Shown: positions 1 to 64,000, counted from the first letter of the stretch. The stretch is DNA of 64,000 nt from Sedimentisphaerales bacterium (GCA_016927855.1 JAFGLV010000145.1:1-64000); one strand, 5' to 3'. Program-made: numbers and translations. The notes: generated from the sequence alone by a model not told the origin.

Positions 1-486
1 ATCCTGAAAATGTGTGCCAATGCCGACGATGCGGCGGAACTAACCCAGGAGACGTTTGTCAAAGTTATTGAGAGCATAGAGAAGTTCAAGGGCCGGAGCA
101 GTTTCTACACGTGGCTGTTTCGCATTGGCGTCAATTTGACGCTGAACCACTGCCAAAGAAACGCGCGCCGGGCCACCCGCTCTCTGGACGCCGAAGAATC
201 GGAACTCGAGGGCCGGTCGCAGCAAGCCTTGAGAGAGTTTCTCAGCGACGGCAGTGCGGCCGATCCGGCCGATTTGGCCCAGAGCCGCGAATTGTGCGAT
301 CTGGCCAAGCAGGCGCTGTCGAAGCTCGATGAGCCGCAGCGCGCCGTGATGGTGCTCCGTGATATCGAAGGAATGGACTACGCGCAGATTGCCGACGTCC
401 TGAACGTTGAGCTGGGGACCGTTCGCAGCCGGCTCAGTCGGGCCAGGAGTCACCTGAGAGAGATTTTGGAGGCCATGCTGAAATGA
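1..486 (+). CDS. RNA polymerase ECF sigma factor (5' end outside window)
   Basis: Sigma-70 family factor of the ECF (group 4) type; it directs RNA polymerase to a dedicated regulon. The frame is open to the first base and the visible protein starts inside region 2 (DAAELTQETF, then FKGRSSFYTWLFRIGVN), so the true start lies upstream of the window. Region 4 with its helix-turn-helix is complete near the end (LDEPQRAVMVLRDIEGMDY followed by VELGTVRSRLSRARSHL). The stop codon overlaps the start of the next gene by 4 bp (ATGA), the normal arrangement for an ECF factor and its anti-sigma factor. The target promoters cannot be told from this window. Confidence 0.93.
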   Translation: MLKMCANADDAAELTQETFVKVIESIEKFKGRSSFYTWLFRIGVNLTLNHCQRNARRATRSLDAEESELEGRSQQALREFLSDGSAADPADLAQSRELCDLAKQALSKLDEPQRAVMVLRDIEGMDYAQIADVLNVELGTVRSRLSRARSHLREILEAMLK

Positions 487-1472
487 AGTCGAATCCCAAC
501 ATCGATGAGCTGCTGTGCAGTTTCATTGACGGAGAGCTGCCCCCCAGGCAGAAGACGGAAGTCCAGCGCATGGCGGCCCGCGACCCGGAGGTGGCCCAAC
601 GCCTCCGTCAACTACAGAATTGCAGTCATCTGGTCAGCGTCCTGCCCCGAGCCGAGGCGCCGGACGACATGATCGAGCAGATCAGGCTCTCGCTGGAGCG
701 AAGGACCCTGCTGGGCGAGCGTCCGATCTCTTCCAGTGGTCGAGCGGGTACCTGGCACCTGAGATTGCGCCACCTGACGGCGGTCGCGGCCATGCTCGTA
801 CTACTGGGTGTGCTCGGCCTGGTCGTCTACCAGATCGTCTCTCCGGTGCCGGCTACGACGGATTCATCAGGCCTGACGGCGGCGGGGGGCGCGGTAACGC
901 CACCTTCCTTGGATTCACCTCCGGTGATCGTCGCTTCCAACACGGGTTTCTCCGGGCGGCTGGAATTTCAGACCGCCGCCATGGCCCGTGCTCACTCGTT
1001 CATCAAGCGCGCTATCGACGAGCATGGTTTGGCAGAGGCGGTCGCGTCGGAGAGCTCCGACGGCAGGAGGAGGGTCTACCACATTACCTGTAGCCAGGAG
1101 GCACTCAGCGGCCTGGTGGCCGATCTGAACGAAGTCTGGCGTAACTCCGAGTCCAGCACGCTGGTAGTGGAGACGGGTCGCTTTGCCGAGTCGGTGGTGG
1201 TCAAGCCGGTGACCCTGCAGCAAACGGCCAAGATTGTCGGTCAGGAGAGCACCGACGCCTGTGTCGAGGTGGCCAAGCTGGAGAAGCTCGCGCAAGAGAT
1301 GCCGGGACAGAACCTCCTGGCCGCCGTCGACGGGAGCTTGGAAGCGATAGTGCCTGCGCCGGCGCTGCCGAGACCGGTGATGACGGATTCGCGCCCTCGG
1401 ACAGTTCCGCCTGCGCCGGAAGGAGCGATTCAGACGAGCCTGAAGATCGTCCTGATTGACGCGGGCTTGTAG
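483..1472 (+). CDS. Anti-sigma factor, single-pass membrane protein
   Basis: A 329-residue protein translationally coupled to the ECF sigma gene. The first 80 residues are hydrophilic and resemble the sigma-binding domain of RseA/zf-HC2-type anti-sigma factors (DELLCSFIDGELPPRQ, then a helical stretch), but the usual HxxxCxxC zinc motif is not visible. One membrane segment lies at about residues 98-118. The remaining 210 residues would be extracytoplasmic and contain a region of about 100 residues that I do not recognise; it may be the signal-receiving part. The role is inferred from the gene pair, the N-terminal helix pattern and the single membrane segment. Confidence 0.8.
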   Translation: MKSNPNIDELLCSFIDGELPPRQKTEVQRMAARDPEVAQRLRQLQNCSHLVSVLPRAEAPDDMIEQIRLSLERRTLLGERPISSSGRAGTWHLRLRHLTAVAAMLVLLGVLGLVVYQIVSPVPATTDSSGLTAAGGAVTPPSLDSPPVIVASNTGFSGRLEFQTAAMARAHSFIKRAIDEHGLAEAVASESSDGRRRVYHITCSQEALSGLVADLNEVWRNSESSTLVVETGRFAESVVVKPVTLQQTAKIVGQESTDACVEVAKLEKLAQEMPGQNLLAAVDGSLEAIVPAPALPRPVMTDSRPRTVPPAPEGAIQTSLKIVLIDAGL

Positions 1473-1473
1473 A

Positions 1474-2031
1474 ATGCCCGAAGGCAAGGGAATGCTGCGA
1501 ATCGACGATTGTTGCCTGGTCGTTGTCGACGTTCAGGGCAAGCTCGCTCAACTGATGGTCGACAAAACGACCCTCTTCGAGAATATTCGCATCCTCATCC
1601 AGGCGGCCAAGATCCTCGATATCCCCATTCTGTGGTGCCAGCAGGTGCCGAACGCCCTGGGGCCGACGGCGCTTGAAATCGCGGAGCTTCTTGCCGACGC
1701 CGAACCGATCGATAAGGCCTGCTTCAGTTGCTGGGGCGCCGAGCCGTTTCGCGAACGACTCCAGGCGACCGGTCGCAAGCAGGTCCTGCTCTGTGGCATC
1801 GAGACCCACGTGTGCATCTACCAGACGGCTCTCGATCTGCTGACCCAGGATTACAGGCCCACCGTCGTCGCCGACGCGGTTTCCTCGCGGTCCCTGGAGA
1901 ACAGGCAAATCGCTCTGATGCGTCTGACTGCCGAAGGCATAGACATAGCCAGCACCGAAATGGTCCTCTTCGAACTGCTCCAGAGCGCCGAACACCCCCA
2001 ATTCAAAGCTATCGCGCGTTTGGTCAAGTAA
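1474..2031 (+). CDS. Isochorismatase-family cysteine hydrolase
   Basis: A 185-residue protein of the isochorismatase/YcaC family, which hydrolyses amide or vinyl-ether bonds with an Asp-Lys-Cys triad. The triad is visible with the start used here: D19 (VVVDVQ), K81 (DKACFS) and C114 (GIETHVCIYQTAL). Length is typical. The substrate cannot be read from sequence; YcaC-like members without a pathway context are common. The start at 1474 lies just after the anti-sigma stop; ATG 1492 (MLRIDD), preceded at very short spacing by AAGGGA, is an alternative. The gene follows the sigma/anti-sigma pair directly and may be co-transcribed, but a functional link is not evident. Confidence 0.88.
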   Translation: MPEGKGMLRIDDCCLVVVDVQGKLAQLMVDKTTLFENIRILIQAAKILDIPILWCQQVPNALGPTALEIAELLADAEPIDKACFSCWGAEPFRERLQATGRKQVLLCGIETHVCIYQTALDLLTQDYRPTVVADAVSSRSLENRQIALMRLTAEGIDIASTEMVLFELLQSAEHPQFKAIARLVK

Positions 2032-2063
2032 GACAGACAGGCTCTCCCGACCGTCGCGCCCTC

Positions 2064-2173
2064 TGTTTGTCATTCTGAATGGAGCGCAGCGTAATGAAGA
2101 ATCTGGCCCGCCATCGGGATGGCCGCCTTGTTCGATGCCCAGATGCTTCGGCTTCGCCTCAGCATGACAAACA
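2064..2173. repeat. Palindromic repeat, family 1 copy A
   Basis: A non-coding element of 110 bp with terminal inverted repeats: the left end (2064-2078) and the reverse complement of the right end (2159-2173) match at 14 of 15 bases (TGTTTGTCATTCTGA against TGTTTGTCATGCTGA). It contains an inner hairpin GCCATC-GG-GATGGC near 2110-2123. It shares GTCATTC-GA, GCGCAG and GAATCTGGC with the element at 47623-47716, so it is a dispersed family rather than a simple terminator. It separates the isochorismatase gene from the BlaI operator. Confidence 0.75.
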
Positions 2174-2222
2174 GGCGTGGTGAATGCTGGAAGGAATTTC
2201 TGCAGAATTCTTGTTTTTGTGC

Positions 2223-2267
2223 TTGCGTATTCTATTTATGTCGAATAGTATCGGGATAAATAGAATA
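2223..2267 (+). promoter_or_regulatory. Promoter and palindromic operator of the first BlaI-BlaR1 operon
   Basis: TATTCTATTTAT at 2228-2239 and ATAAATAGAATA at 2256-2267 form a perfect 12-bp inverted repeat with a 16-bp spacer. A third GAATA half-site lies between them at 2243-2247. A sigma-70-like promoter overlaps it: TTGCGT at 2223-2228, 17-bp spacer, TAGTAT at 2246-2251. A repressor bound here would cover the whole promoter, which fits autoregulation by the BlaI protein encoded immediately downstream. The site does not contain the TACA-N2-TGTA core of classical BlaI/MecI operators, so the assignment to this repressor is by position. Confidence 0.7.
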
Positions 2268-2279
2268 AGGAGCCATGAG

Positions 2280-2705
2280 ATGACGAAACCAGCCAGATCG
2301 CGGAAGGGCAGGCGAGCCAGAACGCCGGAGGAATTGACCGAAGCGGAGTGGGCCATCATGAAGGTCGTTTGGGAGAAGGAGCCCTGCACGGCCGGCACGG
2401 TCCAGGAAACGCTGGCCGGCAGCAAGGATTGGGCCTACAGCACCGTCAAGACGACGATGGACCGCATGGCGGAGAAGGGCTTCCTTGCCATCGAGAAGAT
2501 CCGCAACCTGCAACTGTTTCGCGCCAGCATCAGCGAGGTGCAGGCCAAGCGGGCGGAGTTTCGCAAGATGCTCAAGCGTGCCTTTGACGGGGCGCTGACC
2601 CCGATGATGCAATTCCTGATCGAGCACGAGGGGCTTTCCGCCGACGAAGCGTCGCAGTTGCGCCAGCTTGTGGACAAGACGGAAACCAAGAAGCGTGGTC
2701 GGTAA
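2280..2705 (+). CDS. BlaI/MecI-family transcriptional repressor
   Basis: A 141-residue winged-helix repressor. The family signature is clear: LTEAEWAIMKVVWEKEPCTA, then the recognition region WAYSTVKTTMDRMAEKGFL, then a C-terminal dimerisation region. Family repressors are inactivated by proteolysis when the partner BlaR1/MecR1 membrane protease is activated. The ATG at 2280 is preceded by AAGGAG (2267-2272) at 7-bp spacing; an in-frame start further upstream would lie inside the operator and is unlikely. The M56 gene follows 33 bp downstream. An arginine- and lysine-rich N-terminal tail of about 20 residues precedes the winged helix. Confidence 0.93.
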   Translation: MTKPARSRKGRRARTPEELTEAEWAIMKVVWEKEPCTAGTVQETLAGSKDWAYSTVKTTMDRMAEKGFLAIEKIRNLQLFRASISEVQAKRAEFRKMLKRAFDGALTPMMQFLIEHEGLSADEASQLRQLVDKTETKKRGR

Positions 2706-2738
2706 TCGAAACCGGGGATATGCGCGGAGGTTTCAACC

Positions 2739-5700
2739 ATGAATCAGCTCGTGATCTTCCTGAATGATAGCGGTAGGGCGTTCCGCGATTATGCCGGCGC
2801 CATGCTTGTGCAGACCGGCGCGCTGATGGCGGCACTGGCGCTCGTCGATCTGCTCATCCGCAAGCGCGTCCGAGCGTCCGTTCGCTATTGGCTGTGGATG
2901 CTCGTATTCGTCAAACTCGTCCTGCCGCCGACGCTGGCGCTACCGACCGGTGTTGGTTACTGGCTGGACGTCGAGACGCCTGCTGTTACGCCGGTCGCGG
3001 AAGAGCCTTTGCCCGTCGTGACGCCGCCGGTTTCTCCTCCCAGAGCAGTTTCACCGCTGCCGCGTGAGCCGATGGAGGTCTTGCCCGCGTCGCAGGTCTC
3101 CCCTGAGGCAATCGCGCCGACCGCAGCGGCCCCAGCGCTCACGTGGCAGGCGGTGGTCTTCGCCCTCTGGCTGGTTGGGCTCGTCGTATTCGGTCTGCTG
3201 CTCGTGCAACGTGCGTTCTTCGTGAGAGGTTTGATCGCCCAGAGCGACACGGCCGACGATGACCTGATGGAGACGCTGGAGCGATGCGCGCGGCAGATCG
3301 GCGTCGACCGAGGGATCGGACTGAGGGTGTCGCCCAACACGTTCAGCCCGGCCGTGTGCGGCCTGGTCCGGCCCACAATCCTGATCCCGGCTTCCCTGCT
3401 GGTGAGGCTCTCAGGTGAAAGCCTGCGGGCGGTCCTGATCCACGAGCTGGCCCACATCAAGCGCGGTGACCTGTGGGTGAACTTGGGCCAGACGCTCTTG
3501 CAGGTGGTCTACTTCTACAATCCGCTGGTCTGGGTGGCGCACGCGATCGTGCGGCGCGTCCGCGAGCAGGCGGTGGACGAGATGGTGCTCGTGGCTCTTG
3601 GCGCGGAGGCCAAGAGCTACAGCAAGACCCTGATTGACATTGCGGAGATGGCTTTCTTCCGAGCCAACCTGGCCTTACGCCTGATCGGCGTAGCCGAGTC
3701 GAAGAAGTCGTTAGAAGGAAGGATCAAACACATGTTGACCAGACCGATACCGAAGCGTGCGAGGATTGGATTCGCAGGGATCGCGGCGATTCTGATGACA
3801 GCGGCGGCACTGTTGCCGATGGCACGAGGGCAGAACAGCGAGCGTCGAAACGATGCTTCTGTCGCTCGCTTGCCCGGCGGTGTGACGGTTGAACTGCTGG
3901 GCGTTTGCAGTTGGCCGGTGGGAGGCCGGCGCTGCTGGAGGCCGGATGGAACGAAGCTCTCCGATGAGATCTATGCGGCCAAATCGAACACGCACCCTGG
4001 GCCGGGCGACTACGGATTCATGGTGAAAGTAACCGGGCCAGAAGACCTCGATATCCGGTGGCGCACCATCGAAGGATCGACGGGTTGGGAAGGCTCCTGC
4101 CAGGTCGAGGATGCGCAGGGCAGTGTTCTGGAGAATGGCACCGCGGCGATCTCCGACATGGAAGCGGGAAGAACGTCCACCTCCATTCGCATCGGCGTTG
4201 CCACCGGCGCGTGGGGCACGATATCGACCCATGACGGCGGGAGCATGCGTATCGGCCGTGGAACCGGCGTCCTGTGGTCGCAGGCCTTCGCGGATTCCGA
4301 CCGTATACATATCATCGCGTCTACCCAATGGCGCAAAGACCGTGCCGAGAGGATTGTCGCGGTTGATCTGGAGGGCACAGTACATTCGGGCTGGTGTGGA
4401 TCCGTTGCCTCGGGAAACGTCGACCAGTTCACGGCCCGTTTCCGCGACCTCAAGCTTAGCCAGATCAAGGAGTTTCAATTCCAGGTGCGTCCGTACGAAT
4501 GGGCCGAGTTCCGCGGAGTTTCGCTGCGACCTGGAACGCGAACGAACGTGCAGGTGATAGCTGGGCTGACTGACGAGGCCGAATACGCTCACGCTGTCGT
4601 CGAGGAGGGTGTTGGTTTCGATGGCCTTGTCGTTGGGGATCCCAACTGCACGGCCGAACTGATCAAGTCCAAGTTGGGAGAGCCCGAAAGGGAGACCAAG
4701 AGCCGGGAGACCGGGTGGTGGCTCAGCTACAAGGGAAGCTATGGTTTGGACTTCTGGCTGCGTCTGGATACGAATATGCTGGCAGAGATACGTCTCAACC
4801 GAGGATTCAAGGGACCCCTTCGTTCGGGCATTTCCATGGCTTCCACGAAGACCGATGTGTTTCATGTCTATGGCCCGCCGTTGAAAGAGGAAACCGTCCT
4901 CGATCTGACCAAGCACTTCGGCGATCAGATACTCTACACCCGGGCGGGCCTGCGCGGCAGATCGGAAAACAGCAAGATCTTCTACGGACAAAACGGGCTG
5001 CTGTTCTGGTTTGAAGGGGAGCAGATTCTGCAGATCGTGATCCACCCGAAGCAACCGCAGGAGAGAGAGAATGCAGGTGGACTGGGATCAGGTCAGGCAG
5101 TCGATGTCGAGTGGCGCACCGCATCGGGGACGCGGCTGGCGGAACTGGGCAAGGCGCTGATGATCTGGGCCAATGACCATGATGACACGTTTCCGGATAG
5201 TCTCGAAGACCTGCGGTCGGAGGTCGATCAGGACACGCTACAGTGGCTCCGAGAGCACGTGCAATACGTCGGCAAAGGCATGAAGGCCACCGACTATCCA
5301 GGGGAGGTACTGGCCTATGACAAGACGATGATGGCGGACGGGAATGGGACAAACGTCCTGTACCTTGACGCGCACGTTGCCTTCGAGGATTCGCAGCGGC
5401 TTGAACAGATCGGCATGGCGTTGGCGAGCGAGCCATCCGAAGCAGAGCTGGTCGAATCGGCGACGCGCTTGTCCGATTTGGGCAAGGCGCTGCTGTTCTA
5501 TGCCAACGAACACGATGACAGACTGCCCGACAGTCTGATGGGTGTGAAGGAGTACAGCGGCGTGGGATTCGCCTGGCTGTACAGCAACGTGGCGTACCTC
5601 GGCAAAGGTGTGACCGTGGCGAACAACCCCGAGCGCCCGGTCGCTTACGACAAAACGCTCATCGAAAGCGGCACAGGTACGAACGTGTTGCACCTCAACA

Positions 5701-7700
5701 CTGCGGTAACGTTCGAGCACCCGGATCGATTGGCGGAGCTTGGCATCCGCCGCGACGTCCAATCGCCTCTGGCTGGGCGGGTCGAGTCCGCACGCCGGTT
5801 CGCGAACCTGGGCAAGGCGCTGCTAGTGTACGCGGTAGATCACGGAACGTTTCCTGACAGCCTCGATCAAATGACGTCCTATCTCCGTCCCGAAGATCTC
5901 GCATGGCTCAAGGCGAATACCGAATACGCAGGCCAGGGCAAGACGGAGCGTATGCCTCCCGACACCGTGATGGCCTACGACAAGACGCTGCTTGAAGGGA
6001 ACCTCGGCACCAACGTCCTGTATCTGGATTGCCACGTGGCCTTTGAGACTCCGGAGCAGCTCGAACGGGTTGGCCTCATTTCCAGGAAGAGCGCCATGCA
6101 GCGTCTCCGCTTTCTGGGGCTGGCCGCGATCATGTACGCGCATGAGCACGACAGTACACTCGCAGATGACCTGGGTTCGTTGAGGCCGTATACAGGTGAT
6201 GAAGCCAGGTTTGCCTGGATGCGAGACAACTTCGTGTATCTGGGTAAGGGGGCCAAGTTGGAAGTCCGGGATCCTGCGGATAAACCTCTGGCGTACTGGA
6301 GGACAGGCCCCGTCGATTCCGATGGCACCGCCGTGGTCTTCTTCGATGGTCACGTCGAGTTTGTCTCGCCCGAGAGGTTGGCACAGTTCGGTCTTTCGTC
6401 CATCCCGTTCGAGTCGGCATCTGTGGCGAATTCGCATGAAGGTGTCTGGATTACGTTCCTGCCGCGCAGTCCGATCCGGAGCTTAGCCGAGTATCACCAT
6501 GCGATTCAGGTCAGCCCCGTGCCGGCGCCCCCTGGGTACAGGTCTGTTCCCTTTCCCGCGTGTGATCTTGAAATTCGCCGGGCGGCCGACCAGCAACGAG
6601 TGGCAAGAATCTACTTCCCTGAGAGTGGCTGGACACCGTCCGGGCTGACGCCAGAAATGAGACGACGGATCGGAGAATTGCCCGACGGAGAATATCTTCT
6701 GGCCTTCTGCTATGGCAATGCTCGATGCTCCAACGCGGCCCGTCTGAGGCTCGATTCCCAATACGATCCAAGTGCCGAGCCAACGCTGAGCCTGGTTCCT
6801 TTGCCGGTGCCGCCGGGTGGGAGTCCTATGCTCCTTGGCATCCGCGCCGTCAGGCCGAGCCCCATCGATCCCGAACTCACGAACCAGGCGGTGGCCTTTC
6901 CCTCGCTCGTCGTCGATGGAACTGAGAGACGCCTGACCCAAATGGTGTGGGTTGGGCCGGTAGGCCCGCTTCGGCCGGGCCAGCAGGAGGTGCGGATTCT
7001 CCGCCTGAGCGAATACGAACCTACGATCGAGCCAGGACGCGCCCACAGTGCCAAGGCGCGCGTGGGCAAGTACGAGTCGGCACTTGTGCAGATACCGGCT
7101 GCCGACGATCTCGCCAGGCAATGGGACGAGGCGACGAAGAACCTGGCGCCTTACGAGCCACCGTCTGCGGTTTTGCAGGGCAAGGTGGTCGGAACGGATG
7201 GTCTTGCCGGCAGGGGCTATGAAGTGTGTCTGTTCGGCGACAAGGGTGAGCGCATCGTTGAAGTTGCCGCTGAAGACGGCTCTTACGATTTCGCCAATAT
7301 CCCTTCGGGCCCATACCAACTCATCTGCAATCCCAAGGGCCGAGGGCAGCCCTGTGTCACGATCAACTCGGTTACGGTCACAGCCGGTCAGTCCCGAGTG
7401 CTGAATGTCAGTCTCGAAGGACGCTACCGCCTGGCCGGGACGGTTGTTCGTGAAGACGGCAGCGCTGTAGCGAGAATGGATGTGACACTAACCTGCGAAG
7501 ACCCCGACGCTCAAGCCGAGTTCCAGGATTTTGTACTCACCGACGAGCAAGGGCGGTTTGAACTGGGCTCACCCTATTCGCAGGTCACTTACGTAGGCGT
7601 TAACGGCAGGAGAATCAGAGGCTCAATGCCACAGCTTTCGACGGTCCCCACAGGTCTGGATATCACCCTGCGTGACGACGGAAGAGGCGCTGCTCTGTAG
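2739..7700 (+). CDS. Giant BlaR1-type M56 metallopeptidase A with pseudopilin-like repeats
   Basis: A 1,653-residue membrane protease-receptor; BlaR1/MecR1 proteins have about 585-600 residues. GGAGG lies 8 bp before the ATG. The N-terminal M56 part has membrane segments near residues 22-40, 50-68, 135-155 and 343-363 and the zinc motif HELAH at 235-239 (LIHELAHIKRGD). After the fourth segment, where BlaR1 has its penicillin-binding domain, it carries a beta-rich region (about 380-790, with VTVELLGVC and FQFQVRPYEWAEF), four modules of about 100 residues (about 796-1220) each ending in a variant of VLYLDxHVAFE or FFDGHVEF, a further unknown region, and two carboxypeptidase-regulatory-like beta domains (about 1480-1640). 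No SxxK penicillin-binding signature was seen in the C-terminal part. By analogy it cleaves the upstream BlaI after sensing an extracytoplasmic signal; the ligand is unknown. Confidence 0.88.
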   Translation: MNQLVIFLNDSGRAFRDYAGAMLVQTGALMAALALVDLLIRKRVRASVRYWLWMLVFVKLVLPPTLALPTGVGYWLDVETPAVTPVAEEPLPVVTPPVSPPRAVSPLPREPMEVLPASQVSPEAIAPTAAAPALTWQAVVFALWLVGLVVFGLLLVQRAFFVRGLIAQSDTADDDLMETLERCARQIGVDRGIGLRVSPNTFSPAVCGLVRPTILIPASLLVRLSGESLRAVLIHELAHIKRGDLWVNLGQTLLQVVYFYNPLVWVAHAIVRRVREQAVDEMVLVALGAEAKSYSKTLIDIAEMAFFRANLALRLIGVAESKKSLEGRIKHMLTRPIPKRARIGFAGIAAILMTAAALLPMARGQNSERRNDASVARLPGGVTVELLGVCSWPVGGRRCWRPDGTKLSDEIYAAKSNTHPGPGDYGFMVKVTGPEDLDIRWRTIEGSTGWEGSCQVEDAQGSVLENGTAAISDMEAGRTSTSIRIGVATGAWGTISTHDGGSMRIGRGTGVLWSQAFADSDRIHIIASTQWRKDRAERIVAVDLEGTVHSGWCGSVASGNVDQFTARFRDLKLSQIKEFQFQVRPYEWAEFRGVSLRPGTRTNVQVIAGLTDEAEYAHAVVEEGVGFDGLVVGDPNCTAELIKSKLGEPERETKSRETGWWLSYKGSYGLDFWLRLDTNMLAEIRLNRGFKGPLRSGISMASTKTDVFHVYGPPLKEETVLDLTKHFGDQILYTRAGLRGRSENSKIFYGQNGLLFWFEGEQILQIVIHPKQPQERENAGGLGSGQAVDVEWRTASGTRLAELGKALMIWANDHDDTFPDSLEDLRSEVDQDTLQWLREHVQYVGKGMKATDYPGEVLAYDKTMMADGNGTNVLYLDAHVAFEDSQRLEQIGMALASEPSEAELVESATRLSDLGKALLFYANEHDDRLPDSLMGVKEYSGVGFAWLYSNVAYLGKGVTVANNPERPVAYDKTLIESGTGTNVLHLNTAVTFEHPDRLAELGIRRDVQSPLAGRVESARRFANLGKALLVYAVDHGTFPDSLDQMTSYLRPEDLAWLKANTEYAGQGKTERMPPDTVMAYDKTLLEGNLGTNVLYLDCHVAFETPEQLERVGLISRKSAMQRLRFLGLAAIMYAHEHDSTLADDLGSLRPYTGDEARFAWMRDNFVYLGKGAKLEVRDPADKPLAYWRTGPVDSDGTAVVFFDGHVEFVSPERLAQFGLSSIPFESASVANSHEGVWITFLPRSPIRSLAEYHHAIQVSPVPAPPGYRSVPFPACDLEIRRAADQQRVARIYFPESGWTPSGLTPEMRRRIGELPDGEYLLAFCYGNARCSNAARLRLDSQYDPSAEPTLSLVPLPVPPGGSPMLLGIRAVRPSPIDPELTNQAVAFPSLVVDGTERRLTQMVWVGPVGPLRPGQQEVRILRLSEYEPTIEPGRAHSAKARVGKYESALVQIPAADDLARQWDEATKNLAPYEPPSAVLQGKVVGTDGLAGRGYEVCLFGDKGERIVEVAAEDGSYDFANIPSGPYQLICNPKGRGQPCVTINSVTVTAGQSRVLNVSLEGRYRLAGTVVREDGSAVARMDVTLTCEDPDAQAEFQDFVLTDEQGRFELGSPYSQVTYVGVNGRRIRGSMPQLSTVPTGLDITLRDDGRGAAL

Positions 7701-7873
7701 CGCCGCCTTCTGGTTTAGAGTAGCGGAAGCCCGAGGAGTCGTTGGTTTGTCCGGAACTGGCCTTGTTGGCCGGTGAAGAAAGCGAGTGCCGCTCTTCGTT
7801 GCCGCTGCCTGAGGCCGACTCGAAGATGCCGCCCTGGAGATTACCGCAGGCGCCGGACCGCGACGTGCCGTTG

Positions 7874-8605
7874 TCAGGGGAGGCTCTGGACGGTCTTGAG
7901 CAGATAGTGGTACAGCGGGGCGGTCATGCCGAAGCCGGCCTTCAGGTCATCGACGAGCCGTGCGCTGAGGATGGCTTGGTCGATCTTGCGGTTGCAGGAG
8001 AGGTAGAAGCTCTTGTAGTTGTACCAGGTGCGGATGGGCTCAGGCTTGTCCTGGCCGCGCGGACGCTTGTACGTTTCACCCTCCAGAGCGAAGGGATCTT
8101 GCTTGTCGAACCACGCAACCGCTTTGAGGAAGGACTCGGGGTCATCGTCGATCTGGCGCCTGAACTGGGCCATGACGTCGGGAGCGGCGTCGTAGAAACC
8201 CAGGCCGTAGCGATACCAGGTCGCGTTGATCTCCAGGAAATAGCCGGCGGTGTAGCGTGCCCAATCCTTGCCCGGGCGCTTGAACACGATCCATGCGCAA
8301 TCCCGCAACGGGGACTTGTCTTCGGAGAACCGCGTGTCGCGGTAGATCCGCGAGATGGTCTTGTTCACCGCCGGTGCCACCTCGAACGACAGGTCGATTC
8401 CCAGCACGAAATCCGCCAGGTCCGTCACGAGGTCACGCAGAGGATTCAGCAGGTGTTGCTCGTACTCGCGGCGATGAGCCTCGAACCAGGTCTTGTCGTT
8501 GTGCGTGCGGATGTTCTTGAGGAAGGTAAAGCTCGCACGCGAGAAGCCTTGGAACTTCCTCTCGCCGCCTGTCACGTCCGTCTGTTTCATACGCGCTTTA
8601 GCCAT
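7874..8605 (-). CDS. DUF2461 family protein (TIGR02453)
   Basis: A 243-residue cytoplasmic protein of the DUF2461 family, whose biochemical function is not established. Recognisable features are the opening FSRASFTFLKNIRTHNDKTW with the following FEAHRREYE, the NKTISRIYRDTRFSEDKSPL segment and YTAGYFLEI. Length is typical. The ATG at 8605 overlaps the end of the upstream MarR-type regulator gene by 8 bp, so the two are one transcription unit; ATG 8590 (MKQTD) is an alternative start. The downstream end converges on the M56 gene with about 170 bp between them in which I see no strong terminator. Confidence 0.9.
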   Translation of the reverse strand: MAKARMKQTDVTGGERKFQGFSRASFTFLKNIRTHNDKTWFEAHRREYEQHLLNPLRDLVTDLADFVLGIDLSFEVAPAVNKTISRIYRDTRFSEDKSPLRDCAWIVFKRPGKDWARYTAGYFLEINATWYRYGLGFYDAAPDVMAQFRRQIDDDPESFLKAVAWFDKQDPFALEGETYKRPRGQDKPEPIRTWYNYKSFYLSCNRKIDQAILSARLVDDLKAGFGMTAPLYHYLLKTVQSLP

Positions 8606-9044
8606 CGTTCTTCTCGCACGCCACGAGGTTGTCCAGAATCCGTCCCAAGTATGCCTCGAACTGCTCGATCTCGGTCTCGTCGAAGCCCTTGTACCAGAGC
8701 TCCGTCATCTGCTCCGACAGGTCCGCGTATTGCTTCTCCAGCGCCCTGTCTTTCTCAGTCCGGTAGATCATGATCTTCCGCCGGTCGTCTTCGGAGCGCC
8801 GGCGCTGGATGTAGCCCATCGCTTCGAGCCGGTCGAGCATGCTCGTCAAGGTCGATTTGCCCAACTGCGTCTTTCTGGCCAACTCTTGAATGGATACTCC
8901 GTCCCGCTGCCAGAGTGCGAACATAATCCGGCCTTGCGCGGGATTGATCTCGATGCCCGAGCCCTTAAGCCGGCGCAGGAAGACCCGCTCGCCCACCTGG
9001 CGTATCTTGGCCAGGAGGAAGCCGGCCTGGCGTTGTTGTTTCAT
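8598..9044 (-). CDS. MarR-family transcriptional regulator
   Basis: A winged-helix regulator of the MarR family, 148 residues from ATG 9044. The HTH core is ISIQELARKTQLGKSTLTSM-like (here VSIQELARKTQLGKSTLTSM), followed by LDRLEAMGYIQRRRSEDDRR, the wing with its conserved D-R pair, and a C-terminal dimerisation helix. A TTG codon four codons upstream (9056) is an alternative start; neither has a strong ribosome-binding site. It overlaps the DUF2461 gene downstream and is 17 bp from the DUF3788 gene upstream. The MarR fold usually senses small phenolic or oxidative ligands; the ligand here is unknown. Confidence 0.92.
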   Translation of the reverse strand: MKQQRQAGFLLAKIRQVGERVFLRRLKGSGIEINPAQGRIMFALWQRDGVSIQELARKTQLGKSTLTSMLDRLEAMGYIQRRRSEDDRRKIMIYRTEKDRALEKQYADLSEQMTELWYKGFDETEIEQFEAYLGRILDNLVACEKNDG

Positions 9045-9061
9045 TGACTTTGTCAAAGGTG

Positions 9062-9481
9062 CTACTTCACCTGCTCTTTGATGTCGATCAGCTTCCTTAT
9101 CGCATTCAGATCTGTTGATTTCCTAGCGGTTACTGTCACGCCTCTGATCTTCCCATACCTCCTGCTACCGACGAACTGATCGACGTATCCTCTCTTCAGC
9201 TTGCTCGCTACGATGAGCGTTTCCGCTCTGTCGGGGAAATAGAAGGCCACCTTGAACGCCTGGGTCCAGACGGAGACCCAACATATCGTCTTTTTCTTCT
9301 TGGTGACCTTGTAGAGCCAGCTCTTGCCGTCTCGGTAATAGCGCCATTCGCCCGAGAACGAGGGGTAGCTCTCCTGGAGAAGGGCAAGGAACGAATCCCA
9401 TATGTTCTTCACGTTGCCGAGATAGTGACTCAGGACTTCATCATCGGGGTATTCGTTGCTGTTGTTCAGGCACTTTTCCAT
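9062..9481 (-). CDS. DUF3788 family protein
   Basis: A 139-residue protein of the DUF3788 family, function unknown. The family pattern is visible: W-x-x-F near the start (NIWDSFLALL), then EWRYYRDGKSWLYKVTKKKK, ICWVSVW and FKVAFYF, with a lysine-rich C-terminus. The start chosen is ATG 9481 (MEKCLNNSNEYP); codons further upstream overlap the end of the preceding NTF2-like gene (9505) and do not look like coding sequence of this family. It is followed closely by the MarR gene, which suggests a small operon. Confidence 0.8.
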   Translation of the reverse strand: MEKCLNNSNEYPDDEVLSHYLGNVKNIWDSFLALLQESYPSFSGEWRYYRDGKSWLYKVTKKKKTICWVSVWTQAFKVAFYFPDRAETLIVASKLKRGYVDQFVGSRRYGKIRGVTVTARKSTDLNAIRKLIDIKEQVK

Positions 9482-9504
9482 GTTTGCCTCCGCTCGACGA
9501 GAGT

Positions 9505-9984
9505 CTATCGGGGATTGGGCAGGGAGTAGTGGCCATGCAGCAGTTGCCACCGGCCATCGCGCAGGACGAACAGCATGGAGACTGCAAACGGGCCGGTAAG
9601 CACGCGGCCGTCGTACAGCGTCACCGAAGACGTGCCGCTGCCCGTGAGCAGGGCGGCCTCCGGCGAGATCACCGTGACGTAGGTCTGGTCGTACGCGCGC
9701 TCGATCTTCGAGACTCCTTGAAAACCCACGCTGACGGTATCGAGGGCTTCCCGTCGCGTCTTGAAGAGCACGCCGTCCTGGATAATCAGGCCTTTGTCGA
9801 AGTCGGGGATGGAAGCGAAGAACTTCTCGGCATCCAGGGCTTCTTCCGCCTCCCCCATCTTCGCATGAGCGGCGAGGACCGCCTTCTCGATGGCGACCTG
9901 ATCGGGAATTGAAGAGCGGCCCGCCTGTGAGGCGAGCACTATAGCGCCGGTGATAACGATGACGGCAAACACTGTCTTACGCAT
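9505..9984 (-). CDS. Secreted NTF2-like (SnoaL/DUF4440-type) protein
   Basis: A 159-residue protein with an N-terminal signal-like segment (MRKTVFAVIVITGAIVLASQ) followed by an NTF2-like alpha+beta cone domain: a helix pair (AIEKAVLAAHAKMGEAEEAL), an FDKGLIIQDG strand, TRREALDTVSVGFQG, and the closing strands VSMLFVLRDGRWQLLHGHYS. Such domains act as small-molecule binding proteins or enzymes. It lies 12 bp downstream of the beta-lactamase-fold hydrolase gene, so it is probably co-transcribed with it. The exact activity is unknown. Confidence 0.8.
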   Translation of the reverse strand: MRKTVFAVIVITGAIVLASQAGRSSIPDQVAIEKAVLAAHAKMGEAEEALDAEKFFASIPDFDKGLIIQDGVLFKTRREALDTVSVGFQGVSKIERAYDQTYVTVISPEAALLTGSGTSSVTLYDGRVLTGPFAVSMLFVLRDGRWQLLHGHYSLPNPR

Positions 9985-9996
9985 GGGAGTCTCCTA

Positions 9997-11247
9997 TCAT
10001 TCTTGAATGGCTTGGTGCGACAGCACGAGAAAACGCCGCATGAGGTCCAAATGGTTCCACGGTTCGGTTTGCATGAAGAGGATGCCACACATCTGCTCTT
10101 TGAAATCGACGTAGTGGTAGGTATTGTGCGGGCCGCCGGCCCAGTAGATGGTACCGTTGCTCGCGAGTTGTCCGTGTTTGACCGAATCCGTGACGATTCC
10201 GACGCCCAGACCGAAGCCGGCGCCCGGCTCGAAGGCGCCTGGGATCGCGCCCAAGTGATCCGAACACATCAGCTTGACCGTAGTTGGGCTCAGGATGCGG
10301 ACTCCGTCGAGCTGGCCATGATGGCGGAGCATCTCCATGAACCGCCACCAATCGCGTACCGTGCTCACGACGCCGGGATAGCTGTAGCTCCATCCGCCTC
10401 CGCCGGACAGGGCTTCGGCGCGCTTGAGAAACGGACTCGTGGCCGCCTCTTCCTTGCACACCAATTGGCCACCGGCGAAGCTATAGTGATTCGTCAAGCG
10501 CGAGACCTTATCGGGAGGCACGACAAAACCTGTGTCTCTCATATCCAGCGGCGTCAGGATGTGCTCGGCGAAGTACTCGTCCAGAGGCTTACCCGAGACC
10601 ACCTCGACCAGGTATCCCAGGACGTCGGTCGAATAGCCGTACTGAAAGCGCGTTCCAGGCTGACAGTCCAGCGGCACGCTCGCCAATCGATCCACGAATC
10701 CCTGCAATGAACCGGTCCAGTTACGCAATCCTGCCTGGGTGTAACGTGAGCCGCCGTAGATGCCGGCGGTATGGCGCAGCAGATCGCGGATGGTGATGTC
10801 ACGCGCTAGAGCGACCGTACGGGGCCGGCCGGGTTCGGCGCCGGTCTGATTGGGGTCCATCACGCGCATGGTCTTCAAGACCGGGACGAACCTGGCCGCC
10901 GGGTTGTCCAGCATGAATCGTCCTTGCTCGAAGAGTTGCAGAACCGCCACCGATGTGAGCGCCTTGGTCATTGACGCGATGCGAAAGATGGCGTCCGAAG
11001 CCATGGGTTTCTCGTTCTCCACGTCCATGAATCCCAAGTCGCGTCGGTACGCGACCTGTCCCCGGCGACTGATGAGCAGCGAAGCGCCTGCGATTTGGCC
11101 GTCATCCACCAATCGTCGAAATGTCTCGTCGATGCGCGCGAGCCGCTCGGCCGACAGTCCCACGGACTCCGGCGTGACAACCTGAAGAGCCTCCGCCTCC
11201 GCGAAGCTGCAAAGCAGAGTCATGATCGCCAAAGCTGCCTTCCTCAT
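9997..11247 (-). CDS. Secreted serine hydrolase of the beta-lactamase class C/esterase family
   Basis: A 416-residue enzyme of the serine hydrolase family that includes class C beta-lactamases, D-aminopeptidases and family VIII esterases. The nucleophile motif is S92-M-T-K95 (RIASMTKAL), the second motif is Y-S-T within QYGYSTDVLGYLVE, and a typical DLLRHTAGI segment lies between them. An N-terminal signal peptide (MRKAALAIMTLLCSFAEAEA) supports the start at 11247, which is preceded by AAAGGGA; an in-frame start further upstream would overlap the neighbouring gene. Esterase or peptidase activity is more likely than antibiotic hydrolysis, but this cannot be decided from sequence. It sits between two NTF2-containing genes in one minus-strand operon. 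Confidence 0.9.
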   Translation of the reverse strand: MRKAALAIMTLLCSFAEAEALQVVTPESVGLSAERLARIDETFRRLVDDGQIAGASLLISRRGQVAYRRDLGFMDVENEKPMASDAIFRIASMTKALTSVAVLQLFEQGRFMLDNPAARFVPVLKTMRVMDPNQTGAEPGRPRTVALARDITIRDLLRHTAGIYGGSRYTQAGLRNWTGSLQGFVDRLASVPLDCQPGTRFQYGYSTDVLGYLVEVVSGKPLDEYFAEHILTPLDMRDTGFVVPPDKVSRLTNHYSFAGGQLVCKEEAATSPFLKRAEALSGGGGWSYSYPGVVSTVRDWWRFMEMLRHHGQLDGVRILSPTTVKLMCSDHLGAIPGAFEPGAGFGLGVGIVTDSVKHGQLASNGTIYWAGGPHNTYHYVDFKEQMCGILFMQTEPWNHLDLMRRFLVLSHQAIQE

Positions 11248-11264
11248 CGTTTCCCTTTCTACTC

Positions 11265-12155
11265 TCAGCCGCCTCCTTGAATCACGAATGATCGGTTTCG
11301 ACATCGGCCCTTCACGACGCTCGGAGCCAACTTGATCACGCCGTACTCCGGGCCCTGCCGACCGCTCGGGAAGTACATCGTCCAGCCCTCCTGCCAGACA
11401 CGGTCCTTCACGGTTTGGTCCTCGATGACCTCGATGTCTCCGCCCAGCATCAGACTGATGAACTGGTCCGCGTCGGAGAAGTACAGCGAGACCTTCGGGT
11501 TGGCCTTCAGGCGCGCCATCTTGGCGGACTGGTTGGCTGTCGCCAGGTAGATGCAGAAGTCGTTGTCCTCTGCGGCGTGCAAGTCCACCAGGCTTGGGTA
11601 CTCGGCGGCGCAGCGTAAATTGTACATCGTGGTTGTGTGAGGGTAACCATCAGCATCCAGCGTGGTGAACCCACAGACGGGAACGGTGGCGATCAAATGG
11701 AGAGACGTCTCCCTTACGTCTTGTCTCTCGCTCGTCTGGAGCCGTTGGGCCGGGCCGGCCTCGACCTGCCTCGTTCCGGGAATCAGTGTCCGCCAGGCCA
11801 CCTTCCAGTCCGTCCCATCCTGAACGAATACGAAGATCTCGCGTCCATCATCCGTGAACGTCTTGCCCTTGAATTCCCAGACGCAATTGTACCGCTGCGA
11901 CATGACTGCCGTGCCACCGAAAGCGTCGATCTGCTGATCGGCGGTGTCGAACTTCTCGAATTTCATCTGGGAGCATGCATCGGCGTAGTTCTTCAGACAG
12001 GCGTCACGACCCATCGCCCGCGCCGTGAAGTCCGGCTGGACCATCACCGCGTCCTGGTGGAAGAGGCTCGCCAGCGCGTCGAAGCCTGTGCGCTGCGTGC
12101 AGGTCCGGTTGATCCTCCCGACAATACTTCTGATCTCGCTCCCGGGATCGCTCAT
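11265..12155 (-). CDS. NTF2-like domain fused to a PPOX (FMN-binding split barrel) domain
   Basis: A 296-residue two-domain protein. Residues about 1-125 are SnoaL/DUF4440-like (LASLFHQDAVMVQPDF, VMSQRYNCVWEFKGKTFTDD, VFVQDGTDWKVAWRT). Residues about 150-285 resemble the pyridoxamine-5'-phosphate-oxidase-like split barrel of general stress protein 26 (GFTTLDADGYPHTTTM, DFCIYLATANQSAKMARL, NPKVSLYFSD, then WMYFP-like WTMYFPSGRQGPEYGVIKL). The second type usually binds FMN, F420 or haem. ATG 12155 has GAGGAG upstream at proper spacing and is preferred over ATG 12170. It lies between the beta-helix gene (11 bp) and the serine hydrolase (17 bp). Substrate unknown. Confidence 0.85.
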   Translation of the reverse strand: MSDPGSEIRSIVGRINRTCTQRTGFDALASLFHQDAVMVQPDFTARAMGRDACLKNYADACSQMKFEKFDTADQQIDAFGGTAVMSQRYNCVWEFKGKTFTDDGREIFVFVQDGTDWKVAWRTLIPGTRQVEAGPAQRLQTSERQDVRETSLHLIATVPVCGFTTLDADGYPHTTTMYNLRCAAEYPSLVDLHAAEDNDFCIYLATANQSAKMARLKANPKVSLYFSDADQFISLMLGGDIEVIEDQTVKDRVWQEGWTMYFPSGRQGPEYGVIKLAPSVVKGRCRNRSFVIQGGG

Positions 12156-12166
12156 AGTTTCACTCC

Positions 12167-13213
12167 TCATTGGCTTTTGAATAGGCCCGCGCCCAAGCCA
12201 CGGCCGACGGAATTCTCGACGAGGCGCAGGGGCGGGGTCGATGTGAACGCAATTCGACCTTCGGTGACGACGTTACTTCTGTCGAAGCTCACCTCGGGTC
12301 CAGTCTGGCCGCTTGGACCGGCGGCGGTCCCGTAGCCGGAGAGATGCTCGTTGTCGATAAGAACGCAATCGCGCATGCGGTAAGTCTGCTGGTCACCCGG
12401 TTTACGCATCCAAAGGTATTCGCTGTCAGTCACGACATTGTGGTGAAACTCGAAGTCCTTCGCAGTCTGGCAGGTCCAGACCGCCGAGATGCGAGCATCT
12501 CGAACGAGGCAGTAACGCATGGCGCAACCGTTGCCTCCGATTCCTTCGGGGCCGTCCCAGAACACCGTGCATGCGTGACAACCGGAAAAGGTGCAGTGGT
12601 CCACGATGAAACGATCACCTGTGGCTAGAGCGGCGCAGTAGATATCTGGGGTTCTGGCGTTGCCGGCGAACACGCACTGCGTCACAAGCAGATCATCGAG
12701 CTTCTCGCCGAGGCGCTCGATGCAACAATGCCAGTTGTGCAGGAGGGGATTGCCAAGGAACTTCAGGCCTTGGACGGTCGCGTGGCTGGTCTGTATCTTG
12801 AAGCTATACGTCTCGCTCACGCGGCCAGGCGCTCCCGACCGACCTAAATTCTCGGCTGAGACAATCACAGGCATCAGATCAGCGCGCCACTGGAGGTCGT
12901 CCGGCAAGACAGAAGCCCTGATCGTAAGCCGGTCGTGCTCGGTGAAAGCCCGATCCGAGGCAAAGACCACGCAGCGGTTGAGACTGTAGAGGCCGGGGGA
13001 GATGACGATGGTCGCAGGGCCGGAGGTGGTGCGGGCATTCACGAGGGTTGCTGCACGTTCTAGCGTTCTCAGCGGTCTATCCTTCGTCCCTGGGGCATCG
13101 TCACGGCCCGTTCGAGCGTCCACGTGTAGGACTTCCGCCCGGCCCACCGGCGCACAAAGAACTGACACGAGCAAACAGAATACACATCGTCGCACGATCT
13201 CACGCTCCTTCAT
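12167..13213 (-). CDS. Secreted right-handed parallel beta-helix protein
   Basis: A 348-residue exported protein: signal peptide (VFCLLVSVLCAPVGRAEV), then a DUF1565-like start (HVDARTGRDDAPGTKDRPLR, TLERAATLV) and a series of short strand repeats typical of pectate-lyase-like beta-helices (HATVQGLKFLGN, DDLLVTQCVFAGN, RFIVDHCTFSGC, FEFHHNVVTDSEYLW). Such proteins bind or cleave polysaccharides; no catalytic residues can be assigned. It is the first gene of the minus-strand run 13213-7874 and is divergently transcribed from the GH2 gene, which suggests a shared role in glycan use. GGAG lies 7 bp before the start codon. Confidence 0.83.
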   Translation of the reverse strand: MKEREIVRRCVFCLLVSVLCAPVGRAEVLHVDARTGRDDAPGTKDRPLRTLERAATLVNARTTSGPATIVISPGLYSLNRCVVFASDRAFTEHDRLTIRASVLPDDLQWRADLMPVIVSAENLGRSGAPGRVSETYSFKIQTSHATVQGLKFLGNPLLHNWHCCIERLGEKLDDLLVTQCVFAGNARTPDIYCAALATGDRFIVDHCTFSGCHACTVFWDGPEGIGGNGCAMRYCLVRDARISAVWTCQTAKDFEFHHNVVTDSEYLWMRKPGDQQTYRMRDCVLIDNEHLSGYGTAAGPSGQTGPEVSFDRSNVVTEGRIAFTSTPPLRLVENSVGRGLGAGLFKSQ

Positions 13214-13247
13214 GATACAACTCCACAGAAGCCAAAACTCGTTCGCT

Positions 13248-13281
13248 ATAGAATAGTACTATATCGAACTATTGCAAGCAA
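13248..13281 (-). promoter_or_regulatory. Promoter and palindrome upstream of the beta-helix gene
   Basis: On the minus strand TTGCTT (13276-13281), a 17-bp spacer and TACTAT (13253-13258) form a plausible sigma-70 promoter. The -10 box lies in the perfect 10-bp palindrome ATAGTACTAT (13253-13262), flanked by ATAGAATA at 13248-13255, the same 8-mer that forms the right arm of the BlaI operator at 2256-2267. The arrangement suggests a regulated promoter in the divergent region between the beta-helix gene and the GH2 gene. Confidence 0.5.
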
Positions 13282-13506
13282 AAAACAGGGACTTTCTTCT
13301 GCGTGATCGCTCGTCAGCGGCAAATCGTTGTAAGTAAAAGAGATACGTGTATGCCGCCGTCCTCTTTACCTGATCTTGCACCCACGCGGTCGGTGCGGTA
13401 TGGTACGAAGACCGTGGATTTCGCGTTGTCGCGGCGGCTTTTTTCAAGGAGGCGGGCAGCCGGAGGCATTCAAGACGCTGTTCTGAAAGAGAACTGGAGT
13501 GTGACA

Positions 13507-16488
13507 ATGAAGACGATTCAACCGATTCTCCTGGGCGTGTTTCTGGCTTTGGTCGGGATTCACGGCGCGGCTCTGGCGTATAGCCCGCCTGCGAGCAGGC
13601 GGGTGACGTTCAATTTCAATGCGGGCTGGAGAGTCCTCGTGGGTGATCCGAACCGGGCGCAGGCCATGGACTTTGATGACACCAGGTGGAAACAGGTGAC
13701 GTTACCTTATGCCTGGAACGAGGACGAGGCTTTCCGGAAGTCCATTCACGAGCTGACTACCGGTGTCGCCTGGTATCGCAAGCACTTCAAGATCCCGGCT
13801 GACTATGCGGGCCGCAAGGTCTTTCTCGAGTTCGAGGGCGTGCGCCAGGCCGGCGAATTCTACCTGAATGGCCAGTTCATCGGCCGGCACGAGAACGGCG
13901 CGATGGCGGTCGGCTTCGATGTCACTGAAGCCGTGAAGGTAGGGCCGCAGGAGAATGTCCTGGCCGTGCGCCTCGACAGTTCGTGGGACTATCGTGAGAA
14001 AGCCACCGGGACCAGGTACCAGTGGAGCGACAGGAACTTCAACGCCAACTATGGCGGCATCCCGAAAAACGTCTACCTGCACGTCACCGACAGACTGTAC
14101 CAGACGCTGCCTTTGTATTCGACGCTGGGCACGACCGGCGTGTACGTTTATGCGCAGGACTTCGACATTGCAGGCAAGGTGGCCACCATCACCGCCGAAG
14201 CGCAGGTGCGCAACGAGCACGGCTCACCGGGAACGCTCGGCTACGAGGTGGTGATCGAGGGCATGGACGGTCGGGTTGCCAAAAGGCTGACGGGGCCCGC
14301 GGTTGCGGTGGCGCCCGGCCAGACGGTGACCGTCAAGGCGAGCGGGCGTGTGGACGGGCTGGACTTCTGGAGCTGGGGATACGGCTATCTCTACAACGTC
14401 TACACAATCGTGACTGCCGACGGCGAACCGGTCGACGTAGTCCGCACACGGACCGGATTTCGGAAGCTGGAACTGGGCCACGGCATGGTCAAGCTCAATG
14501 ATCGCGTGATCCAATTTCACGGATACGCCCAGCGGACCAGCAACGAATGGCCGGCCGTCGGCATGTCGGTGCCTCCCTGGCTGAGCGACTTCAGCAATCG
14601 CATGATGGTCGAGGGCAACGGCAATATCGTCCGCTGGATGCACATCACGCCATGGAAGCAGGATGTGGAGTCCTGCGACCGCGTGGGATTGATCCAGATG
14701 CTGCCGGCCGGAGATGCCGAAAACGATGCCAGAGGCCGTCAGTGGGAGCAGCGCGTCGAGCTGATGCGCGACGCGATGATCTACAATCGCAACAACCCCA
14801 GTGTCTTCTTCTACGAGGGAGGCAACGAGAACATCAGCGAAGAGCACATGCAGGAGCTCAAGAACCTGCGCGACAGGTACGACCCGCACGGCGGGCGCGC
14901 GGTCGGCGCGCGTGAGATGCTCGCCAGCGAGGTCGCCGAGTACGGCGGCGAGATGCTCTACATCAACAAGAGCGCCGGCAAGCCACTGTGGGCGACGGAA
15001 TATTCGCGCGATGAGGGGCTGCGGAAGTACTGGGACGAGTTCTCCCCGCCATACCACCAGGATGGGGACGGCCCTCTCTACCGCAATGCGCCTGCACGTG
15101 AGTACAACCGCAACCAGGATTCGCACGCAATCGAAGACGTGGTGCGCTGGTACGACTATTGGCGCCAGCGCCCCGGGACGGGCACGCGGGTCAGCAGTGG
15201 CGGCTGCAATATCATCTTCTCTGACACCAACACCCACTTTCGCGGGGCTGAGAACTACCGCCGCAGCGGCGAGGTCGATCCCATGCGGATTCCGAAGGAT
15301 GGCTACTTCGCCCATCAGGTGATGTGGGACGGCTGGGTGGACCCGGACCCGGACGGTATCCACATCATGGGGCATTGGAACTACCGACCTGGGACGACGA
15401 AAGACGTTTACGTTGTCTCCAGCAGTGACAAAGTGGAACTGTTCGTCAATGGCGTCTCGAGGGGATTCGGCGCGCAGAGCTACCGGTTCCTCTATACCTT
15501 CAAGGAGATTGTCTGGGAGCCGGGAACGGTCAAGGCGGTCGGCTATGATGGGCAGGGCGGCAAGCTCTGCGAGGCCGAGAAGCAGACCACCGGCACACCA
15601 ACGGCCATTCGCCTGACCGTTCATGTCGGACCCGGCGGATTGCGCGCCGACGGTGCTGACATGGCTCTGATCGAGGTCGAGGTGGTTGACGCCGAAGGCC
15701 GACGTTGCCCGACAGCCTTGAACACAATCGACTTCACCGTGGATGGTCCGGCCGGGTGGCGGGGCGGGATTGCCCAGGGGCCGGATAACTACATTCTTGC
15801 CACGAGCTTTCCGGTCGAGTGCGGCGTCAATCGAGCCCTGATCCGATCGACGACCCAGGCAGGTAAGATCGTTGTCCGCGCCAACGCCGAGGGGCTAAAA
15901 CCCGCCTCGGTTGAAATCTCTTCCAGGGCCGTCGAAGTCATCGACGGGCTGGCGCGGACCTTCCCGGCTGGCGGCCTGCCTTCCTACCTCGGTCGTGGTC
16001 CCACCCCGACAGGGCCTTCGTTCACGGTTTCGCGCGTTTCGGTGCCCATCGTTAGCGCGTCGGCCGGCGTGAACCAGGACCGGGCCGCTTTGAGCTTCGA
16101 CGACAACGAAACGACCGGCTGGTCCAACGACGGGAGCCTGAACACCGCGTGGATCACCTACGAGTTCGATCAGCCCGCGCCGGTCAGCGAGATCGGCCTC
16201 AAGCTGAGCGGCTGGCGCACGCGCAGCTATCCGCTGCGCATCACCGTCGACGGCCGGGAAGTTCTCAAAGGCGACAGTGAGCGGAACCTCGGCTACTACA
16301 TGGTCAGCTTCCCGCCTGTGACCGGCAAGAGCGTCACCGTCGAGCTTGTCGGCGCCAACCGCGACCGGGATGCCTTCAACATCGTCGAAATCACCGGCCA
16401 GAAGGACGAAGCGGCAACTCTCCGCAGCGACCGCGCCGCTCGAGGCACCCTGAACATCATCGAGGTGGAATTCTACCGGCAACCTTGA
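13507..16488 (+). CDS. Secreted GH2-family beta-galactosidase-like enzyme with C-terminal carbohydrate-binding module
   Basis: A 993-residue exported glycoside hydrolase of family 2. The start at 13507 has GGAG upstream and gives a clean signal peptide (ILLGVFLALVGIHGAALA). The GH2 sugar-binding domain follows (FDDTRWKQVTLPYAWNED, WYRKHFKIP, FYLNGQFIGRHENG), then an Ig-like domain, then the TIM barrel with the probable acid/base E441 (FFYEGGNENIS) and probable nucleophile E498 (LWATEYSRDEG). Two further beta domains and a discoidin-like module (about residues 850-980, with DNETTGWSNDGSLNTAWITY) close the protein. GH2 enzymes remove beta-linked galactose, mannose, glucuronate and others; the exact sugar is not readable. 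Translation from codons upstream of 13507 is unlikely because those residues lack any export or domain feature. Confidence 0.9.
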   Translation: MKTIQPILLGVFLALVGIHGAALAYSPPASRRVTFNFNAGWRVLVGDPNRAQAMDFDDTRWKQVTLPYAWNEDEAFRKSIHELTTGVAWYRKHFKIPADYAGRKVFLEFEGVRQAGEFYLNGQFIGRHENGAMAVGFDVTEAVKVGPQENVLAVRLDSSWDYREKATGTRYQWSDRNFNANYGGIPKNVYLHVTDRLYQTLPLYSTLGTTGVYVYAQDFDIAGKVATITAEAQVRNEHGSPGTLGYEVVIEGMDGRVAKRLTGPAVAVAPGQTVTVKASGRVDGLDFWSWGYGYLYNVYTIVTADGEPVDVVRTRTGFRKLELGHGMVKLNDRVIQFHGYAQRTSNEWPAVGMSVPPWLSDFSNRMMVEGNGNIVRWMHITPWKQDVESCDRVGLIQMLPAGDAENDARGRQWEQRVELMRDAMIYNRNNPSVFFYEGGNENISEEHMQELKNLRDRYDPHGGRAVGAREMLASEVAEYGGEMLYINKSAGKPLWATEYSRDEGLRKYWDEFSPPYHQDGDGPLYRNAPAREYNRNQDSHAIEDVVRWYDYWRQRPGTGTRVSSGGCNIIFSDTNTHFRGAENYRRSGEVDPMRIPKDGYFAHQVMWDGWVDPDPDGIHIMGHWNYRPGTTKDVYVVSSSDKVELFVNGVSRGFGAQSYRFLYTFKEIVWEPGTVKAVGYDGQGGKLCEAEKQTTGTPTAIRLTVHVGPGGLRADGADMALIEVEVVDAEGRRCPTALNTIDFTVDGPAGWRGGIAQGPDNYILATSFPVECGVNRALIRSTTQAGKIVVRANAEGLKPASVEISSRAVEVIDGLARTFPAGGLPSYLGRGPTPTGPSFTVSRVSVPIVSASAGVNQDRAALSFDDNETTGWSNDGSLNTAWITYEFDQPAPVSEIGLKLSGWRTRSYPLRITVDGREVLKGDSERNLGYYMVSFPPVTGKSVTVELVGANRDRDAFNIVEITGQKDEAATLRSDRAARGTLNIIEVEFYRQP

Positions 16489-16539
16489 GGGCAGGCCGGC
16501 GGAACACAGCACGCAGGCATAAAAACCTGCAATAATATA

Positions 16540-16574
16540 TTGACATATCCAAACCTTTCGATATATAGATATGT
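16540..16574 (+). promoter_or_regulatory. Promoter/operator of the arsR-CoADR unit
   Basis: TTGACA at 16540-16545 is followed after 16-17 bp by an AT-rich -10 region (TATATA near 16562-16567). ACATATC (16543-16549) and GATATGT (16568-16574) form a perfect 7-bp inverted repeat with an 18-bp spacer that overlaps both promoter elements, so a bound repressor would block the polymerase. An AT-rich imperfect palindrome over the promoter is usual for ArsR-family autoregulation. Confidence 0.65.
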
Positions 16575-16598
16575 AGTATGCGTGTGAAAGGAATGACG

Positions 16599-16901
16599 AT
16601 GGCGCAAGAACTGGACTTGCTGCCGGATGAGGTGCTGGACGATGCGGCCGAATGCCTGAAAGTCATGGCTCATCCGGTGCGGCTGAAAATGGCCCACATC
16701 CTCATGCAGGGCCAGTTTGCGGTCCATGAGATCGCGCGGCTTTGCGAGACGTCGGCCAACCAGACCTGCGAGCACCTCAGGTTGCTCAAAGGGCACGGGC
16801 TGCTGTCGAGCGAGAGAAGGGGCCGCACCGTGTACTACAAGATTCTGTCGCCGCGTCTGCCGCGCTTGGTCGAGTGTATCAAGGCCAGTTGCGGTGCATA
16901 G
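16599..16901 (+). CDS. ArsR-family transcriptional repressor
   Basis: A 100-residue winged-helix regulator of the ArsR/SmtB family (LKVMAHPVRLKMAHILMQG, then VHEIARLCETSANQTCEHLR, then GLLSSERRGRTVYYKI). AAAGGA at 16587-16592 lies 6 bp before ATG 16599; starts at 16578 and 16593 are possible but would leave almost no leader after the predicted promoter. With this start the protein has five cysteines (C19, C49, C57, C93, C98), so metal, persulfide or thiol sensing is plausible. The CoA-disulfide reductase/rhodanese gene 215 bp downstream makes a reactive-sulfur signal attractive, but the canonical cysteine pair of SqrR/BigR cannot be confirmed by eye. Confidence 0.9.
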   Translation: MAQELDLLPDEVLDDAAECLKVMAHPVRLKMAHILMQGQFAVHEIARLCETSANQTCEHLRLLKGHGLLSSERRGRTVYYKILSPRLPRLVECIKASCGA

Positions 16902-16941
16902 TGCCGCGTGGTCCCGTGAGCAGTGGGTGAACGGGCGGCGA

Positions 16942-17039
16942 CCGGTTGGGGTTGCGACGCTCGTTTCGGTTGAGTCTGGCGTAGCGCGGCACGCCTCCAC
17001 GCAACCGCCCGACGGGACGAGCCGCGCAACCCCAACCGG
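16942..17039. repeat. Nested long palindrome between arsR and the CoADR gene
   Basis: A 98-bp element with three nested inverted repeats: perfect 15-bp outer arms at 16942-16956 and 17025-17039 (CCGGTTGGGGTTGCG and its complement), 6-bp arms GCTCGT/ACGAGC at 16959-16964 and 17017-17022, and CGGTTG/CAACCG at 16967-16972 and 17002-17007. The RNA would form one long interrupted hairpin. There is no U-run after it, so it is not an ordinary intrinsic terminator. It may be a mobile palindromic repeat or an RNA structure that sets the relative expression of the two genes. Confidence 0.75.
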
Positions 17040-17116
17040 GAGACGGTTACGTGTGTGTACCGCCAAGTCCAATTAAGGCTGTCGCAGAAGCAGTCCACTT
17101 TCATTTGGAGACCTAT

Positions 17117-18841
17117 ATGGGTCAGAGAAAACGTATCGTGATCGTCGGCGGGGTAGCCGGTGGCGCCTCGGCGGCAGCCAGGGCACGGCGGCTCAGCGAA
17201 GACGCCGAGATCGTCATGTTCGAGCGGGGAGAATACATTTCGTTTGCCAACTGCGGCCTACCTTACCACATCGGTGGCCAGATTCGCGAGCGCGACAGGC
17301 TCTTGGTGCAGACCCCCAAGATGATGAGCCGGCGGTTTGCCATCGACGTACGCACGCGCAGCGAGGTCACGCGCATCGACCGCGCCAAGCACGAGGTGAC
17401 GGTGCGCGACCTGGCCAAGGGCGGGGACTACCAGATTTCCTACGACGCGCTCATCCTCAGTCCCGGCGCCGAGCCGGTGCGCCCGAACATTCCGGGAATC
17501 GAGTCTTCCCGCGTCTTCACGCTGCGCTCGATTCCCGACATGGACGCGATCAAGACAGCGGTGGAGCAGCAGGGAGCCCAGCGTGCCGTGGTGGTCGGCG
17601 GAGGCTATATCGGTCTGGAAATGACCGAAGCGCTTGTCGATCGAGGCCTGATCGTTGCGCTCGTGGAACTGGAGCCTTCCGTTATGGGCACCGTCGATCC
17701 GGAGATGGCGGCGCCGCTGCACGAAGAGCTGCGCCTGCATGGCGTCGATCTGCATCTCGGCACGAGTGTCACGGAGGTGACGGAGCAGGGCGGGACTGTC
17801 TCCATGCTGTTGAGCGACGGCAAGCGCATCGAGACCGACCTGGTCGTTATGGCGGTCGGTGTGCGGCCCGAGGTTACGCTGGCGCGCGACGCGGGTCTGC
17901 AACTTGGCGGTCGCGGTGGGATCGTCGTGGACGAGCACATGCGTACGAGCGACCCTGCCATCTACGCGGTGGGCGACGCGGTCGAGGTGACCGATTTTGT
18001 GGGTGGCCACCCAACGGTGATTTCGCTGGCCGGACCGGCCAATCGCCAGGGACGCATCGCAACGAATACGATCTTTGGCCGTGAGAGCCGCTATGGCAAA
18101 ACCCAGGGCACGGCCATCTGCAAGGTGTTCAACTTGGCGGTCGCGACCACCGGCATGAACGAGAAGAGCCTCAAGAAACAGCAGATTGCCTACGAGAAGG
18201 TCTACGTCCACCCGGCCAGCCATGCCGGCTACTATCCCGGCGCCAGCCAGCTTAGTCTCAAGCTGCTGTTCGAGCCGCAAACCGGCAAGGTCCTCGGCGC
18301 CCAGTGTGTCGGCACCAAAGGCGTCGACAAGCGGATCGACGTGATCGCTGTCGCGCTGCGGGCCGGCATGACGGTCTTCGACTTGCAGGACCTCGAGCTG
18401 TGCTACGCACCGCCTTTCGGCTCCGCCAAGGACCCGGTCAACTACGCCGGCTTCGTCGCCGCCAATGCCATCGTCGGGGACATGCCGGTCTGCCACGTCG
18501 AGGACGTGCTCAACCCGCGCGACAACCAGCGCCTGATCGACGTGCGTACACCAGGCGAGGTCCAGGCTGGGACCGTTCCAGGCGCCGTCAACATCCCTCT
18601 CGACGAGCTGCGCAGCCGTCTCGACACGATCCCCAAGGACAAGGAACTTCTGGTCGTTTGCCAGGTGGGCCTGCGCGGTTACCTGGCCTGCCGCATCCTC
18701 AACCAGCGTGGTTTCTCCGCCCGCAACCTGACGGGAGGCTACAAAACCTACTGCGCCGCCGTCGGCGCCAACGGTGCAGCGAGCCTGGCCCAGGACATGA
18801 AGAGCGACACAGGTGAGACCTCCGTTCAAGAAAAGAACTGA
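17117..18841 (+). CDS. CoA-disulfide/persulfide reductase with C-terminal rhodanese domain
   Basis: A 574-residue flavoprotein of the CoADR-RHD type. FAD-binding motif at the N-terminus (IVIVGGVAGGASAAARARR), single active cysteine C46 in SFANCGLPYHIGG instead of the CxxxxC of classical disulfide reductases, NAD(P)H-binding motif VVVGGGYIGLEMTEAL, second FAD motif YAVGDAVEV, dimerisation domain, and from about residue 470 a rhodanese domain with the loop cysteine in VVCQVGLRGY. Known relatives reduce CoA disulfide, CoA persulfide or polysulfide with NAD(P)H and take part in sulfur handling. ATG 17117 has GGAG at 6-bp spacing. Preceded by an ArsR regulator that probably controls it. Confidence 0.93.
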   Translation: MGQRKRIVIVGGVAGGASAAARARRLSEDAEIVMFERGEYISFANCGLPYHIGGQIRERDRLLVQTPKMMSRRFAIDVRTRSEVTRIDRAKHEVTVRDLAKGGDYQISYDALILSPGAEPVRPNIPGIESSRVFTLRSIPDMDAIKTAVEQQGAQRAVVVGGGYIGLEMTEALVDRGLIVALVELEPSVMGTVDPEMAAPLHEELRLHGVDLHLGTSVTEVTEQGGTVSMLLSDGKRIETDLVVMAVGVRPEVTLARDAGLQLGGRGGIVVDEHMRTSDPAIYAVGDAVEVTDFVGGHPTVISLAGPANRQGRIATNTIFGRESRYGKTQGTAICKVFNLAVATTGMNEKSLKKQQIAYEKVYVHPASHAGYYPGASQLSLKLLFEPQTGKVLGAQCVGTKGVDKRIDVIAVALRAGMTVFDLQDLELCYAPPFGSAKDPVNYAGFVAANAIVGDMPVCHVEDVLNPRDNQRLIDVRTPGEVQAGTVPGAVNIPLDELRSRLDTIPKDKELLVVCQVGLRGYLACRILNQRGFSARNLTGGYKTYCAAVGANGAASLAQDMKSDTGETSVQEKN

Positions 18842-19030
18842 AGTCGAGCCGCCCGGCGTCAACCTGTTTATCTGAAATGCCCCAGGATTTTGTTGGTCTT
18901 TTCGACCGCCTTTCGGTAGAGTGACGTTTCCATGGCGTGTGCTCTCAGGTCTCTCGGGGCACGTTGCCGGTAAGCCCAGAGTGAGAGATGCGGTTCGAGC
19001 GACCTGGAGACAGGCGAAGGAGAACGACAG

Positions 19031-19234
19031 GTGAGCACAGGCACGGTCAAATGGTTCAATTCCACGAAGGGATTCGGCTTCATTGCCCCGGACGAGGGCG
19101 GCGACGATTTGTTCGTTCACTACTCGGAGATTCAGACGGGCGGCTATGCGTCGCTCGATGAAGGCCAGAAGGTCAAGTTCGAGGTCGGCGAGGGACGCAA
19201 AGGCCCGTGCGCGACCAAGGTAACCCCTCTCTAG
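19031..19234 (+). CDS. Cold-shock domain protein (CspA family)
   Basis: A 67-residue single-domain nucleic-acid-binding protein. Both RNA-binding motifs are present: KGFGFI (RNP1) and LFVHYSEI (RNP2), within the standard [14 protein letters not shown] opening. It starts with GTG, preceded by AAGGAG at 19017-19022 (8-bp spacing). The protein binds single-stranded RNA or DNA and acts as an RNA chaperone. The 190-bp region upstream could hold a long leader, as in other csp genes, but I see no conserved cold box. A terminator hairpin lies 25 bp downstream. Confidence 0.95.
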
Positions 19235-19259
19235 CGAGAGATCGGATCGTGACGACCAT

Positions 19260-19287
19260 GGCCCTGTTAGCCGGCAGGGCCTCTTCC
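19260..19287 (+). terminator. Probable terminator of the cold-shock gene
   Basis: GGCCCTG (19260-19266), an 8-base loop and CAGGGCC (19275-19281) form a perfect 7-bp stem, followed by the pyrimidine-rich TCTTCCT. The U-run is weak, so termination may be partial. Confidence 0.55.
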
Positions 19288-19353
19288 TGGCTGTGCGGTG
19301 GATCGACGTCGTGACGTCGCGCGCAGGCGTATGGTGCGCGCCAGGGGTCCGGC

Positions 19354-19746
19354 CTACAGCTTATCCTTTATCCGCCTCAGCAAAACCACCGACTTGTTCT
19401 TGTCCCCAAACATCGCGACGCTGATGTGTAACTGCGTCCTGCCGCCAGGCATGGCTTCCAGCCGGATGGAGACCTGCTCGTCCTGCGCATCGCGTGAGAC
19501 CAGTTCGGCTGCGATCCCGTCCCGCTCGGCGCCGAGCACCTTCAGTTCCAACTCTTCGAGCGCCTCCTGCGCCGCCTCATAGACCTGGTCGATCGGCGCC
19601 GCCAAGGTGGCCTTGAGCGTGCCCCATTCGTAGATCGCTTCCCGCCGGCCTTGAGCGTCATTGATCGAACTGGCGCAGCCGCTTAAGACGAGACCAGCCG
19701 TCAGAGCCAGGCACAGGCATGCCATCCGTCTTGTCTGCATGTTCAT
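19354..19746 (-). CDS. DUF3568-like lipoprotein
   Basis: A 130-residue lipoprotein: signal peptide with lipobox LSGC (LTAGLVLSGCASS), then a compact alpha/beta domain (YEWGTLKATLAAPIDQVYEA, AQEALEELELKVLGAERDG, VSIRLEAMPGGRTQLHISVA, ending in LLRRIKDKL) that resembles DUF3568. Family function is unknown. The start may be ATG 19746 or ATG 19740. It is the last gene of the minus-strand chaperone block, 58 bp after another small lipoprotein, and converges on the cold-shock gene. Confidence 0.82.
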   Translation of the reverse strand: MNMQTRRMACLCLALTAGLVLSGCASSINDAQGRREAIYEWGTLKATLAAPIDQVYEAAQEALEELELKVLGAERDGIAAELVSRDAQDEQVSIRLEAMPGGRTQLHISVAMFGDKNKSVVLLRRIKDKL

Positions 19747-19804
19747 CCTTCTCCTTTCCTGCCGAGATTACGCGACAAGACTGTACCGCGCCGGACCGAG
19801 CCTG

Positions 19805-20155
19805 TCAACGTCGCCGGATATCGACGATCTCGACGAGCTGGCCCCACATGTGGAAGGAGGCGCGGCTGCGCAGGATGCGCACGCGGCAGGCGACCGGCAG
19901 GCCGTCCTGCTTGAACTCGTCGGGCAGGTTGACGGGATCGTACCGGCGGTTGTTGTCGGCCTCGATCCCGTAGAAACCGCCTTCCAGCGGAATGTGGCGC
20001 ACTGTGCCGGTGATGAGCAGAGTGTCGGCCGGCGGGTTTTCACTGTCGCCGGCGGGTGGAGCCGTCGTCTCAGGCTTTCCCGGGTCGGTCGCGGACGTGC
20101 AGCCGCCGAGGGTCGTCACGAGCGCTAGCAGCAGGAGTGTCATGGCAAGACGCAT
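19805..20155 (-). CDS. Small lipoprotein of unknown function
   Basis: A 116-residue protein with a signal peptide and lipobox (LLLLALVTTLGGCTS), a short proline-rich linker and a small all-beta domain (ITGTVRHIPLEGGFYGIEAD, CRVRILRSRASFHMWGQLVE, IVDI), perhaps an OB-like fold. ATG 20155 has AAAGGAG at 7-bp spacing. I do not recognise a named family. It follows the fmdB-like gene by about 46 bp on the same strand. Confidence 0.75.
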   Translation of the reverse strand: MRLAMTLLLLALVTTLGGCTSATDPGKPETTAPPAGDSENPPADTLLITGTVRHIPLEGGFYGIEADNNRRYDPVNLPDEFKQDGLPVACRVRILRSRASFHMWGQLVEIVDIRRR

Positions 20156-20201
20156 CGCAGACTCCTTTCCTGACACGAGGTCCTTCGCCGCCCGACGGGA
20201 C

Positions 20202-20525
20202 CTATGCCGACTTCTTCTTCGGCGCGGCTGCCGAGTCGGTCTTGGTTTCGGTCGACGCGGCTTTGGTCTCGGTCTTTTCGGGTTTCTTGTCAGTGCCCTT
20301 GGCGCCGCCGGTTTCCTTTTCGGCGGCCTTCTTGTAGCTTTCGCTGCGGTAGTCGGTCTCGTAGAAGCCCGAGCCTTTGAAGAGGATCCCGGCGCCGGTG
20401 CCGATGAGCCGCTTCAGCGCGGATTTGCCGCATTCGGGACATTTGCGCAGTGGTTTGGCCTTGATGCTGTGGAATTCCTCGAACTCATGTCCACATTCAT
20501 CACATGCATACCCGTACGTCGGCAT
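20202..20525 (-). CDS. FmdB-family zinc-ribbon protein
   Basis: A 107-residue protein with the FmdB/CxxC_CxxC regulatory zinc ribbon at the N-terminus (MPTYGYACDECGHEFEEF, then CPECGKSALKRLIG) and a long lysine-, alanine- and threonine-rich tail that is probably disordered. Such small proteins are often near chaperone or one-carbon genes; their molecular role is not established. It starts 5 bp after the stop of grpE, so it belongs to the same transcript. Confidence 0.92.
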   Translation of the reverse strand: MPTYGYACDECGHEFEEFHSIKAKPLRKCPECGKSALKRLIGTGAGILFKGSGFYETDYRSESYKKAAEKETGGAKGTDKKPEKTETKAASTETKTDSAAAPKKKSA

Positions 20526-20530
20526 GGTCG

Positions 20531-21145
20531 TTACTCCGTGTCTGTCGTTTCGTCACCTTCAGGTGGTTCTTCACTTGCCGCTTCCGGGGTCTCCTCGGCG
20601 GGTGACGCTTCCTGCGACATCGTCTTGTTGACGATGACCCGGCTCGGTCGGATGACGCGGCCGTGCAGTTTGTAGCCCTTCTGGAATTCCTGCAACACGA
20701 CGCCGTCGGCCTTGTCGGGATCAGCCTGCTGGAGCATCGCCTCGTGGTGGGTCGGATCGAACGTTTCGTCCAGCGCCTGGATCTGCTCGACGCCGTGACC
20801 TTTGAGGATGTCCATCATCTGGTCGTAGATGATGCGCACGCCTTCGATGACCGCCGCGACGCACTCGGCCGCGTGCGACTTGGCCAGCATGTGCTCGAAG
20901 TTGTCCACCGCCGGCAGCAAGGACTTGATGATCTTCTCCTTCTCGTAAGCGACCGAGTCCTGTATCTGCTTGGTGGAACGCTTCTGGAAGTTGGCGTAGT
21001 CGGCGCTGACGCGCTGGAGCTTGCCGAGAAGGTCGTCCCGCTCGGCCTGCACGCGCTCCAGCTCCTGCCGCAAGGAATCCATCTCCTTCGCCTCGGCTTG
21101 CGCTTCCGCACTCTTCGGTTTCTTGTCTTTGTCCTTATCTTTCAT
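20531..21145 (-). CDS. grpE: GrpE, nucleotide exchange factor of DnaK
   Basis: A 204-residue GrpE. A charged N-terminus leads into the long dimerisation helix (MDSLRQELERVQAERDDLLG), the conserved segment YANFQKRSTKQI, LLPAVDNFEHML, and the beta-wing domain GVEQIQALDETFDPTHHEAM and GYKLHGRVIRPSRVIV. The last 30 residues are acidic and extend beyond the usual end. GrpE exchanges ADP for ATP on DnaK during protein refolding. Its start overlaps the dnaJ stop codon by one base. No dnaK gene lies in the window, so the partner must be encoded elsewhere. Confidence 0.96.
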   Translation of the reverse strand: MKDKDKDKKPKSAEAQAEAKEMDSLRQELERVQAERDDLLGKLQRVSADYANFQKRSTKQIQDSVAYEKEKIIKSLLPAVDNFEHMLAKSHAAECVAAVIEGVRIIYDQMMDILKGHGVEQIQALDETFDPTHHEAMLQQADPDKADGVVLQEFQKGYKLHGRVIRPSRVIVNKTMSQEASPAEETPEAASEEPPEGDETTDTE

Positions 21146-22281
21146 CAGTGATTACCGAAATGTCTCTTCAGTTTCTCAAAGAAGCTTCGAATCTTCGGGG
21201 AGACATTGGCGCTCTCGGTCTGGGCGAATTCCCTCAGCAACTCTTCCTGGCGGCTGTTGAGATTCGTCGGGGTCTCGATAGTCACCTGGACGAGCTGGTC
21301 GCCATGCCGGTGCGAGCGCATGTCGGGCAGTCCCTGCCCGCGGATGCGAAAGATGCTGCCGTACTGCGTGCCGGGCGGGATCTTCAACTGCTGCGTTCCG
21401 TTGAGGCTGGGCACGTCGATCGTCGCGCCGAGCGCCGCCTGGCTGAACGTGATCGGCACGACCGCAATCAGGTTGTTCCCGTCGCGCTCGAGGAACTCGT
21501 GGAGCTTGACCCGCACGTAGCAGTAAAGGTCGCCGTTCGGACCGCCGGCCCGGCCCGGCTCGCCTTCGCCCGCGACGCGGATGCCTTGCCCTTCGTGGAC
21601 GCCGGCGGGAATCTTGATCGTGACGGTGCGCTTGCGCGGCACGCGCCCGCTGCCTTTGCACTTGGGACAGGGGTTCGTAATCACCTGGCCGGTGCCTCGG
21701 CACTGAGGACACGTCGAGACCATCTGGAAGAAGCCGCCGCCTTTGGCGACCTGGCCGGAACCGCCACAAACGCTGCAGCGCGAAGGCTTGCTACCTCTGG
21801 CCGCACCGGTGCCGTTACATTCGCCGCACAGGTCCTGCCGCGTGAACTCGATGGTCTTTTCGGCACCGTGGGCGATCTCGCTAAGCGTGAGTTCGACGCC
21901 CGTCTCGAGGTCGTAGCCGCGTGCCGGACCACTGGCCCGGCTGGCGCGCTGCCGACCGCCGGCGCCGCCGAAGATACCCCCGAAGAAATCGTCGAAGCCG
22001 AACATGCTGAAGATGTCCTCGACATTCATCCGCGAGAAATCGTGCATGCCCTGACCGCGGAGCCCTTCATGGCCGTACTGGTCGTACTGCTTGCGCTTGT
22101 CCGGGTTGCTGAGGACCTCGTAGGCCTCGGCACACTCCTTGAACTTGGCCTCGGCGTCTTTGTTGCCCGGGTTTTTGTCTGGGTGATACTTGATCGCCAT
22201 GCGCCGGTAGGCGCGCTTGATCTCGTCGGCCGAGGCGCTCTTCTCGACCCCCAAGACATCGTAGTAATCGCGTTTGGCCAT
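21145..22281 (-). CDS. dnaJ: DnaJ co-chaperone
   Basis: A 378-residue type-I DnaJ. J domain with HPD ([13 protein letters not shown]), short glycine/phenylalanine linker, four zinc-binding CxxCxGxG repeats ([32 protein letters not shown]), then the C-terminal substrate-binding domains. It stimulates DnaK ATPase and delivers unfolded substrates. The start used is ATG 22281 ([11 protein letters not shown]), with GGAAG just upstream; ATG 22290 is in frame, and a still longer reading would translate the palindromic repeat at 22291-22372, which is not expected. Transcribed with grpE downstream and groEL1 upstream. Confidence 0.96.
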
Positions 22282-22290
22282 AACTTCCAT

Positions 22291-22372
22291 AGTGGCACGA
22301 CCATCCCGGTCCTGTCTGTCAGCAGGCGCGACCGGGATGGTCCAAGTCCGCGGGCGCGAGGCCCGCGCCACT
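22291..22372. repeat. Cloverleaf palindromic repeat upstream of dnaJ
   Basis: An 82-bp element between groEL1 and dnaJ. The outer arms are AGTGGC (22291-22296) and GCCACT (22367-22372). Inside are a hairpin with perfect 13-bp arms (22299-22311 and 22330-22342) and a second with 6-bp arms GCGGGC/GCCCGC (22350-22355 and 22361-22366). The three-stem layout is like that of the element at 47085-47135, though the sequence differs. It lies directly before the dnaJ ribosome-binding site and could affect read-through or mRNA stability. Confidence 0.8.
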
Positions 22373-22379
22373 GCCTTAC

Positions 22380-24023
<1,644 letters not shown>

Positions 24024-24076
24024 TCAAGCCTCTGCGACGACCGATGCGACATCGACCGCTCGCGTCCTTCGGCACG

Positions 24077-24367
24077 TTATTTCTCGATGATGCCCAGCAG
24101 GTCGCTCTCGCGCACGATCACGTACTTCTCGCCTTCGATCTCGACCTCGTTGCCCATGTACTTGCCGTAGATGACCTCGTCGTTCTTCTTGACGCTCATG
24201 GCGTTGCGCTTGCCGTCGTCGTTGACCTTGCCCGGGCCGGCCCACACGACTTTGCCGATCTGCTGCTTCTCTCGCGCGGTGTCCGGCAGGAAAATCCCGC
24301 CGGCGGTCTTCTCCTGGGCCTCCAACGGCTTGATTACGACTCTGTCATCCAATGGTCTGAGTTTCAT
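24077..24367 (-). CDS. groES: GroES co-chaperonin
   Basis: A 96-residue 10-kDa co-chaperonin. The opening KLRPLDDRVVIKPLEAQEKT, the mobile loop TAGGIFLPDTAREK and the closing EKYVIVRESDLLGIIE are all standard. It caps the GroEL ring in the folding cycle. It is the only groES in the window and would have to serve both GroEL paralogues. The ATG at 24367 is preceded by GGAG. No CIRCE element was found upstream. Confidence 0.97.
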   Translation of the reverse strand: MKLRPLDDRVVIKPLEAQEKTAGGIFLPDTAREKQQIGKVVWAGPGKVNDDGKRNAMSVKKNDEVIYGKYMGNEVEIEGEKYVIVRESDLLGIIEK

Positions 24368-24437
24368 ATTCTGCTACTCCTTCACCAACACGCGTTCAAT
24401 TCGTTCGTGACAATTCGTTTGTCGGGGCGATAGCCCT

Positions 24438-24543
24438 TGGAATTCTGGAATGCTGGAATATTGGAATGTTGGGTGCGAGCTAATCCCATTATTCCATCGT
24501 TCCACTATTCCATCATTCCGTTATTCCACTATTCCATTCTTCC
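24438..24543. repeat. AT-rich palindromic repeat of TTCCA units
   Basis: The left half (24438-24473) has repeated TGGAAT units and the right half (24485-24543) has many ATTCCA/TTCCATT units in the opposite orientation, so the whole forms a large imperfect hairpin. It is far more AT-rich than its surroundings. The right half is translated at the C-terminus of the fucosidase gene, which stops inside it at 24521. Confidence 0.75.
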
Positions 24544-25942
24544 GTCTTACTTCTTCGTTGAGGACGAGAACCACGACGCTATTGACGGCATCCGGCGCCT
24601 CGTCGCCAACGGTAATGACGATGTTCTCATCTCCGGCTGCGACCGGCAGCGGAGCTCTCTTCTTGTCGGCGAGCAGGTAAGCCTGCCGCACGCTCGCCTG
24701 CGCCAGCGGGACATCGAGCTGGCCGTCCGTCGGCCAGTCGAAGACGTGCAGGTAGAGTCTGTCGTCTTTGGCGGTGCAGCGACCCCAGGCCGGGGCGCCG
24801 ATGGGACTGGCGGTCGTGCCATAAATGCTCTCGCGGTTGACGGCCATCCACTTGCCCATCGCTTCGAGCCGCTGGACGCTGGCTGCCGGGATCAGACCCT
24901 CGGGCGTCGGACCGACGTTGAGCAGGAAGTTGCCGCCCTTACTGGCGATATCCGCGAGCTTGCGCAGCAGGTCCTCGGTGGACTTCCAATTCTCGTCGTA
25001 GGACTTGAAGCCCCACGTGTCGTTCATGGTCATGCAGGTTTCCCAGTCCACGCCGGGCAAGCCGCTGGCGGGAATCTGCTGCTCCGGTGTCCCGAAGTCG
25101 CCGGCATAATCGTCGTCGCTCTTGTTCAGGCCTTCCATGCCTTTGCGGCCCTTACCGACACGGTTGTTGACGATCAGGTCGGGCTGGATCTCCAGCAGCC
25201 AGGCATACAGCGCCTTGCCTTGTGGTTCCGTCCAGTCCTTGATCCATTCGCCGTCGAACCAGAGCACGCCGAGCGGGCCGTAGTTGGCCAGCAACTCCGC
25301 GAGTTGCGGCTTGAGATACTCTTCAGCGTAACGGCTGAAGTTGGGATTCGACTTCGACGTATCGTTGTAGTTGGGATAAAACGATCGCTGCGCGTCCGGG
25401 TGGTGCCAGTCCATGATCGAATGGTAGAAGCACAGCTTGATACCTTGCTTCTTGCACGCCCGGGCCAGCTCCGCGAGAATGTCACGCTGGAACGGCGTCG
25501 CGTCCATGACGTCCCAGTCGGTGACCTGCGAGTCCCACAGGCAGAAGCCATCGTGGTGCTTGCTCGTGATGACGATGTACTTCATGCCTGCGTTCTTGGC
25601 GATGCGTACCCATTCGTCGGCGTTGAATCCGACGGGGTTGAACTTGCCTGCGAATTGCTCATACTCCTCGACGGGAATGTGGGCGTTCTGCATGATCCAC
25701 TCGCCGATCCCGTCGACGCGCTGACCCTGGTACGTCCCGGCGGGCACGGCGTACAAGCCGTAATGTATGAACATGCCGAAGCGCGCCTCGCGCCACCATT
25801 CCATGCGTTCGTCCTTGGTCAGCGCGATCTTCTCAGCCTTGCTGATTCTCATGTCCTGGCCGCATCCGGCCACGAGCAACATCGTCAGCAGCAAGCCCGC
25901 CGACAAAGGGGCAATCCATCGTCTGTTCTGTCGAAGGTTCAT
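24521..25942 (-). CDS. Alpha-L-fucosidase (GH29), lipoprotein
   Basis: A 473-residue exported enzyme of glycoside hydrolase family 29, which releases alpha-linked L-fucose. Lipobox LVAGC near residue 27 (LLTMLLVAGCGQD); GH29 segments WWREARFGMFIHYGLYAVPA, YIVITSKHHDGFCLWDS, and the nucleophile D230 in GVLWFDGEW. ATG 25942 has GGAG at 9-bp spacing; longer readings run into the groEL2 sequence and are not real. The last residues (RRKNGIVE) are encoded by an AT-rich repeat. It sits between groEL2 and groES, an unusual place for a glycosidase. The acid/base residue cannot be assigned by eye. Confidence 0.92.
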   Translation of the reverse strand: MNLRQNRRWIAPLSAGLLLTMLLVAGCGQDMRISKAEKIALTKDERMEWWREARFGMFIHYGLYAVPAGTYQGQRVDGIGEWIMQNAHIPVEEYEQFAGKFNPVGFNADEWVRIAKNAGMKYIVITSKHHDGFCLWDSQVTDWDVMDATPFQRDILAELARACKKQGIKLCFYHSIMDWHHPDAQRSFYPNYNDTSKSNPNFSRYAEEYLKPQLAELLANYGPLGVLWFDGEWIKDWTEPQGKALYAWLLEIQPDLIVNNRVGKGRKGMEGLNKSDDDYAGDFGTPEQQIPASGLPGVDWETCMTMNDTWGFKSYDENWKSTEDLLRKLADIASKGGNFLLNVGPTPEGLIPAASVQRLEAMGKWMAVNRESIYGTTASPIGAPAWGRCTAKDDRLYLHVFDWPTDGQLDVPLAQASVRQAYLLADKKRAPLPVAAGDENIVITVGDEAPDAVNSVVVLVLNEEVRRKNGIVE

Positions 25943-25983
25943 CGCGTCAAGCTCCATCGGGGTCGAGAATGCGCCGTTTCGGA

Positions 25984-27639
<1,656 letters not shown>

Positions 27640-27953
27640 AATTGCGTGCCTCCTTAAAGTGCATCCGTTACAAACGTTCAGGTCGATAGTTTTCGCCTAA
27701 GCCTCACTTGCGTGCAAAAGATATACCACCGGCCCACCCAAAGCCCGCCCAATTTGCCCCTGGGTACTTAAGTGATTGTTGCATCTGTGCTTAGATTCAG
27801 GTGAAACTGGCGATGCGATGCGGTTTCGCCGTTGGACCGGTGCCTCCGTTGCCATTTCCGGCAGGCCCGCCGGCCCGGTAAACGCCAACTTGACAGTCCG
27901 ACGGTTTACTCTTAGCGGGCCGTGCTGGATGGGCCAGACGGGATCTTGTGGCG
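27640..27953. other. Intergenic region between the FHA gene and groEL2 (314 bp)
   Basis: It holds the ribosome-binding site (AAGGAGG) and sigma-54-like promoter of groEL2 at its left. At its right is an imperfect inverted repeat (GGCCCG at 27872-27877 with CGGGCC at 27916-27921, and GTAAAC at 27878-27883 with GTTTAC at 27904-27909) that could end transcription of the FHA gene. I see no coding sequence. Confidence 0.6.
27713..27728 (-). promoter_or_regulatory. Sigma-54-like promoter of groEL2
   Basis: Read on the minus strand the sequence is TGGTATATCTTTTGCA: GG and GC dinucleotides separated by exactly 10 bases, as in the -24/-12 consensus TGGCAC-N5-TTGCA, with the TTGCA half complete and the TGG start of the -24 half present. 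The start codon of groEL2 is 74 bp downstream. No activator-binding site was identified. Confidence 0.45.
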
Positions 27954-28325
27954 CTATTCGATGCGGGTTTGGCGGGAGCGTTCGCCGACCTTCTTGTAGT
28001 GCGACAGGGCGCTTTCGCGATCCTCGAAGTCCTCGGTCGTGAAGAGCATGATGGTCTGGCCGACGAGGATCTGGTCGCCGTCGGTAAGGGGCGTGGGCTT
28101 TGAAATCCGGTTGTGATTGACGAAGACGCCGTGGCGGCTGTCCATGTCCTCGGCCAGGTACCGATCGTTGGCTTCGTCAAAGCTGATACGCAGGTGCTTG
28201 CGGGAGACCAGATCGTCCAGCAGTTGCAGCGGCAGGTTCTCAGCCCGCCCGATCACACTGATCCGCCGGCCCAGCGGCAGGAACTCACCTTTCTGTTTGC
28301 CCGATGCCACGATGATCGACGCCAT
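27954..28325 (-). CDS. FHA-domain protein
   Basis: A 123-residue protein that consists almost only of a forkhead-associated domain: GR in SVIGRAENLPLQLLD, the SRKH motif in LVSRKHLRISFDE, and the N-x-x loop in SRHGVFVNHNRIS. FHA domains bind phosphothreonine peptides. ATG 28325 has GGGAGG at 7-bp spacing; longer readings have no support. A charged C-terminal helix follows (SHYKKVGERSRQT). It lies 48 bp downstream of the mannosyltransferase-like gene. No Ser/Thr kinase gene is present in the window. Confidence 0.92.
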   Translation of the reverse strand: MASIIVASGKQKGEFLPLGRRISVIGRAENLPLQLLDDLVSRKHLRISFDEANDRYLAEDMDSRHGVFVNHNRISKPTPLTDGDQILVGQTIMLFTTEDFEDRESALSHYKKVGERSRQTRIE

Positions 28326-28373
28326 CGATACACCTCCCAATTCCACCGGTCCCTGCAAGCAGGCCGGCATCTC

Positions 28374-29567
28374 TCAGGCGTTTCTTGCACCACGTCCATC
28401 GGCGCAGCCGACACAAACGTCCTGCATCGCCCGATCGAGAACGCCGGCAAGATGCACCCATTCGAATCGCGCGAGTCGCCGCCGGAGGTGCTGGCCCTCG
28501 TCGTACAGGCACGTGCCGCGACCGGCTCGCGCCGCCAGGTCCGTCAGGCGGTCGGCCAGGACCTGCGGTCCCCCATCGTAGAAGAAGGGTGCTGCATCGT
28601 CTTCTGCGCCGAAGATCTCGGGGTACGCCAAGCGCCTGGGCAGCAAAGGATAGGCGCCTGCCAGGGTGGCCTCCACGGCGCTGAGACCGAAGAATTCGTG
28701 GTTGGCGGTGGACACGAAGACGTCCGCGTCACGCAGAGCAGCTTCATATTCGGCCCGGTTCTCCCGGTAACCCCAGCGATCGATCCGGCCGGCGAATTCC
28801 CGGGGCGCCTCGGCAAACACCTCGGGGCTCTCGCGAAACTGCTCGCCAATCACACTGACGCGAAAAGCGACGCCCCGTCTGGCCAGGATGCGCAGCGCCT
28901 CGAAGAAGTCCTCGGGATTCTTGTCGTGCTCCCAGCGAGCGGCCCAGAGGAGGCGCAGCGCGCCCAAGCTTCTGCGGCCAGCGCCAGGCAGCGTCCGCAC
29001 GCCTGGAGGGCTGATGCGCGTCTTCTGTCGAATTCGCTCGCAGACGCTCATCGGTTGGTGGTCCGGCATGCGCTTCAAGAACGCGTCCAGAGCCTCGAGG
29101 AAAGAGTCACGGTGAAAGGACGAATTGAACCAGACGGCATCCGCTGCCAGGGCGCCGGTCATATTGGTCATCGCGAACTGGTAGTCCCGTTCATTCTCGA
29201 ACCGCACGGGGTACGTCAACTGGTTTTCGTGGAAGTAGATGACAGTGGGAAGATCGCGCACCAGCGGCGGGACCAGACCGCGAAACTCCGCCAGGTTGAG
29301 CATATCCGAGCACCAGAGCCGGTCCCAGCGCTGGCCTTGCGCGAGGAGGTCGCAGACCTGGTCGGCGAACGTCACGGCCGCGTGACGCATACGCCATTTC
29401 CATTTGTAGGCAGGCAGCCTCAAGATCGTCCACGCATGCCGGCTGCCGGCCGACCAGCCTTCCAGGAATGCTTGGTGACTACCGCCACAATAGGGCTCCA
29501 AGGCGAGGATCTGTAGGCCCCTCGGTTGCGATGGTTCTGCGGGATGAACGTCTCTGCTCTCGGTCAA
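28374..29567 (-). CDS. DUF3524-type glycosyltransferase (tRNA-queuosine mannosyltransferase-like)
   Basis: A 397-residue glycosyltransferase. The N-terminus carries the DUF3524 signature EPYCGGSHQAFLEGW, with YKWKWRMRHAA and FHENQLTYP; the C-terminus has the group-1 (GT4-like) nucleotide-sugar part (LLWAARWEHDKNPEDFFEAL, FVSTANHEFFGLSAVEA). The eukaryotic relatives (GTDC1/QTMAN) attach mannose to queuosine in tRNA-Asp; for bacterial members this activity is inferred. The start codon is TTG at 29567, overlapping the stop of the ferritin-like gene (TTGA), with GGGAG at 6-bp spacing. No queuosine-synthesis gene is in the window. Confidence 0.87.
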   Translation of the reverse strand: MTESRDVHPAEPSQPRGLQILALEPYCGGSHQAFLEGWSAGSRHAWTILRLPAYKWKWRMRHAAVTFADQVCDLLAQGQRWDRLWCSDMLNLAEFRGLVPPLVRDLPTVIYFHENQLTYPVRFENERDYQFAMTNMTGALAADAVWFNSSFHRDSFLEALDAFLKRMPDHQPMSVCERIRQKTRISPPGVRTLPGAGRRSLGALRLLWAARWEHDKNPEDFFEALRILARRGVAFRVSVIGEQFRESPEVFAEAPREFAGRIDRWGYRENRAEYEAALRDADVFVSTANHEFFGLSAVEATLAGAYPLLPRRLAYPEIFGAEDDAAPFFYDGGPQVLADRLTDLAARAGRGTCLYDEGQHLRRRLARFEWVHLAGVLDRAMQDVCVGCADGRGARNA

Positions 29568-30007
29568 GCTGTCTCCCAGTCGTATTCGATTTCCAGCCTC
29601 AATTTGTGCTGGGCCTCCTCCTGGGCCAGGCCGAGCAGCGTGCGCTGAACCTCGGGATCCTTGGCGATCGACGCCAGGTTGGTGTAGGTCCGGAAGGCGG
29701 CTTTCTCCTTGGTCATCGCGATGAGAAGCAAGTCCTTGTACGTCATCTCAGGGTGCGGCTCGATCTCGCCGGTGGTCTCGGCGACGCCCAAGCTGCCGAT
29801 CTCTCCCTGGATGAAGGTCGCTTCGCCTGCCTTGATCGCCTGCAGGCGAAGGCTGTGCTGAAGTTCATCGACCGCGAACCGTTCGATGACCTGGCGCAGA
29901 TCGGCTTTGGAGACCAGGCCCGCCAGGCGGACGTAGAAATCGTGGGCCTCGCCCTCCTTGGCGATGGCGAAATCCAGAACGTCGTCTACGGACCTGAACT
30001 TCGGCAT
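29564..30007 (-). CDS. Ferritin-like (rubrerythrin-type) diiron protein
   Basis: A 147-residue four-helix protein with the ExxH pattern of ferritin-like diiron sites twice: AIAKEGEAHDFYVRLAGL with FAVDELQHSLRL, and AMTKEKAAFRTYTNLA with LAQEEAQHKLRLE. There is no rubredoxin domain, so it is an erythrin-like protein rather than a full rubrerythrin. Such proteins reduce peroxides or handle iron. It overlaps the mannosyltransferase-like gene by 4 bp, which means translational coupling. Confidence 0.88.
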   Translation of the reverse strand: MPKFRSVDDVLDFAIAKEGEAHDFYVRLAGLVSKADLRQVIERFAVDELQHSLRLQAIKAGEATFIQGEIGSLGVAETTGEIEPHPEMTYKDLLLIAMTKEKAAFRTYTNLASIAKDPEVQRTLLGLAQEEAQHKLRLEIEYDWETA

Positions 30008-30065
30008 GGATGTAGTGTATCCGACCTCGCTCGCAAGGCAAGCGCTACGCGTTCGTCATGTGTCG

Positions 30066-30120
30066 CGTAGAGGCAACCCCCTTGTGGCTGCCCAGGCAGG
30101 CACCGGGCCCTGCCTCTACG
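30066..30120. repeat. Short palindromic repeat (CGTAGAGGCA ends)
   Basis: Perfect 10-bp terminal inverted repeats CGTAGAGGCA (30066-30075) and TGCCTCTACG (30111-30120) enclose a G- and C-rich centre (AACCCCCTTGTGGCTGCCC). From memory, elements of this style (GTAGGGGCAACCCC...) are dispersed in many anaerobe genomes. It lies between the exported protein and the ferritin-like gene on the minus strand and could double as a weak hairpin terminator. Confidence 0.65.
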
Positions 30121-30138
30121 AGCGTGACTGCAAACGTC

Positions 30139-32340
30139 CTAGTCGAAGGCGTACCAGGCTATGCCCTCGAAGGCCCACAGGTTCGCCGGGCTGTTGAGCA
30201 GCTTGTCCTTTTCGCTTTCGTCGATCGTGTAGAAATGGTGCCCGAAGCGACTGGACCAGAAGCGGTACACCGGCTTGGCGCCGACCGGCTCGCTGCCCGG
30301 GGCATAGGCGTAGAAAACCACGCCCTCGAACGTCCAGACGTCGGGGTACTTTTGCAGCAGCGCGTTCTTCTCTTCTTCGCTGATGGTGTAGAAATGCCCG
30401 GCCAGCTTCTCAGACCAGAACCGATAGACCGGTGCCAGCGCCAGATCTCCGGCGCACGAACCTTGGTTCGTCAGCAGTTCGAAGGCCACGTCCCAGGGTT
30501 GGCCGGCCATGATAGGCGTGCCGTTGAGCCAATTGCTGCCTATGCTCGGCGGCCAGGAGGGAGTGGTTCCCTCGATCACGACGGCGCCGCAGTGAGAAAC
30601 GGAGGGTCGGGTCGTCCATCCCCAGGGGTGCTGCGGTGTCAGGGATTGCACGTCGTAGACCGCGGCGATGCTAACCCAGTAGGTAGCGGCGGTGGAATCG
30701 GGATAGAACCATTCATCCTGGCTGAGCAGACACGTGAACTGAAAGCACGTCTCGTCGCTGCTGAGCCCTCGGGGATCCCGATCCTGGCCTGCCACGCTCC
30801 AGGCCCAATTGGTGCAATAGGTTTCCCAAGCCAGGGTGCCCGGCCGGCTGAGAGCGGCCGGATCGCTCGGCTGCGGGACATCGGTCCAGATCGCGATGTG
30901 GAACGCCAACGGCTGTTCGGAAACCATCACGGACTCGACCCAGCCGGCAAACGAGCCCCACCACTGGAAACCGGTGATGGGCCGGCCGTCCTCGCTGCGC
31001 CAGTCGTCGGCGACGATCCGGTGCTGATGCAGACTCGACGCGGCGTCCCAGCCGTCAAGGACATAAGGTGTGGAAGCGTCTACCGGTTGAGGCGGTTGAG
31101 TCCACTTCAACCCGCCTTTGCCCGAATTCGACTGAGGGCTGTAGGAGGGCGCCACGGTGAGCGCGTAGTCCTCGACCTCTCCGTCCGAGGCGAAACCCTG
31201 AGGGCCAAGCAGACCCCGGCTGTTGAAGCGGAACCGGGCGAAGGTCTGCCCGGCTGAGGCATTCGCGGGAACGTCGAAAACCAGACCGTTCAGCCCCAGT
31301 GCCAGAGGCATGTCGGCGAATATCTGTTCGGTGTCGTCATCGAATCGACCGTTCCGGTTGAAGTCGATCCAGGCGTTGAGGTAGCCGCTGGTCGAGGCAG
31401 TCACCTCGATGCTGGTGGACTGGCCGGGCGCAACCGGCGACGTGAAGATGACCCCATCCTCGTCGTTCTCGCCCCGGACGTTGTCGCCGGTCGCGGTGGA
31501 GTTCGGCTGAGCGTCCGCTTCCGAGTCGATTCGGCTGCCCAGGCGGATCCCGGCCGTGACCGCATGCCGAGCGCCGTCGCTGGCCAGACGCGTCTTGTAG
31601 GTGTCCGGCGCATCCCCATAGTCCATCGCACCACCCGACTGGCCACAGGCGGCACACGAAGTGCCGGCTCCCAGCCACACGTAAGGCCAATGGCAGTCTT
31701 CTTCGGTCGACAGGAAACAGTCGCCTGTAGATTCCAGGCAACAGGCGCCCTCGGCGCCCAGGCACTCATGCTTGGCGCCGCGATAGACATACACGTTGCT
31801 GCCCCGGAAGTCGATCGCTACCCACTCCGGGTTGTAGTCCTCGATGATCTTCTCCTTGATTGGCTCGGTGCTGCCTGGCACGAAGGCATCCTGGAGGCTG
31901 AACATGTGCACGCCGTCCATGAACATGGACTCGGCGCCGGCCGTCGGCGCATCGCCGGGCAGCGGCGGATGGTCGAGTCCGAGGGCGGACCATTCGGGTG
32001 TTGTCCAGGTCATGGAGATCTCGACGCTGGTCAGCATGTTCGGGTCTATCGCCTTGATATACGTGTCGTAGCGCAGATAGCCCTGCCGGTCGGGATCGTA
32101 GGGCTGGTTGTAGTACCATTGGCGATACCAGCCGGTATCGGGGTAGTAGTACCAGGTGCCGCCGCCGTAGCCGTCACCGTCGCCACCGATGAGGGCGCCG
32201 CTGTCGTCCAGGATGATGCGGTACCAGTATCCTGGGAAGTGACTGGGGACCTCGTGTTGGGCGGTGGCGACCGAACCGGCCCACGTCAGGGCGATCAGGA
32301 GAGGGCAAATGAGTGACAGAGCGGGTTTGAAGCGGTTCAT
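30139..32340 (-). CDS. Large secreted protein with GEVEDY and DUF5648 repeats
   Basis: A 733-residue exported protein. Signal peptide (LICPLLIALTWAGSVATAQ); a tyrosine-rich N-terminal domain (GGGTWYYYPDTGWYRQWYYN); a cysteine-rich segment (GACCLESTGDC, CAACGQSGG); a GEVEDY domain (about 255-400: DYGDAPDTYKT ... WIDFNRNGRFDD ... GEVEDYALTV); a beta domain starting ADDWRSEDGRPITGFQWWGS; and two DUF5648 repeats at the C-terminus (PVYRFWSEKLAGHFYTISEE and PVYRFWSSRFGHHFYTIDES). ATG 32340 has AGGAG at 8-bp spacing; longer readings run antisense into the epimerase gene. Probably a cell-surface or secreted binding protein; its ligand is unknown. Confidence 0.85.
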   Translation of the reverse strand: MNRFKPALSLICPLLIALTWAGSVATAQHEVPSHFPGYWYRIILDDSGALIGGDGDGYGGGTWYYYPDTGWYRQWYYNQPYDPDRQGYLRYDTYIKAIDPNMLTSVEISMTWTTPEWSALGLDHPPLPGDAPTAGAESMFMDGVHMFSLQDAFVPGSTEPIKEKIIEDYNPEWVAIDFRGSNVYVYRGAKHECLGAEGACCLESTGDCFLSTEEDCHWPYVWLGAGTSCAACGQSGGAMDYGDAPDTYKTRLASDGARHAVTAGIRLGSRIDSEADAQPNSTATGDNVRGENDEDGVIFTSPVAPGQSTSIEVTASTSGYLNAWIDFNRNGRFDDDTEQIFADMPLALGLNGLVFDVPANASAGQTFARFRFNSRGLLGPQGFASDGEVEDYALTVAPSYSPQSNSGKGGLKWTQPPQPVDASTPYVLDGWDAASSLHQHRIVADDWRSEDGRPITGFQWWGSFAGWVESVMVSEQPLAFHIAIWTDVPQPSDPAALSRPGTLAWETYCTNWAWSVAGQDRDPRGLSSDETCFQFTCLLSQDEWFYPDSTAATYWVSIAAVYDVQSLTPQHPWGWTTRPSVSHCGAVVIEGTTPSWPPSIGSNWLNGTPIMAGQPWDVAFELLTNQGSCAGDLALAPVYRFWSEKLAGHFYTISEEEKNALLQKYPDVWTFEGVVFYAYAPGSEPVGAKPVYRFWSSRFGHHFYTIDESEKDKLLNSPANLWAFEGIAWYAFD

Positions 32341-32568
32341 GGTTCGACTCCTATGCCAAGGTTGTTGCGGGCGCAAAAAGACCCGATGCATTTCCTTTCT
32401 CCGGTCAATCGGCAATCCAGAGGGGGCCCTTGAGCGGATGTCCGGTTGCCTCCGGCGGCTGGCCGATGGAGAAATCGCGCCGGAGCATTGTGCCCGGTGG
32501 CAGTAGCCTCTACAGTAGTGGCGGATAACGGTTTGTCGCACGGTTGGACACGAGGAGATCTGGTGCCG

Positions 32569-33588
32569 ATGAGGGTTCTGATCACAGGCGCATGCGGTTA
32601 TATCGGTCGTAGACTGGTCGCGGCGTTGCGCGAGGCCGATTGGGTCGAGCGTGTAGCTGGCCTGGACGTCCGTGAGCCTCCCGAGCCGGTGGCCGGGCTC
32701 GTGTTCGTCAAAAGGGACGTTCGCGAACCTCTGGACGACATCCTGAGCCGCGAGGCGATCACGACGGTAGTGCATCTGGCCTATGTCGTAGCGCCGGTTC
32801 GCGACACCGTGCTGACGCAAGCCGTCAACGAGCAGGGCACGCGCAATGTCCTGGAGGCCTGCCGGCGCTACGGTGTGCGTCATTTCCTCTACACCAGCTC
32901 GGTCGGTGCGTACGGCCTGCACGCCGACAACGACGTTCCTCTGACCGAGTCCAGTCCGCTGCGGGGCAACGATGATTTCGCTTATACTCGGACCAAGAGG
33001 CGGATCGAGCGCATGATCGAGCGCTTCGCCGGCGCGCATCAGGACGTGGCGGTGACCGTCTTACGCCCGAGCTTCATCGTGGGACCGGGATTCGCCGATC
33101 CGCTGGCAGCCCATTTGCGGAAAAGGGTCGTCATTCTTCCCAGGCGGACCCAGCCGCTCCAGTTCGTTCACGAGGCCGACCTCACCAACATCCTGACACG
33201 CTTCATCCGGACTCGGCAACGCGGCACGTACAATGTCGGCGCCGCCGGCACAATGACGCTGGCCGCGATGATCGAGCGGCTCGGCAACTTCCGCCTGGGG
33301 TTCTCCTGGCCGACGGTCTGCTTCTTCAACGAGCTGGCCTGGCGCCTGGGCCTGCGTTTCGTCACCGAAGTCCCCAGCGCGGCGTTGCGTTTCCTGGTGC
33401 ATCCTTGCGTCATGAGCAGCGAGAAGCTGTTGCGCGAGACGGGATATCGTTTTCTGTACGATACCGCCGGGGCGTTCGAGGACTTCGCGCGGGCTGCCAC
33501 CTCCCGGGCGCCTTCGTGCCGATTCCAACGGACCGCTCAGAACATCTCACGCAGGAGTCTGAACACCTCAGGACAGCCTTCGGATTGA
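32569..33588 (+). CDS. NAD-dependent epimerase/dehydratase
   Basis: A 339-residue extended short-chain dehydrogenase of the sugar-epimerase type. The dinucleotide-binding loop VLITGACGYIGRR is at the N-terminus, the catalytic Ser region is LYTSSVGAYG, and Y-x3-K is YTRTKRR. It acts on an NDP-sugar or related substrate in the cytoplasm. ATG 32569 begins MRVLITGACGYIG; a GTG two codons upstream (32563) has a better-spaced AGGAG and may be the true start. The 3' end overlaps the convergent radical SAM gene by 52 bp. Substrate not identifiable. Confidence 0.9.
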   Translation: MRVLITGACGYIGRRLVAALREADWVERVAGLDVREPPEPVAGLVFVKRDVREPLDDILSREAITTVVHLAYVVAPVRDTVLTQAVNEQGTRNVLEACRRYGVRHFLYTSSVGAYGLHADNDVPLTESSPLRGNDDFAYTRTKRRIERMIERFAGAHQDVAVTVLRPSFIVGPGFADPLAAHLRKRVVILPRRTQPLQFVHEADLTNILTRFIRTRQRGTYNVGAAGTMTLAAMIERLGNFRLGFSWPTVCFFNELAWRLGLRFVTEVPSAALRFLVHPCVMSSEKLLRETGYRFLYDTAGAFEDFARAATSRAPSCRFQRTAQNISRRSLNTSGQPSD

Positions 33589-34823
33589 ACGCAATCGCAG
33601 AAGCCGGCAGACTCGGTTGGCGGGATCGGAAGCGCCTTTCCCACGAGATACGGCGCGAGCCTCCTGGCCACGCAACGCAGCTTGGGCGGCCCCATGCTCT
33701 GTCTCATGCGCCGGTAGATGTCTGCCAGGTTCTCGGTGAGGACGTTCCCAAAGGACAGCGGGACGAAGTCGCAGGGGGTCAGGTCTCCCTGAGCGGTGAC
33801 GTAGCTGTGCAACAGGCCGGCCGTGCAGCCGAATTTCTCGGGACCTTCCGTGTAGGGAAAGGAACTGACCCTGGGGAAGCCGAACAGCTTGCGATTGGCC
33901 TGCGATTGGATATCCACCAGTTTGAGGCGGTCCTCCTCCGTGAGGAAGACGCCTTCGCAGTCGAGGTCGTCGAGCAGGCGGCCGGCGGCAGCCGGCTGAT
34001 GGACGCGGACTTCGTGCGCGCCGTGCGCATGAACCAGCCGGAACAGCTCGAAGAGATTGTCCTTGGACAATTCCCTCTGGGGGATCACGGACTGAACGAC
34101 GGTATAGAGCCCCGCCTTTCTGGCGAAACTGATCGCATCCAGGGCGCGCCGAAAGGCCTCGGGATGCGAGCGGGTCTCATTGTGTTTCTGCTGGGAGCTG
34201 GAATCCAGGCTGACCGACAGCGCAAACAACCCAGTGTCCTTGAGCGCGCGGGCCCGCTCCGAAGAGAGTTCGAAACCGTTGGTGAACAGGATCGTCACCG
34301 ACCGGTCGTCCGCCGCCGCGATGAGCTTCTCCAAATCCTGCCTGAGCAGGGGCTCGCCTCCGGTAAAGCCGAGGTAGGCCGTTCCCAGGTCCTGCAGGGC
34401 GCCGATGATGGCGGTCCAATCGGAGGTGTTGAGTTCTCCACTGAGTGCGGCGAACTTGGCGCTGCAATGGGCGCAGCTCAGATTGCAGCGTTGAGTTACC
34501 TGGAGGTAGGTGGACAAGGGAGCCAGACGCCAGCCTTGGGCGAGATCGTGCAAGAGGCCTTTGCCGCCCTCCGACGTCTCGGTGGCCTTGAGAAAGGTCG
34601 AGAAAGCGCGGGAGGGCAGAGGTGGAATGAAGGAGCTCAGGACGTACCGCCCGTCGAACCGGATGATGCGTTCACCTCGCGCCATCGCCAGGAGGCCCTT
34701 GGCGTACTTGAGCATGGGGACGCGCTGCCGCCGGCTGAGGTCCTGGTGCAGCCCCAGGACGAACCGCATCAGGCGGGGATCCACCGCCATGCGTAAGACG
34801 GTCGGCAGGTTGCTCAGGAACAC
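33537..34823 (-). CDS. Radical SAM protein of unknown function
   Basis: A 428-residue radical SAM enzyme. The [4Fe-4S] motif is C-N-L-S-C-A-H-C (YLQVTQRCNLSCAHCSAKF), followed by TGGEPLLRQDLEKLI and ILFTNGFEL. The C-terminus has further cysteines (FGCTAGLLHSYVTAQGDLTP, then CDFVP, and FCDCVQSEGCPEVF), a SPASM-like auxiliary-cluster arrangement. The N-terminal 100 residues are a helical extension. Such enzymes modify peptides or cofactors; no precursor peptide is visible nearby. The start codon is GTG 34823. It overlaps the epimerase gene tail to tail. Confidence 0.88.
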   Translation of the reverse strand: MFLSNLPTVLRMAVDPRLMRFVLGLHQDLSRRQRVPMLKYAKGLLAMARGERIIRFDGRYVLSSFIPPLPSRAFSTFLKATETSEGGKGLLHDLAQGWRLAPLSTYLQVTQRCNLSCAHCSAKFAALSGELNTSDWTAIIGALQDLGTAYLGFTGGEPLLRQDLEKLIAAADDRSVTILFTNGFELSSERARALKDTGLFALSVSLDSSSQQKHNETRSHPEAFRRALDAISFARKAGLYTVVQSVIPQRELSKDNLFELFRLVHAHGAHEVRVHQPAAAGRLLDDLDCEGVFLTEEDRLKLVDIQSQANRKLFGFPRVSSFPYTEGPEKFGCTAGLLHSYVTAQGDLTPCDFVPLSFGNVLTENLADIYRRMRQSMGPPKLRCVARRLAPYLVGKALPIPPTESAGFCDCVQSEGCPEVFRLLREMF

Positions 34824-35270
34824 GCGATCGGCCCTCTGGAGATACTCTTTGGCACCTTGGACGGCGCTGGCACGCCCGACCCCATCCCGGCGCGCCGCTG
34901 CAATCTACCTGAAATATCGCTGTCCTTCAACCGGCAGAATCGGACCAAAACCGCGAAGTCATCATTTTTCCCGGGGCCCAAATCGCTGTTGCAGGCAAAA
35001 CTTGTATTTGGTATAACCAAGATGGTCGAAAAACACCTATGGCGGGTCTGCCGATTCTGCATGGCCCCGAAGCCGGGAGCCATCGCAGCAGGAGCGGAGG
35101 ATCCGCATAGGCGTACAGAGGAGGTCTTGGCGGTGCATACCTGTCGAAGCACGCTGCGAAGCGAGGGGGGACGGAGCGAGGTCTTCTCTGTTCGGGGCCG
35201 ACCTGTCCCGGTGTGTGGCCGGGACGAATCTCCTGCCGGTTTCTCAGCCAAAGACTAAGGAGGACACAAG
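34824..35270. other. Intergenic region with promoter and long structured leader (447 bp)
   Basis: The region holds the start of the radical SAM gene at its left, an inverted repeat (GCAGAATCGG near 34934 with CCGATTCTGC near 35049), the promoter at 34989-35017, and then about 245 bp of leader before the secreted protein gene. The leader contains short hairpins such as GCGGA-GGA-TCCGC and GTCCCGG (35205-35211) with CCGGGAC (35219-35225). No coding sequence and no known riboswitch consensus could be recognised. Confidence 0.55.
34989..35017 (+). promoter_or_regulatory. Promoter of secreted protein gene A
   Basis: TTGCAG at 34989-34994, a 17-bp spacer and TATAAC at 35012-35017. The same -35 box, spacer length, and GGTATAA context recur upstream of the paralogous gene at 38922-38950. 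Confidence 0.65.
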
Positions 35271-38200
35271 ATGAACAAACTACTGGTGGTACTCGGGGTC
35301 GCATTGGCGTTCAGCCCTGTGGCTATGGCGTCGGACATAGCGTTCTACGTCGGGATGCCTAACACTGAAGGCTGGTATGACGTCGCATCGATGAACGCGG
35401 ACGTCGCGACGATCATTGCCCAGACGGGATATCTGTTCAAGGACATCCAGCAGTTCGATGACAACGAGCTCAATGATCTTGGCGCGTGGGTCGACGAGAA
35501 TACCGATGACGGAGAACTGGACATCATTTGGCTGAACGGAGCCACGCCGAGCGTCCTCTACGGAATCGGAAACACGCAGCCGAATGACTCCCGTGCGGAA
35601 CTGTGGCTTGACGGCGGCAACATGATTATCAACGTCGGAGACTGGTTCGCGTACGTTTCGTTCGAGGGTGGGACGCGACAAGCGAACAACACGGGAACCG
35701 GCGCCGCGAACATCCTCGACCTCTCTTCCGGCATCATCGCAGGCAGCGCCCAAGGGCAGATGCAAGTGACAGCGACAGGCCGGGAGTATCTACCCAGTCT
35801 TAACGCCGTCACATCCGAGAGACCCGTTCAGCTCAGTGCGGTGGTAGCCCCTTGGGAGGTAGCAGCGATATTCGCACAAAACTCGGCCGGCACATACGCT
35901 GATCCTGTCGTGATTCACAACACCGAGACGGGCGGTTACCTCGCGATCGTCAACCAAGGTGGTGGTAGCGGTGCCAACTGGATAGACGACAGAGGTTTGA
36001 CTTGTGCTGAACTGATCGCGAACTGGGTTAACGAGGTGATCGGTTTGGGCGGCAAAGAGCTCGCTACGGTGCTCAGCCCCGAGAACGAAGCGGTCGAGGT
36101 GCCGCGCGAGTCGGTTCTGAGCTGGGCGCCGGGCGAATACGCCGCGACGCACGATGTCTACCTGGGCATGTCCTTCGCTGACGTCAACGCCGCCAGCCGT
36201 GCCAATCCGTTGGGCGTACTGATTAGCCAGGGTCAGGTCGAGACTTCGTACGATCCGGCGGGCGCGCTCGCGCTCGGTCAGACCTACTACTGGCGCGTCG
36301 ATGAGGTCAATGCCCCGCCGACCAGCACGATCTACAAAGGCAAAGTGTGGAGCTTCACGGTCGAGCCGGTGGCCTATCAGGTCGAGAACATCACCGCCAG
36401 CGCCCCAATTCCCCCCTATGCGGAGGATCAAGGACCGGAAAAGACCGTCGATGGCTCCGGCCTGGACGACCTGGGCCAGCATTCCGTGACCGATACCGAC
36501 ATGTGGCAGGGCGACGCCGCCGGCTACGACGGCCCGGTCTGGATCCAATATGATTTCGACACCGTCTACAAGCTCCACGAGATGAAGGTCTGGAACTACA
36601 ACCACTCCTTCGAGCCGCTGCTGGGCTTCGGCGCCAAGAACGTGACGATTGAGTACACCACGGACGGCAGCGCGTGGGAAACGCTGGGCGATTACGAATG
36701 GGCGCGGGCCACCGGCAAGGTGACCTACACCGGCGGGATCGTCGTGGATTTTGGCGGGGTTGCCGCCCAGGCGGTGCGGATCAACATCAACGAGAAGTTC
36801 GGTACGATGCCGCGGTACGGCCTCAGTGAGGTGCAGTTCTTCTACATCCCGATTTATGCACGGGAGATCGAGCCGGCCGATGGGCAGAGCGGCGTAGGTC
36901 TGGACGTGACGCTGTCGTGGCGTGCGGGCCGGGAGGCGGTCACGCACGAGGTGTACTTTAGCGACGACCGCGAGGCGGTCGAGAGCAGTGTGGCGCTGGC
37001 CGACGTCCTGACGCAGACGAGCTACAATCCCAGCGGTCTGGAATTCGGCAAGCAGTACTATTGGCGGATCACCGAGGTCAACGAAGCGGGGACGCCCAGT
37101 GCCTGGCCCGGCGCCGTCATGAGCCTGACCACGCGTGAATACGACGCTATCGATGACTTCGAGAGCTATACCGACGACGAGGGCAATGAGATCTTCAGCA
37201 CGTGGATCGACGGTTACGGCGTCGATAACAACGGTTCTCAGGTCGGCAACGACGATCCGCCTTACGCCGAGCAGAGCATCGTTCACGGCGGGGAGCAGTC
37301 GATGCCGCTGCGGTACGACAATACCGGTACCGTCAGGGTTTCCGTAGCCGAAAATACCTTCCCGTCGCCGCAGAATTGGGCGGCGGGTGGTGCCGACACA
37401 CTGCTGGTGCACTACCGAGGCAATCCGATCGGCTTGTTCCCGATCTCCAACAGTGAGGTCATCATGAGCGGCATCGGTGCCGATATCTGGGACGTCGCGG
37501 ACGAATTTCGCTTCGCCTATACTCCGCTCAACGGCAACGGCTCGATCGTCGCCAAGGTCGAGAGCATCGACCGCACGGACGACTGGGCCAAGGTCGGTGT
37601 CATGATTCGCGAGACGTTGGCGCCCAGCGCGGTCAATGCCTTCGTGGCCGTGACGCCGAGCGAAGGGGTGGTCCTGCAATACCGGTCCACCATTAGCGGT
37701 ACGAGTTCCAATGTCCAGCAGACAAACCTGGCGCCGCCTTATTGGGTGAAGCTGACGCGTTCGGGCAACCAGTTCACTGCCCAGCGCAGCGCCGACGGCG
37801 TGAACTGGGTGAGCATCACCGACGACCCAGCCGCCTCGACAGTGACCATCCCGATGGCGACGAGCGCCTACATCGGCCTGGCAGTGTGCAGCCATGACAC
37901 CGCGGACGTCGCCCAGGCGCGATTCTCCAACGTGGCAATCACCGGCGCCGTATTGGATCACTGGCAGGATGCGTCGATCGGCCTCGATCAGCCGGTGGGG
38001 AATGTGCCTGACGCGTTCTCGCTGACGGTAACCGACAGCGCCGGTCACGCCACGACGCTCGTCAATCCGGATCCGTACGCGGTGGGAGCGACGAGTTGGT
38101 CGATCTGGCGTATTCCGCTGAGCCTGCTGACGTCGGCGGGGATCAATACCGCCAGCGTCGCGAAGATGGCCTTTACCATTGGCGATGCCGGCCAAGCTCC

Positions 38201-38747
38201 CTCCGGCGCGACGGGACGGATCTACCTCGATGACATCCAGCTCGGTCGCCCGATGGTCCATAGCGCTGCTGCCGACGTGACGGCGCCGGACGATACGGTC
38301 GTGGGTGTCCCGAACGACGGCGATTGGCCGGCGAACGAGGCGCCGCGTCTGGCGGTGGACAACAGCGCGACCACCAAGTTCCTGCACTTCAAGGGCGAAC
38401 TCCAGCCGACGGGTGTGCGGATTACACCGGTTATGGGCGCGTCGATCGTGACCGGCCTGACGCTGACGACCGCCAACGATTCGCCGGGACGTGATCCAAT
38501 CGCTTTCGAGCTGTACGGTTCGAACGATGGGATTAATGGTCCGTACACGCTGATCGCGTCGGGTGACGTGCCGGACTTCGCGCAGGTGGACGCCTGGCCG
38601 CGCTTCACGAAGAATGTGACACCGATCGAGTTCGAGAACAGCACGGCCTACACGCACTACCAACTGCTGTTCCCGGCGATTCGCGATGTCGCCGCCGGCA
38701 TGATGCAGATTGCCGAGGTCGAGCTGATTGGCACTCTCGTGCCGTAG
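35271..38747 (+). CDS. Giant secreted modular protein A (Fn3-like, discoidin-like, LamG-like)
   Basis: A 1,158-residue exported protein. Signal peptide (LLVVLGVALAFSPVAMAS); a unique N-terminal domain (about 21-260) that may be related to ThuA/glutamine-amidotransferase-like folds but is not certain; a fibronectin-like module (264-363, with TYYWRVDEVNAPP); a discoidin-like module (364-525, with WIQYDFDTVYKLHEMKVWNY); a second fibronectin-like module (526-620, KQYYWRITEVNEAG); a DDFESYTDD segment; a LamG/DUF1349-like domain (740-890, WAKVGVMIRETLAPSAVNAF); and a C-terminal discoidin-like region. From residue 264 on it is paralogous to the gene at 39060. Likely a carbohydrate-binding surface or secreted protein. 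AAGGAGG precedes the ATG. No sorting signal was recognised. Confidence 0.87.
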   Translation: MNKLLVVLGVALAFSPVAMASDIAFYVGMPNTEGWYDVASMNADVATIIAQTGYLFKDIQQFDDNELNDLGAWVDENTDDGELDIIWLNGATPSVLYGIGNTQPNDSRAELWLDGGNMIINVGDWFAYVSFEGGTRQANNTGTGAANILDLSSGIIAGSAQGQMQVTATGREYLPSLNAVTSERPVQLSAVVAPWEVAAIFAQNSAGTYADPVVIHNTETGGYLAIVNQGGGSGANWIDDRGLTCAELIANWVNEVIGLGGKELATVLSPENEAVEVPRESVLSWAPGEYAATHDVYLGMSFADVNAASRANPLGVLISQGQVETSYDPAGALALGQTYYWRVDEVNAPPTSTIYKGKVWSFTVEPVAYQVENITASAPIPPYAEDQGPEKTVDGSGLDDLGQHSVTDTDMWQGDAAGYDGPVWIQYDFDTVYKLHEMKVWNYNHSFEPLLGFGAKNVTIEYTTDGSAWETLGDYEWARATGKVTYTGGIVVDFGGVAAQAVRININEKFGTMPRYGLSEVQFFYIPIYAREIEPADGQSGVGLDVTLSWRAGREAVTHEVYFSDDREAVESSVALADVLTQTSYNPSGLEFGKQYYWRITEVNEAGTPSAWPGAVMSLTTREYDAIDDFESYTDDEGNEIFSTWIDGYGVDNNGSQVGNDDPPYAEQSIVHGGEQSMPLRYDNTGTVRVSVAENTFPSPQNWAAGGADTLLVHYRGNPIGLFPISNSEVIMSGIGADIWDVADEFRFAYTPLNGNGSIVAKVESIDRTDDWAKVGVMIRETLAPSAVNAFVAVTPSEGVVLQYRSTISGTSSNVQQTNLAPPYWVKLTRSGNQFTAQRSADGVNWVSITDDPAASTVTIPMATSAYIGLAVCSHDTADVAQARFSNVAITGAVLDHWQDASIGLDQPVGNVPDAFSLTVTDSAGHATTLVNPDPYAVGATSWSIWRIPLSLLTSAGINTASVAKMAFTIGDAGQAPSGATGRIYLDDIQLGRPMVHSAAADVTAPDDTVVGVPNDGDWPANEAPRLAVDNSATTKFLHFKGELQPTGVRITPVMGASIVTGLTLTTANDSPGRDPIAFELYGSNDGINGPYTLIASGDVPDFAQVDAWPRFTKNVTPIEFENSTAYTHYQLLFPAIRDVAAGMMQIAEVELIGTLVP

Positions 38748-38771
38748 CCCGTCTTGGCAGCGGTTTCCAGG

Positions 38772-38791
38772 GGTCGGCCTCCTGGCCGACC
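38772..38791 (+). other. Perfect hairpin downstream of secreted gene A
   Basis: GGTCGGCC, loop TCCT, GGCCGACC: an 8-bp perfect stem 24 bp after the stop codon, without a U-run. It precedes the true terminator by 13 bp and may protect the 3' end. Confidence 0.6.
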
Positions 38792-38804
38792 AACGCACGT
38801 TTCA

Positions 38805-38837
38805 GGGCCTGCATCCTCGCGATGCAGGCCCTTTCTT
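38805..38837 (+). terminator. Intrinsic terminator of secreted gene A
   Basis: GGGCCTGCAT (38805-38814), 7-base loop CCTCGCG, ATGCAGGCCC (38822-38831), then TTTCTT. A perfect 10-bp stem. The same stem with only compensated changes follows gene B. Confidence 0.85.
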
Positions 38838-38921
38838 GTGGGCGTTCCCCGGGTGGTTGACCTCGAAGGCGGCACACGGCGGCCCGAGTAGCGTTCGATG
38901 GGAAAAGCATTGTATGCGCCC

Positions 38922-38950
38922 TTGCAGGCGTGCTCTTGCGGTGGTATAAA
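38922..38950 (+). promoter_or_regulatory. Promoter of secreted protein gene B
   Basis: TTGCAG at 38922-38927, 17-bp spacer, TATAAA at 38945-38950; same design as upstream of gene A. Confidence 0.65.
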
Positions 38951-39059
38951 TGGACTGATTGGGAAGCAGGTGTTTCTGAGCTCTTTCGTGCCGTTGCGGT
39001 GCCGGGAGGACAGCACGGTGGAACGGTGACGACGCCAATTTCATTGAAGGAGGACTCTC

Positions 39060-42000
39060 ATGAACAGGAACGTGATTCATCGCGTTGGCTTGGTACTGGT
39101 CTTGGCCGTGTTTGGCTCGGATGCCTGGGGCTGGCAAAACCAGATCATAAACAGCGACTTTGACGACGGTCTTGAGTCGTGGGGCATCTATCAGTACCAG
39201 AATACGGCCGAAGGATTCACCGTGGAGGTGGTGGAGGGCGCCGGTCTTTCGGGAAAGAACGCCGCCCTGATCGATATCACCGATGCCGCTGCCCTGGCCA
39301 GCATAGGGATTGCCCAATCCGGCTTGGTACTCGAACCTGGAGTCACCTATCCCATTGGTTTCACCGCCAGGGCCGAGCAAGACAGAGGGCTGGTAGTCCT
39401 GCTCCAGGCCAATCTCAACAACGCTTCCTGGCCCACCTATCTGGAGCGAACGGTGGATCTGACGAAGTCGCCCCAGACATTCGTTCTTGAATACACCCAC
39501 GCCGGCACCACGGTTGGCGATGACGACACGGAAGCTGTGACCCTCTATTTGCTGGTCAAGGGGCCCTGGTGGCATCCGGATGGGGAGAATCTGAACGGCA
39601 AAGTCTGGATTGACAGGGTCTACTTTGGTGCGGAGCCTCCTCCGTCGCTGGCTCAGCAGGCCGACGACCTGAACCCTATCGACGGTGCCTGGGACGTGCC
39701 TCGTGATGTGGGTTTGAGTTGGATTCCGGGAGCATTCGCCGCCACCCACGACGTGTACTTTGGGGCGGTTTTTGAGGACGTCAACGCGGCCAGCCGCGCC
39801 AATCCGCTGGGTGTGCTGGTCGGCCAGGGTCAGGAGGCCAGTTCGTACGACCTTCCCAGCATGCTCGCCTATGGTCAGACGTATTACTGGCGGGTCGATG
39901 AGGTCAACGCGCCGCCGGACGAGACGATCTTCAAGGGTGACGTCTGGAGCTTCACAGTCGAGCCGGTGGCCTATCAGGTCGAGAACATCACCGCCAGCGC
40001 GTCGATTCCCCCCTTTGCCGAGAATCAGGGACCGGACAAGACCGTCGACGGCTCCGGCCTCGACGACGAAGGGCGACATTCCGTGGCCGACACGGACATG
40101 TGGCAGGGTGACGCCACCGGCTACGAGGGCCCGGTCTGGATCCAATACGATTTCGACCGGGTCTACAAGCTCTCCGAGATGTGGGTCTGGAACTACAACC
40201 ACTCGTTCGAGCCGCTGCTGGGCTTCGGGGCCAAGAGCGTGACCATCGAATACACCGCCAACGGCAGCGAATGGCAGGCGTTGGGTGATTACCAATGGCC
40301 GCAGGCCACCGGCAAGGTGACGTACGCCGGCGGTATCGCCGTCGATCTGGGCAACATTTCCGCCCAGGCGGTGCGGATCACCATCAACGAGAAGTTCGGG
40401 ACGATGGCGCGGTACGGCCTGAGCGAAGTGCAGTTCTTCCACGTCCCGGTCTACGCGCGGGAGATTCAGCCGGCCGATGGGCAGAGCGACGTGGCTCTGG
40501 ATGTGACGCTGTCGTGGCGGTCCGGTCGCGAAGCGGTCACGCACGAGTTGTATCTCGGTGAGGACGCCGGTGCTGTCGAGAGCGGCTCCGCCTTGGCCGA
40601 CGTCCTGACCCAGACGAGCTACAACCCCAGCGGTCTGGAATTCGGCAAGCAGTACTATTGGCGGATCACCGAGGTCAACGAGGCTGAGACGCCCAGTGCC
40701 TGGGCAACCGACGTGATGAACTTCGTCACCCACGAGTATGCGCCCATCGACGATTTCGAGAGCTACACCGACGATCAGGGCAGTGAGGTCTTCGGCACGT
40801 GGATCGACGGTTACGGCGTCGACGACAACGGTTCTCAGGTCGGCAACGACAATCCGCCTTATACCGAGCAGAGCATCGTGCATGGTGGACGCCAGTCCAT
40901 GCCCCTGCGGTACAACAACACCGGCGGCATCAGGGTCTCCGTAGCCGAAAGGACTTTCCCTCAGGCGCAGGATTGGAGTGCCGGTGGCGGCGATACGCTG
41001 CTACTGTACTATCGGGGCAACCCGATCGGCTTTCTTCCGATCTCGGACAGCGAGGTCATCATGAGCGGCATGGGCGCCGATGTCTGGGACGTTGCCGATG
41101 AGTTGCGTTTCGCCTACAAGCCCCTTAACGGTAACGGCTCAATCGTCGCCAAGGTCGAAAGTGTGGACAACACGCACGAGTGGGCTAAGGTCGGCGTGAT
41201 GATCCGCGAGACGTTGACGCCCAGCTCGGTCAACGCCTTCGTGGCCGTGACGCCGCGCCAGGGGGTGACGTTCCAGTATCGTCCTCTGGCCAACGGCGTG
41301 ACCGCGAACGTCCAGCAGACAGGTTGCGCGGCGCCGTACTGGGTGAAGCTGACCCGCTCGGGCAACCTGGTCACCGCCGAACGCAGCGCCGACGGCGTCA
41401 CCTGGGTCAGCGTCACCGACGACCCGGCGGCTTCGACCGTACAAATCCCGTTGGGCACCAACGTCTACATCGGCTTGGCGGCGTGCAGCCATGACAGTAC
41501 GACGGCCACCCAGGCGCGGTTTTCCCACATCGCGACCACCGGTGCCGTGACAGGTCAGTGGCAGTCGGCCCCGATCGGCCTCGATCAGCCGGTGGGGAAC
41601 GTGCCTGACACGTTCTCGCTGACGGTGACCGACAGCGCCGGTCGTGCGACCACGCTCGCCAATCCGGATCCGTACGCGGTGGGAGCGACGAGTTGGTCGG
41701 CATGGCGTATCCCATTGAGCACGCTGACGTCGGCAGGGATCGATATCGCCAGCGTGGCCAAGATGGCCTTTACCATTGGCGCCGCCGGCCAAGCTCCCTC
41801 CGGCGCGACGGGACGCATCTACCTCGACGATGTCCTGTTCGGTCGCCCGAAGGTTCACATCGGCGCCGCCGACGTGACGACGCCTGACGATGTGGTTCGA
41901 GGCGTCCCGCACGATGTGGATTGGCCTGCCGGGGAATTCCCCGGCCTGGCGCTCGACAACAGCGTGCTGACCAAGTTTTTGCACTTCAAAGGTGCGGCCC

Positions 42001-42347
42001 GCGCTACCGGTCTGCGGATCACGCCGGCGCTGGGCGCGTCGATCGTGACCGGCCTGACACTGACGACCGCCAACGATGCGCCGGAGCGCGATCCGGTGGC
42101 CTTCGAGCTATACGGTTCCAACGACGGGATCGACGGTCCCTTTACGCTGATTGCATCCGGCGACATCGTGGATTTCGCGCAGGCGACGGCCTGGCCACGC
42201 CAGACGATCAATGCGACACCGATCGAGCTCGAGAATGCCACGGCGTATTCGCACTACCAACTGCTGTTCCCGACGGTCCGCAACGCCGGCGCCGCCAACA
42301 GCATGCAGATTGCCGAGGTCGAGCTTATCGGTACGCTCGCACCGTAG
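39060..42347 (+). CDS. Giant secreted modular protein B, paralogue of A, with N-terminal CBM4/9-like domain
   Basis: A 1,095-residue exported protein. Signal peptide (VGLVLVLAVFGSDAWG); then a CBM4/9-like beta-sandwich (about 22-195: NQIINSDFDDGLESWGIYQY, ending KVWIDRVYFGAEPP), which replaces the different N-terminal domain of protein A. From residue about 201 to the end it aligns with A from residue 264 almost without gaps: fibronectin-like (201-298), discoidin-like (299-464), fibronectin-like (465-557), DDFESYTDD segment, LamG/DUF1349-like (679-830) and C-terminal discoidin-like region. The probable role is binding of a polysaccharide; no catalytic motif was seen. Codon choice is like that of neighbours. 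Confidence 0.87.
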   Translation: MNRNVIHRVGLVLVLAVFGSDAWGWQNQIINSDFDDGLESWGIYQYQNTAEGFTVEVVEGAGLSGKNAALIDITDAAALASIGIAQSGLVLEPGVTYPIGFTARAEQDRGLVVLLQANLNNASWPTYLERTVDLTKSPQTFVLEYTHAGTTVGDDDTEAVTLYLLVKGPWWHPDGENLNGKVWIDRVYFGAEPPPSLAQQADDLNPIDGAWDVPRDVGLSWIPGAFAATHDVYFGAVFEDVNAASRANPLGVLVGQGQEASSYDLPSMLAYGQTYYWRVDEVNAPPDETIFKGDVWSFTVEPVAYQVENITASASIPPFAENQGPDKTVDGSGLDDEGRHSVADTDMWQGDATGYEGPVWIQYDFDRVYKLSEMWVWNYNHSFEPLLGFGAKSVTIEYTANGSEWQALGDYQWPQATGKVTYAGGIAVDLGNISAQAVRITINEKFGTMARYGLSEVQFFHVPVYAREIQPADGQSDVALDVTLSWRSGREAVTHELYLGEDAGAVESGSALADVLTQTSYNPSGLEFGKQYYWRITEVNEAETPSAWATDVMNFVTHEYAPIDDFESYTDDQGSEVFGTWIDGYGVDDNGSQVGNDNPPYTEQSIVHGGRQSMPLRYNNTGGIRVSVAERTFPQAQDWSAGGGDTLLLYYRGNPIGFLPISDSEVIMSGMGADVWDVADELRFAYKPLNGNGSIVAKVESVDNTHEWAKVGVMIRETLTPSSVNAFVAVTPRQGVTFQYRPLANGVTANVQQTGCAAPYWVKLTRSGNLVTAERSADGVTWVSVTDDPAASTVQIPLGTNVYIGLAACSHDSTTATQARFSHIATTGAVTGQWQSAPIGLDQPVGNVPDTFSLTVTDSAGRATTLANPDPYAVGATSWSAWRIPLSTLTSAGIDIASVAKMAFTIGAAGQAPSGATGRIYLDDVLFGRPKVHIGAADVTTPDDVVRGVPHDVDWPAGEFPGLALDNSVLTKFLHFKGAARATGLRITPALGASIVTGLTLTTANDAPERDPVAFELYGSNDGIDGPFTLIASGDIVDFAQATAWPRQTINATPIELENATAYSHYQLLFPTVRNAGAANSMQIAEVELIGTLAP

Positions 42348-42403
42348 GCGCGGCGCTTGTAGTGTGCCCGTAAGGGCGTATACACGCGAACCAATACCCA
42401 CCA

Positions 42404-42435
42404 GGGCCTGCGTTCACGCGACGCAGGCCCTTTCC
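42404..42435 (+). terminator. Intrinsic terminator of secreted gene B
   Basis: GGGCCTGCGT (42404-42413), loop TCACGCG, ACGCAGGCCC (42421-42430), then TTTCC. Perfect 10-bp stem, closely matching the terminator of gene A. Confidence 0.8.
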
Positions 42436-42537
42436 GCAACCGCGCGCCCTGGCACAAATCCCGGTTGCAATTCGTCGGACTTGCCGCTAAAGTAGTCCCG
42501 AAATGTTGAACCGGGTCAGAATTGAGGTCTGGAGAAG

Positions 42538-43119
42538 ATGGCGCAGATGAAACCGACGCGCGATGATGCTTTGTCGCTGTTGCAGGAGTTCAACGAGAAT
42601 GAAGCGCTGATCCGACATGCGCTGGCGGTCGAGGCGGTGATGCGCTACAGCGCTCGCAAGCGGGGCGCCGACGAAGAGCAGTGGGGCCTTATCGGCCTGA
42701 TCCACGACCTGGACTACGAGCGTTTCCCGGAGAGCCACTGCCACAAAAGCGCGGAGATCCTGCGCGAGCACGGCTGGCCGGAGGAGTACATCCGCGCGGT
42801 CCTCTCGCACGGGTGGGGCATCTGCACCGACGTCGAACCGCAAAGCGATCTGGAGAAGACGCTCTATGCGGTAGACGAATTGACGGGACTGGTGGCGGCC
42901 ACGGCGCTGGTACGCCCCAGCCGCAGCGTGCTCGACATGACGCGCAAGTCCGTCAAAAAGAAATGGAAAGACAAGGCCTTTGCCGCCGGCGTCAATCGAG
43001 ACGTTGTCGAGAAAGGCGCTGCCATGCTGGGCACGGACCTCGATACGCTGATTGACGATGCGATCATGGGGATGCGAGAGGTAGCCGACCAGATCGGCCT
43101 CAAGGGCGAAGTGGCATGA
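42538..43119 (+). CDS. HD-domain phosphohydrolase
   Basis: A 193-residue HD-superfamily protein. Metal ligands are visible as H in ALIRHALAVEAVM, HD in LIGLIHDLDYERFPE, H in SHCHKSAEIL and VLSHGWG, and D in AVDELTGLV. The family cleaves phosphate esters of nucleotides or related compounds; this short cytoplasmic type is uncharacterised. GGAG lies 3 bp before ATG 42538; ATG 42547 is an alternative. First gene of a compact operon in which each gene overlaps the next. Confidence 0.9.
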   Translation: MAQMKPTRDDALSLLQEFNENEALIRHALAVEAVMRYSARKRGADEEQWGLIGLIHDLDYERFPESHCHKSAEILREHGWPEEYIRAVLSHGWGICTDVEPQSDLEKTLYAVDELTGLVAATALVRPSRSVLDMTRKSVKKKWKDKAFAAGVNRDVVEKGAAMLGTDLDTLIDDAIMGMREVADQIGLKGEVA

Positions 43120-44339
43120 GCGATTCAGCGAAAGAGAGTCGACCGAATCGAGACATAGGCGCTTGCGTTTTCACGCTGAGCCTGGCGCTCGTTCTGTTTC
43201 TGCTGGTGGGCTGCGGCACCAATGAGGGCAGGAAGGCGTCGCTGACGGAAGATGAAATTCGCAGTCTCAGCTACGCGCCGCAACCCAGCCGGCCCGATGA
43301 GCTCATCGTCAGCGGCGAAGTCATCACGTGCCAGGATGTCATGGCTCCCTCGTTCGGACGGCAGGATGCGACGCCCACCTTCAGGGAAAAGCTCGTGGAG
43401 TTGGCCAAGGTCGCGACGTTGGAGGAGTTCATGGAGTTGGCGCGTCCGCAGGTGCGCCAGCGGCTTAACGCCAATATCACGAATGTCATCCTCTACCGCC
43501 GAGCCGAGAGAACGCTCGGCGACAAGGTCGATGAGACGCTGGAAGCTGCGGCGGAAAAGGAGCTGCGCCGGTTCGTGCTGGAGCATGGCGGCAATAACGC
43601 GCAAGCCGACGAAGCGCTCAAGGCCAGAGGCCAGACCCGCACGAGCTTCAAGCAAGCATGGAAGAAACAGGCGCTGGCTCAGTATGCGTATTCGTCGCAG
43701 ATTCCTCGCAATCGGCCGGTCACCTACAGCGAACTGGTTGCCGCGTATGACGAGATGAAGGACGAATACTTCGTCAAGCCGGGCTCCGTGCAGTTCCGCC
43801 TGATCGACGTCCAGCCGGCGCGGATGGTGATGAACGACCCGAATGCCGACCCGAGTCGCGCCGCGCGGGCGTTGGCCGAGTCGCTGGTCACGCGGATCAT
43901 CGCCGGGGAGGATTTCGCGGCGCTGGCAAAGGAGTTCTCGCACGGTTTCCGCGCCGAATCGGGTGGTCTGTGGACGCCGCGCGATCCGGAATCGCTGGCG
44001 GAGCCTTATACGATCCTGGCCGACGCGGCGGCGCAAATCGAGGTCGGCCAGATTGCCGGGCCGCTCGACGCACCGGGACACTGCTTCATTATGAAGCTGG
44101 AGGCCAAGGACCCGAAGGGCTACCTGCCTCTGGCCCAGGTCCAGGACCAGGTCGAAGAAGAAATCGCGGGCTATCGCAACCTTCAGGCCCTGGAACAGCT
44201 CGACGAGGAGGTCGCCCAGCAGATCGCGGTGGCCGACACCGACCGCTTCCTCGACTACTGCCTCGAACAGATCTACCGTACGGCGACCGAATCGGCGTCG
44301 GCGCAAGCGGCTGATGATTCGGTAGGTGAGAGACCCTGA
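43116..44339 (+). CDS. Parvulin-type peptidyl-prolyl isomerase, lipoprotein
   Basis: A 407-residue exported PPIase of the SurA/PrsA type. An N-terminal hydrophobic segment with lipobox LVGC (LVLFLLVGCGTN), a chaperone-like helical region (residues about 60-200), then the rotamase domain (VQFRLIDVQ, FAALAKEFSHGFRAESGGLW, IEVGQIAGPLDAPGHCFIMK). It helps fold exported proteins at the membrane. The start overlaps the HD gene by 4 bp (ATGA) and the stop overlaps acpS by one base. A glutamate-rich C-terminal helix follows the PPIase domain. Confidence 0.9.
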   Translation: MSDSAKESRPNRDIGACVFTLSLALVLFLLVGCGTNEGRKASLTEDEIRSLSYAPQPSRPDELIVSGEVITCQDVMAPSFGRQDATPTFREKLVELAKVATLEEFMELARPQVRQRLNANITNVILYRRAERTLGDKVDETLEAAAEKELRRFVLEHGGNNAQADEALKARGQTRTSFKQAWKKQALAQYAYSSQIPRNRPVTYSELVAAYDEMKDEYFVKPGSVQFRLIDVQPARMVMNDPNADPSRAARALAESLVTRIIAGEDFAALAKEFSHGFRAESGGLWTPRDPESLAEPYTILADAAAQIEVGQIAGPLDAPGHCFIMKLEAKDPKGYLPLAQVQDQVEEEIAGYRNLQALEQLDEEVAQQIAVADTDRFLDYCLEQIYRTATESASAQAADDSVGERP

Positions 44340-44743
44340 TGGAAATCATCGCACACGGCATTGACCTGGTGGATTTTCCGCGTATCGAAGCGATGATCGA
44401 CCGGTACGGCGAGCATTTCCTCGCGCGCGTCTTTACCGAGACCGAGCAGGCGTACGCGCGGGCCAATAGGAATCCGGTCGAGAAATACGCCGGTCGGTTT
44501 GCCGCCAAGGAAGCGATCCTCAAGCTGGTCGGGACCGGCTGGCGCGGCAAGATCGCCTGGACCGACATCGAAGTAACGAACAACCCTGCCGGTCAACCCG
44601 AAGTGACGCTTTCAGGCGAGGTGCAGCGCATCGCCCAGAGCCTCGGGATCGACCGCATCAGCCTTAGTATCACGCACACGGCCAACTTCGCGATTGCCTC
44701 GGCCGTGGCGGTGGCACGATCCGATGAAACCCAACGACTTTGA
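44339..44743 (+). CDS. acpS: Holo-[acyl-carrier-protein] synthase AcpS
   Basis: A 134-residue phosphopantetheinyl transferase that loads the 4'-phosphopantetheine arm from CoA onto acyl carrier protein. The magnesium-binding D is in IAHGIDLVDFPRI, the second acidic site in KYAGRFAAKEAILK, and the C-terminal motif ISLSITHTANFAIASAVA is normal. It starts on the last base of the PPIase stop codon (TGATG) and overlaps mnmG by 20 bp, so this is a translationally coupled operon. Confidence 0.95.
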   Translation: MEIIAHGIDLVDFPRIEAMIDRYGEHFLARVFTETEQAYARANRNPVEKYAGRFAAKEAILKLVGTGWRGKIAWTDIEVTNNPAGQPEVTLSGEVQRIAQSLGIDRISLSITHTANFAIASAVAVARSDETQRL

Positions 44744-46562
44744 CTGCATCGTGGTCGGCGCAGGTCACGCTGGGATCGAAGCCGCCCACGCCGCCGCTCG
44801 GATCGGCGCTCGGACCTGCCTAGTTACGCTGAGCGCCGACACCATCGCGAAGATGAGCTGCAACCCCGCGATCGGTGGTCTGGGCAAGGGACAGATCGCA
44901 CGCGAAGTCGATGCGCTGGGCGGCCTGATGGGCTTGGCCATCGACGCGACCGGCATCCAGTTTCGCCTGCTCAACCGCTCGAAGGGCCCGGCCGTCCGCG
45001 CCCCGCGCGCCCAGGCGGACAAACACCGCTACCAGGAGTTCATGAGGCAGCAACTCGCCCAGACGCCCAACCTGAGTATCGTCGAAGCGATGGTTACCGA
45101 CATCCTCACCGAGGGCGAGCAGGTGCGAGGCGTGCGCTGCGACAACGGCGTGCTCCTGACGGCTGCGACGGTCGTTCTCACGACCGGGACCTTCCTGCGT
45201 GGACTGATGCACGTGGGTGCCGAGCAGTGGTCGGGCGGGCGATTGGGCGAGCCGGCCGCGAACGATTTGTCCGCTGGCCTCGAACGCATCGGCCTCGAAT
45301 TGCGCCGCCTCAAGACCGGCACGCCGGTGCGTCTCGATGCCTCAACCTGCGATCTGGACAAGCTGGAGATTCAGCACGGCGATACGGAGCCGTCAGCGTT
45401 TTCGTTCCTGACGGAGCGAATCGACCGCGAGCAGACACCGTGCTGGGTCACCTACACCAACGAGCAAATCCACCAGCTCATCCGCGACAACCTCGACCGC
45501 GCGCCGTTGTACACCGGCCAGATCCAATCGACCGGCCCGCGCTATTGCCCCAGTATCGAGACGAAGATCATCCGCTTTGCCGACAAGACGCGCCATCAGG
45601 TCTTCCTGGAGCCCGAAGACGAGGCGCGCACGACGATCTACTGCAACGGGATCAGCACGTCCTTGCCGAGAGACGTGCAAGAGCAGATGCTGCGCCTGAT
45701 GTCTGGCACCGAGAACGCGCGGATCATCCACTACGCTTACGCGATCGAGTACGACTACTGTCCGCCCGTACAGTTGCAGCCCAGCCTGGAAACCAGACGC
45801 ATCTCGGGCCTGTTTCTGGCTGGGCAGATCAACGGCACGAGCGGCTACGAAGAGGCTGCCGGCCAGGGCATCGTCGCGGGAATCAACGCCGCCCGCAAGC
45901 TGCAGGGCGCCGAGCCGCTCGTCCTGAGCCGCGATCGGGCCTACATTGGCGTGATGATCGACGACCTGCTCACACGTGGGATTGACGAGCCCTATCGGAT
46001 GTTCACCTCGCGCGCCGAGCATCGCTTGGCGCTGCGCTCGGACAACGCCGACCGGCGCTTGACCGAAATTGGCCGTGCCGTCGGTCTCGTCGACAAAACG
46101 CGCTACCGTCACTTGCAGACCAAGCTCGACGACATCGCCAGACTCTGCACGCTCCTGCGATCCACTCGCCGCGACAGCTCCAGCCTGTGGGACCTGCTGC
46201 GCCGACCCGACGCCGATTTCGGATCGCTGGTCGCGAAGTATGGACTCGAATCCGAAATCCAAAATCTCAAATCCGAAATTTGTGAGGCGGCCGCGACCGA
46301 TGCCAAATACGAAGGCTACGTCGCCAAACAGCAGCGCACCGTCGCGCTCCAGCGAAGCCTCGACAGCAAGCGCATCCCGGCGGACCTGGACTATGCGAAC
46401 ATCGAGCACCTGCGTGTCGAAGCCAAGGAGAAGCTCTCGGCCTTCCGGCCGGCCACGTTAGGCCACGCCTCCCGCCTGACCGGCATCACCCCCGCCGACA
46501 TCACTGTCCTCCAGGTGTACCTCAAGAAGCTCCACGGCCGCGAGGAGAAACGCGGTGTTTGA
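44724..46562 (+). CDS. mnmG: tRNA uridine-5-carboxymethylaminomethyl modification enzyme MnmG (GidA)
   Basis: A 612-residue FAD enzyme which with MnmE puts the carboxymethylaminomethyl group on U34 of certain tRNAs. FAD motif [54 protein letters not shown], and [10 protein letters not shown] near the C-terminus. The ATG at 44724 lies inside the acpS end. In the linker before [10 protein letters not shown] the segment [10 protein letters not shown] is encoded by an AT-rich direct repeat (46246-46283) unlike the rest of the gene. MnmE is not in the window. Confidence 0.96.
46246..46283 (+). repeat. AT-rich AATCCGAAAT repeat inside mnmG
   Basis: Two copies of AATCCGAAAT (from about 46250 and 46270) and a middle AATCCAAAATCTCAAAT lie in frame in an otherwise GC-rich gene. 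The product reads [10 protein letters not shown]. In-frame repeats of this kind are known from intergenic regions of related genomes as far as I recall; here it sits in a variable linker of MnmG. Confidence 0.6.
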
Positions 46563-47676
46563 ACTGTCAGACAACATCTATAACGCCGGGCGCGGTCGGG
46601 ACCAGGCGAAGTTCAAGCTGTGGCGGTCGGTCGGTCTGCTGCTGACGTACCGGTGCAGCGCCGCGTGTGAATTCTGCTACTATCACTGCACGCCGCAGAA
46701 GGGCGGTCTGCTGCCGGTCGAGACAGCCGTCGCGGCGTGGCGCTCGCTCAAGACGCTGGCGGGAGACGCCGCGAAGGTTCACTTAACCGGCGGTGAACCC
46801 TTCCTTTACTGGGAGCGTCTCGTGGAGATACTCTCGGCAGGCCAGCGGGAGCACCTCGGCCCCGTCGACCTGGTCGAGACCAATGGCTCCTGGGCCGTGA
46901 GCGAGAACCTCGTTCGGGACCGTTTGCAGGTGCTGCTCAATCTTGATGTGCAGCGGCTAAAGGTCAGTGTTGATCCGTTTCACCAAGAATGTGTCGATAG
47001 CGAGCGGGTGCGCCTGCTGGCGGCAGTAGCGAAAGAGCTCTTCGGATCGCAGCGCGTACTGGTTCGCTGGCAAGAGTATCTTGACGTAGGGCGAGCGTCC
47101 TCGCTCGCCTGTCGTGCGGGGACGCACGACCTACGGCCCGACGAGTGCGATCAGGCGTACGTTGAGACGTACCATGCCCATCCGTTTCGATTCACGGGCC
47201 GGGCGGCCGGACGCCTGGCGGGCCTCTTGGCGTCGACACCAGCGGAGGCGTTCGTCAAGATGAATTGCCTGAGCGATTTCCTTGGCGCCATGGGGGTTCA
47301 CATCGACCCGTATGGCAACATCTTCAGCGGGACGTGCAGCGGGATCATCGTGGGTAATGTCAACGTGGCGCCGCTGGAAGACATCTGGAGACGATTCCAC
47401 CCCGACCAGAGCGCCTTGGTTCGAACGCTGTGCGAGCGCGGTCCCTATGGCCTGCTGGCCCAAGCGGAAGACTTAGGCTATGCACGCCTGGCGAAGTACG
47501 CTGACAAGTGCCATCTTTGTACGCACGTCCGTCAGTTCCTGTTGGAGAAAGGTCATCACGAATCCGTGATCGGTCCACCCGATTGCTATGAGAACGGCAA
47601 CGACGTCAGCTCGCCTTCTGGCGTGTCATTCCGAGCGCAGTCGAGGAATCTGGCTGCGAAGGAAGAGGGCATCTAA
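46555..47676 (+). CDS. Radical SAM protein with two repeat-derived segments
   Basis: A 373-residue radical SAM protein. The cluster motif is C-S-A-A-C-E-F-C ([18 protein letters not shown]), followed by [17 protein letters not shown] and [15 protein letters not shown]; more cysteines near FSGTCSG and DKCHLCTH suggest an auxiliary cluster. It starts with GTG, overlapping mnmG by 8 bp. Residues about 178-194 are encoded by a perfect 51-bp palindromic repeat (47085-47135), and the last 17 residues with the stop codon come from a second dispersed repeat (47623-47716), so the original C-terminus was probably shorter or different. The substrate is unknown; the family resembles STM/AlbA-like or anaerobic maturases only in general fold. 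Confidence 0.85.
47085..47135. repeat. 51-bp cloverleaf palindrome inside the radical SAM gene
   Basis: Outer arms CGTAG (47085-47089) and CTACG (47131-47135); hairpin 1 GGCGAGCG/CGCTCGCC (47090-47097, 47102-47109); hairpin 2 GTCGTGCG/CGCACGAC (47111-47118, 47123-47130). All arms are perfect. Its length, 51 bp, equals 17 codons and it has no stop in the gene's frame. Confidence 0.85.
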
Positions 47677-47716
47677 TCCTGGGCCGGACCCTTCGACTCC
47701 GCTCAGGGTGACAACA
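47623..47716. repeat. Palindromic repeat, family 1 copy B, covering the end of the radical SAM gene
   Basis: The left arm (GTGTCATTCCGAGCGCAGTC from 47623) is complementary, with a few mismatches and a two-base gap, to the right arm (CGACTCCGCTCAGGGTGACA up to 47716) over about 25 bp. It shares GTCATTC-GA, GCGCAG and GAATCTGGC with the element at 2064-2173. The stop codon at 47674-47676 is inside it. Confidence 0.78.
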
Positions 47717-47851
47717 CACAAACGCACCACGGAACTACTGCCATCTGCATACCTCGGGTGAAGTTGCCGACGAACTCAGGATGATGGGCATAGCAGTGGT
47801 CGGATTGGCTCTAGCTCAGGCTGACAAACTGTTGCGTTTCACGCGAGCCGC

Positions 47852-47867
47852 ATGGGCTGAAGCCCAT
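47852..47867. repeat. Short perfect palindrome ATGGGCT-GA-AGCCCAT
   Basis: A 7-bp perfect inverted repeat with a two-base centre, 80 bp after the end of the minus-strand TolB-like gene. Could be part of another dispersed palindromic repeat or a weak terminator; no U-run follows on either strand. Confidence 0.5.
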
Positions 47868-47947
47868 CCTGCACATACCTTGTTCGCTCACCCAGAGGGA
47901 AGCCAAACGGGACGACAAACCCAAGGCATGACTCTCGTCCGACGCTG

Positions 47948-49555
47948 TTACTCGCGGAGGGATTGCCAGGGATGGTCGGTCCCGTTCGCCTTGGGCGTGG
48001 CCATGGTGATAGGCATGGTGACGGAAATCCCCTTGTCGCTACGAACGGCCTGCGCAAGCTTCACCTTGCTCGCTCGAATCGGCTCGGTCACCAGTTCGGG
48101 CACGCTGAACGTCCAAAGACACGAATCATAGAAGCGCGGGTCCTTCTGGGGCAGAAGGATCGGTTTGTGAACGCGGCCCTCTTCATCCATGTACGCCAGA
48201 TAGGTCCGGGTGAAGATGTGGCTGAGCCGCTTGCTGCTGAAGGCGATCCAGCGTCCGTTGCTGGAGAAGCTATGCCACGATTCGCTCGCGTCGCTGTTGG
48301 CGTCGAGCCGTCGCAGTTCAGCCCGTCCCGTCCGCGCAAACGCATCCAGGTCCAACAGGCACAGGTCACTGCTGGAGCGATAGACCGGAAAGCAGCCATA
48401 GTCACACGTTGTTAGCAGCAGCCAGCGACCGTCGGGGCTGATGCGAGGCAGCAGGAGCGATCGGTCTGCCTCCTGCGCCGAGAGCACCGTCTCGACCTGT
48501 CCCCACGTGTCGGTGTCAACGTCGTACGAGACGCGCACCAGGTCGTAGTGGACATCTTCGAGCCGCTGGGGAACCGCGTTGAGACCTTCCCAGGTCAGCG
48601 GGGCGCTGCAGAAATACAGGTGGCGCCCATCGGGCGACCAGGCGGGATAGGTTTCAAGCCGATCCTTACGCGCCAGGGCCGGCGCTGTTTTCAACGACTT
48701 CGCGTCGGTGCGGTAGTAGGTCATCACCGAGTCGCAGTCGAACACGTCGCGGATTTCGCTGGCGGCCGAGCGAAAGACCTGGTGCACCTGGTTGACGGAG
48801 AACGCCACGACCTTTCCGCTCGGATGCCAGGAGGTGTAGCCGAATTTCGTTGCGACCTTGCTGACCCGCTCCCCTTCGACGAGCACGGCCGGACTGCCGT
48901 ACGCGCCGCTGCGGATTGCGATGGACATGGTGTCGGTTCCATGGTTGCAGAACGCATGGCAGTTCAGACACCAGTCCTCGAGATGGTCGTTGGTCAGTAT
49001 AGTCCGCTCGTCGAAGCTGCGCAGATCGCGCTGATAGATCCCCATCTCCCGCCAGGTGGAATGTCCGGGCCGAATCCTGCGGTATACGAGGTAGCCATCG
49101 ATGTCCTCGGACGCGATCGTGTTCGTAATGGTGGCAAACCGCCTCCAGCGCTCGGACGCGCCGTCGGCGTCAGACCGGACGAAGACATCGATGTCCAAGC
49201 GACCCCCACGATTGCTTTCGAGCAGCCGGTGCCAGCGATCCTGCGGGATGCCAATCTCGTGCGTCTTGCTGAAAATCTCAATGGGCTCACCTTGGGCTCC
49301 GGAGATGCGGACGAAGCAGCCTGTTCCTTCCTCCTCGACCAGGAAGTTCAGCGGCGCGATATTCGGCGGCAGTGTCACACCACTGTAATCGGGTCGAATC
49401 CTGGGCAGACTGTTCACGGCCTCGCAGGGTTCTTCCGGCCGCGTGGCACCGCCAAATCCGTGGGTGACGACAGTAAGACCCGCCGCACAAAGGGCCAGCA
49501 CGCCCACTATGCCTATCGTTCTTGCACTGGGTTTTCCAGGTCTTTTCATGTGCAT
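47948..49555 (-). CDS. TolB-like beta-propeller protein with one CxxCH haem motif
   Basis: A 535-residue protein with an N-terminal signal/anchor segment (IGIVGVLALCAAGLTVV). A haem c attachment motif C196-L-N-C199-H200 is present (EDWCLNCHAFCNHG). Propeller blades follow: FGYTSWHPSGKVVAFSVN, YPAWSPDGRHLYFCSA, LLPRISPDGRWLLLTT, SWHSFSSNGRWIAFSSK. The combination of a single haem-c-like motif and a TolB/PD40 propeller is found next to DUF6057 genes in other phyla as far as I recall. Function unknown, probably periplasmic. It begins 5 bp after the DUF6057 stop codon. ATG 49549 is an alternative start. Confidence 0.82.
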   Translation of the reverse strand: MHMKRPGKPSARTIGIVGVLALCAAGLTVVTHGFGGATRPEEPCEAVNSLPRIRPDYSGVTLPPNIAPLNFLVEEEGTGCFVRISGAQGEPIEIFSKTHEIGIPQDRWHRLLESNRGGRLDIDVFVRSDADGASERWRRFATITNTIASEDIDGYLVYRRIRPGHSTWREMGIYQRDLRSFDERTILTNDHLEDWCLNCHAFCNHGTDTMSIAIRSGAYGSPAVLVEGERVSKVATKFGYTSWHPSGKVVAFSVNQVHQVFRSAASEIRDVFDCDSVMTYYRTDAKSLKTAPALARKDRLETYPAWSPDGRHLYFCSAPLTWEGLNAVPQRLEDVHYDLVRVSYDVDTDTWGQVETVLSAQEADRSLLLPRISPDGRWLLLTTCDYGCFPVYRSSSDLCLLDLDAFARTGRAELRRLDANSDASESWHSFSSNGRWIAFSSKRLSHIFTRTYLAYMDEEGRVHKPILLPQKDPRFYDSCLWTFSVPELVTEPIRASKVKLAQAVRSDKGISVTMPITMATPKANGTDHPWQSLRE

Positions 49556-49560
49556 GCCAA

Positions 49561-51432
49561 TCAGTTCACTCCGCCCGGCCGCCCATAGACGAAGTAGAAG
49601 AAGTAGTCGCCGGCATGATACTTCACTTGTTCCGCCCTTGCCGCCTGTTCGTTGCTTTGGTAGCGACCCATGGTCCCCATGAAATGTTCGAGGCGCTGAT
49701 GCACGTCGGCGCGCGGCCCATAGCCGCCCAGGTAGAGGGGCTGTTTGCTCATGTTCACGTGAATCAGCGCGGCCTCCTCGAAGTGTGTCGGCAGCGCGGT
49801 ATACCCGAGCCGCTTGAATTCGCCAAGCCGCTCGACGAACTTGGGCAATTGCCGGGTCGTGAGATACCAGGCCATCAGGTACTCGAATGCCATCCGGTTC
49901 GTGGGATTCTTCTCGAGCAGGCAGCGCAGCGTCCTCTCGGGCGACGAAGTCACCGACGGGAAATCGCTGTCCAGCGCGATCGAGCGCAGATGCTGCACCC
50001 GCGCATCCGTGCCCAGGTTAGGATCGCACTGCAGCAGGTCCAGGTACTGCCTGGCCCAGGCTCGATGAAAGAGGGTATGGCTCAGGGTGCCGAGGTACAC
50101 TCGCGCCGTACCGATGTTGCCTTTGACCATGTTCGCCAGCGCCAGGCGCTGCAATACCATCGGACGCTCGCCCAGCCCCTCCAGGCACTCCGTCAGGCCG
50201 TGCTCGGCCCCGTTTATAAAGCCGATCTCCAGGTAGAGATCGGCGGCGTCCCAGAACGCCTTCTTTCCCTCCGTCTCGGTCAAGAACAGGTACTCGGGAC
50301 GTTGCGGCCACTTGAACATCTCGTTGCCCAGCCGGCCGGTGTGGTACAAGGCGCAGTCGATCGCGTGCATCACCGAAGGATCGTTGAGGTGAGCCGCGCC
50401 GGTGGCAATGACCTCGGTCCACTCTTCGTGGTAGGCATAGTAATCCACCGCGAATTGGGCCTTCGTTCTGTGGTCGAGGCTGCCGAAGGCGACCGTTGTT
50501 GCGACCGCCAGCAGGAGTGCCGTCAGCGCCGCCCAGCGCCAACCTGGCGACCGCGCATAACGCCAGAGTGCCCCTTTGCGTTTTGCGCGTTTGCGCTTTG
50601 GGGGAGTGCCTTTGCCTCGACCGTATCGCGCCCATAGAGCCCGTGCGAGTCCCGCTGCTACCATCGTTGCCGGCGTGAGCAGATACATCGTATACACGAG
50701 CTCCACGGACTGGCGCCGGCCCTCGTAGCCGAGCAGTTTCCAGGAGATCGGCAGCAAGCGTGAATAGGCGTCGGCCGGGTAGATGTCGAAGGCGAGCACT
50801 CCGACCCCATAGGGCAGGGTGGCCGCGACCACGACGTATACCAACCCAAACCTCCACCGTCGCGTCGAGATCAACTCGTGAATGATACACACCACCGCGA
50901 AGAGCAGGAAGGCGCCACCCGCGACGTAGTAGCACAGAAACGACAAGGCAAGGAAAGCAGCCGGTCCGACCCAGAGCGTTCTTCTGGTCGCCAAGGCGAC
51001 ATAGATACAGGCGAGCGTCAGTGCGGCCAGCAGCGCGGTGGTCGTCGGCACATAGTACGTATACCGGCCGTAGAGAGCCAGCAACAGCAGCGCAGGGACA
51101 TACCCCACGACCGAGAGTCTCTTGAAACCCGACGAGGCTAGCAGGAAGGCAACGGACAGATAGAATGCCCAAGCCTGCGCGGTGACGACCAGCGCTCCCA
51201 GCCACGAGTAGTAGAACAACTGCGAAGCGAAAGCCGCGACGTATTCGGCGGGTCCGCCGGGATAGAACAGGTGCTCGATGAGGAACAGCCGGGTGGTGTA
51301 GAAGGCCGGGAAGTTCGTGATGATCCCTGCTCCGTGAAAGATAAGACACGGCTCGACCACCAGCCAGAGATACAGATAGAACGCGATGAAGAACACCGCC
51401 ATCGTGGTGACTGTGCGCCAACAGGGCGTCAT
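49561..51432 (-). CDS. DUF6057-family polytopic membrane protein
   Basis: A 623-residue protein with about ten hydrophobic segments in the first 340 residues (TMAVFFIAFYLYLWLVV, SWLGALVVTAQAWAFYLSVA, LLLLALYGRYTYYVP, FLALSFLCYYVAGGAFLLFA and others), a basic cytoplasmic loop (KRKRAKRKG) and a C-terminal helical, TPR-like soluble part. It matches the DUF6057 style, whose function is not known. ATG 51432 (MTPCWRT) is chosen; longer readings add a non-membrane arginine-rich leader. The gene is divergent from the second BlaI gene and is followed immediately by the TolB-like haem-motif gene. Confidence 0.8.
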   Translation of the reverse strand: MTPCWRTVTTMAVFFIAFYLYLWLVVEPCLIFHGAGIITNFPAFYTTRLFLIEHLFYPGGPAEYVAAFASQLFYYSWLGALVVTAQAWAFYLSVAFLLASSGFKRLSVVGYVPALLLLALYGRYTYYVPTTTALLAALTLACIYVALATRRTLWVGPAAFLALSFLCYYVAGGAFLLFAVVCIIHELISTRRWRFGLVYVVVAATLPYGVGVLAFDIYPADAYSRLLPISWKLLGYEGRRQSVELVYTMYLLTPATMVAAGLARALWARYGRGKGTPPKRKRAKRKGALWRYARSPGWRWAALTALLLAVATTVAFGSLDHRTKAQFAVDYYAYHEEWTEVIATGAAHLNDPSVMHAIDCALYHTGRLGNEMFKWPQRPEYLFLTETEGKKAFWDAADLYLEIGFINGAEHGLTECLEGLGERPMVLQRLALANMVKGNIGTARVYLGTLSHTLFHRAWARQYLDLLQCDPNLGTDARVQHLRSIALDSDFPSVTSSPERTLRCLLEKNPTNRMAFEYLMAWYLTTRQLPKFVERLGEFKRLGYTALPTHFEEAALIHVNMSKQPLYLGGYGPRADVHQRLEHFMGTMGRYQSNEQAARAEQVKYHAGDYFFYFVYGRPGGVN

Positions 51433-51767
51433 TCTGTCTGGCTCGCCAAGCGGCTCGTTGGACTGTGCATTGTACAAACGCTGCGTTCTCCGTTCTATGT
51501 GCCGAATAGCGCGCTGGCCGGTCGCGCCCCGGAAGCGCCGGGTTGAAGGCCAGGTTGCTCTGACCACCTCAACCAAGCTCGGACGCGCAGTATATCTATC
51601 GACAATCGGACGACGCCAATCCAATTGCCAGGATTCCGCCTTGGTGGGCCGGTGCGAGGCTTCACACAGTCACAAAAAAATATGAAGAAATCGCAGATTC
51701 TGCTTGACTTTCGTGTTACAGATGTAACATTTATATGTGTTACAGGCGTAATATTAAGGAGACGATC
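51433..51767. other. Divergent intergenic region between DUF6057 and the second BlaI gene (335 bp)
   Basis: The right part holds the promoter and two operators of the BlaI gene. The left part shows no clear start signals for the DUF6057 gene other than AT-rich stretches (GTATATCTATCG near 51590) and a small TTGTACAA palindrome. No coding sequence recognised. Confidence 0.55.
51704..51752 (+). promoter_or_regulatory. BlaI/MecI-type promoter with two TACA-N2-TGTA operators
   Basis: TTGACT (-35) at 51704-51709. Operator 1, GTTACA-GA-TGTAAC at 51715-51728, has perfect 6-bp arms and is the classical BlaI/MecI site; it lies between the -35 and the AT-rich -10 region (51725-51736). Operator 2, GTTACA-GG-CGTAAT at 51739-51752, differs at one base of the core, 24 bp downstream of the first. 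AAGGAG at 51756-51761 follows. Confidence 0.85.
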
Positions 51768-52178
51768 ATGAAAAAGGTGCCAAGAATCTCGGAGGCGGAG
51801 TGGGAGGTGATGAAGGTCTTCTGGAGCCATTCGCCGCGCACGGCCAACGATGTGGTCGAGGTGCTCTCGAAGCAGACCCATTGGAAGCGAGAGACCATCC
51901 GGACTCTCATCAATCGTCTCGTACAGAAGAAGGCCCTCGGCTTCAGGAAGCAGGGGCGCCAGTACGATTACTATTCGCTCGTAGCCGAGGCCGACTGCAT
52001 CAAAGCCGAGACGCGTTCGCTGCTGAGGCGGTTCGGCGGCGGACCAATCGAGCCGATGCTCGCCGCGTTCGTCGAGGAACGCCAACTCACGCCGGAGCAG
52101 ATCGAACGTCTGAAGCACATCCTCGACGGCAGCGACCCCAGCGGCGGACTGGGCGAGACCAAGAGGCACTCGTCGTGA
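51768..52178 (+). CDS. BlaI/MecI-family transcriptional repressor
   Basis: A 136-residue winged-helix repressor (ISEAEWEVMKVFWSHSPRTA, then HWKRETIRTLINRLVQKKAL, with wing GFRKQGRQYDYYS). ATG 51768 is 6 bp after AAGGAG; a reading from 51735 would start inside operator 2. Its operators match the family consensus, so autoregulation is very likely. The M56 partner gene starts 14 bp downstream. The other BlaI of the window has a different, arginine-rich N-terminus and a different operator, so the two pairs should not cross-talk. Confidence 0.95.
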   Translation: MKKVPRISEAEWEVMKVFWSHSPRTANDVVEVLSKQTHWKRETIRTLINRLVQKKALGFRKQGRQYDYYSLVAEADCIKAETRSLLRRFGGGPIEPMLAAFVEERQLTPEQIERLKHILDGSDPSGGLGETKRHSS

Positions 52179-52192
52179 CGAAAGGGTAATCT

Positions 52193-55100
52193 ATGGAAGC
52201 TTACGAAGCGAGTCTGGCTGCATTCCTGCAATGGCTGCTGAAGACGACCCTTCAAGGCAGCCTGCTGATCTGCCTGATCGTGGCGATCAAACTGATCCTG
52301 CGAGAGCGGCTACCGGCGCGATGGCAGTATGCCCTCTGGCTCATTCTGCTGGTCCGTCTCGCTCTGCCGTGGACGCCGCAGAGCCGCATCAGTATCTACA
52401 ACCTGGTCCCTCGCTCATCGCCCTCGCGCGACATGACAGTGGCGGCCGGTGTACATCAAGGTGAGGGAGGTGCCCAGCCAGGCGGTCCCGGTCAAGAGAG
52501 AAGCATCGACCACGCAGGTGGCGTCGACGAGGGGCTCGCCTCTGAACAGACCCAGGCCGGGCCTTCCGAACCTGTGGCGCGTCTGCCGGCGTCTGCGGTG
52601 TCGTCCAAGGGAATGACCTGGGACATAGGCAACCGGGTCTACGTACTCGCCACCGCAGCGCTGCTGTGGCTGGCGGGTACCGCCATTCTCGCGGCCTGTG
52701 TTCTGGTCAAGGCCGTGCGACTGTGGCTGGGCGTTCGTTCCGAGCGGCCGGTGACCGATCAGCAGGTCCTCGATCTTCTGGAGGACTGCAAGCTGCAGAT
52801 GCGCGTCCGGACCCTGGTGGGAGTGGTTGTCACGGACAAGGTTGCGACGCCCGCCCTTTTCGGCTTCGTTCGGCCCCGCATTCTCCTGCCCCAGGGTCTG
52901 ATCGAAACGCTCGATCTGGACGAGCTGCACGACGTCTTTCTTCACGAATTGGCCCACTTGAAGCGCCGTGACATCTACTTGGCGTGGCTGGTGTGCCTGT
53001 TGCAGTTGGTCCACTGGTTCAACCCCCTGATGTGGTATGCGTTTCGCCGGATGCGGGCCGACCAGGAGATAGCGGCCGATGCCTTGGCCCTTGCTTCCGC
53101 TGGAGCGGGAGAGTCACACCGGTATGGCCGGACTATTGTCAAGCTCCTCGAACGATTCTCTCGGCCTCAGTACTTGCCTTCTCTGGCCGGGATTCTGGAG
53201 AACCCCTCTCATGTCGAAAGGAGAATGGCCATGATTGCCCAGTTCAAGAACAACTCGTATCGCTGGTCCGCGGCGGGAATCGGCATCATAGTGGTGCTGG
53301 GTGCCATATGTATGACCGACCCGACACGAGCCACAGTGTCGGCGAGTTTTGCACCGCAAGACAAAGCCCCGATGACGATGCGCCTGGTGCAGAAGACCAC
53401 TGGATACGTGAGCGTATCGCCCGATGGGAGATACCTCTGCGATTGTGACACGTTTCTAACGGAAGGAATCATTACCATTCGGGAGTTGGCCACCGGCGCG
53501 CAACGCACGATAAAGCCGACCAAAAGCGCTCCGGACGAGAACGGTCCTGTATATCCCGTCATCTCACCGGACGGCAAGACCGTTGCATATGGTGTAGGCC
53601 GAAAGGGCACGGCGTATCTGTGTCTCATTGGTGCGGACGGCTCCGGGCAGCGTGACCTATGTCCCGCGGTGAGGTCGATCCAATGGTTCCCGGATGGCCG
53701 TCGCATACTGGGAGTTCGGAAGGCAGGGGACCCCAAAGAGATAGAGATCGTGTCCGTCTCCGCCTCAGATGGCTCTGTACAGGCAATCAAGGCACTGACT
53801 GGCGACTTCTACAACACAACCATTAGACTCTCCCCGGATGCGAAGTACGTCGCCTACGAGCTGTCTTCCAGGGATGCCCCCGCCAAACGCGATATCTTCG
53901 CAACCGAGATTGGTTCCCAGCGGGAAACGCTTCTCGTAGGGCATCCGGCTAACGACAAGCTGCTGGGTTGGACACCGGATGGGCGGCACCTCCTGTTCGC
54001 CAGTGATCGTATGGGGGGATGGAGCGTTTGGCTCTTACCCGTCGCCCAGGGCGAGGCACAGGGCATGGCGAAGTTGGTCTCGCGGGACATAGGCGATGTC
54101 GCGCCCGTAGGTTTTACAGAGAACGGCTCCTACTGCTATCGGCTGGCATACAATTATGGTAACGTCTACACGGCCACGGTCAATTTCACCACGGGTCAGC
54201 TCCTGTCGATGCCGGCTCCCTTGGAGGCCACCGGCTTCAACCTTGGTGCAGACTGGTCGCCTGACGGCAAGTATCTTGCCTATCGGTCGCAGCCAGCCCC
54301 AGTCGTTGCTCCCGAGCCGGGCGTGATCCGCATTCGTTCGCTGGCCACCGGCGAGGAACGTGAGCTTCTTCACAAGATTCCGACGCTTTTCCGGTGTATC
54401 CGCTGGTCGCCAGACGGACGTTCGCTGCTGGCGTCGCAACTGATTGCCTACGAACCTGACAAGGCCGTATGGATGAGACGTGTGTGTCGCATTGACGTGG
54501 ATACGGGTGATACTACCGTTCTGCTGGAGAAGGAAGACAATCCGGTGTGGATGGCGGAGTTGTCTCCCGACGAGAAAGCACTGTATTACTCGGGAGGGGC
54601 TATCGTTCGCAGGCAACTCGAGACGGGCGAGGAGAAAGCGATCTTTACGTTTCCACAGAACGCGCCCGGGGCTGGTTGGGCGATTTCACCGAACGGGGAA
54701 TTCATCGCCACCGGCTGCAATGAGGGAACGAAGAAGAGTCAATGGGAGGGAGGCGTCAAGAAGGTTCTCCTGATCCCTGCGCAAGGCGGGCCAGCTAGGG
54801 AACTGGTCCGCTGGGAAGAGCCCACCGGCATGCTCACCAACGTTGCCTGGTCGAGAGACAGTAAGACCGTCCTATTCACGCTCTACAAGCAGTCCGTCAC
54901 AGGAGGCAACGCACAGATGACAGATGAGTTCTGGCAGGTGCCGGCGGATGGTGGCGAACCCCGGAAGATCACGGAAACGGAACTCGGTATGTGTTATGGC
55001 GTGCGGGTCCACCCGGATGGCCAACGGATCGCCTTCTCGGCGGCAGGCCGCCGTCACGAACTGTGGGCGATGGAGAACTTTCTGCCGGTGGTCGCGACCA

Positions 55101-57049
55101 CGGGCGCCGCGCCGGCGCCGGCCGGCCGGGTAGCCGAGCAGGAACAGGCACGTTTTCCGGCGGAGAGCAATGTCTTCGTTGACCCGAACACCGGGGTCCG
55201 GTTCACGAGGTTCAAGGCCCTCGCCGGTCCCAGCGACGTCGAGAACCCGCGGTTCCTGTGTGTCTCACCGAGTGGGAGGTTCCTGCTGTCCGGCGTGCAT
55301 GTTATCCCTCTTGACGGCCGCGCGTCTTTCGATTTGGTGGATATCCCCGATAATGGGCGTCAAGGATCACTGTCGCCCGACGGCCGAAAGGTAGTGTACA
55401 GTCACGACGAGGCATTGTGGCTGATCGAGATTGATCCGGATACCGGGCGGCCGATCGGCTCACCCAGGAAACTCCTGGACAAGCAGTCCTATGTTACAGG
55501 CGGCTGGTCCCGGGACTCCCAGAGGATTACGTTTCTCCGGGCAGACAACCAGCCTGGTGACGCACGGGTATACAGTTGGTGGACCCTCAGCCTAGAGGGC
55601 GGTGAACCTTCCCCGCTGACGGATCCGCACAGCTTTGGCCTCCTCGCGCCCGACGGCAAGACGGTGGCCTACCAAGCGCGGACATCCACGGACGGTTCTT
55701 CGCGTGCTTCCTCCGCCTCCCTCCTCGTGAGACCGGTAGCTGGTGGAGAGGCCAGGATGGTCCTTGATGGCGGACCCGCCTTGTCTCCCGCTGCCTGGTC
55801 AAGCGATAGCGAATGGCTGGTATCGGGCGTCTGGGGAGGTCTCGAGTTCATTCGCATCGCGGACGGACGCCATGTGCAGGTGACCACGCCGGGCAACCTG
55901 ATTGGCGGGCATCGGCCGGGAAAGAAGTTGCTTTTCTACAAGCCTTCGTACGAGCGTAGGATCTCGGTGAAACTGCTTTCTGTCGCCGGTGGTCCACCTG
56001 CGACAATTGGATGGCCCAGCCTATTCTTCCGCCGAGGACCCGGCAATCCCTGGTGGGCCCAGGACTCTCGTAGCATTCTGGTAGAGGGCACGCGAGAAGA
56101 AGATCAGTGGGGCCTTTGGGTCGTTCCCTTGGACGGGAAGGACCCCAGGCCGTTGGCAGTCGACACGCCGCTGTGTCGCAGTGCGATTGTCAGGCTGTTC
56201 TCTCCCGACGGCAGTCACCTCCTGCTGTTCACGGAGCCAGGACAGGGCAAGTGGGACCTCTGGACGGTGCCGATCTCCCAGGTGCAGAGGAAATCCACCG
56301 GTCCGGCCATCAAGATTTTCAGTGGGATGGTCCCACCCTCTCGTGGAAGTGATTGGGCCTACCTGGATACCTGGTCGCCGGATGGCAGCAAGGTCGCCTT
56401 CGTCCATGACTGGGATATTTGGGTGGCTGGCGCGGATGGCAAGAGCGTGCAGCAACTGACCAAGACGCCCGAGAGAGAGGGGTGGCCCATCTGGTCACCC
56501 GATGGCACGATGATCGGCTTCAGCATCCGATCGGGAGATGAGACGCCCGCTGGTGCGCTGGCTTCACCCGGTCTGAAGATCTGCGTTATGCCGGCTTCGG
56601 GTGGCCCAACGAAGGTCATCGCGGATTTTGCGCACGCCCCCATCATTGACGGGCCCAAATGGGCGTGGTTCCCCGGTGGCAAGAAACTGGCGATTGTGTG
56701 TAGTGAGGAAGGAGTCATTGCTGAGTTCGCGATTGCCGGTGGTGATCGCAGGACGTTGGTGCGTCTCAAGGATCTGGAGATGGAGCACGCAAGCTGGCTG
56801 AGATGGTCCCCGGACGGTCGTCTCCTCGCCTTTCAGGGTCGCAGCTCCACGGACACGAAGTTCTATGTCTATCAGGTGGATGACGCCAGACTACAGCGTT
56901 TGAGCGACGAATATGTCCCTCCCTGCTACTGGTCGCCCGACGGCAAATGGATCTGTTATTACACCCAAGAGACCGTCAAGACTCGTCCCGAAGGCATCGT
57001 GTGGGAGATGGACGTGGACGAGGCCGTGACCAGGCTGGCGAACCAATGA
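52193..57049 (+). CDS. Giant BlaR1-type M56 metallopeptidase B with double beta-propeller sensor
   Basis: A 1,618-residue membrane protein. M56 part: membrane segments near residues 15-37, 45-60, 152-178 and 357-378, zinc motif HELAH at 251-255 (VFLHELAHLKRRDIY) and WFNPLMWYAFRRMRADQEIA after it. The C-terminal 1,230 residues, which in BlaR1 would be the extracellular penicillin-binding domain, are two TolB/WD40-like (PD40) propellers, about 385-970 and 990-1618, with many blades of the pattern W-SPDG-(R/K)-(Y/L)-L-(A/L) (SPDGRYLC, WTPDGRHLLFAS, WSPDGKYLAYRS, WSPDGRLLAFQG). No penicillin-binding motif was seen. It should cleave the upstream BlaI in response to an unknown extracytoplasmic ligand, perhaps a protein or glycan. 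Confidence 0.9.
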   Translation: MEAYEASLAAFLQWLLKTTLQGSLLICLIVAIKLILRERLPARWQYALWLILLVRLALPWTPQSRISIYNLVPRSSPSRDMTVAAGVHQGEGGAQPGGPGQERSIDHAGGVDEGLASEQTQAGPSEPVARLPASAVSSKGMTWDIGNRVYVLATAALLWLAGTAILAACVLVKAVRLWLGVRSERPVTDQQVLDLLEDCKLQMRVRTLVGVVVTDKVATPALFGFVRPRILLPQGLIETLDLDELHDVFLHELAHLKRRDIYLAWLVCLLQLVHWFNPLMWYAFRRMRADQEIAADALALASAGAGESHRYGRTIVKLLERFSRPQYLPSLAGILENPSHVERRMAMIAQFKNNSYRWSAAGIGIIVVLGAICMTDPTRATVSASFAPQDKAPMTMRLVQKTTGYVSVSPDGRYLCDCDTFLTEGIITIRELATGAQRTIKPTKSAPDENGPVYPVISPDGKTVAYGVGRKGTAYLCLIGADGSGQRDLCPAVRSIQWFPDGRRILGVRKAGDPKEIEIVSVSASDGSVQAIKALTGDFYNTTIRLSPDAKYVAYELSSRDAPAKRDIFATEIGSQRETLLVGHPANDKLLGWTPDGRHLLFASDRMGGWSVWLLPVAQGEAQGMAKLVSRDIGDVAPVGFTENGSYCYRLAYNYGNVYTATVNFTTGQLLSMPAPLEATGFNLGADWSPDGKYLAYRSQPAPVVAPEPGVIRIRSLATGEERELLHKIPTLFRCIRWSPDGRSLLASQLIAYEPDKAVWMRRVCRIDVDTGDTTVLLEKEDNPVWMAELSPDEKALYYSGGAIVRRQLETGEEKAIFTFPQNAPGAGWAISPNGEFIATGCNEGTKKSQWEGGVKKVLLIPAQGGPARELVRWEEPTGMLTNVAWSRDSKTVLFTLYKQSVTGGNAQMTDEFWQVPADGGEPRKITETELGMCYGVRVHPDGQRIAFSAAGRRHELWAMENFLPVVATTGAAPAPAGRVAEQEQARFPAESNVFVDPNTGVRFTRFKALAGPSDVENPRFLCVSPSGRFLLSGVHVIPLDGRASFDLVDIPDNGRQGSLSPDGRKVVYSHDEALWLIEIDPDTGRPIGSPRKLLDKQSYVTGGWSRDSQRITFLRADNQPGDARVYSWWTLSLEGGEPSPLTDPHSFGLLAPDGKTVAYQARTSTDGSSRASSASLLVRPVAGGEARMVLDGGPALSPAAWSSDSEWLVSGVWGGLEFIRIADGRHVQVTTPGNLIGGHRPGKKLLFYKPSYERRISVKLLSVAGGPPATIGWPSLFFRRGPGNPWWAQDSRSILVEGTREEDQWGLWVVPLDGKDPRPLAVDTPLCRSAIVRLFSPDGSHLLLFTEPGQGKWDLWTVPISQVQRKSTGPAIKIFSGMVPPSRGSDWAYLDTWSPDGSKVAFVHDWDIWVAGADGKSVQQLTKTPEREGWPIWSPDGTMIGFSIRSGDETPAGALASPGLKICVMPASGGPTKVIADFAHAPIIDGPKWAWFPGGKKLAIVCSEEGVIAEFAIAGGDRRTLVRLKDLEMEHASWLRWSPDGRLLAFQGRSSTDTKFYVYQVDDARLQRLSDEYVPPCYWSPDGKWICYYTQETVKTRPEGIVWEMDVDEAVTRLANQ

Positions 57050-57061
57050 CAATTGCTGCTG

Positions 57062-57775
57062 CTACCCTGCAGCCGCAAGGGCGTCGGGCAGGGTGAGGGT
57101 GCCCTCGTAGAGGCTGCGGCCGACGATCACGCCGGCTACGCCGATCGGTTTGAGTTTGCGGATATCCTCGGCCTCTTTGACGCCCCCCGAGGCGATTACG
57201 GGGGTATCGACCGCCTCGACCAGCGCCCTGGTGCGTTCGAGGTTAGGCCCGGTCAGCATGCCGTCCTTAGCGATGTCGGTGTAGATAATCGCAGCCAGCG
57301 GCAGCGCATCGGCGACGATGGCGAACTCGAGCAGGCTCCGCGCGCTGTCTTCCAGCCAGCCATGCGTGGAGATGGTCGCGTCGCGGGCGTCGAGCCCCAG
57401 CACGAGCTGGCCGGGGAACGTTTCGGCCATACGTGTGAACCATTCGAAGTCGCCGACTGCCTTGGTCCCGATAATGACCCGCGTGACGCCCAGGTCGAGC
57501 AATTGCCTGATCGCGGTTTCGTCGCGCAGGCCGCCGCCGACTTCGAGCTTGAGCAGCCCGAGCTTGGCGATGGCCGCGATGCTCTCGGTATTGACCGGCC
57601 GGCCCGCCTTGGCACCGTCAAGGTCGACGATGTGCAGCCACTGCGCACCGTCGGCATGGAACTCCCGCGCCTGCGCAGCGGGGTCGTCGCGGTAGGTGAT
57701 CCGTCGGTCGTATTGTCCTTGAATCAGCCGCACACACTGGCCACCCAGCAGGTCGATGGCGGGAATGACGTCCAT
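57062..57775 (-). CDS. hisA: HisA, ProFAR isomerase of histidine biosynthesis
   Basis: A 237-residue TIM-barrel isomerase that converts ProFAR to PRFAR in the fourth step of histidine synthesis. The catalytic pair is D8 (MDVIPAIDLLGG) and D129 (LGLDARD). Other landmarks are LHIVDLDGAKAGRP, EVGGGLRDET, and IASGGVKEAEDI with GVIVGRSLYEG. No other his gene is near it. It converges on the giant M56 gene with 12 bp between stop codons, and is divergent from the nucleoside hydrolase. Confidence 0.96.
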   Translation of the reverse strand: MDVIPAIDLLGGQCVRLIQGQYDRRITYRDDPAAQAREFHADGAQWLHIVDLDGAKAGRPVNTESIAAIAKLGLLKLEVGGGLRDETAIRQLLDLGVTRVIIGTKAVGDFEWFTRMAETFPGQLVLGLDARDATISTHGWLEDSARSLLEFAIVADALPLAAIIYTDIAKDGMLTGPNLERTRALVEAVDTPVIASGGVKEAEDIRKLKPIGVAGVIVGRSLYEGTLTLPDALAAAG

Positions 57776-57882
57776 ACTCTTGCTCCGATCAACAAGCCTC
57801 AGACTGTGCCCGGCGGACGAACCTCAACCACGCGACCGAGCGGAAACTCGAACTTGCCTAACGCAGGACCCAGGGTACACTA

Positions 57883-57892
57883 TATCGCGATA
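57883..57892. promoter_or_regulatory. Palindrome TATCGCGATA in the hisA/nucleoside hydrolase divergent region
   Basis: A perfect 10-bp palindrome in the 160-bp region between two divergent genes, overlapping an AT-rich stretch (ACTATATCG). A possible operator; no regulator can be named. Confidence 0.3.
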
Positions 57893-57936
57893 GCCCATGT
57901 TTCTCCAGAAGGACTTGCGAAATTGGAGACACGGCC

Positions 57937-58941
57937 ATGACCAGACCGATTCTGCTGACAACCTTCATCGTCATGTTGGCCGTTGTGCGTCCGGCACCGG
58001 CCGGACAGGTCGCCAGACCGGTCATCCTCGACACCGATATCTGCGATGACATCGACGACACCTGGGCGTTGGCGCTACTGCTCCAATCGCCGGAGCTGTC
58101 GCCGCGCCTGATTACGACGGCGGTTGGCAACACCGAAGCGAAGGCCAGGGTCGTCGCCAAGTTCCTGCATAGGGTCGGCTGCACCGACATCCCCGTCGGT
58201 ATCGGTGTCAAACAGCACGACGGGTCACATCGGCAGATCGCCTGGGCGGCTGACTACGACCTGTCGTCTTACCCCGGCACGATCCACCGAGACGGTGTGC
58301 AGGCCATCATTGACACCGTCATGAACTCGCCGCAGCGCATCACGATCATTGCAATCGGTCCCTTACCCAACATCGCGGCGGCGCTGGAACGCGAACCGCG
58401 CATCGCTCAGAAGGCCGATTTCGTCGGCATGCACGGCAGCATCTTCAAAGGCTACGGCGGCAAGACCACACCCGATCCCGAGTACAACGTTCGCGCCGAC
58501 GTCGCCGCCTGTCGCCAGGTGTTCGAGGCGGCCTGGCCCATGACGATCACGCCGTTGGACACCTGTGGCCTCGTCTCGCTCCACGGCGACAAGTATCAGA
58601 AGCTGCTGAATCGCAACAGTGCGACCACCAGCAGCCTGCTCCAGAATTACTTCATCTGGCAACGAGACGGCCTGCGGAGCGAGAACCCGGACCTCGACGA
58701 AGCGGACCTCTACCGGCGTGTCAACAACCAGCTCAGTGCGGCCAGCACGACACTGTTCGACACCGTCGCGGTCTACCTGGCTATCAGCACCGACCTGGCC
58801 AGGATGCAGCAGCATCCCATCCGGATCACCGACGACGGTTACACGCGGATTGCCCAGGGGGCCAAGCCGATCAATTGCGCCGTCGAGTGGGTCGATCGCG
58901 ACGCCTTCGAGAGCTTCCTGGTCGAACGCCTGACGAGGTAG
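57937..58941 (+). CDS. Exported inosine-uridine-preferring nucleoside hydrolase family protein
   Basis: A 334-residue protein of the IUNH family, which splits the N-glycosidic bond of ribonucleosides in a calcium site. The N-terminal signal peptide (LLTTFIVMLAVVRPAPAG) makes it an exported form. The metal motif DTDICDDIDDTWAL is at residues 32 onward. IAIGPLPNIAAALE and the late segment LFDTVAVYLAIS also fit. Planctomycete and Bacteroidetes genomes have many exported paralogues with unknown substrates, so the nucleoside activity is only an inference from family. Confidence 0.9.
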   Translation: MTRPILLTTFIVMLAVVRPAPAGQVARPVILDTDICDDIDDTWALALLLQSPELSPRLITTAVGNTEAKARVVAKFLHRVGCTDIPVGIGVKQHDGSHRQIAWAADYDLSSYPGTIHRDGVQAIIDTVMNSPQRITIIAIGPLPNIAAALEREPRIAQKADFVGMHGSIFKGYGGKTTPDPEYNVRADVAACRQVFEAAWPMTITPLDTCGLVSLHGDKYQKLLNRNSATTSSLLQNYFIWQRDGLRSENPDLDEADLYRRVNNQLSAASTTLFDTVAVYLAISTDLARMQQHPIRITDDGYTRIAQGAKPINCAVEWVDRDAFESFLVERLTR

Positions 58942-59042
58942 CGTGATGTTCTGTCGTAAGATTTTATGGGCAAAGCAGTTATCGCCTTCGCGCCGCCGCT
59001 GCGCGCGGTGGGTGTGCTTTCTGCCTTTCCCGAATTGTTTGC

Positions 59043-59071
59043 TTGACAAATCTCTGTGTGGGCGCGATAAT
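59043..59071 (+). promoter_or_regulatory. Sigma-70 promoter of the FHA-GAF gene
   Basis: TTGACA (59043-59048), 17-bp spacer and GATAAT (59066-59071); nearly consensus. The start codon lies 45 bp downstream. Confidence 0.8.
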
Positions 59072-59115
59072 ACTGTCGCCGATGCCCATTTGAACCCGGA
59101 TGCGGAGGTACTGCT

Positions 59116-59997
59116 ATGCGTCTGGTCGTCAAACAAAAGGACGGAGAAACGAAGGAATTCACCTTCGCCCAAGGTCCGATCCGTATTGGTCGTTCGCCCG
59201 ACAGCCACGTGTTTCTGGCCGATTGCACTGTCTCCAAGAAACATGCCCAGATCGCTTCCGACGGGGATGGCACGTGGACCGTCGAGGACCTGGGTTCCTC
59301 GAACAAGACCTATCTGAACGGCGCGGCTGTCCAGAAGGCCGAGCTCAAGACCGGCGATGCGATTCGCATCACCGACTTTCACATCCAGATCAGCCTCGAA
59401 GACGTGCCGCAGGTGGACCATCCGGCGCAGTTCGAGGACACCCTGAACTTGGAGGCGGGACTGGCGACGCCGGCGCACGAAACGGTGGTCCGCAAGCCCG
59501 ACGCCGGTCATGCTCCAGCGATGCGCCTGCCGGCCAAGCGGCTGAGCGACTTCTCGCAGGCCTGCGACGTCATCTGCAAGGCCCAGAACCTCGAAGAACT
59601 GCTGGTAACGTTGCTGAACATCGGCTTGCAGCAGTTCAGCGGCTTCCACACGTGGTGTGCGTTGCGCGAGCAGCCGAACGGACCGATGACCTATCACGCC
59701 GGCAAGCGTCGCGACGGCAAGCCGGTGGAGCTGGGCGATCTGATGCTGGCCGACAAGGTCAATCAGGCCGTCGAGCGAGGCCAGTCGCTGGTCATGCCCA
59801 GAGTGGCGCCCGACATGGAGTCGAAGGAGCGCATTCGCTCGGCCCTGATCGCCGCCATCTGTGGTCCGGCCGGTTGCTACGGCGTCATCTACGTCGACAA
59901 CGCCATGGTCCACGACCACTACACGCTCGGTGACCTCGACTACCTGATGCTGGTCGCGATGCACACCGCCGCGATCCTCAAGACGTTCACCGTTTGA
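59116..59997 (+). CDS. FHA domain fused to a GAF-like domain
   Basis: A 293-residue cytoplasmic protein. FHA domain at residues 1-95 (IRIGRSPDSHVFLADC, VSKKHAQIAS, LGSSNKTYLNG), a linker, and a GAF-like sensory domain at about 145-293 (LSDFSQACDVICKAQNLEEL, LLNIGLQQF, CGPAGCYGVIYVDNA, DYLMLVAMHTAAIL). FHA-GAF proteins commonly act in signalling through phosphothreonine binding; the usual output domain (for example a cyclase) is missing, so this may be an adaptor. A strong promoter lies 45 bp upstream. Confidence 0.88.
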   Translation: MRLVVKQKDGETKEFTFAQGPIRIGRSPDSHVFLADCTVSKKHAQIASDGDGTWTVEDLGSSNKTYLNGAAVQKAELKTGDAIRITDFHIQISLEDVPQVDHPAQFEDTLNLEAGLATPAHETVVRKPDAGHAPAMRLPAKRLSDFSQACDVICKAQNLEELLVTLLNIGLQQFSGFHTWCALREQPNGPMTYHAGKRRDGKPVELGDLMLADKVNQAVERGQSLVMPRVAPDMESKERIRSALIAAICGPAGCYGVIYVDNAMVHDHYTLGDLDYLMLVAMHTAAILKTFTV

Positions 59998-60121
59998 CGT
60001 GGCGGAGATGGACTTCGTCCACCTCGTCCGAGGAGAATCACTCCCGGCAATCAGGCCAGTTCCTCGTCGTCGTCGACTCCTCTGGTGCCGTCGCATATCT
60101 TGAAACGGAAGGGCCCTACAC

Positions 60122-61027
60122 ATGGCGTACCGTTTGGACCTGGTGCGGGAAGTGGAAGCCGAGGTGCAACGCGTTGCGACCGAGCAAATCGATAAGGCTC
60201 TGGTGGAAATCCGCGACGAGCAGTCGAGCCAGGCCGACACCATTCACCAGGTGCGCAAGCGCTGCAAGAAGCTGCGCGCGTTGGTGCGCCTCGTGCGCGG
60301 CGCGCTGGCGGACCCCGGTCTGTACGCCTTCGAGAACGCGTCCTTTCGCGACGCCGCACGCAGTCTCTCTGCCGTGCGCGACGCCGAGGTCCTCGTCGAG
60401 ACATACGACAAACTGACGGATGCCTCAGCCGGCAACGCCGAATGGCAGCAGTTCGGTGCTGTGCGCGCCGCGCTGGTCCGACGCAGAGACGAGCTAACGG
60501 GTCAGAAGCAAGAGTTGGCCGAAGGACTCAAGGCATTCTCCGAGACGATGACCGAGGCCAGGCAGCGCGTGACTTCCTGGCACCTCAGCGCCGAAGGCTT
60601 CGACGCCGTTGCCTCTGGTTTCGCGCGGACCTACCGTCGTGGTCGGCGCGCCATGAGCGCCACCTACGACGACCTGACCGGCGCGAGCTTCCACGAATGG
60701 CGCAAGCGCGTCAAGTACCACTGGTACCATTGTCGCCTCCTGCGCCACCTGTGGGTGCCGGTGATGAAAGCGCGCATTGGCGAGTTGGATAGATTGGCGA
60801 CCTTGCTCGGCGACTATCACGATCTCGACGTGCTGGCCGCACGCCTGGTAGACCTGCCAAACGAGGCGGCCGACGAGGACACGACGGCACAACTTCGGCT
60901 GACGATCGGGCGACGTCAGGAGCAGATTCGCCAGGAAGCGCGTCCTCGTGGCGAGAGGTTGTTCGCCGAGAAGACCAAGCATCTGCGACGACGTGTCCAA
61001 GCCTACTGGAACGCCTCCCAGGAATGA
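60122..61027 (+). CDS. CHAD-domain protein
   Basis: A 301-residue, all-helical, strongly basic protein. The CHAD signature is conserved histidines, arginines and lysines: IHQVRKRCKKLRALVRLVRG, then SLSAVRDAEVLVETYDKLTD, and the second half FHEWRKRVKYHWYHCRLLRH and LATLLGDYHDLDVLAARL. CHAD domains bind inorganic polyphosphate. The gene lies alone between the FHA-GAF gene (124 bp) and a radical SAM gene. Confidence 0.93.
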   Translation: MAYRLDLVREVEAEVQRVATEQIDKALVEIRDEQSSQADTIHQVRKRCKKLRALVRLVRGALADPGLYAFENASFRDAARSLSAVRDAEVLVETYDKLTDASAGNAEWQQFGAVRAALVRRRDELTGQKQELAEGLKAFSETMTEARQRVTSWHLSAEGFDAVASGFARTYRRGRRAMSATYDDLTGASFHEWRKRVKYHWYHCRLLRHLWVPVMKARIGELDRLATLLGDYHDLDVLAARLVDLPNEAADEDTTAQLRLTIGRRQEQIRQEARPRGERLFAEKTKHLRRRVQAYWNASQE

Positions 61028-61036
61028 GCGCTGCGG

Positions 61037-61066
61037 TTGACAGGCGGGTGTTTGGGAGCCTATTCT
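61037..61066 (+). promoter_or_regulatory. Promoter of the radical SAM-miaB unit
   Basis: TTGACA (61037-61042), 18-bp spacer, TATTCT (61061-61066), 65 bp before the radical SAM start codon. Confidence 0.6.
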
Positions 61067-61130
61067 GTCTCCAGGCGGGGCGTTCCTGCCTTGGAAGAGT
61101 GAGCCCACGCGAAGACATACGGGTTTGAGG

Positions 61131-62441
61131 ATGAGCTGTCCGAGAGTCCTGTTGGTCAACCCAGCGATCCATGACTTCGCGGCGTACGATTTCTGGCTGA
61201 AGCCGTACGGCCTGCTGAGCGTCGCCGGAGAACTGAGGGGCCAAGCCGATTTCGCGTGCTTCGATTATCTCGACCGGCTGCATCCCTTCCTGCTGGATCG
61301 ATCCGAGCTGCGTCCCGACCGCTGGGGCAGGGGACGTTTCTATTGTGAGCGCATCGACCCTCCGGCGTGCCTGAGGAGCATTCCGCGCTACTTCCGGCGT
61401 TTCGGCCTGCCGCGCGATTTCTTCCGGCGGTTCCTCTGCGAGCGAGGTCCGTTCGATCACGTCTGGATCGAGAGCGGGATGACCTACTGGTATTTGGGCG
61501 TTGCCGAGGTCATTGAGGACGTCCGCCGGACATGGCCGGACGCCAGGATCGTCCTTGGAGGAAACTACGCGACGCTCTGCCCGGACCATGCCCGAGACCT
61601 GGGCGCAGACGTGGTCGTCGAGGGCACGGACCTGCAGCCTCTGTGGGACCTGCTCGGGATGACGCCTGATTCCGAGCAGCCTGCTCTGTGGGAGTCGTAC
61701 TCGGTTCTCAAGGTGGGGGTGCTCAAGCTGACCGAGGGCTGTCCTTTCAACTGCACGTACTGCTCGGTACCGCAGGTCTATGGGAGCTTCAAGTCCCGGT
61801 CGCGGCAGCGGTCCCTGGCGGAACTGGACTTGCTCACCGCCCGTGGCGTGCGCGACATCGCCTTCTACGACGACGCGTTGCTGTTCGAGGCCCAGACGGT
61901 CATCGTCCCGTTTATCGAGGAATTGATGCGACGGGGCGCCCCGCTGAATCTCCACACACCGAACGCGCTGAATGCACGTTTTGTTACGAGCGAGATGGCT
62001 GAGCTGATGGTCCGCGCCGGTTTCAAGACTTTCTATCTCGGCTTTGAGAGTTGCTCGCGGCGCTGGCAGCACGACACCGGAGGCAAGGTCTATAGCGAGG
62101 AATTCGCTCAAGCGGTTCGTCATCTCCTCGCGGCCGGCGCCGAGCCGGTGAACGTCACCGCCTACCAAATCCTGGGCCATCCGCACGGCGACGTCCAGGA
62201 GCTGGAGGATTCGATGCGGTTCGTCCACCATCTGGGCGTGCGCGGGATGCTGGCGGATTTCTCCCCGATCCCGGGCACGGTCGATGGCGAAGCCTGCCGC
62301 GTGTGGGCAGACCTCGACGAGCCGCTGCTGCACAATAACACCGCCTTTCCCATTCTTCATCTGGGCTTTGACGAAGTGAATCGGTTGAAGGACCTGCAAC
62401 GCCGGCTCAACCGCAACGTGGGCCGCACCGCGCCGATTTGA
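61131..62441 (+). CDS. B12-binding-type radical SAM protein
   Basis: A 436-residue protein with an N-terminal cobalamin-binding-like Rossmann domain (VLLVNPAIHDFAAYDFWLKP, VLGGNYATLCPDHARDLGAD) and a radical SAM domain with C-P-F-N-C-T-Y-C (KLTEGCPFNCTYCSVPQVYG). The classical DxHxxG cobalamin motif is not obvious, as in many family members. Typical reactions are methylations or rearrangements. It is followed directly by miaB (the miaB start is close to its stop) and may be co-transcribed. The start is ATG 61131; a TTG at 61125 is possible. Confidence 0.87.
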   Translation: MSCPRVLLVNPAIHDFAAYDFWLKPYGLLSVAGELRGQADFACFDYLDRLHPFLLDRSELRPDRWGRGRFYCERIDPPACLRSIPRYFRRFGLPRDFFRRFLCERGPFDHVWIESGMTYWYLGVAEVIEDVRRTWPDARIVLGGNYATLCPDHARDLGADVVVEGTDLQPLWDLLGMTPDSEQPALWESYSVLKVGVLKLTEGCPFNCTYCSVPQVYGSFKSRSRQRSLAELDLLTARGVRDIAFYDDALLFEAQTVIVPFIEELMRRGAPLNLHTPNALNARFVTSEMAELMVRAGFKTFYLGFESCSRRWQHDTGGKVYSEEFAQAVRHLLAAGAEPVNVTAYQILGHPHGDVQELEDSMRFVHHLGVRGMLADFSPIPGTVDGEACRVWADLDEPLLHNNTAFPILHLGFDEVNRLKDLQRRLNRNVGRTAPI

Positions 62442-62473
62442 TTCGAACGCTGCCGATGGTTATACTGGCGCCC

Positions 62474-63886
62474 ATGCCAGGACACAAAGTTCACATCAAG
62501 TGCTTTGGGTGCCAGATGAACAAGCTGGACACCGCGCTGGTGACTACGGCACTGATGGACGCAGGCTTCAGCCTGACCGCCGGCGTCAAGGACGCCGACG
62601 TCGTGCTCATCAATACCTGTTCGGTGCGCGAGCACGCCGAGGCGCGGGTGCTGTCGCACCTGGGCCACCTCAAGCACCTCAAACGTCAGAAGCCCAACCT
62701 GATCGTAGCCGTCATGGGCTGCATGGCGCAGCGGCTGGGCGACAAGCTGCTCGCGCACGAGGCTGTCAATGTCGTCTGCGGCCCGACGGAGATTCCGCGC
62801 CTGGTGGACTTGATAGGCGAAGCGCTGGAGCGCAACGCCAAGCAGCTTGCGATAACCCCTGAGATTCGGCGTGAGAACGAGAGCCACAGCGCTTCCCTGG
62901 AGCGCTTCGAATCGGCCTACGGCCGGGATGGCGTCGATGACGGCTCAGTACCAGGGCAGGCGTTTGTACGCGTCATGCGTGGCTGCAACAATTTCTGCAC
63001 CTACTGCATCGTGCCGCACGTGCGCGGCCCCGAAGTGTGCCGGTCGCCGCAGGCGATCGTGGAGCAGGTCCGCAAGCTGGCCGAGCAGAGGGTCAAACAG
63101 GTGACGTTTCTGGGCCAGACGGTCAACGCCTACAAGTATCGCGCCGGAGAGAAGACGTACTGCCTGGCCGACCTGCTCTCACTGGCCTCCCAGGTCGAAG
63201 GCATCGAATGGCTGCGATTCGTCACAAGCTATCCATCGGCTGAGTACTACGACGAGATTCTGGCGGTCATGGCGTCCTCGGAGAAGGTATGTCCCTACCT
63301 GCATATCCCTGCTCAGAGCGGCTCGGACCGGGTTCTGCACGCGATGAACCGCCACTACACGGCTGCCCAATACCTTGAGCTGCTGAACCGCGCCAGAGAT
63401 GCAGTCCCCGGTATCGCGCTGGCTGGGGATTTCATCGTCGGGTTTCCGGGCGAGACGGATGAGGATTTCGAGGCGACGGTGAAGCTCGTGCGTCAGGCGC
63501 AGTACCGGAATTGTTTCATCTTCAAATACTCACCCCGCCCCGGGACGGCCGCCGACCGATGGCATCAGGATTCTGTGCCGGCTGAGGTCAAGCAGCGCCG
63601 CAACGTCGAGCTGCTGGCGGTCCAGGAGCAGATCAGCGATGTGTTGAGCCGGCAATTCCAGGGTCAAACGGTTCGCGTCCTCGTGGAAGGTCCGAGCAAG
63701 AAGGCCCACGTTAATCCGACCGATGGCGCGGATAACCCCCAATTGGTCGGCCGCACGTCGGGCGACCACATCGTTGTCTTCAACGGTCCGCTCTCGCTGG
63801 CAGGACGGTTCGCCGATGTGCACATCACGCGAACCTCACCTCTCACCCTGTTCGGGACATTGGCTCCGGCTCCGGCGTTGCGTTAG
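62474..63886 (+). CDS. miaB: tRNA-2-methylthio-N6-dimethylallyladenosine synthase MiaB
   Basis: A 470-residue radical SAM methylthiotransferase acting on A37 of tRNAs that read UNN codons. All three parts are present: UPF0004 domain with three cysteines (IKCFGCQMN, INTCSV, VMGCMAQRLG), the radical SAM motif C-N-N-F-C-T-Y-C (MRGCNNFCTYCIVPHVRG), and the TRAM domain at the C-terminus (TVRVLVEGPSKK). ATG 62474 is chosen because the family begins just before IKCFGCQMN; ATG 62456 and TTG 62438 are possible. The C-terminus overlaps the next, convergent gene by 4 bp. Confidence 0.95.
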   Translation: MPGHKVHIKCFGCQMNKLDTALVTTALMDAGFSLTAGVKDADVVLINTCSVREHAEARVLSHLGHLKHLKRQKPNLIVAVMGCMAQRLGDKLLAHEAVNVVCGPTEIPRLVDLIGEALERNAKQLAITPEIRRENESHSASLERFESAYGRDGVDDGSVPGQAFVRVMRGCNNFCTYCIVPHVRGPEVCRSPQAIVEQVRKLAEQRVKQVTFLGQTVNAYKYRAGEKTYCLADLLSLASQVEGIEWLRFVTSYPSAEYYDEILAVMASSEKVCPYLHIPAQSGSDRVLHAMNRHYTAAQYLELLNRARDAVPGIALAGDFIVGFPGETDEDFEATVKLVRQAQYRNCFIFKYSPRPGTAADRWHQDSVPAEVKQRRNVELLAVQEQISDVLSRQFQGQTVRVLVEGPSKKAHVNPTDGADNPQLVGRTSGDHIVVFNGPLSLAGRFADVHITRTSPLTLFGTLAPAPALR

Positions 63887-64000
63887 CGAGCGTCTTCTTT
63901 CTCGGCGTTGTCGCCTGGCGCTGCCGGCGGCAGGGTAGGGACGGGACCCAGCATGTCCAGCGCGGCTTGCACCCTCTCGGCGTGCTGCTCCCACATCGGC
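63883..64000 (-). CDS. C-terminal end of a gene entering from the right edge
   Basis: A minus-strand frame open to the window edge that ends with TAA at 63883-63885. It encodes about 38 residues (MWEQHAERVQAALDML, then a proline- and alanine-rich, acidic tail). Codon choice is compatible with coding. The function cannot be told. Confidence 0.45.
   Translation of the reverse strand, partial: PMWEQHAERVQAALDMLGPVPTLPPAAPGDNAEKEDAR

Follow-up and report, generated by a model that had tools for sequence, protein, structure and literature searches.

The operon at 51704-57049 of the window (the whole 64,000-nucleotide stretch of Sedimentisphaerales DNA that was analysed) probably encodes a receptor of the BlaR1 type whose ectodomain has been exchanged, with a long array of beta-propellers standing where BlaR1 has its penicillin-binding sensor. 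In our best reading, it represents a family of BlaR1-type receptors of the Planctomycetota that carry exchangeable ectodomains and are encoded in insulated, self-controlled operons. To our knowledge, BlaR1 and MecR1 are known almost only as beta-lactam resistance switches, and no description of receptors such as these was found in the open-access literature, to which our search was confined, subscription journals lying outside it. Judged by the sequences of its repressor, operator and protease, the locus is of the BlaI-M56 kind, and we file it as a variant of that kind. Nothing in it resembles a beta-lactam sensor, because the penicillin-binding domain, a defining feature of BlaR1 and MecR1, was absent from the features found; profile searches of the 1,618-residue protein yielded no match to a penicillin-binding family.

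The promoter of the operon was read directly in the sequence. A -35-like hexamer, TTGACT (51704-51709, + strand), is followed within the promoter spacer by operator 1, the perfect dyad GTTACAGATGTAAC (51715-51728), and, 24 bp downstream from it, by operator 2, the imperfect dyad GTTACAGGCGTAAT (51739-51752), both listed without strand. The original prediction of two TACA-N2-TGTA operators was correct for the first of these, and the second, TTACAGGCGTAA (51740-51751), departs from it by one mismatch. A ribosome-binding site AAGGAG (51757-51762, +) precedes the repressor gene, which starts with ATG at 51768 and extends to 52178 on the + strand, and the receptor gene (52193-57049, +) begins 14 bases after it. 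A generic sigma-70 scan produced no full match at the 51704 promoter, despite the conserved TTGAC, which an alignment of about 18 related promoters places at the -35-like position in most of them. Over these promoters the operator architecture is also kept: TTGAC is followed in the spacer by the first dyad, and the second comes 23-26 bp later. Upstream from the pair, at 47948-51624, lie a divergent DUF6057 gene and a gene whose PD40 product bears a CLNCH motif; they were considered as conserved neighbours and rejected, having no counterpart in related loci.

The 136-residue product of 51768-52178 is, on the evidence of profile and structure-based alignments, a true BlaI/MecI-family repressor, of the MecI type that had been predicted. 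It matches the winged-helix and dimerisation domain Penicillinase_R (PF03965) with an E-value of 2.6e-34 over 114 of the 115 model positions, and the MecI structures 1okr and 1sd6 align along its length with E-values of about 2e-21. In the alignment, A100|F101 sits opposite the N101|F102 cleavage position of MecI, and phenylalanine at P1' of this site is almost invariant across BlaI proteins (PMC9834060). By analogy, cleavage would occur before Phe101. The P1 residue is alanine rather than the asparagine of MecI, and this was counted against the BlaR1-type reading.

Residue-by-residue comparison supports a BlaI-BlaR1-like regulatory half. The 1,618-residue open reading frame matches Peptidase_M56 (PF05569) with an E-value of 1.7e-59, and its M56 core, defined by alignment as residues 1-350 (52193-53242, +), comprises TM1-TM3 and the zinc-protease domain, predicted to be cytoplasmic. 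The HELAH motif lies at residues 251-255 (52943-52957, +), as originally noted. Cryo-EM of Staphylococcus aureus BlaR1 identified as key residues H201/H205, D210, E242xxxD246, Y261, I265 and R294, and located the autocleavage bond at S283|F284, with a bulky hydrophobic residue at P1' (PMC9834060). The corresponding residues of the window protein, H251/H255, D260, E292xxxD296, Y311, I315 and R344, are displaced by a constant offset of +50, such that both the HEXXH ... EXXXD signature (H251ELAH255, E292, D296) and all of the accessory residues (D260, Y311, I315, R344) are present. With the same spacing I334 falls opposite F284, at the candidate P1' position. Of the 15 M56 proteins that the genome encodes, 14 keep the catalytic residues, D260, Y311 and R344 and are hydrophobic at the positions of I315 and I334; the one that does not is a short protein on contig C110 with the sequence HQLAH. 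A short M56 protein that has HQLAH where HEXXH is expected, lacks a neighbouring BlaI gene and is possibly inactive was recorded at L038:7992-8909. These correspondences support, at the sequence level, a protease half that is BlaR1-like at each position compared. Hydropathy and structure prediction place helices at the four positions expected from the BlaR1 topology; TM4 covers residues 356-376 by hydropathy (53258-53320, +) and 356-373 as a predicted helix. By analogy with BlaR1, the protease domain would lie inside the cytoplasm and the C-terminal part outside it. The 'site-2-independent' label in the original prediction is redundant, M56 proteases not being site-2 proteases.

Beyond the M56 core extends a stretch of about 1,230 residues made up of PD40-type propeller (profile search, E 4.7e-43), divided into two cassettes that we term X and Y. 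Cassette X (residues 388-968; 53354-55096, +) has about 12 blades by motif counting and a terminal MENFLP motif, while cassette Y (residues 976-1618; 55118-57046, +), reading NVFVDPNTG ... WEMDVDEAV, has 12-13. In an AlphaFold2 model of residues 1-985 (pLDDT 80.9), X contains about 46 predicted strands; cassette Y was modelled at a pLDDT of only 60.5. The best Foldseek matches were exclusively propeller proteins, including the tandem ones LRP6, tricorn and AIP1, with no penicillin-binding fold among them. Comparison over the whole chain kept the TM-scores low (0.2-0.4), and the number of propellers is therefore based on blade and strand counts and not on superposition. Since these counts are about twice the capacity of one propeller, each cassette likely holds two, giving four in all. 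The claim that propellers replace the penicillin-binding domain is supported by sequence, AlphaFold2 and Foldseek, and the two propellers originally proposed (about 385-970 and 990-1618) were an undercount, the cassettes holding about 24-25 blades. The window protein scores 134 bits with the TolB model, below its cut-off of 343, and profile searches found no kinase domain in it.

The source assembly, a draft of 5.34 Mb in 180 contigs that is 87% complete, contains 15 M56 genes, 14 of which are paired with BlaI genes. One other pair is located within the window and consists of a paralogous BlaI repressor (2184-2705, +, longest ORF; PF03965 E 3.9e-30) and an M56 protein of 1,653 residues with a C-terminal CarboxypepD_reg domain (2739-7700, +); upstream from this pair (2184-7700) a different operator-like palindrome was seen. 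The C-terminal modules in the genome include PD40 (two proteins), CarboxypepD_reg, ankyrin, LRR, SnoaL/DUF4440, LysM with GspD N0, and secretin-like domains, and AhpC/TSA is among the domains in which other pairs end. A further M56 protein of the genome, 2,923 residues long, combines Clp_N repeats and CarboxypepD_reg with a right-handed beta helix (L036:8046-16817), and M56 proteins with long C-terminal arrays of ankyrin or leucine-rich repeats were noted at L034:4959-8501 and L037:7732-10641. Expansions of long M56 genes are widespread across the Planctomycetota. The repressor and the protease core evolve together as one unit: a mirror-tree comparison of the identity matrices of 34 BlaI-M56 core pairs yielded r = 0.92, a value which partly reflects the relatedness of the genomes and was reached in none of 2,000 permutations, and the 13 pairs compared from the window's own genome alone gave r = 0.80.

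The distribution of operator sequences suggests that the pairs control themselves. In the 5.34-Mb assembly, TTACANNYGTAA occurs at two places, both in the window promoter, and GTTACANNTGTAAC at a single site, operator 1. The sequence TACANNTGTA occurs at 16 sites, eight in BlaI promoters and eight inside coding ORFs; a wider regulon was considered and rejected, all eight of the sites away from the pairs falling within coding ORFs. Searches of the genome for exact sites located no operator outside BlaI promoters except within coding ORFs, and no beta-lactamase or mecA-like target gene under operator control. Among 41 genomes, paired dyads were found directly at a BlaI gene in 18 of the 21 loci checked, and a control pattern gave 0. 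Across 60 genomes, GTTACANNTGTAAC occurs at nine places with BlaI directly downstream, and at loci lacking BlaI it lies inside ORFs (three) or is intergenic (one). The lineage of L196-L198 carries a different palindrome in its promoter. Because operators are found at the pairs' own operons and the palindrome of this lineage differs, the pairs look self-controlled and insulated between lineages. In one related genome from this order (L168:1552-2587), the gene after BlaI under paired dyads is not M56 but reads like an ECF sigma factor.

Comparison of relatives revealed that the cassettes are traded as units, both among M56 receptors and with putative kinase receptors. Behind an M56 core, X occurs alone (L042, L192), doubled (L043, L130, L131) or joined to Y, as in the window protein, and Y occurs alone (L129, L196-L199); the search for the same fusion in related genomes uncovered several combinations of X and Y. 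The doubled X-X gene L043 stands in a chromosome-level record, CP070806, and in a second M56 protein of the window's own genome (L033) propellers lead into the beginning of Y. A search of 298 genomes of the class gave strong matches to either cassette in the window's own family only. Y is found on two M56 lineages only about 30% alike, being attached to a close core, 68% identical to that of the window, in L129, and to cores only 25-31% identical in L196-L198. Conversely, M56 cores 44-75% identical to the window core carry X, Y, PD40 repeats of other kinds and a number of unrelated modules, some of the module labels, such as LamG-like, having been assigned by reading the sequence. At one chromosomal address, beside hisA and a nucleoside hydrolase gene, the window has X-Y and L042, whose contig ends at hisA, has X, while in L197 Y is combined with a core, a repressor and an operator that all differ. 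The hisA and nucleoside hydrolase genes were rejected as functional partners; they mark this address in relatives and give no sign of a shared function. Also beside hisA, at a contig end, Y is split over two ORFs in L200:1-1964, through gene decay or an assembly error.

Outside the M56 proteins, a Ser/Thr kinase (L195:5705-8752; Pkinase E 4.2e-45) has cassette X as its C-terminal part, where it follows a membrane-span-like segment and is 31% identical to the window X and 41% to a copy linked to TPR repeats. An ECF sigma gene is located directly upstream from the kinase gene (L195:5033-8752). The TPR-linked copy is C-terminal in a TPR protein (L194) that starts with a hydrophobic, signal-like stretch and is not a receptor; X is thus not confined to receptors, and this counts against the receptor reading. 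Ser/Thr kinases of the Planctomycetota carry periplasmic WD40 or TPR arrays (PMC11032199). Given these arrays and the presence of X in a putative kinase receptor, an input role for the propellers is favoured, and the sensing role proposed in the original prediction gains indirect support, X belonging to a family that includes a putative kinase ectodomain.

As no other target is recognisable, the propellers may instead be the output of the system. They would then be the regulated product, an antirepressor fused to a periplasmic effector, with induction raising the amount of propeller and the signal sensed elsewhere, in the TM2-TM3 loop or the membrane. We regard this as unlikely, but it is the most serious of the competing explanations: the operators occur only at the operons themselves, leaving no clear output but the C-terminal part, binding or enzyme-like domains (SnoaL, AhpC/TSA, LysM, secretin-like) stand at the ends of other pairs, and X exists also in the TPR-X protein with its signal-like segment. 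However, an input better explains why X is shared with a kinase receptor, and AxA sites show no enrichment after TM4 (21 of 42 against 19 expected), so that release of the C-terminal part by signal peptidase was rejected.

Propellers are also general protein-binding platforms, and the C-terminal parts of paralogues include ankyrin and LRR protein-binding repeats; the array could on these grounds be a passive scaffold for partner proteins, with induction by general envelope stress. We consider this improbable, as so many ectodomains on closely similar cores would be odd for one general stress. That the 1,618-residue reading frame is artefactual, or arose by two genes joining by chance, a concern raised by the draft, 180-contig state of the assembly, is very improbable indeed: the frame is open throughout 52193-57049, and misassembly or chance fusion is contradicted by the relatives, including the X-X gene in CP070806 and the passage from propellers into Y in L033.

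For the BlaR1-type receptor that we favour, the following mechanism can be proposed by analogy. BlaI would repress its own operon by occupying the two dyads that overlie the promoter. The M56 protein would span the membrane four times, with the zinc protease cytoplasmic and the propeller array periplasmic. A ligand, probably a macromolecule or an envelope component, would bind or release the propellers, and the signal would travel through TM4 and a self-cleaved loop. The activated protease would then cut BlaI before Phe101 and the operon would be derepressed, such that the response includes more receptor. Searches for exact operator sites revealed no target gene beyond the operon, so that a counterpart of the BlaZ output is lacking; this counts against the reading, as does the low pLDDT of cassette Y.

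BlaR1/BlaI and MecR1/MecI of S. aureus and Bacillus licheniformis share with the window pair the repressor family, the operator type, the M56 core with its catalytic and accessory residues, the repressor phenylalanine and the gene neighbourhood, and the four TM segments and a hydrophobic residue at the candidate autocleavage P1' position are predicted in the window protein as well. They differ in carrying a penicillin-binding sensor where the window protein has propeller cassettes. Moreover, unlike in those systems, no beta-lactamase or mecA-like target was found here and the source genome holds 14 parallel pairs. A BlaR1 homologue of Mycobacterium tuberculosis has an M56 core without the penicillin-binding sensor (PMC9834060); there the sensor is missing, whereas the window protein carries over 1,200 residues of propeller in its place. 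The propeller Ser/Thr kinases are similar in combining a cytoplasmic enzyme, a membrane span and propellers predicted to be periplasmic, but the receiver here is predicted to be an M56 protease acting on BlaI and not a kinase. With TolB and the N-terminal propellers of tricorn, the likeness lies in PD40/TolB-type blades and tandem propellers of similar length, while the score remains far below the TolB cut-off.

More tentatively, and in our view less likely than not, a common stock of ectodomain cassettes may serve two unrelated receivers, M56-BlaI and Ser/Thr kinase-ECF sigma, with each M56 receptor controlling only its own operon and the amount of receptor or ectodomain constituting the response. 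On the reading that we favour, the same repressor-protease core acts as a general receiver that bears diverse ectodomains, 14 times over in a single genome, and each repressor lineage has operators of its own. If right, this would set BlaR1 signalling in a wider frame, provide natural sensor swaps for the study of signal transfer across the membrane, and point to a large and little-described class of receptors in the Planctomycetota.
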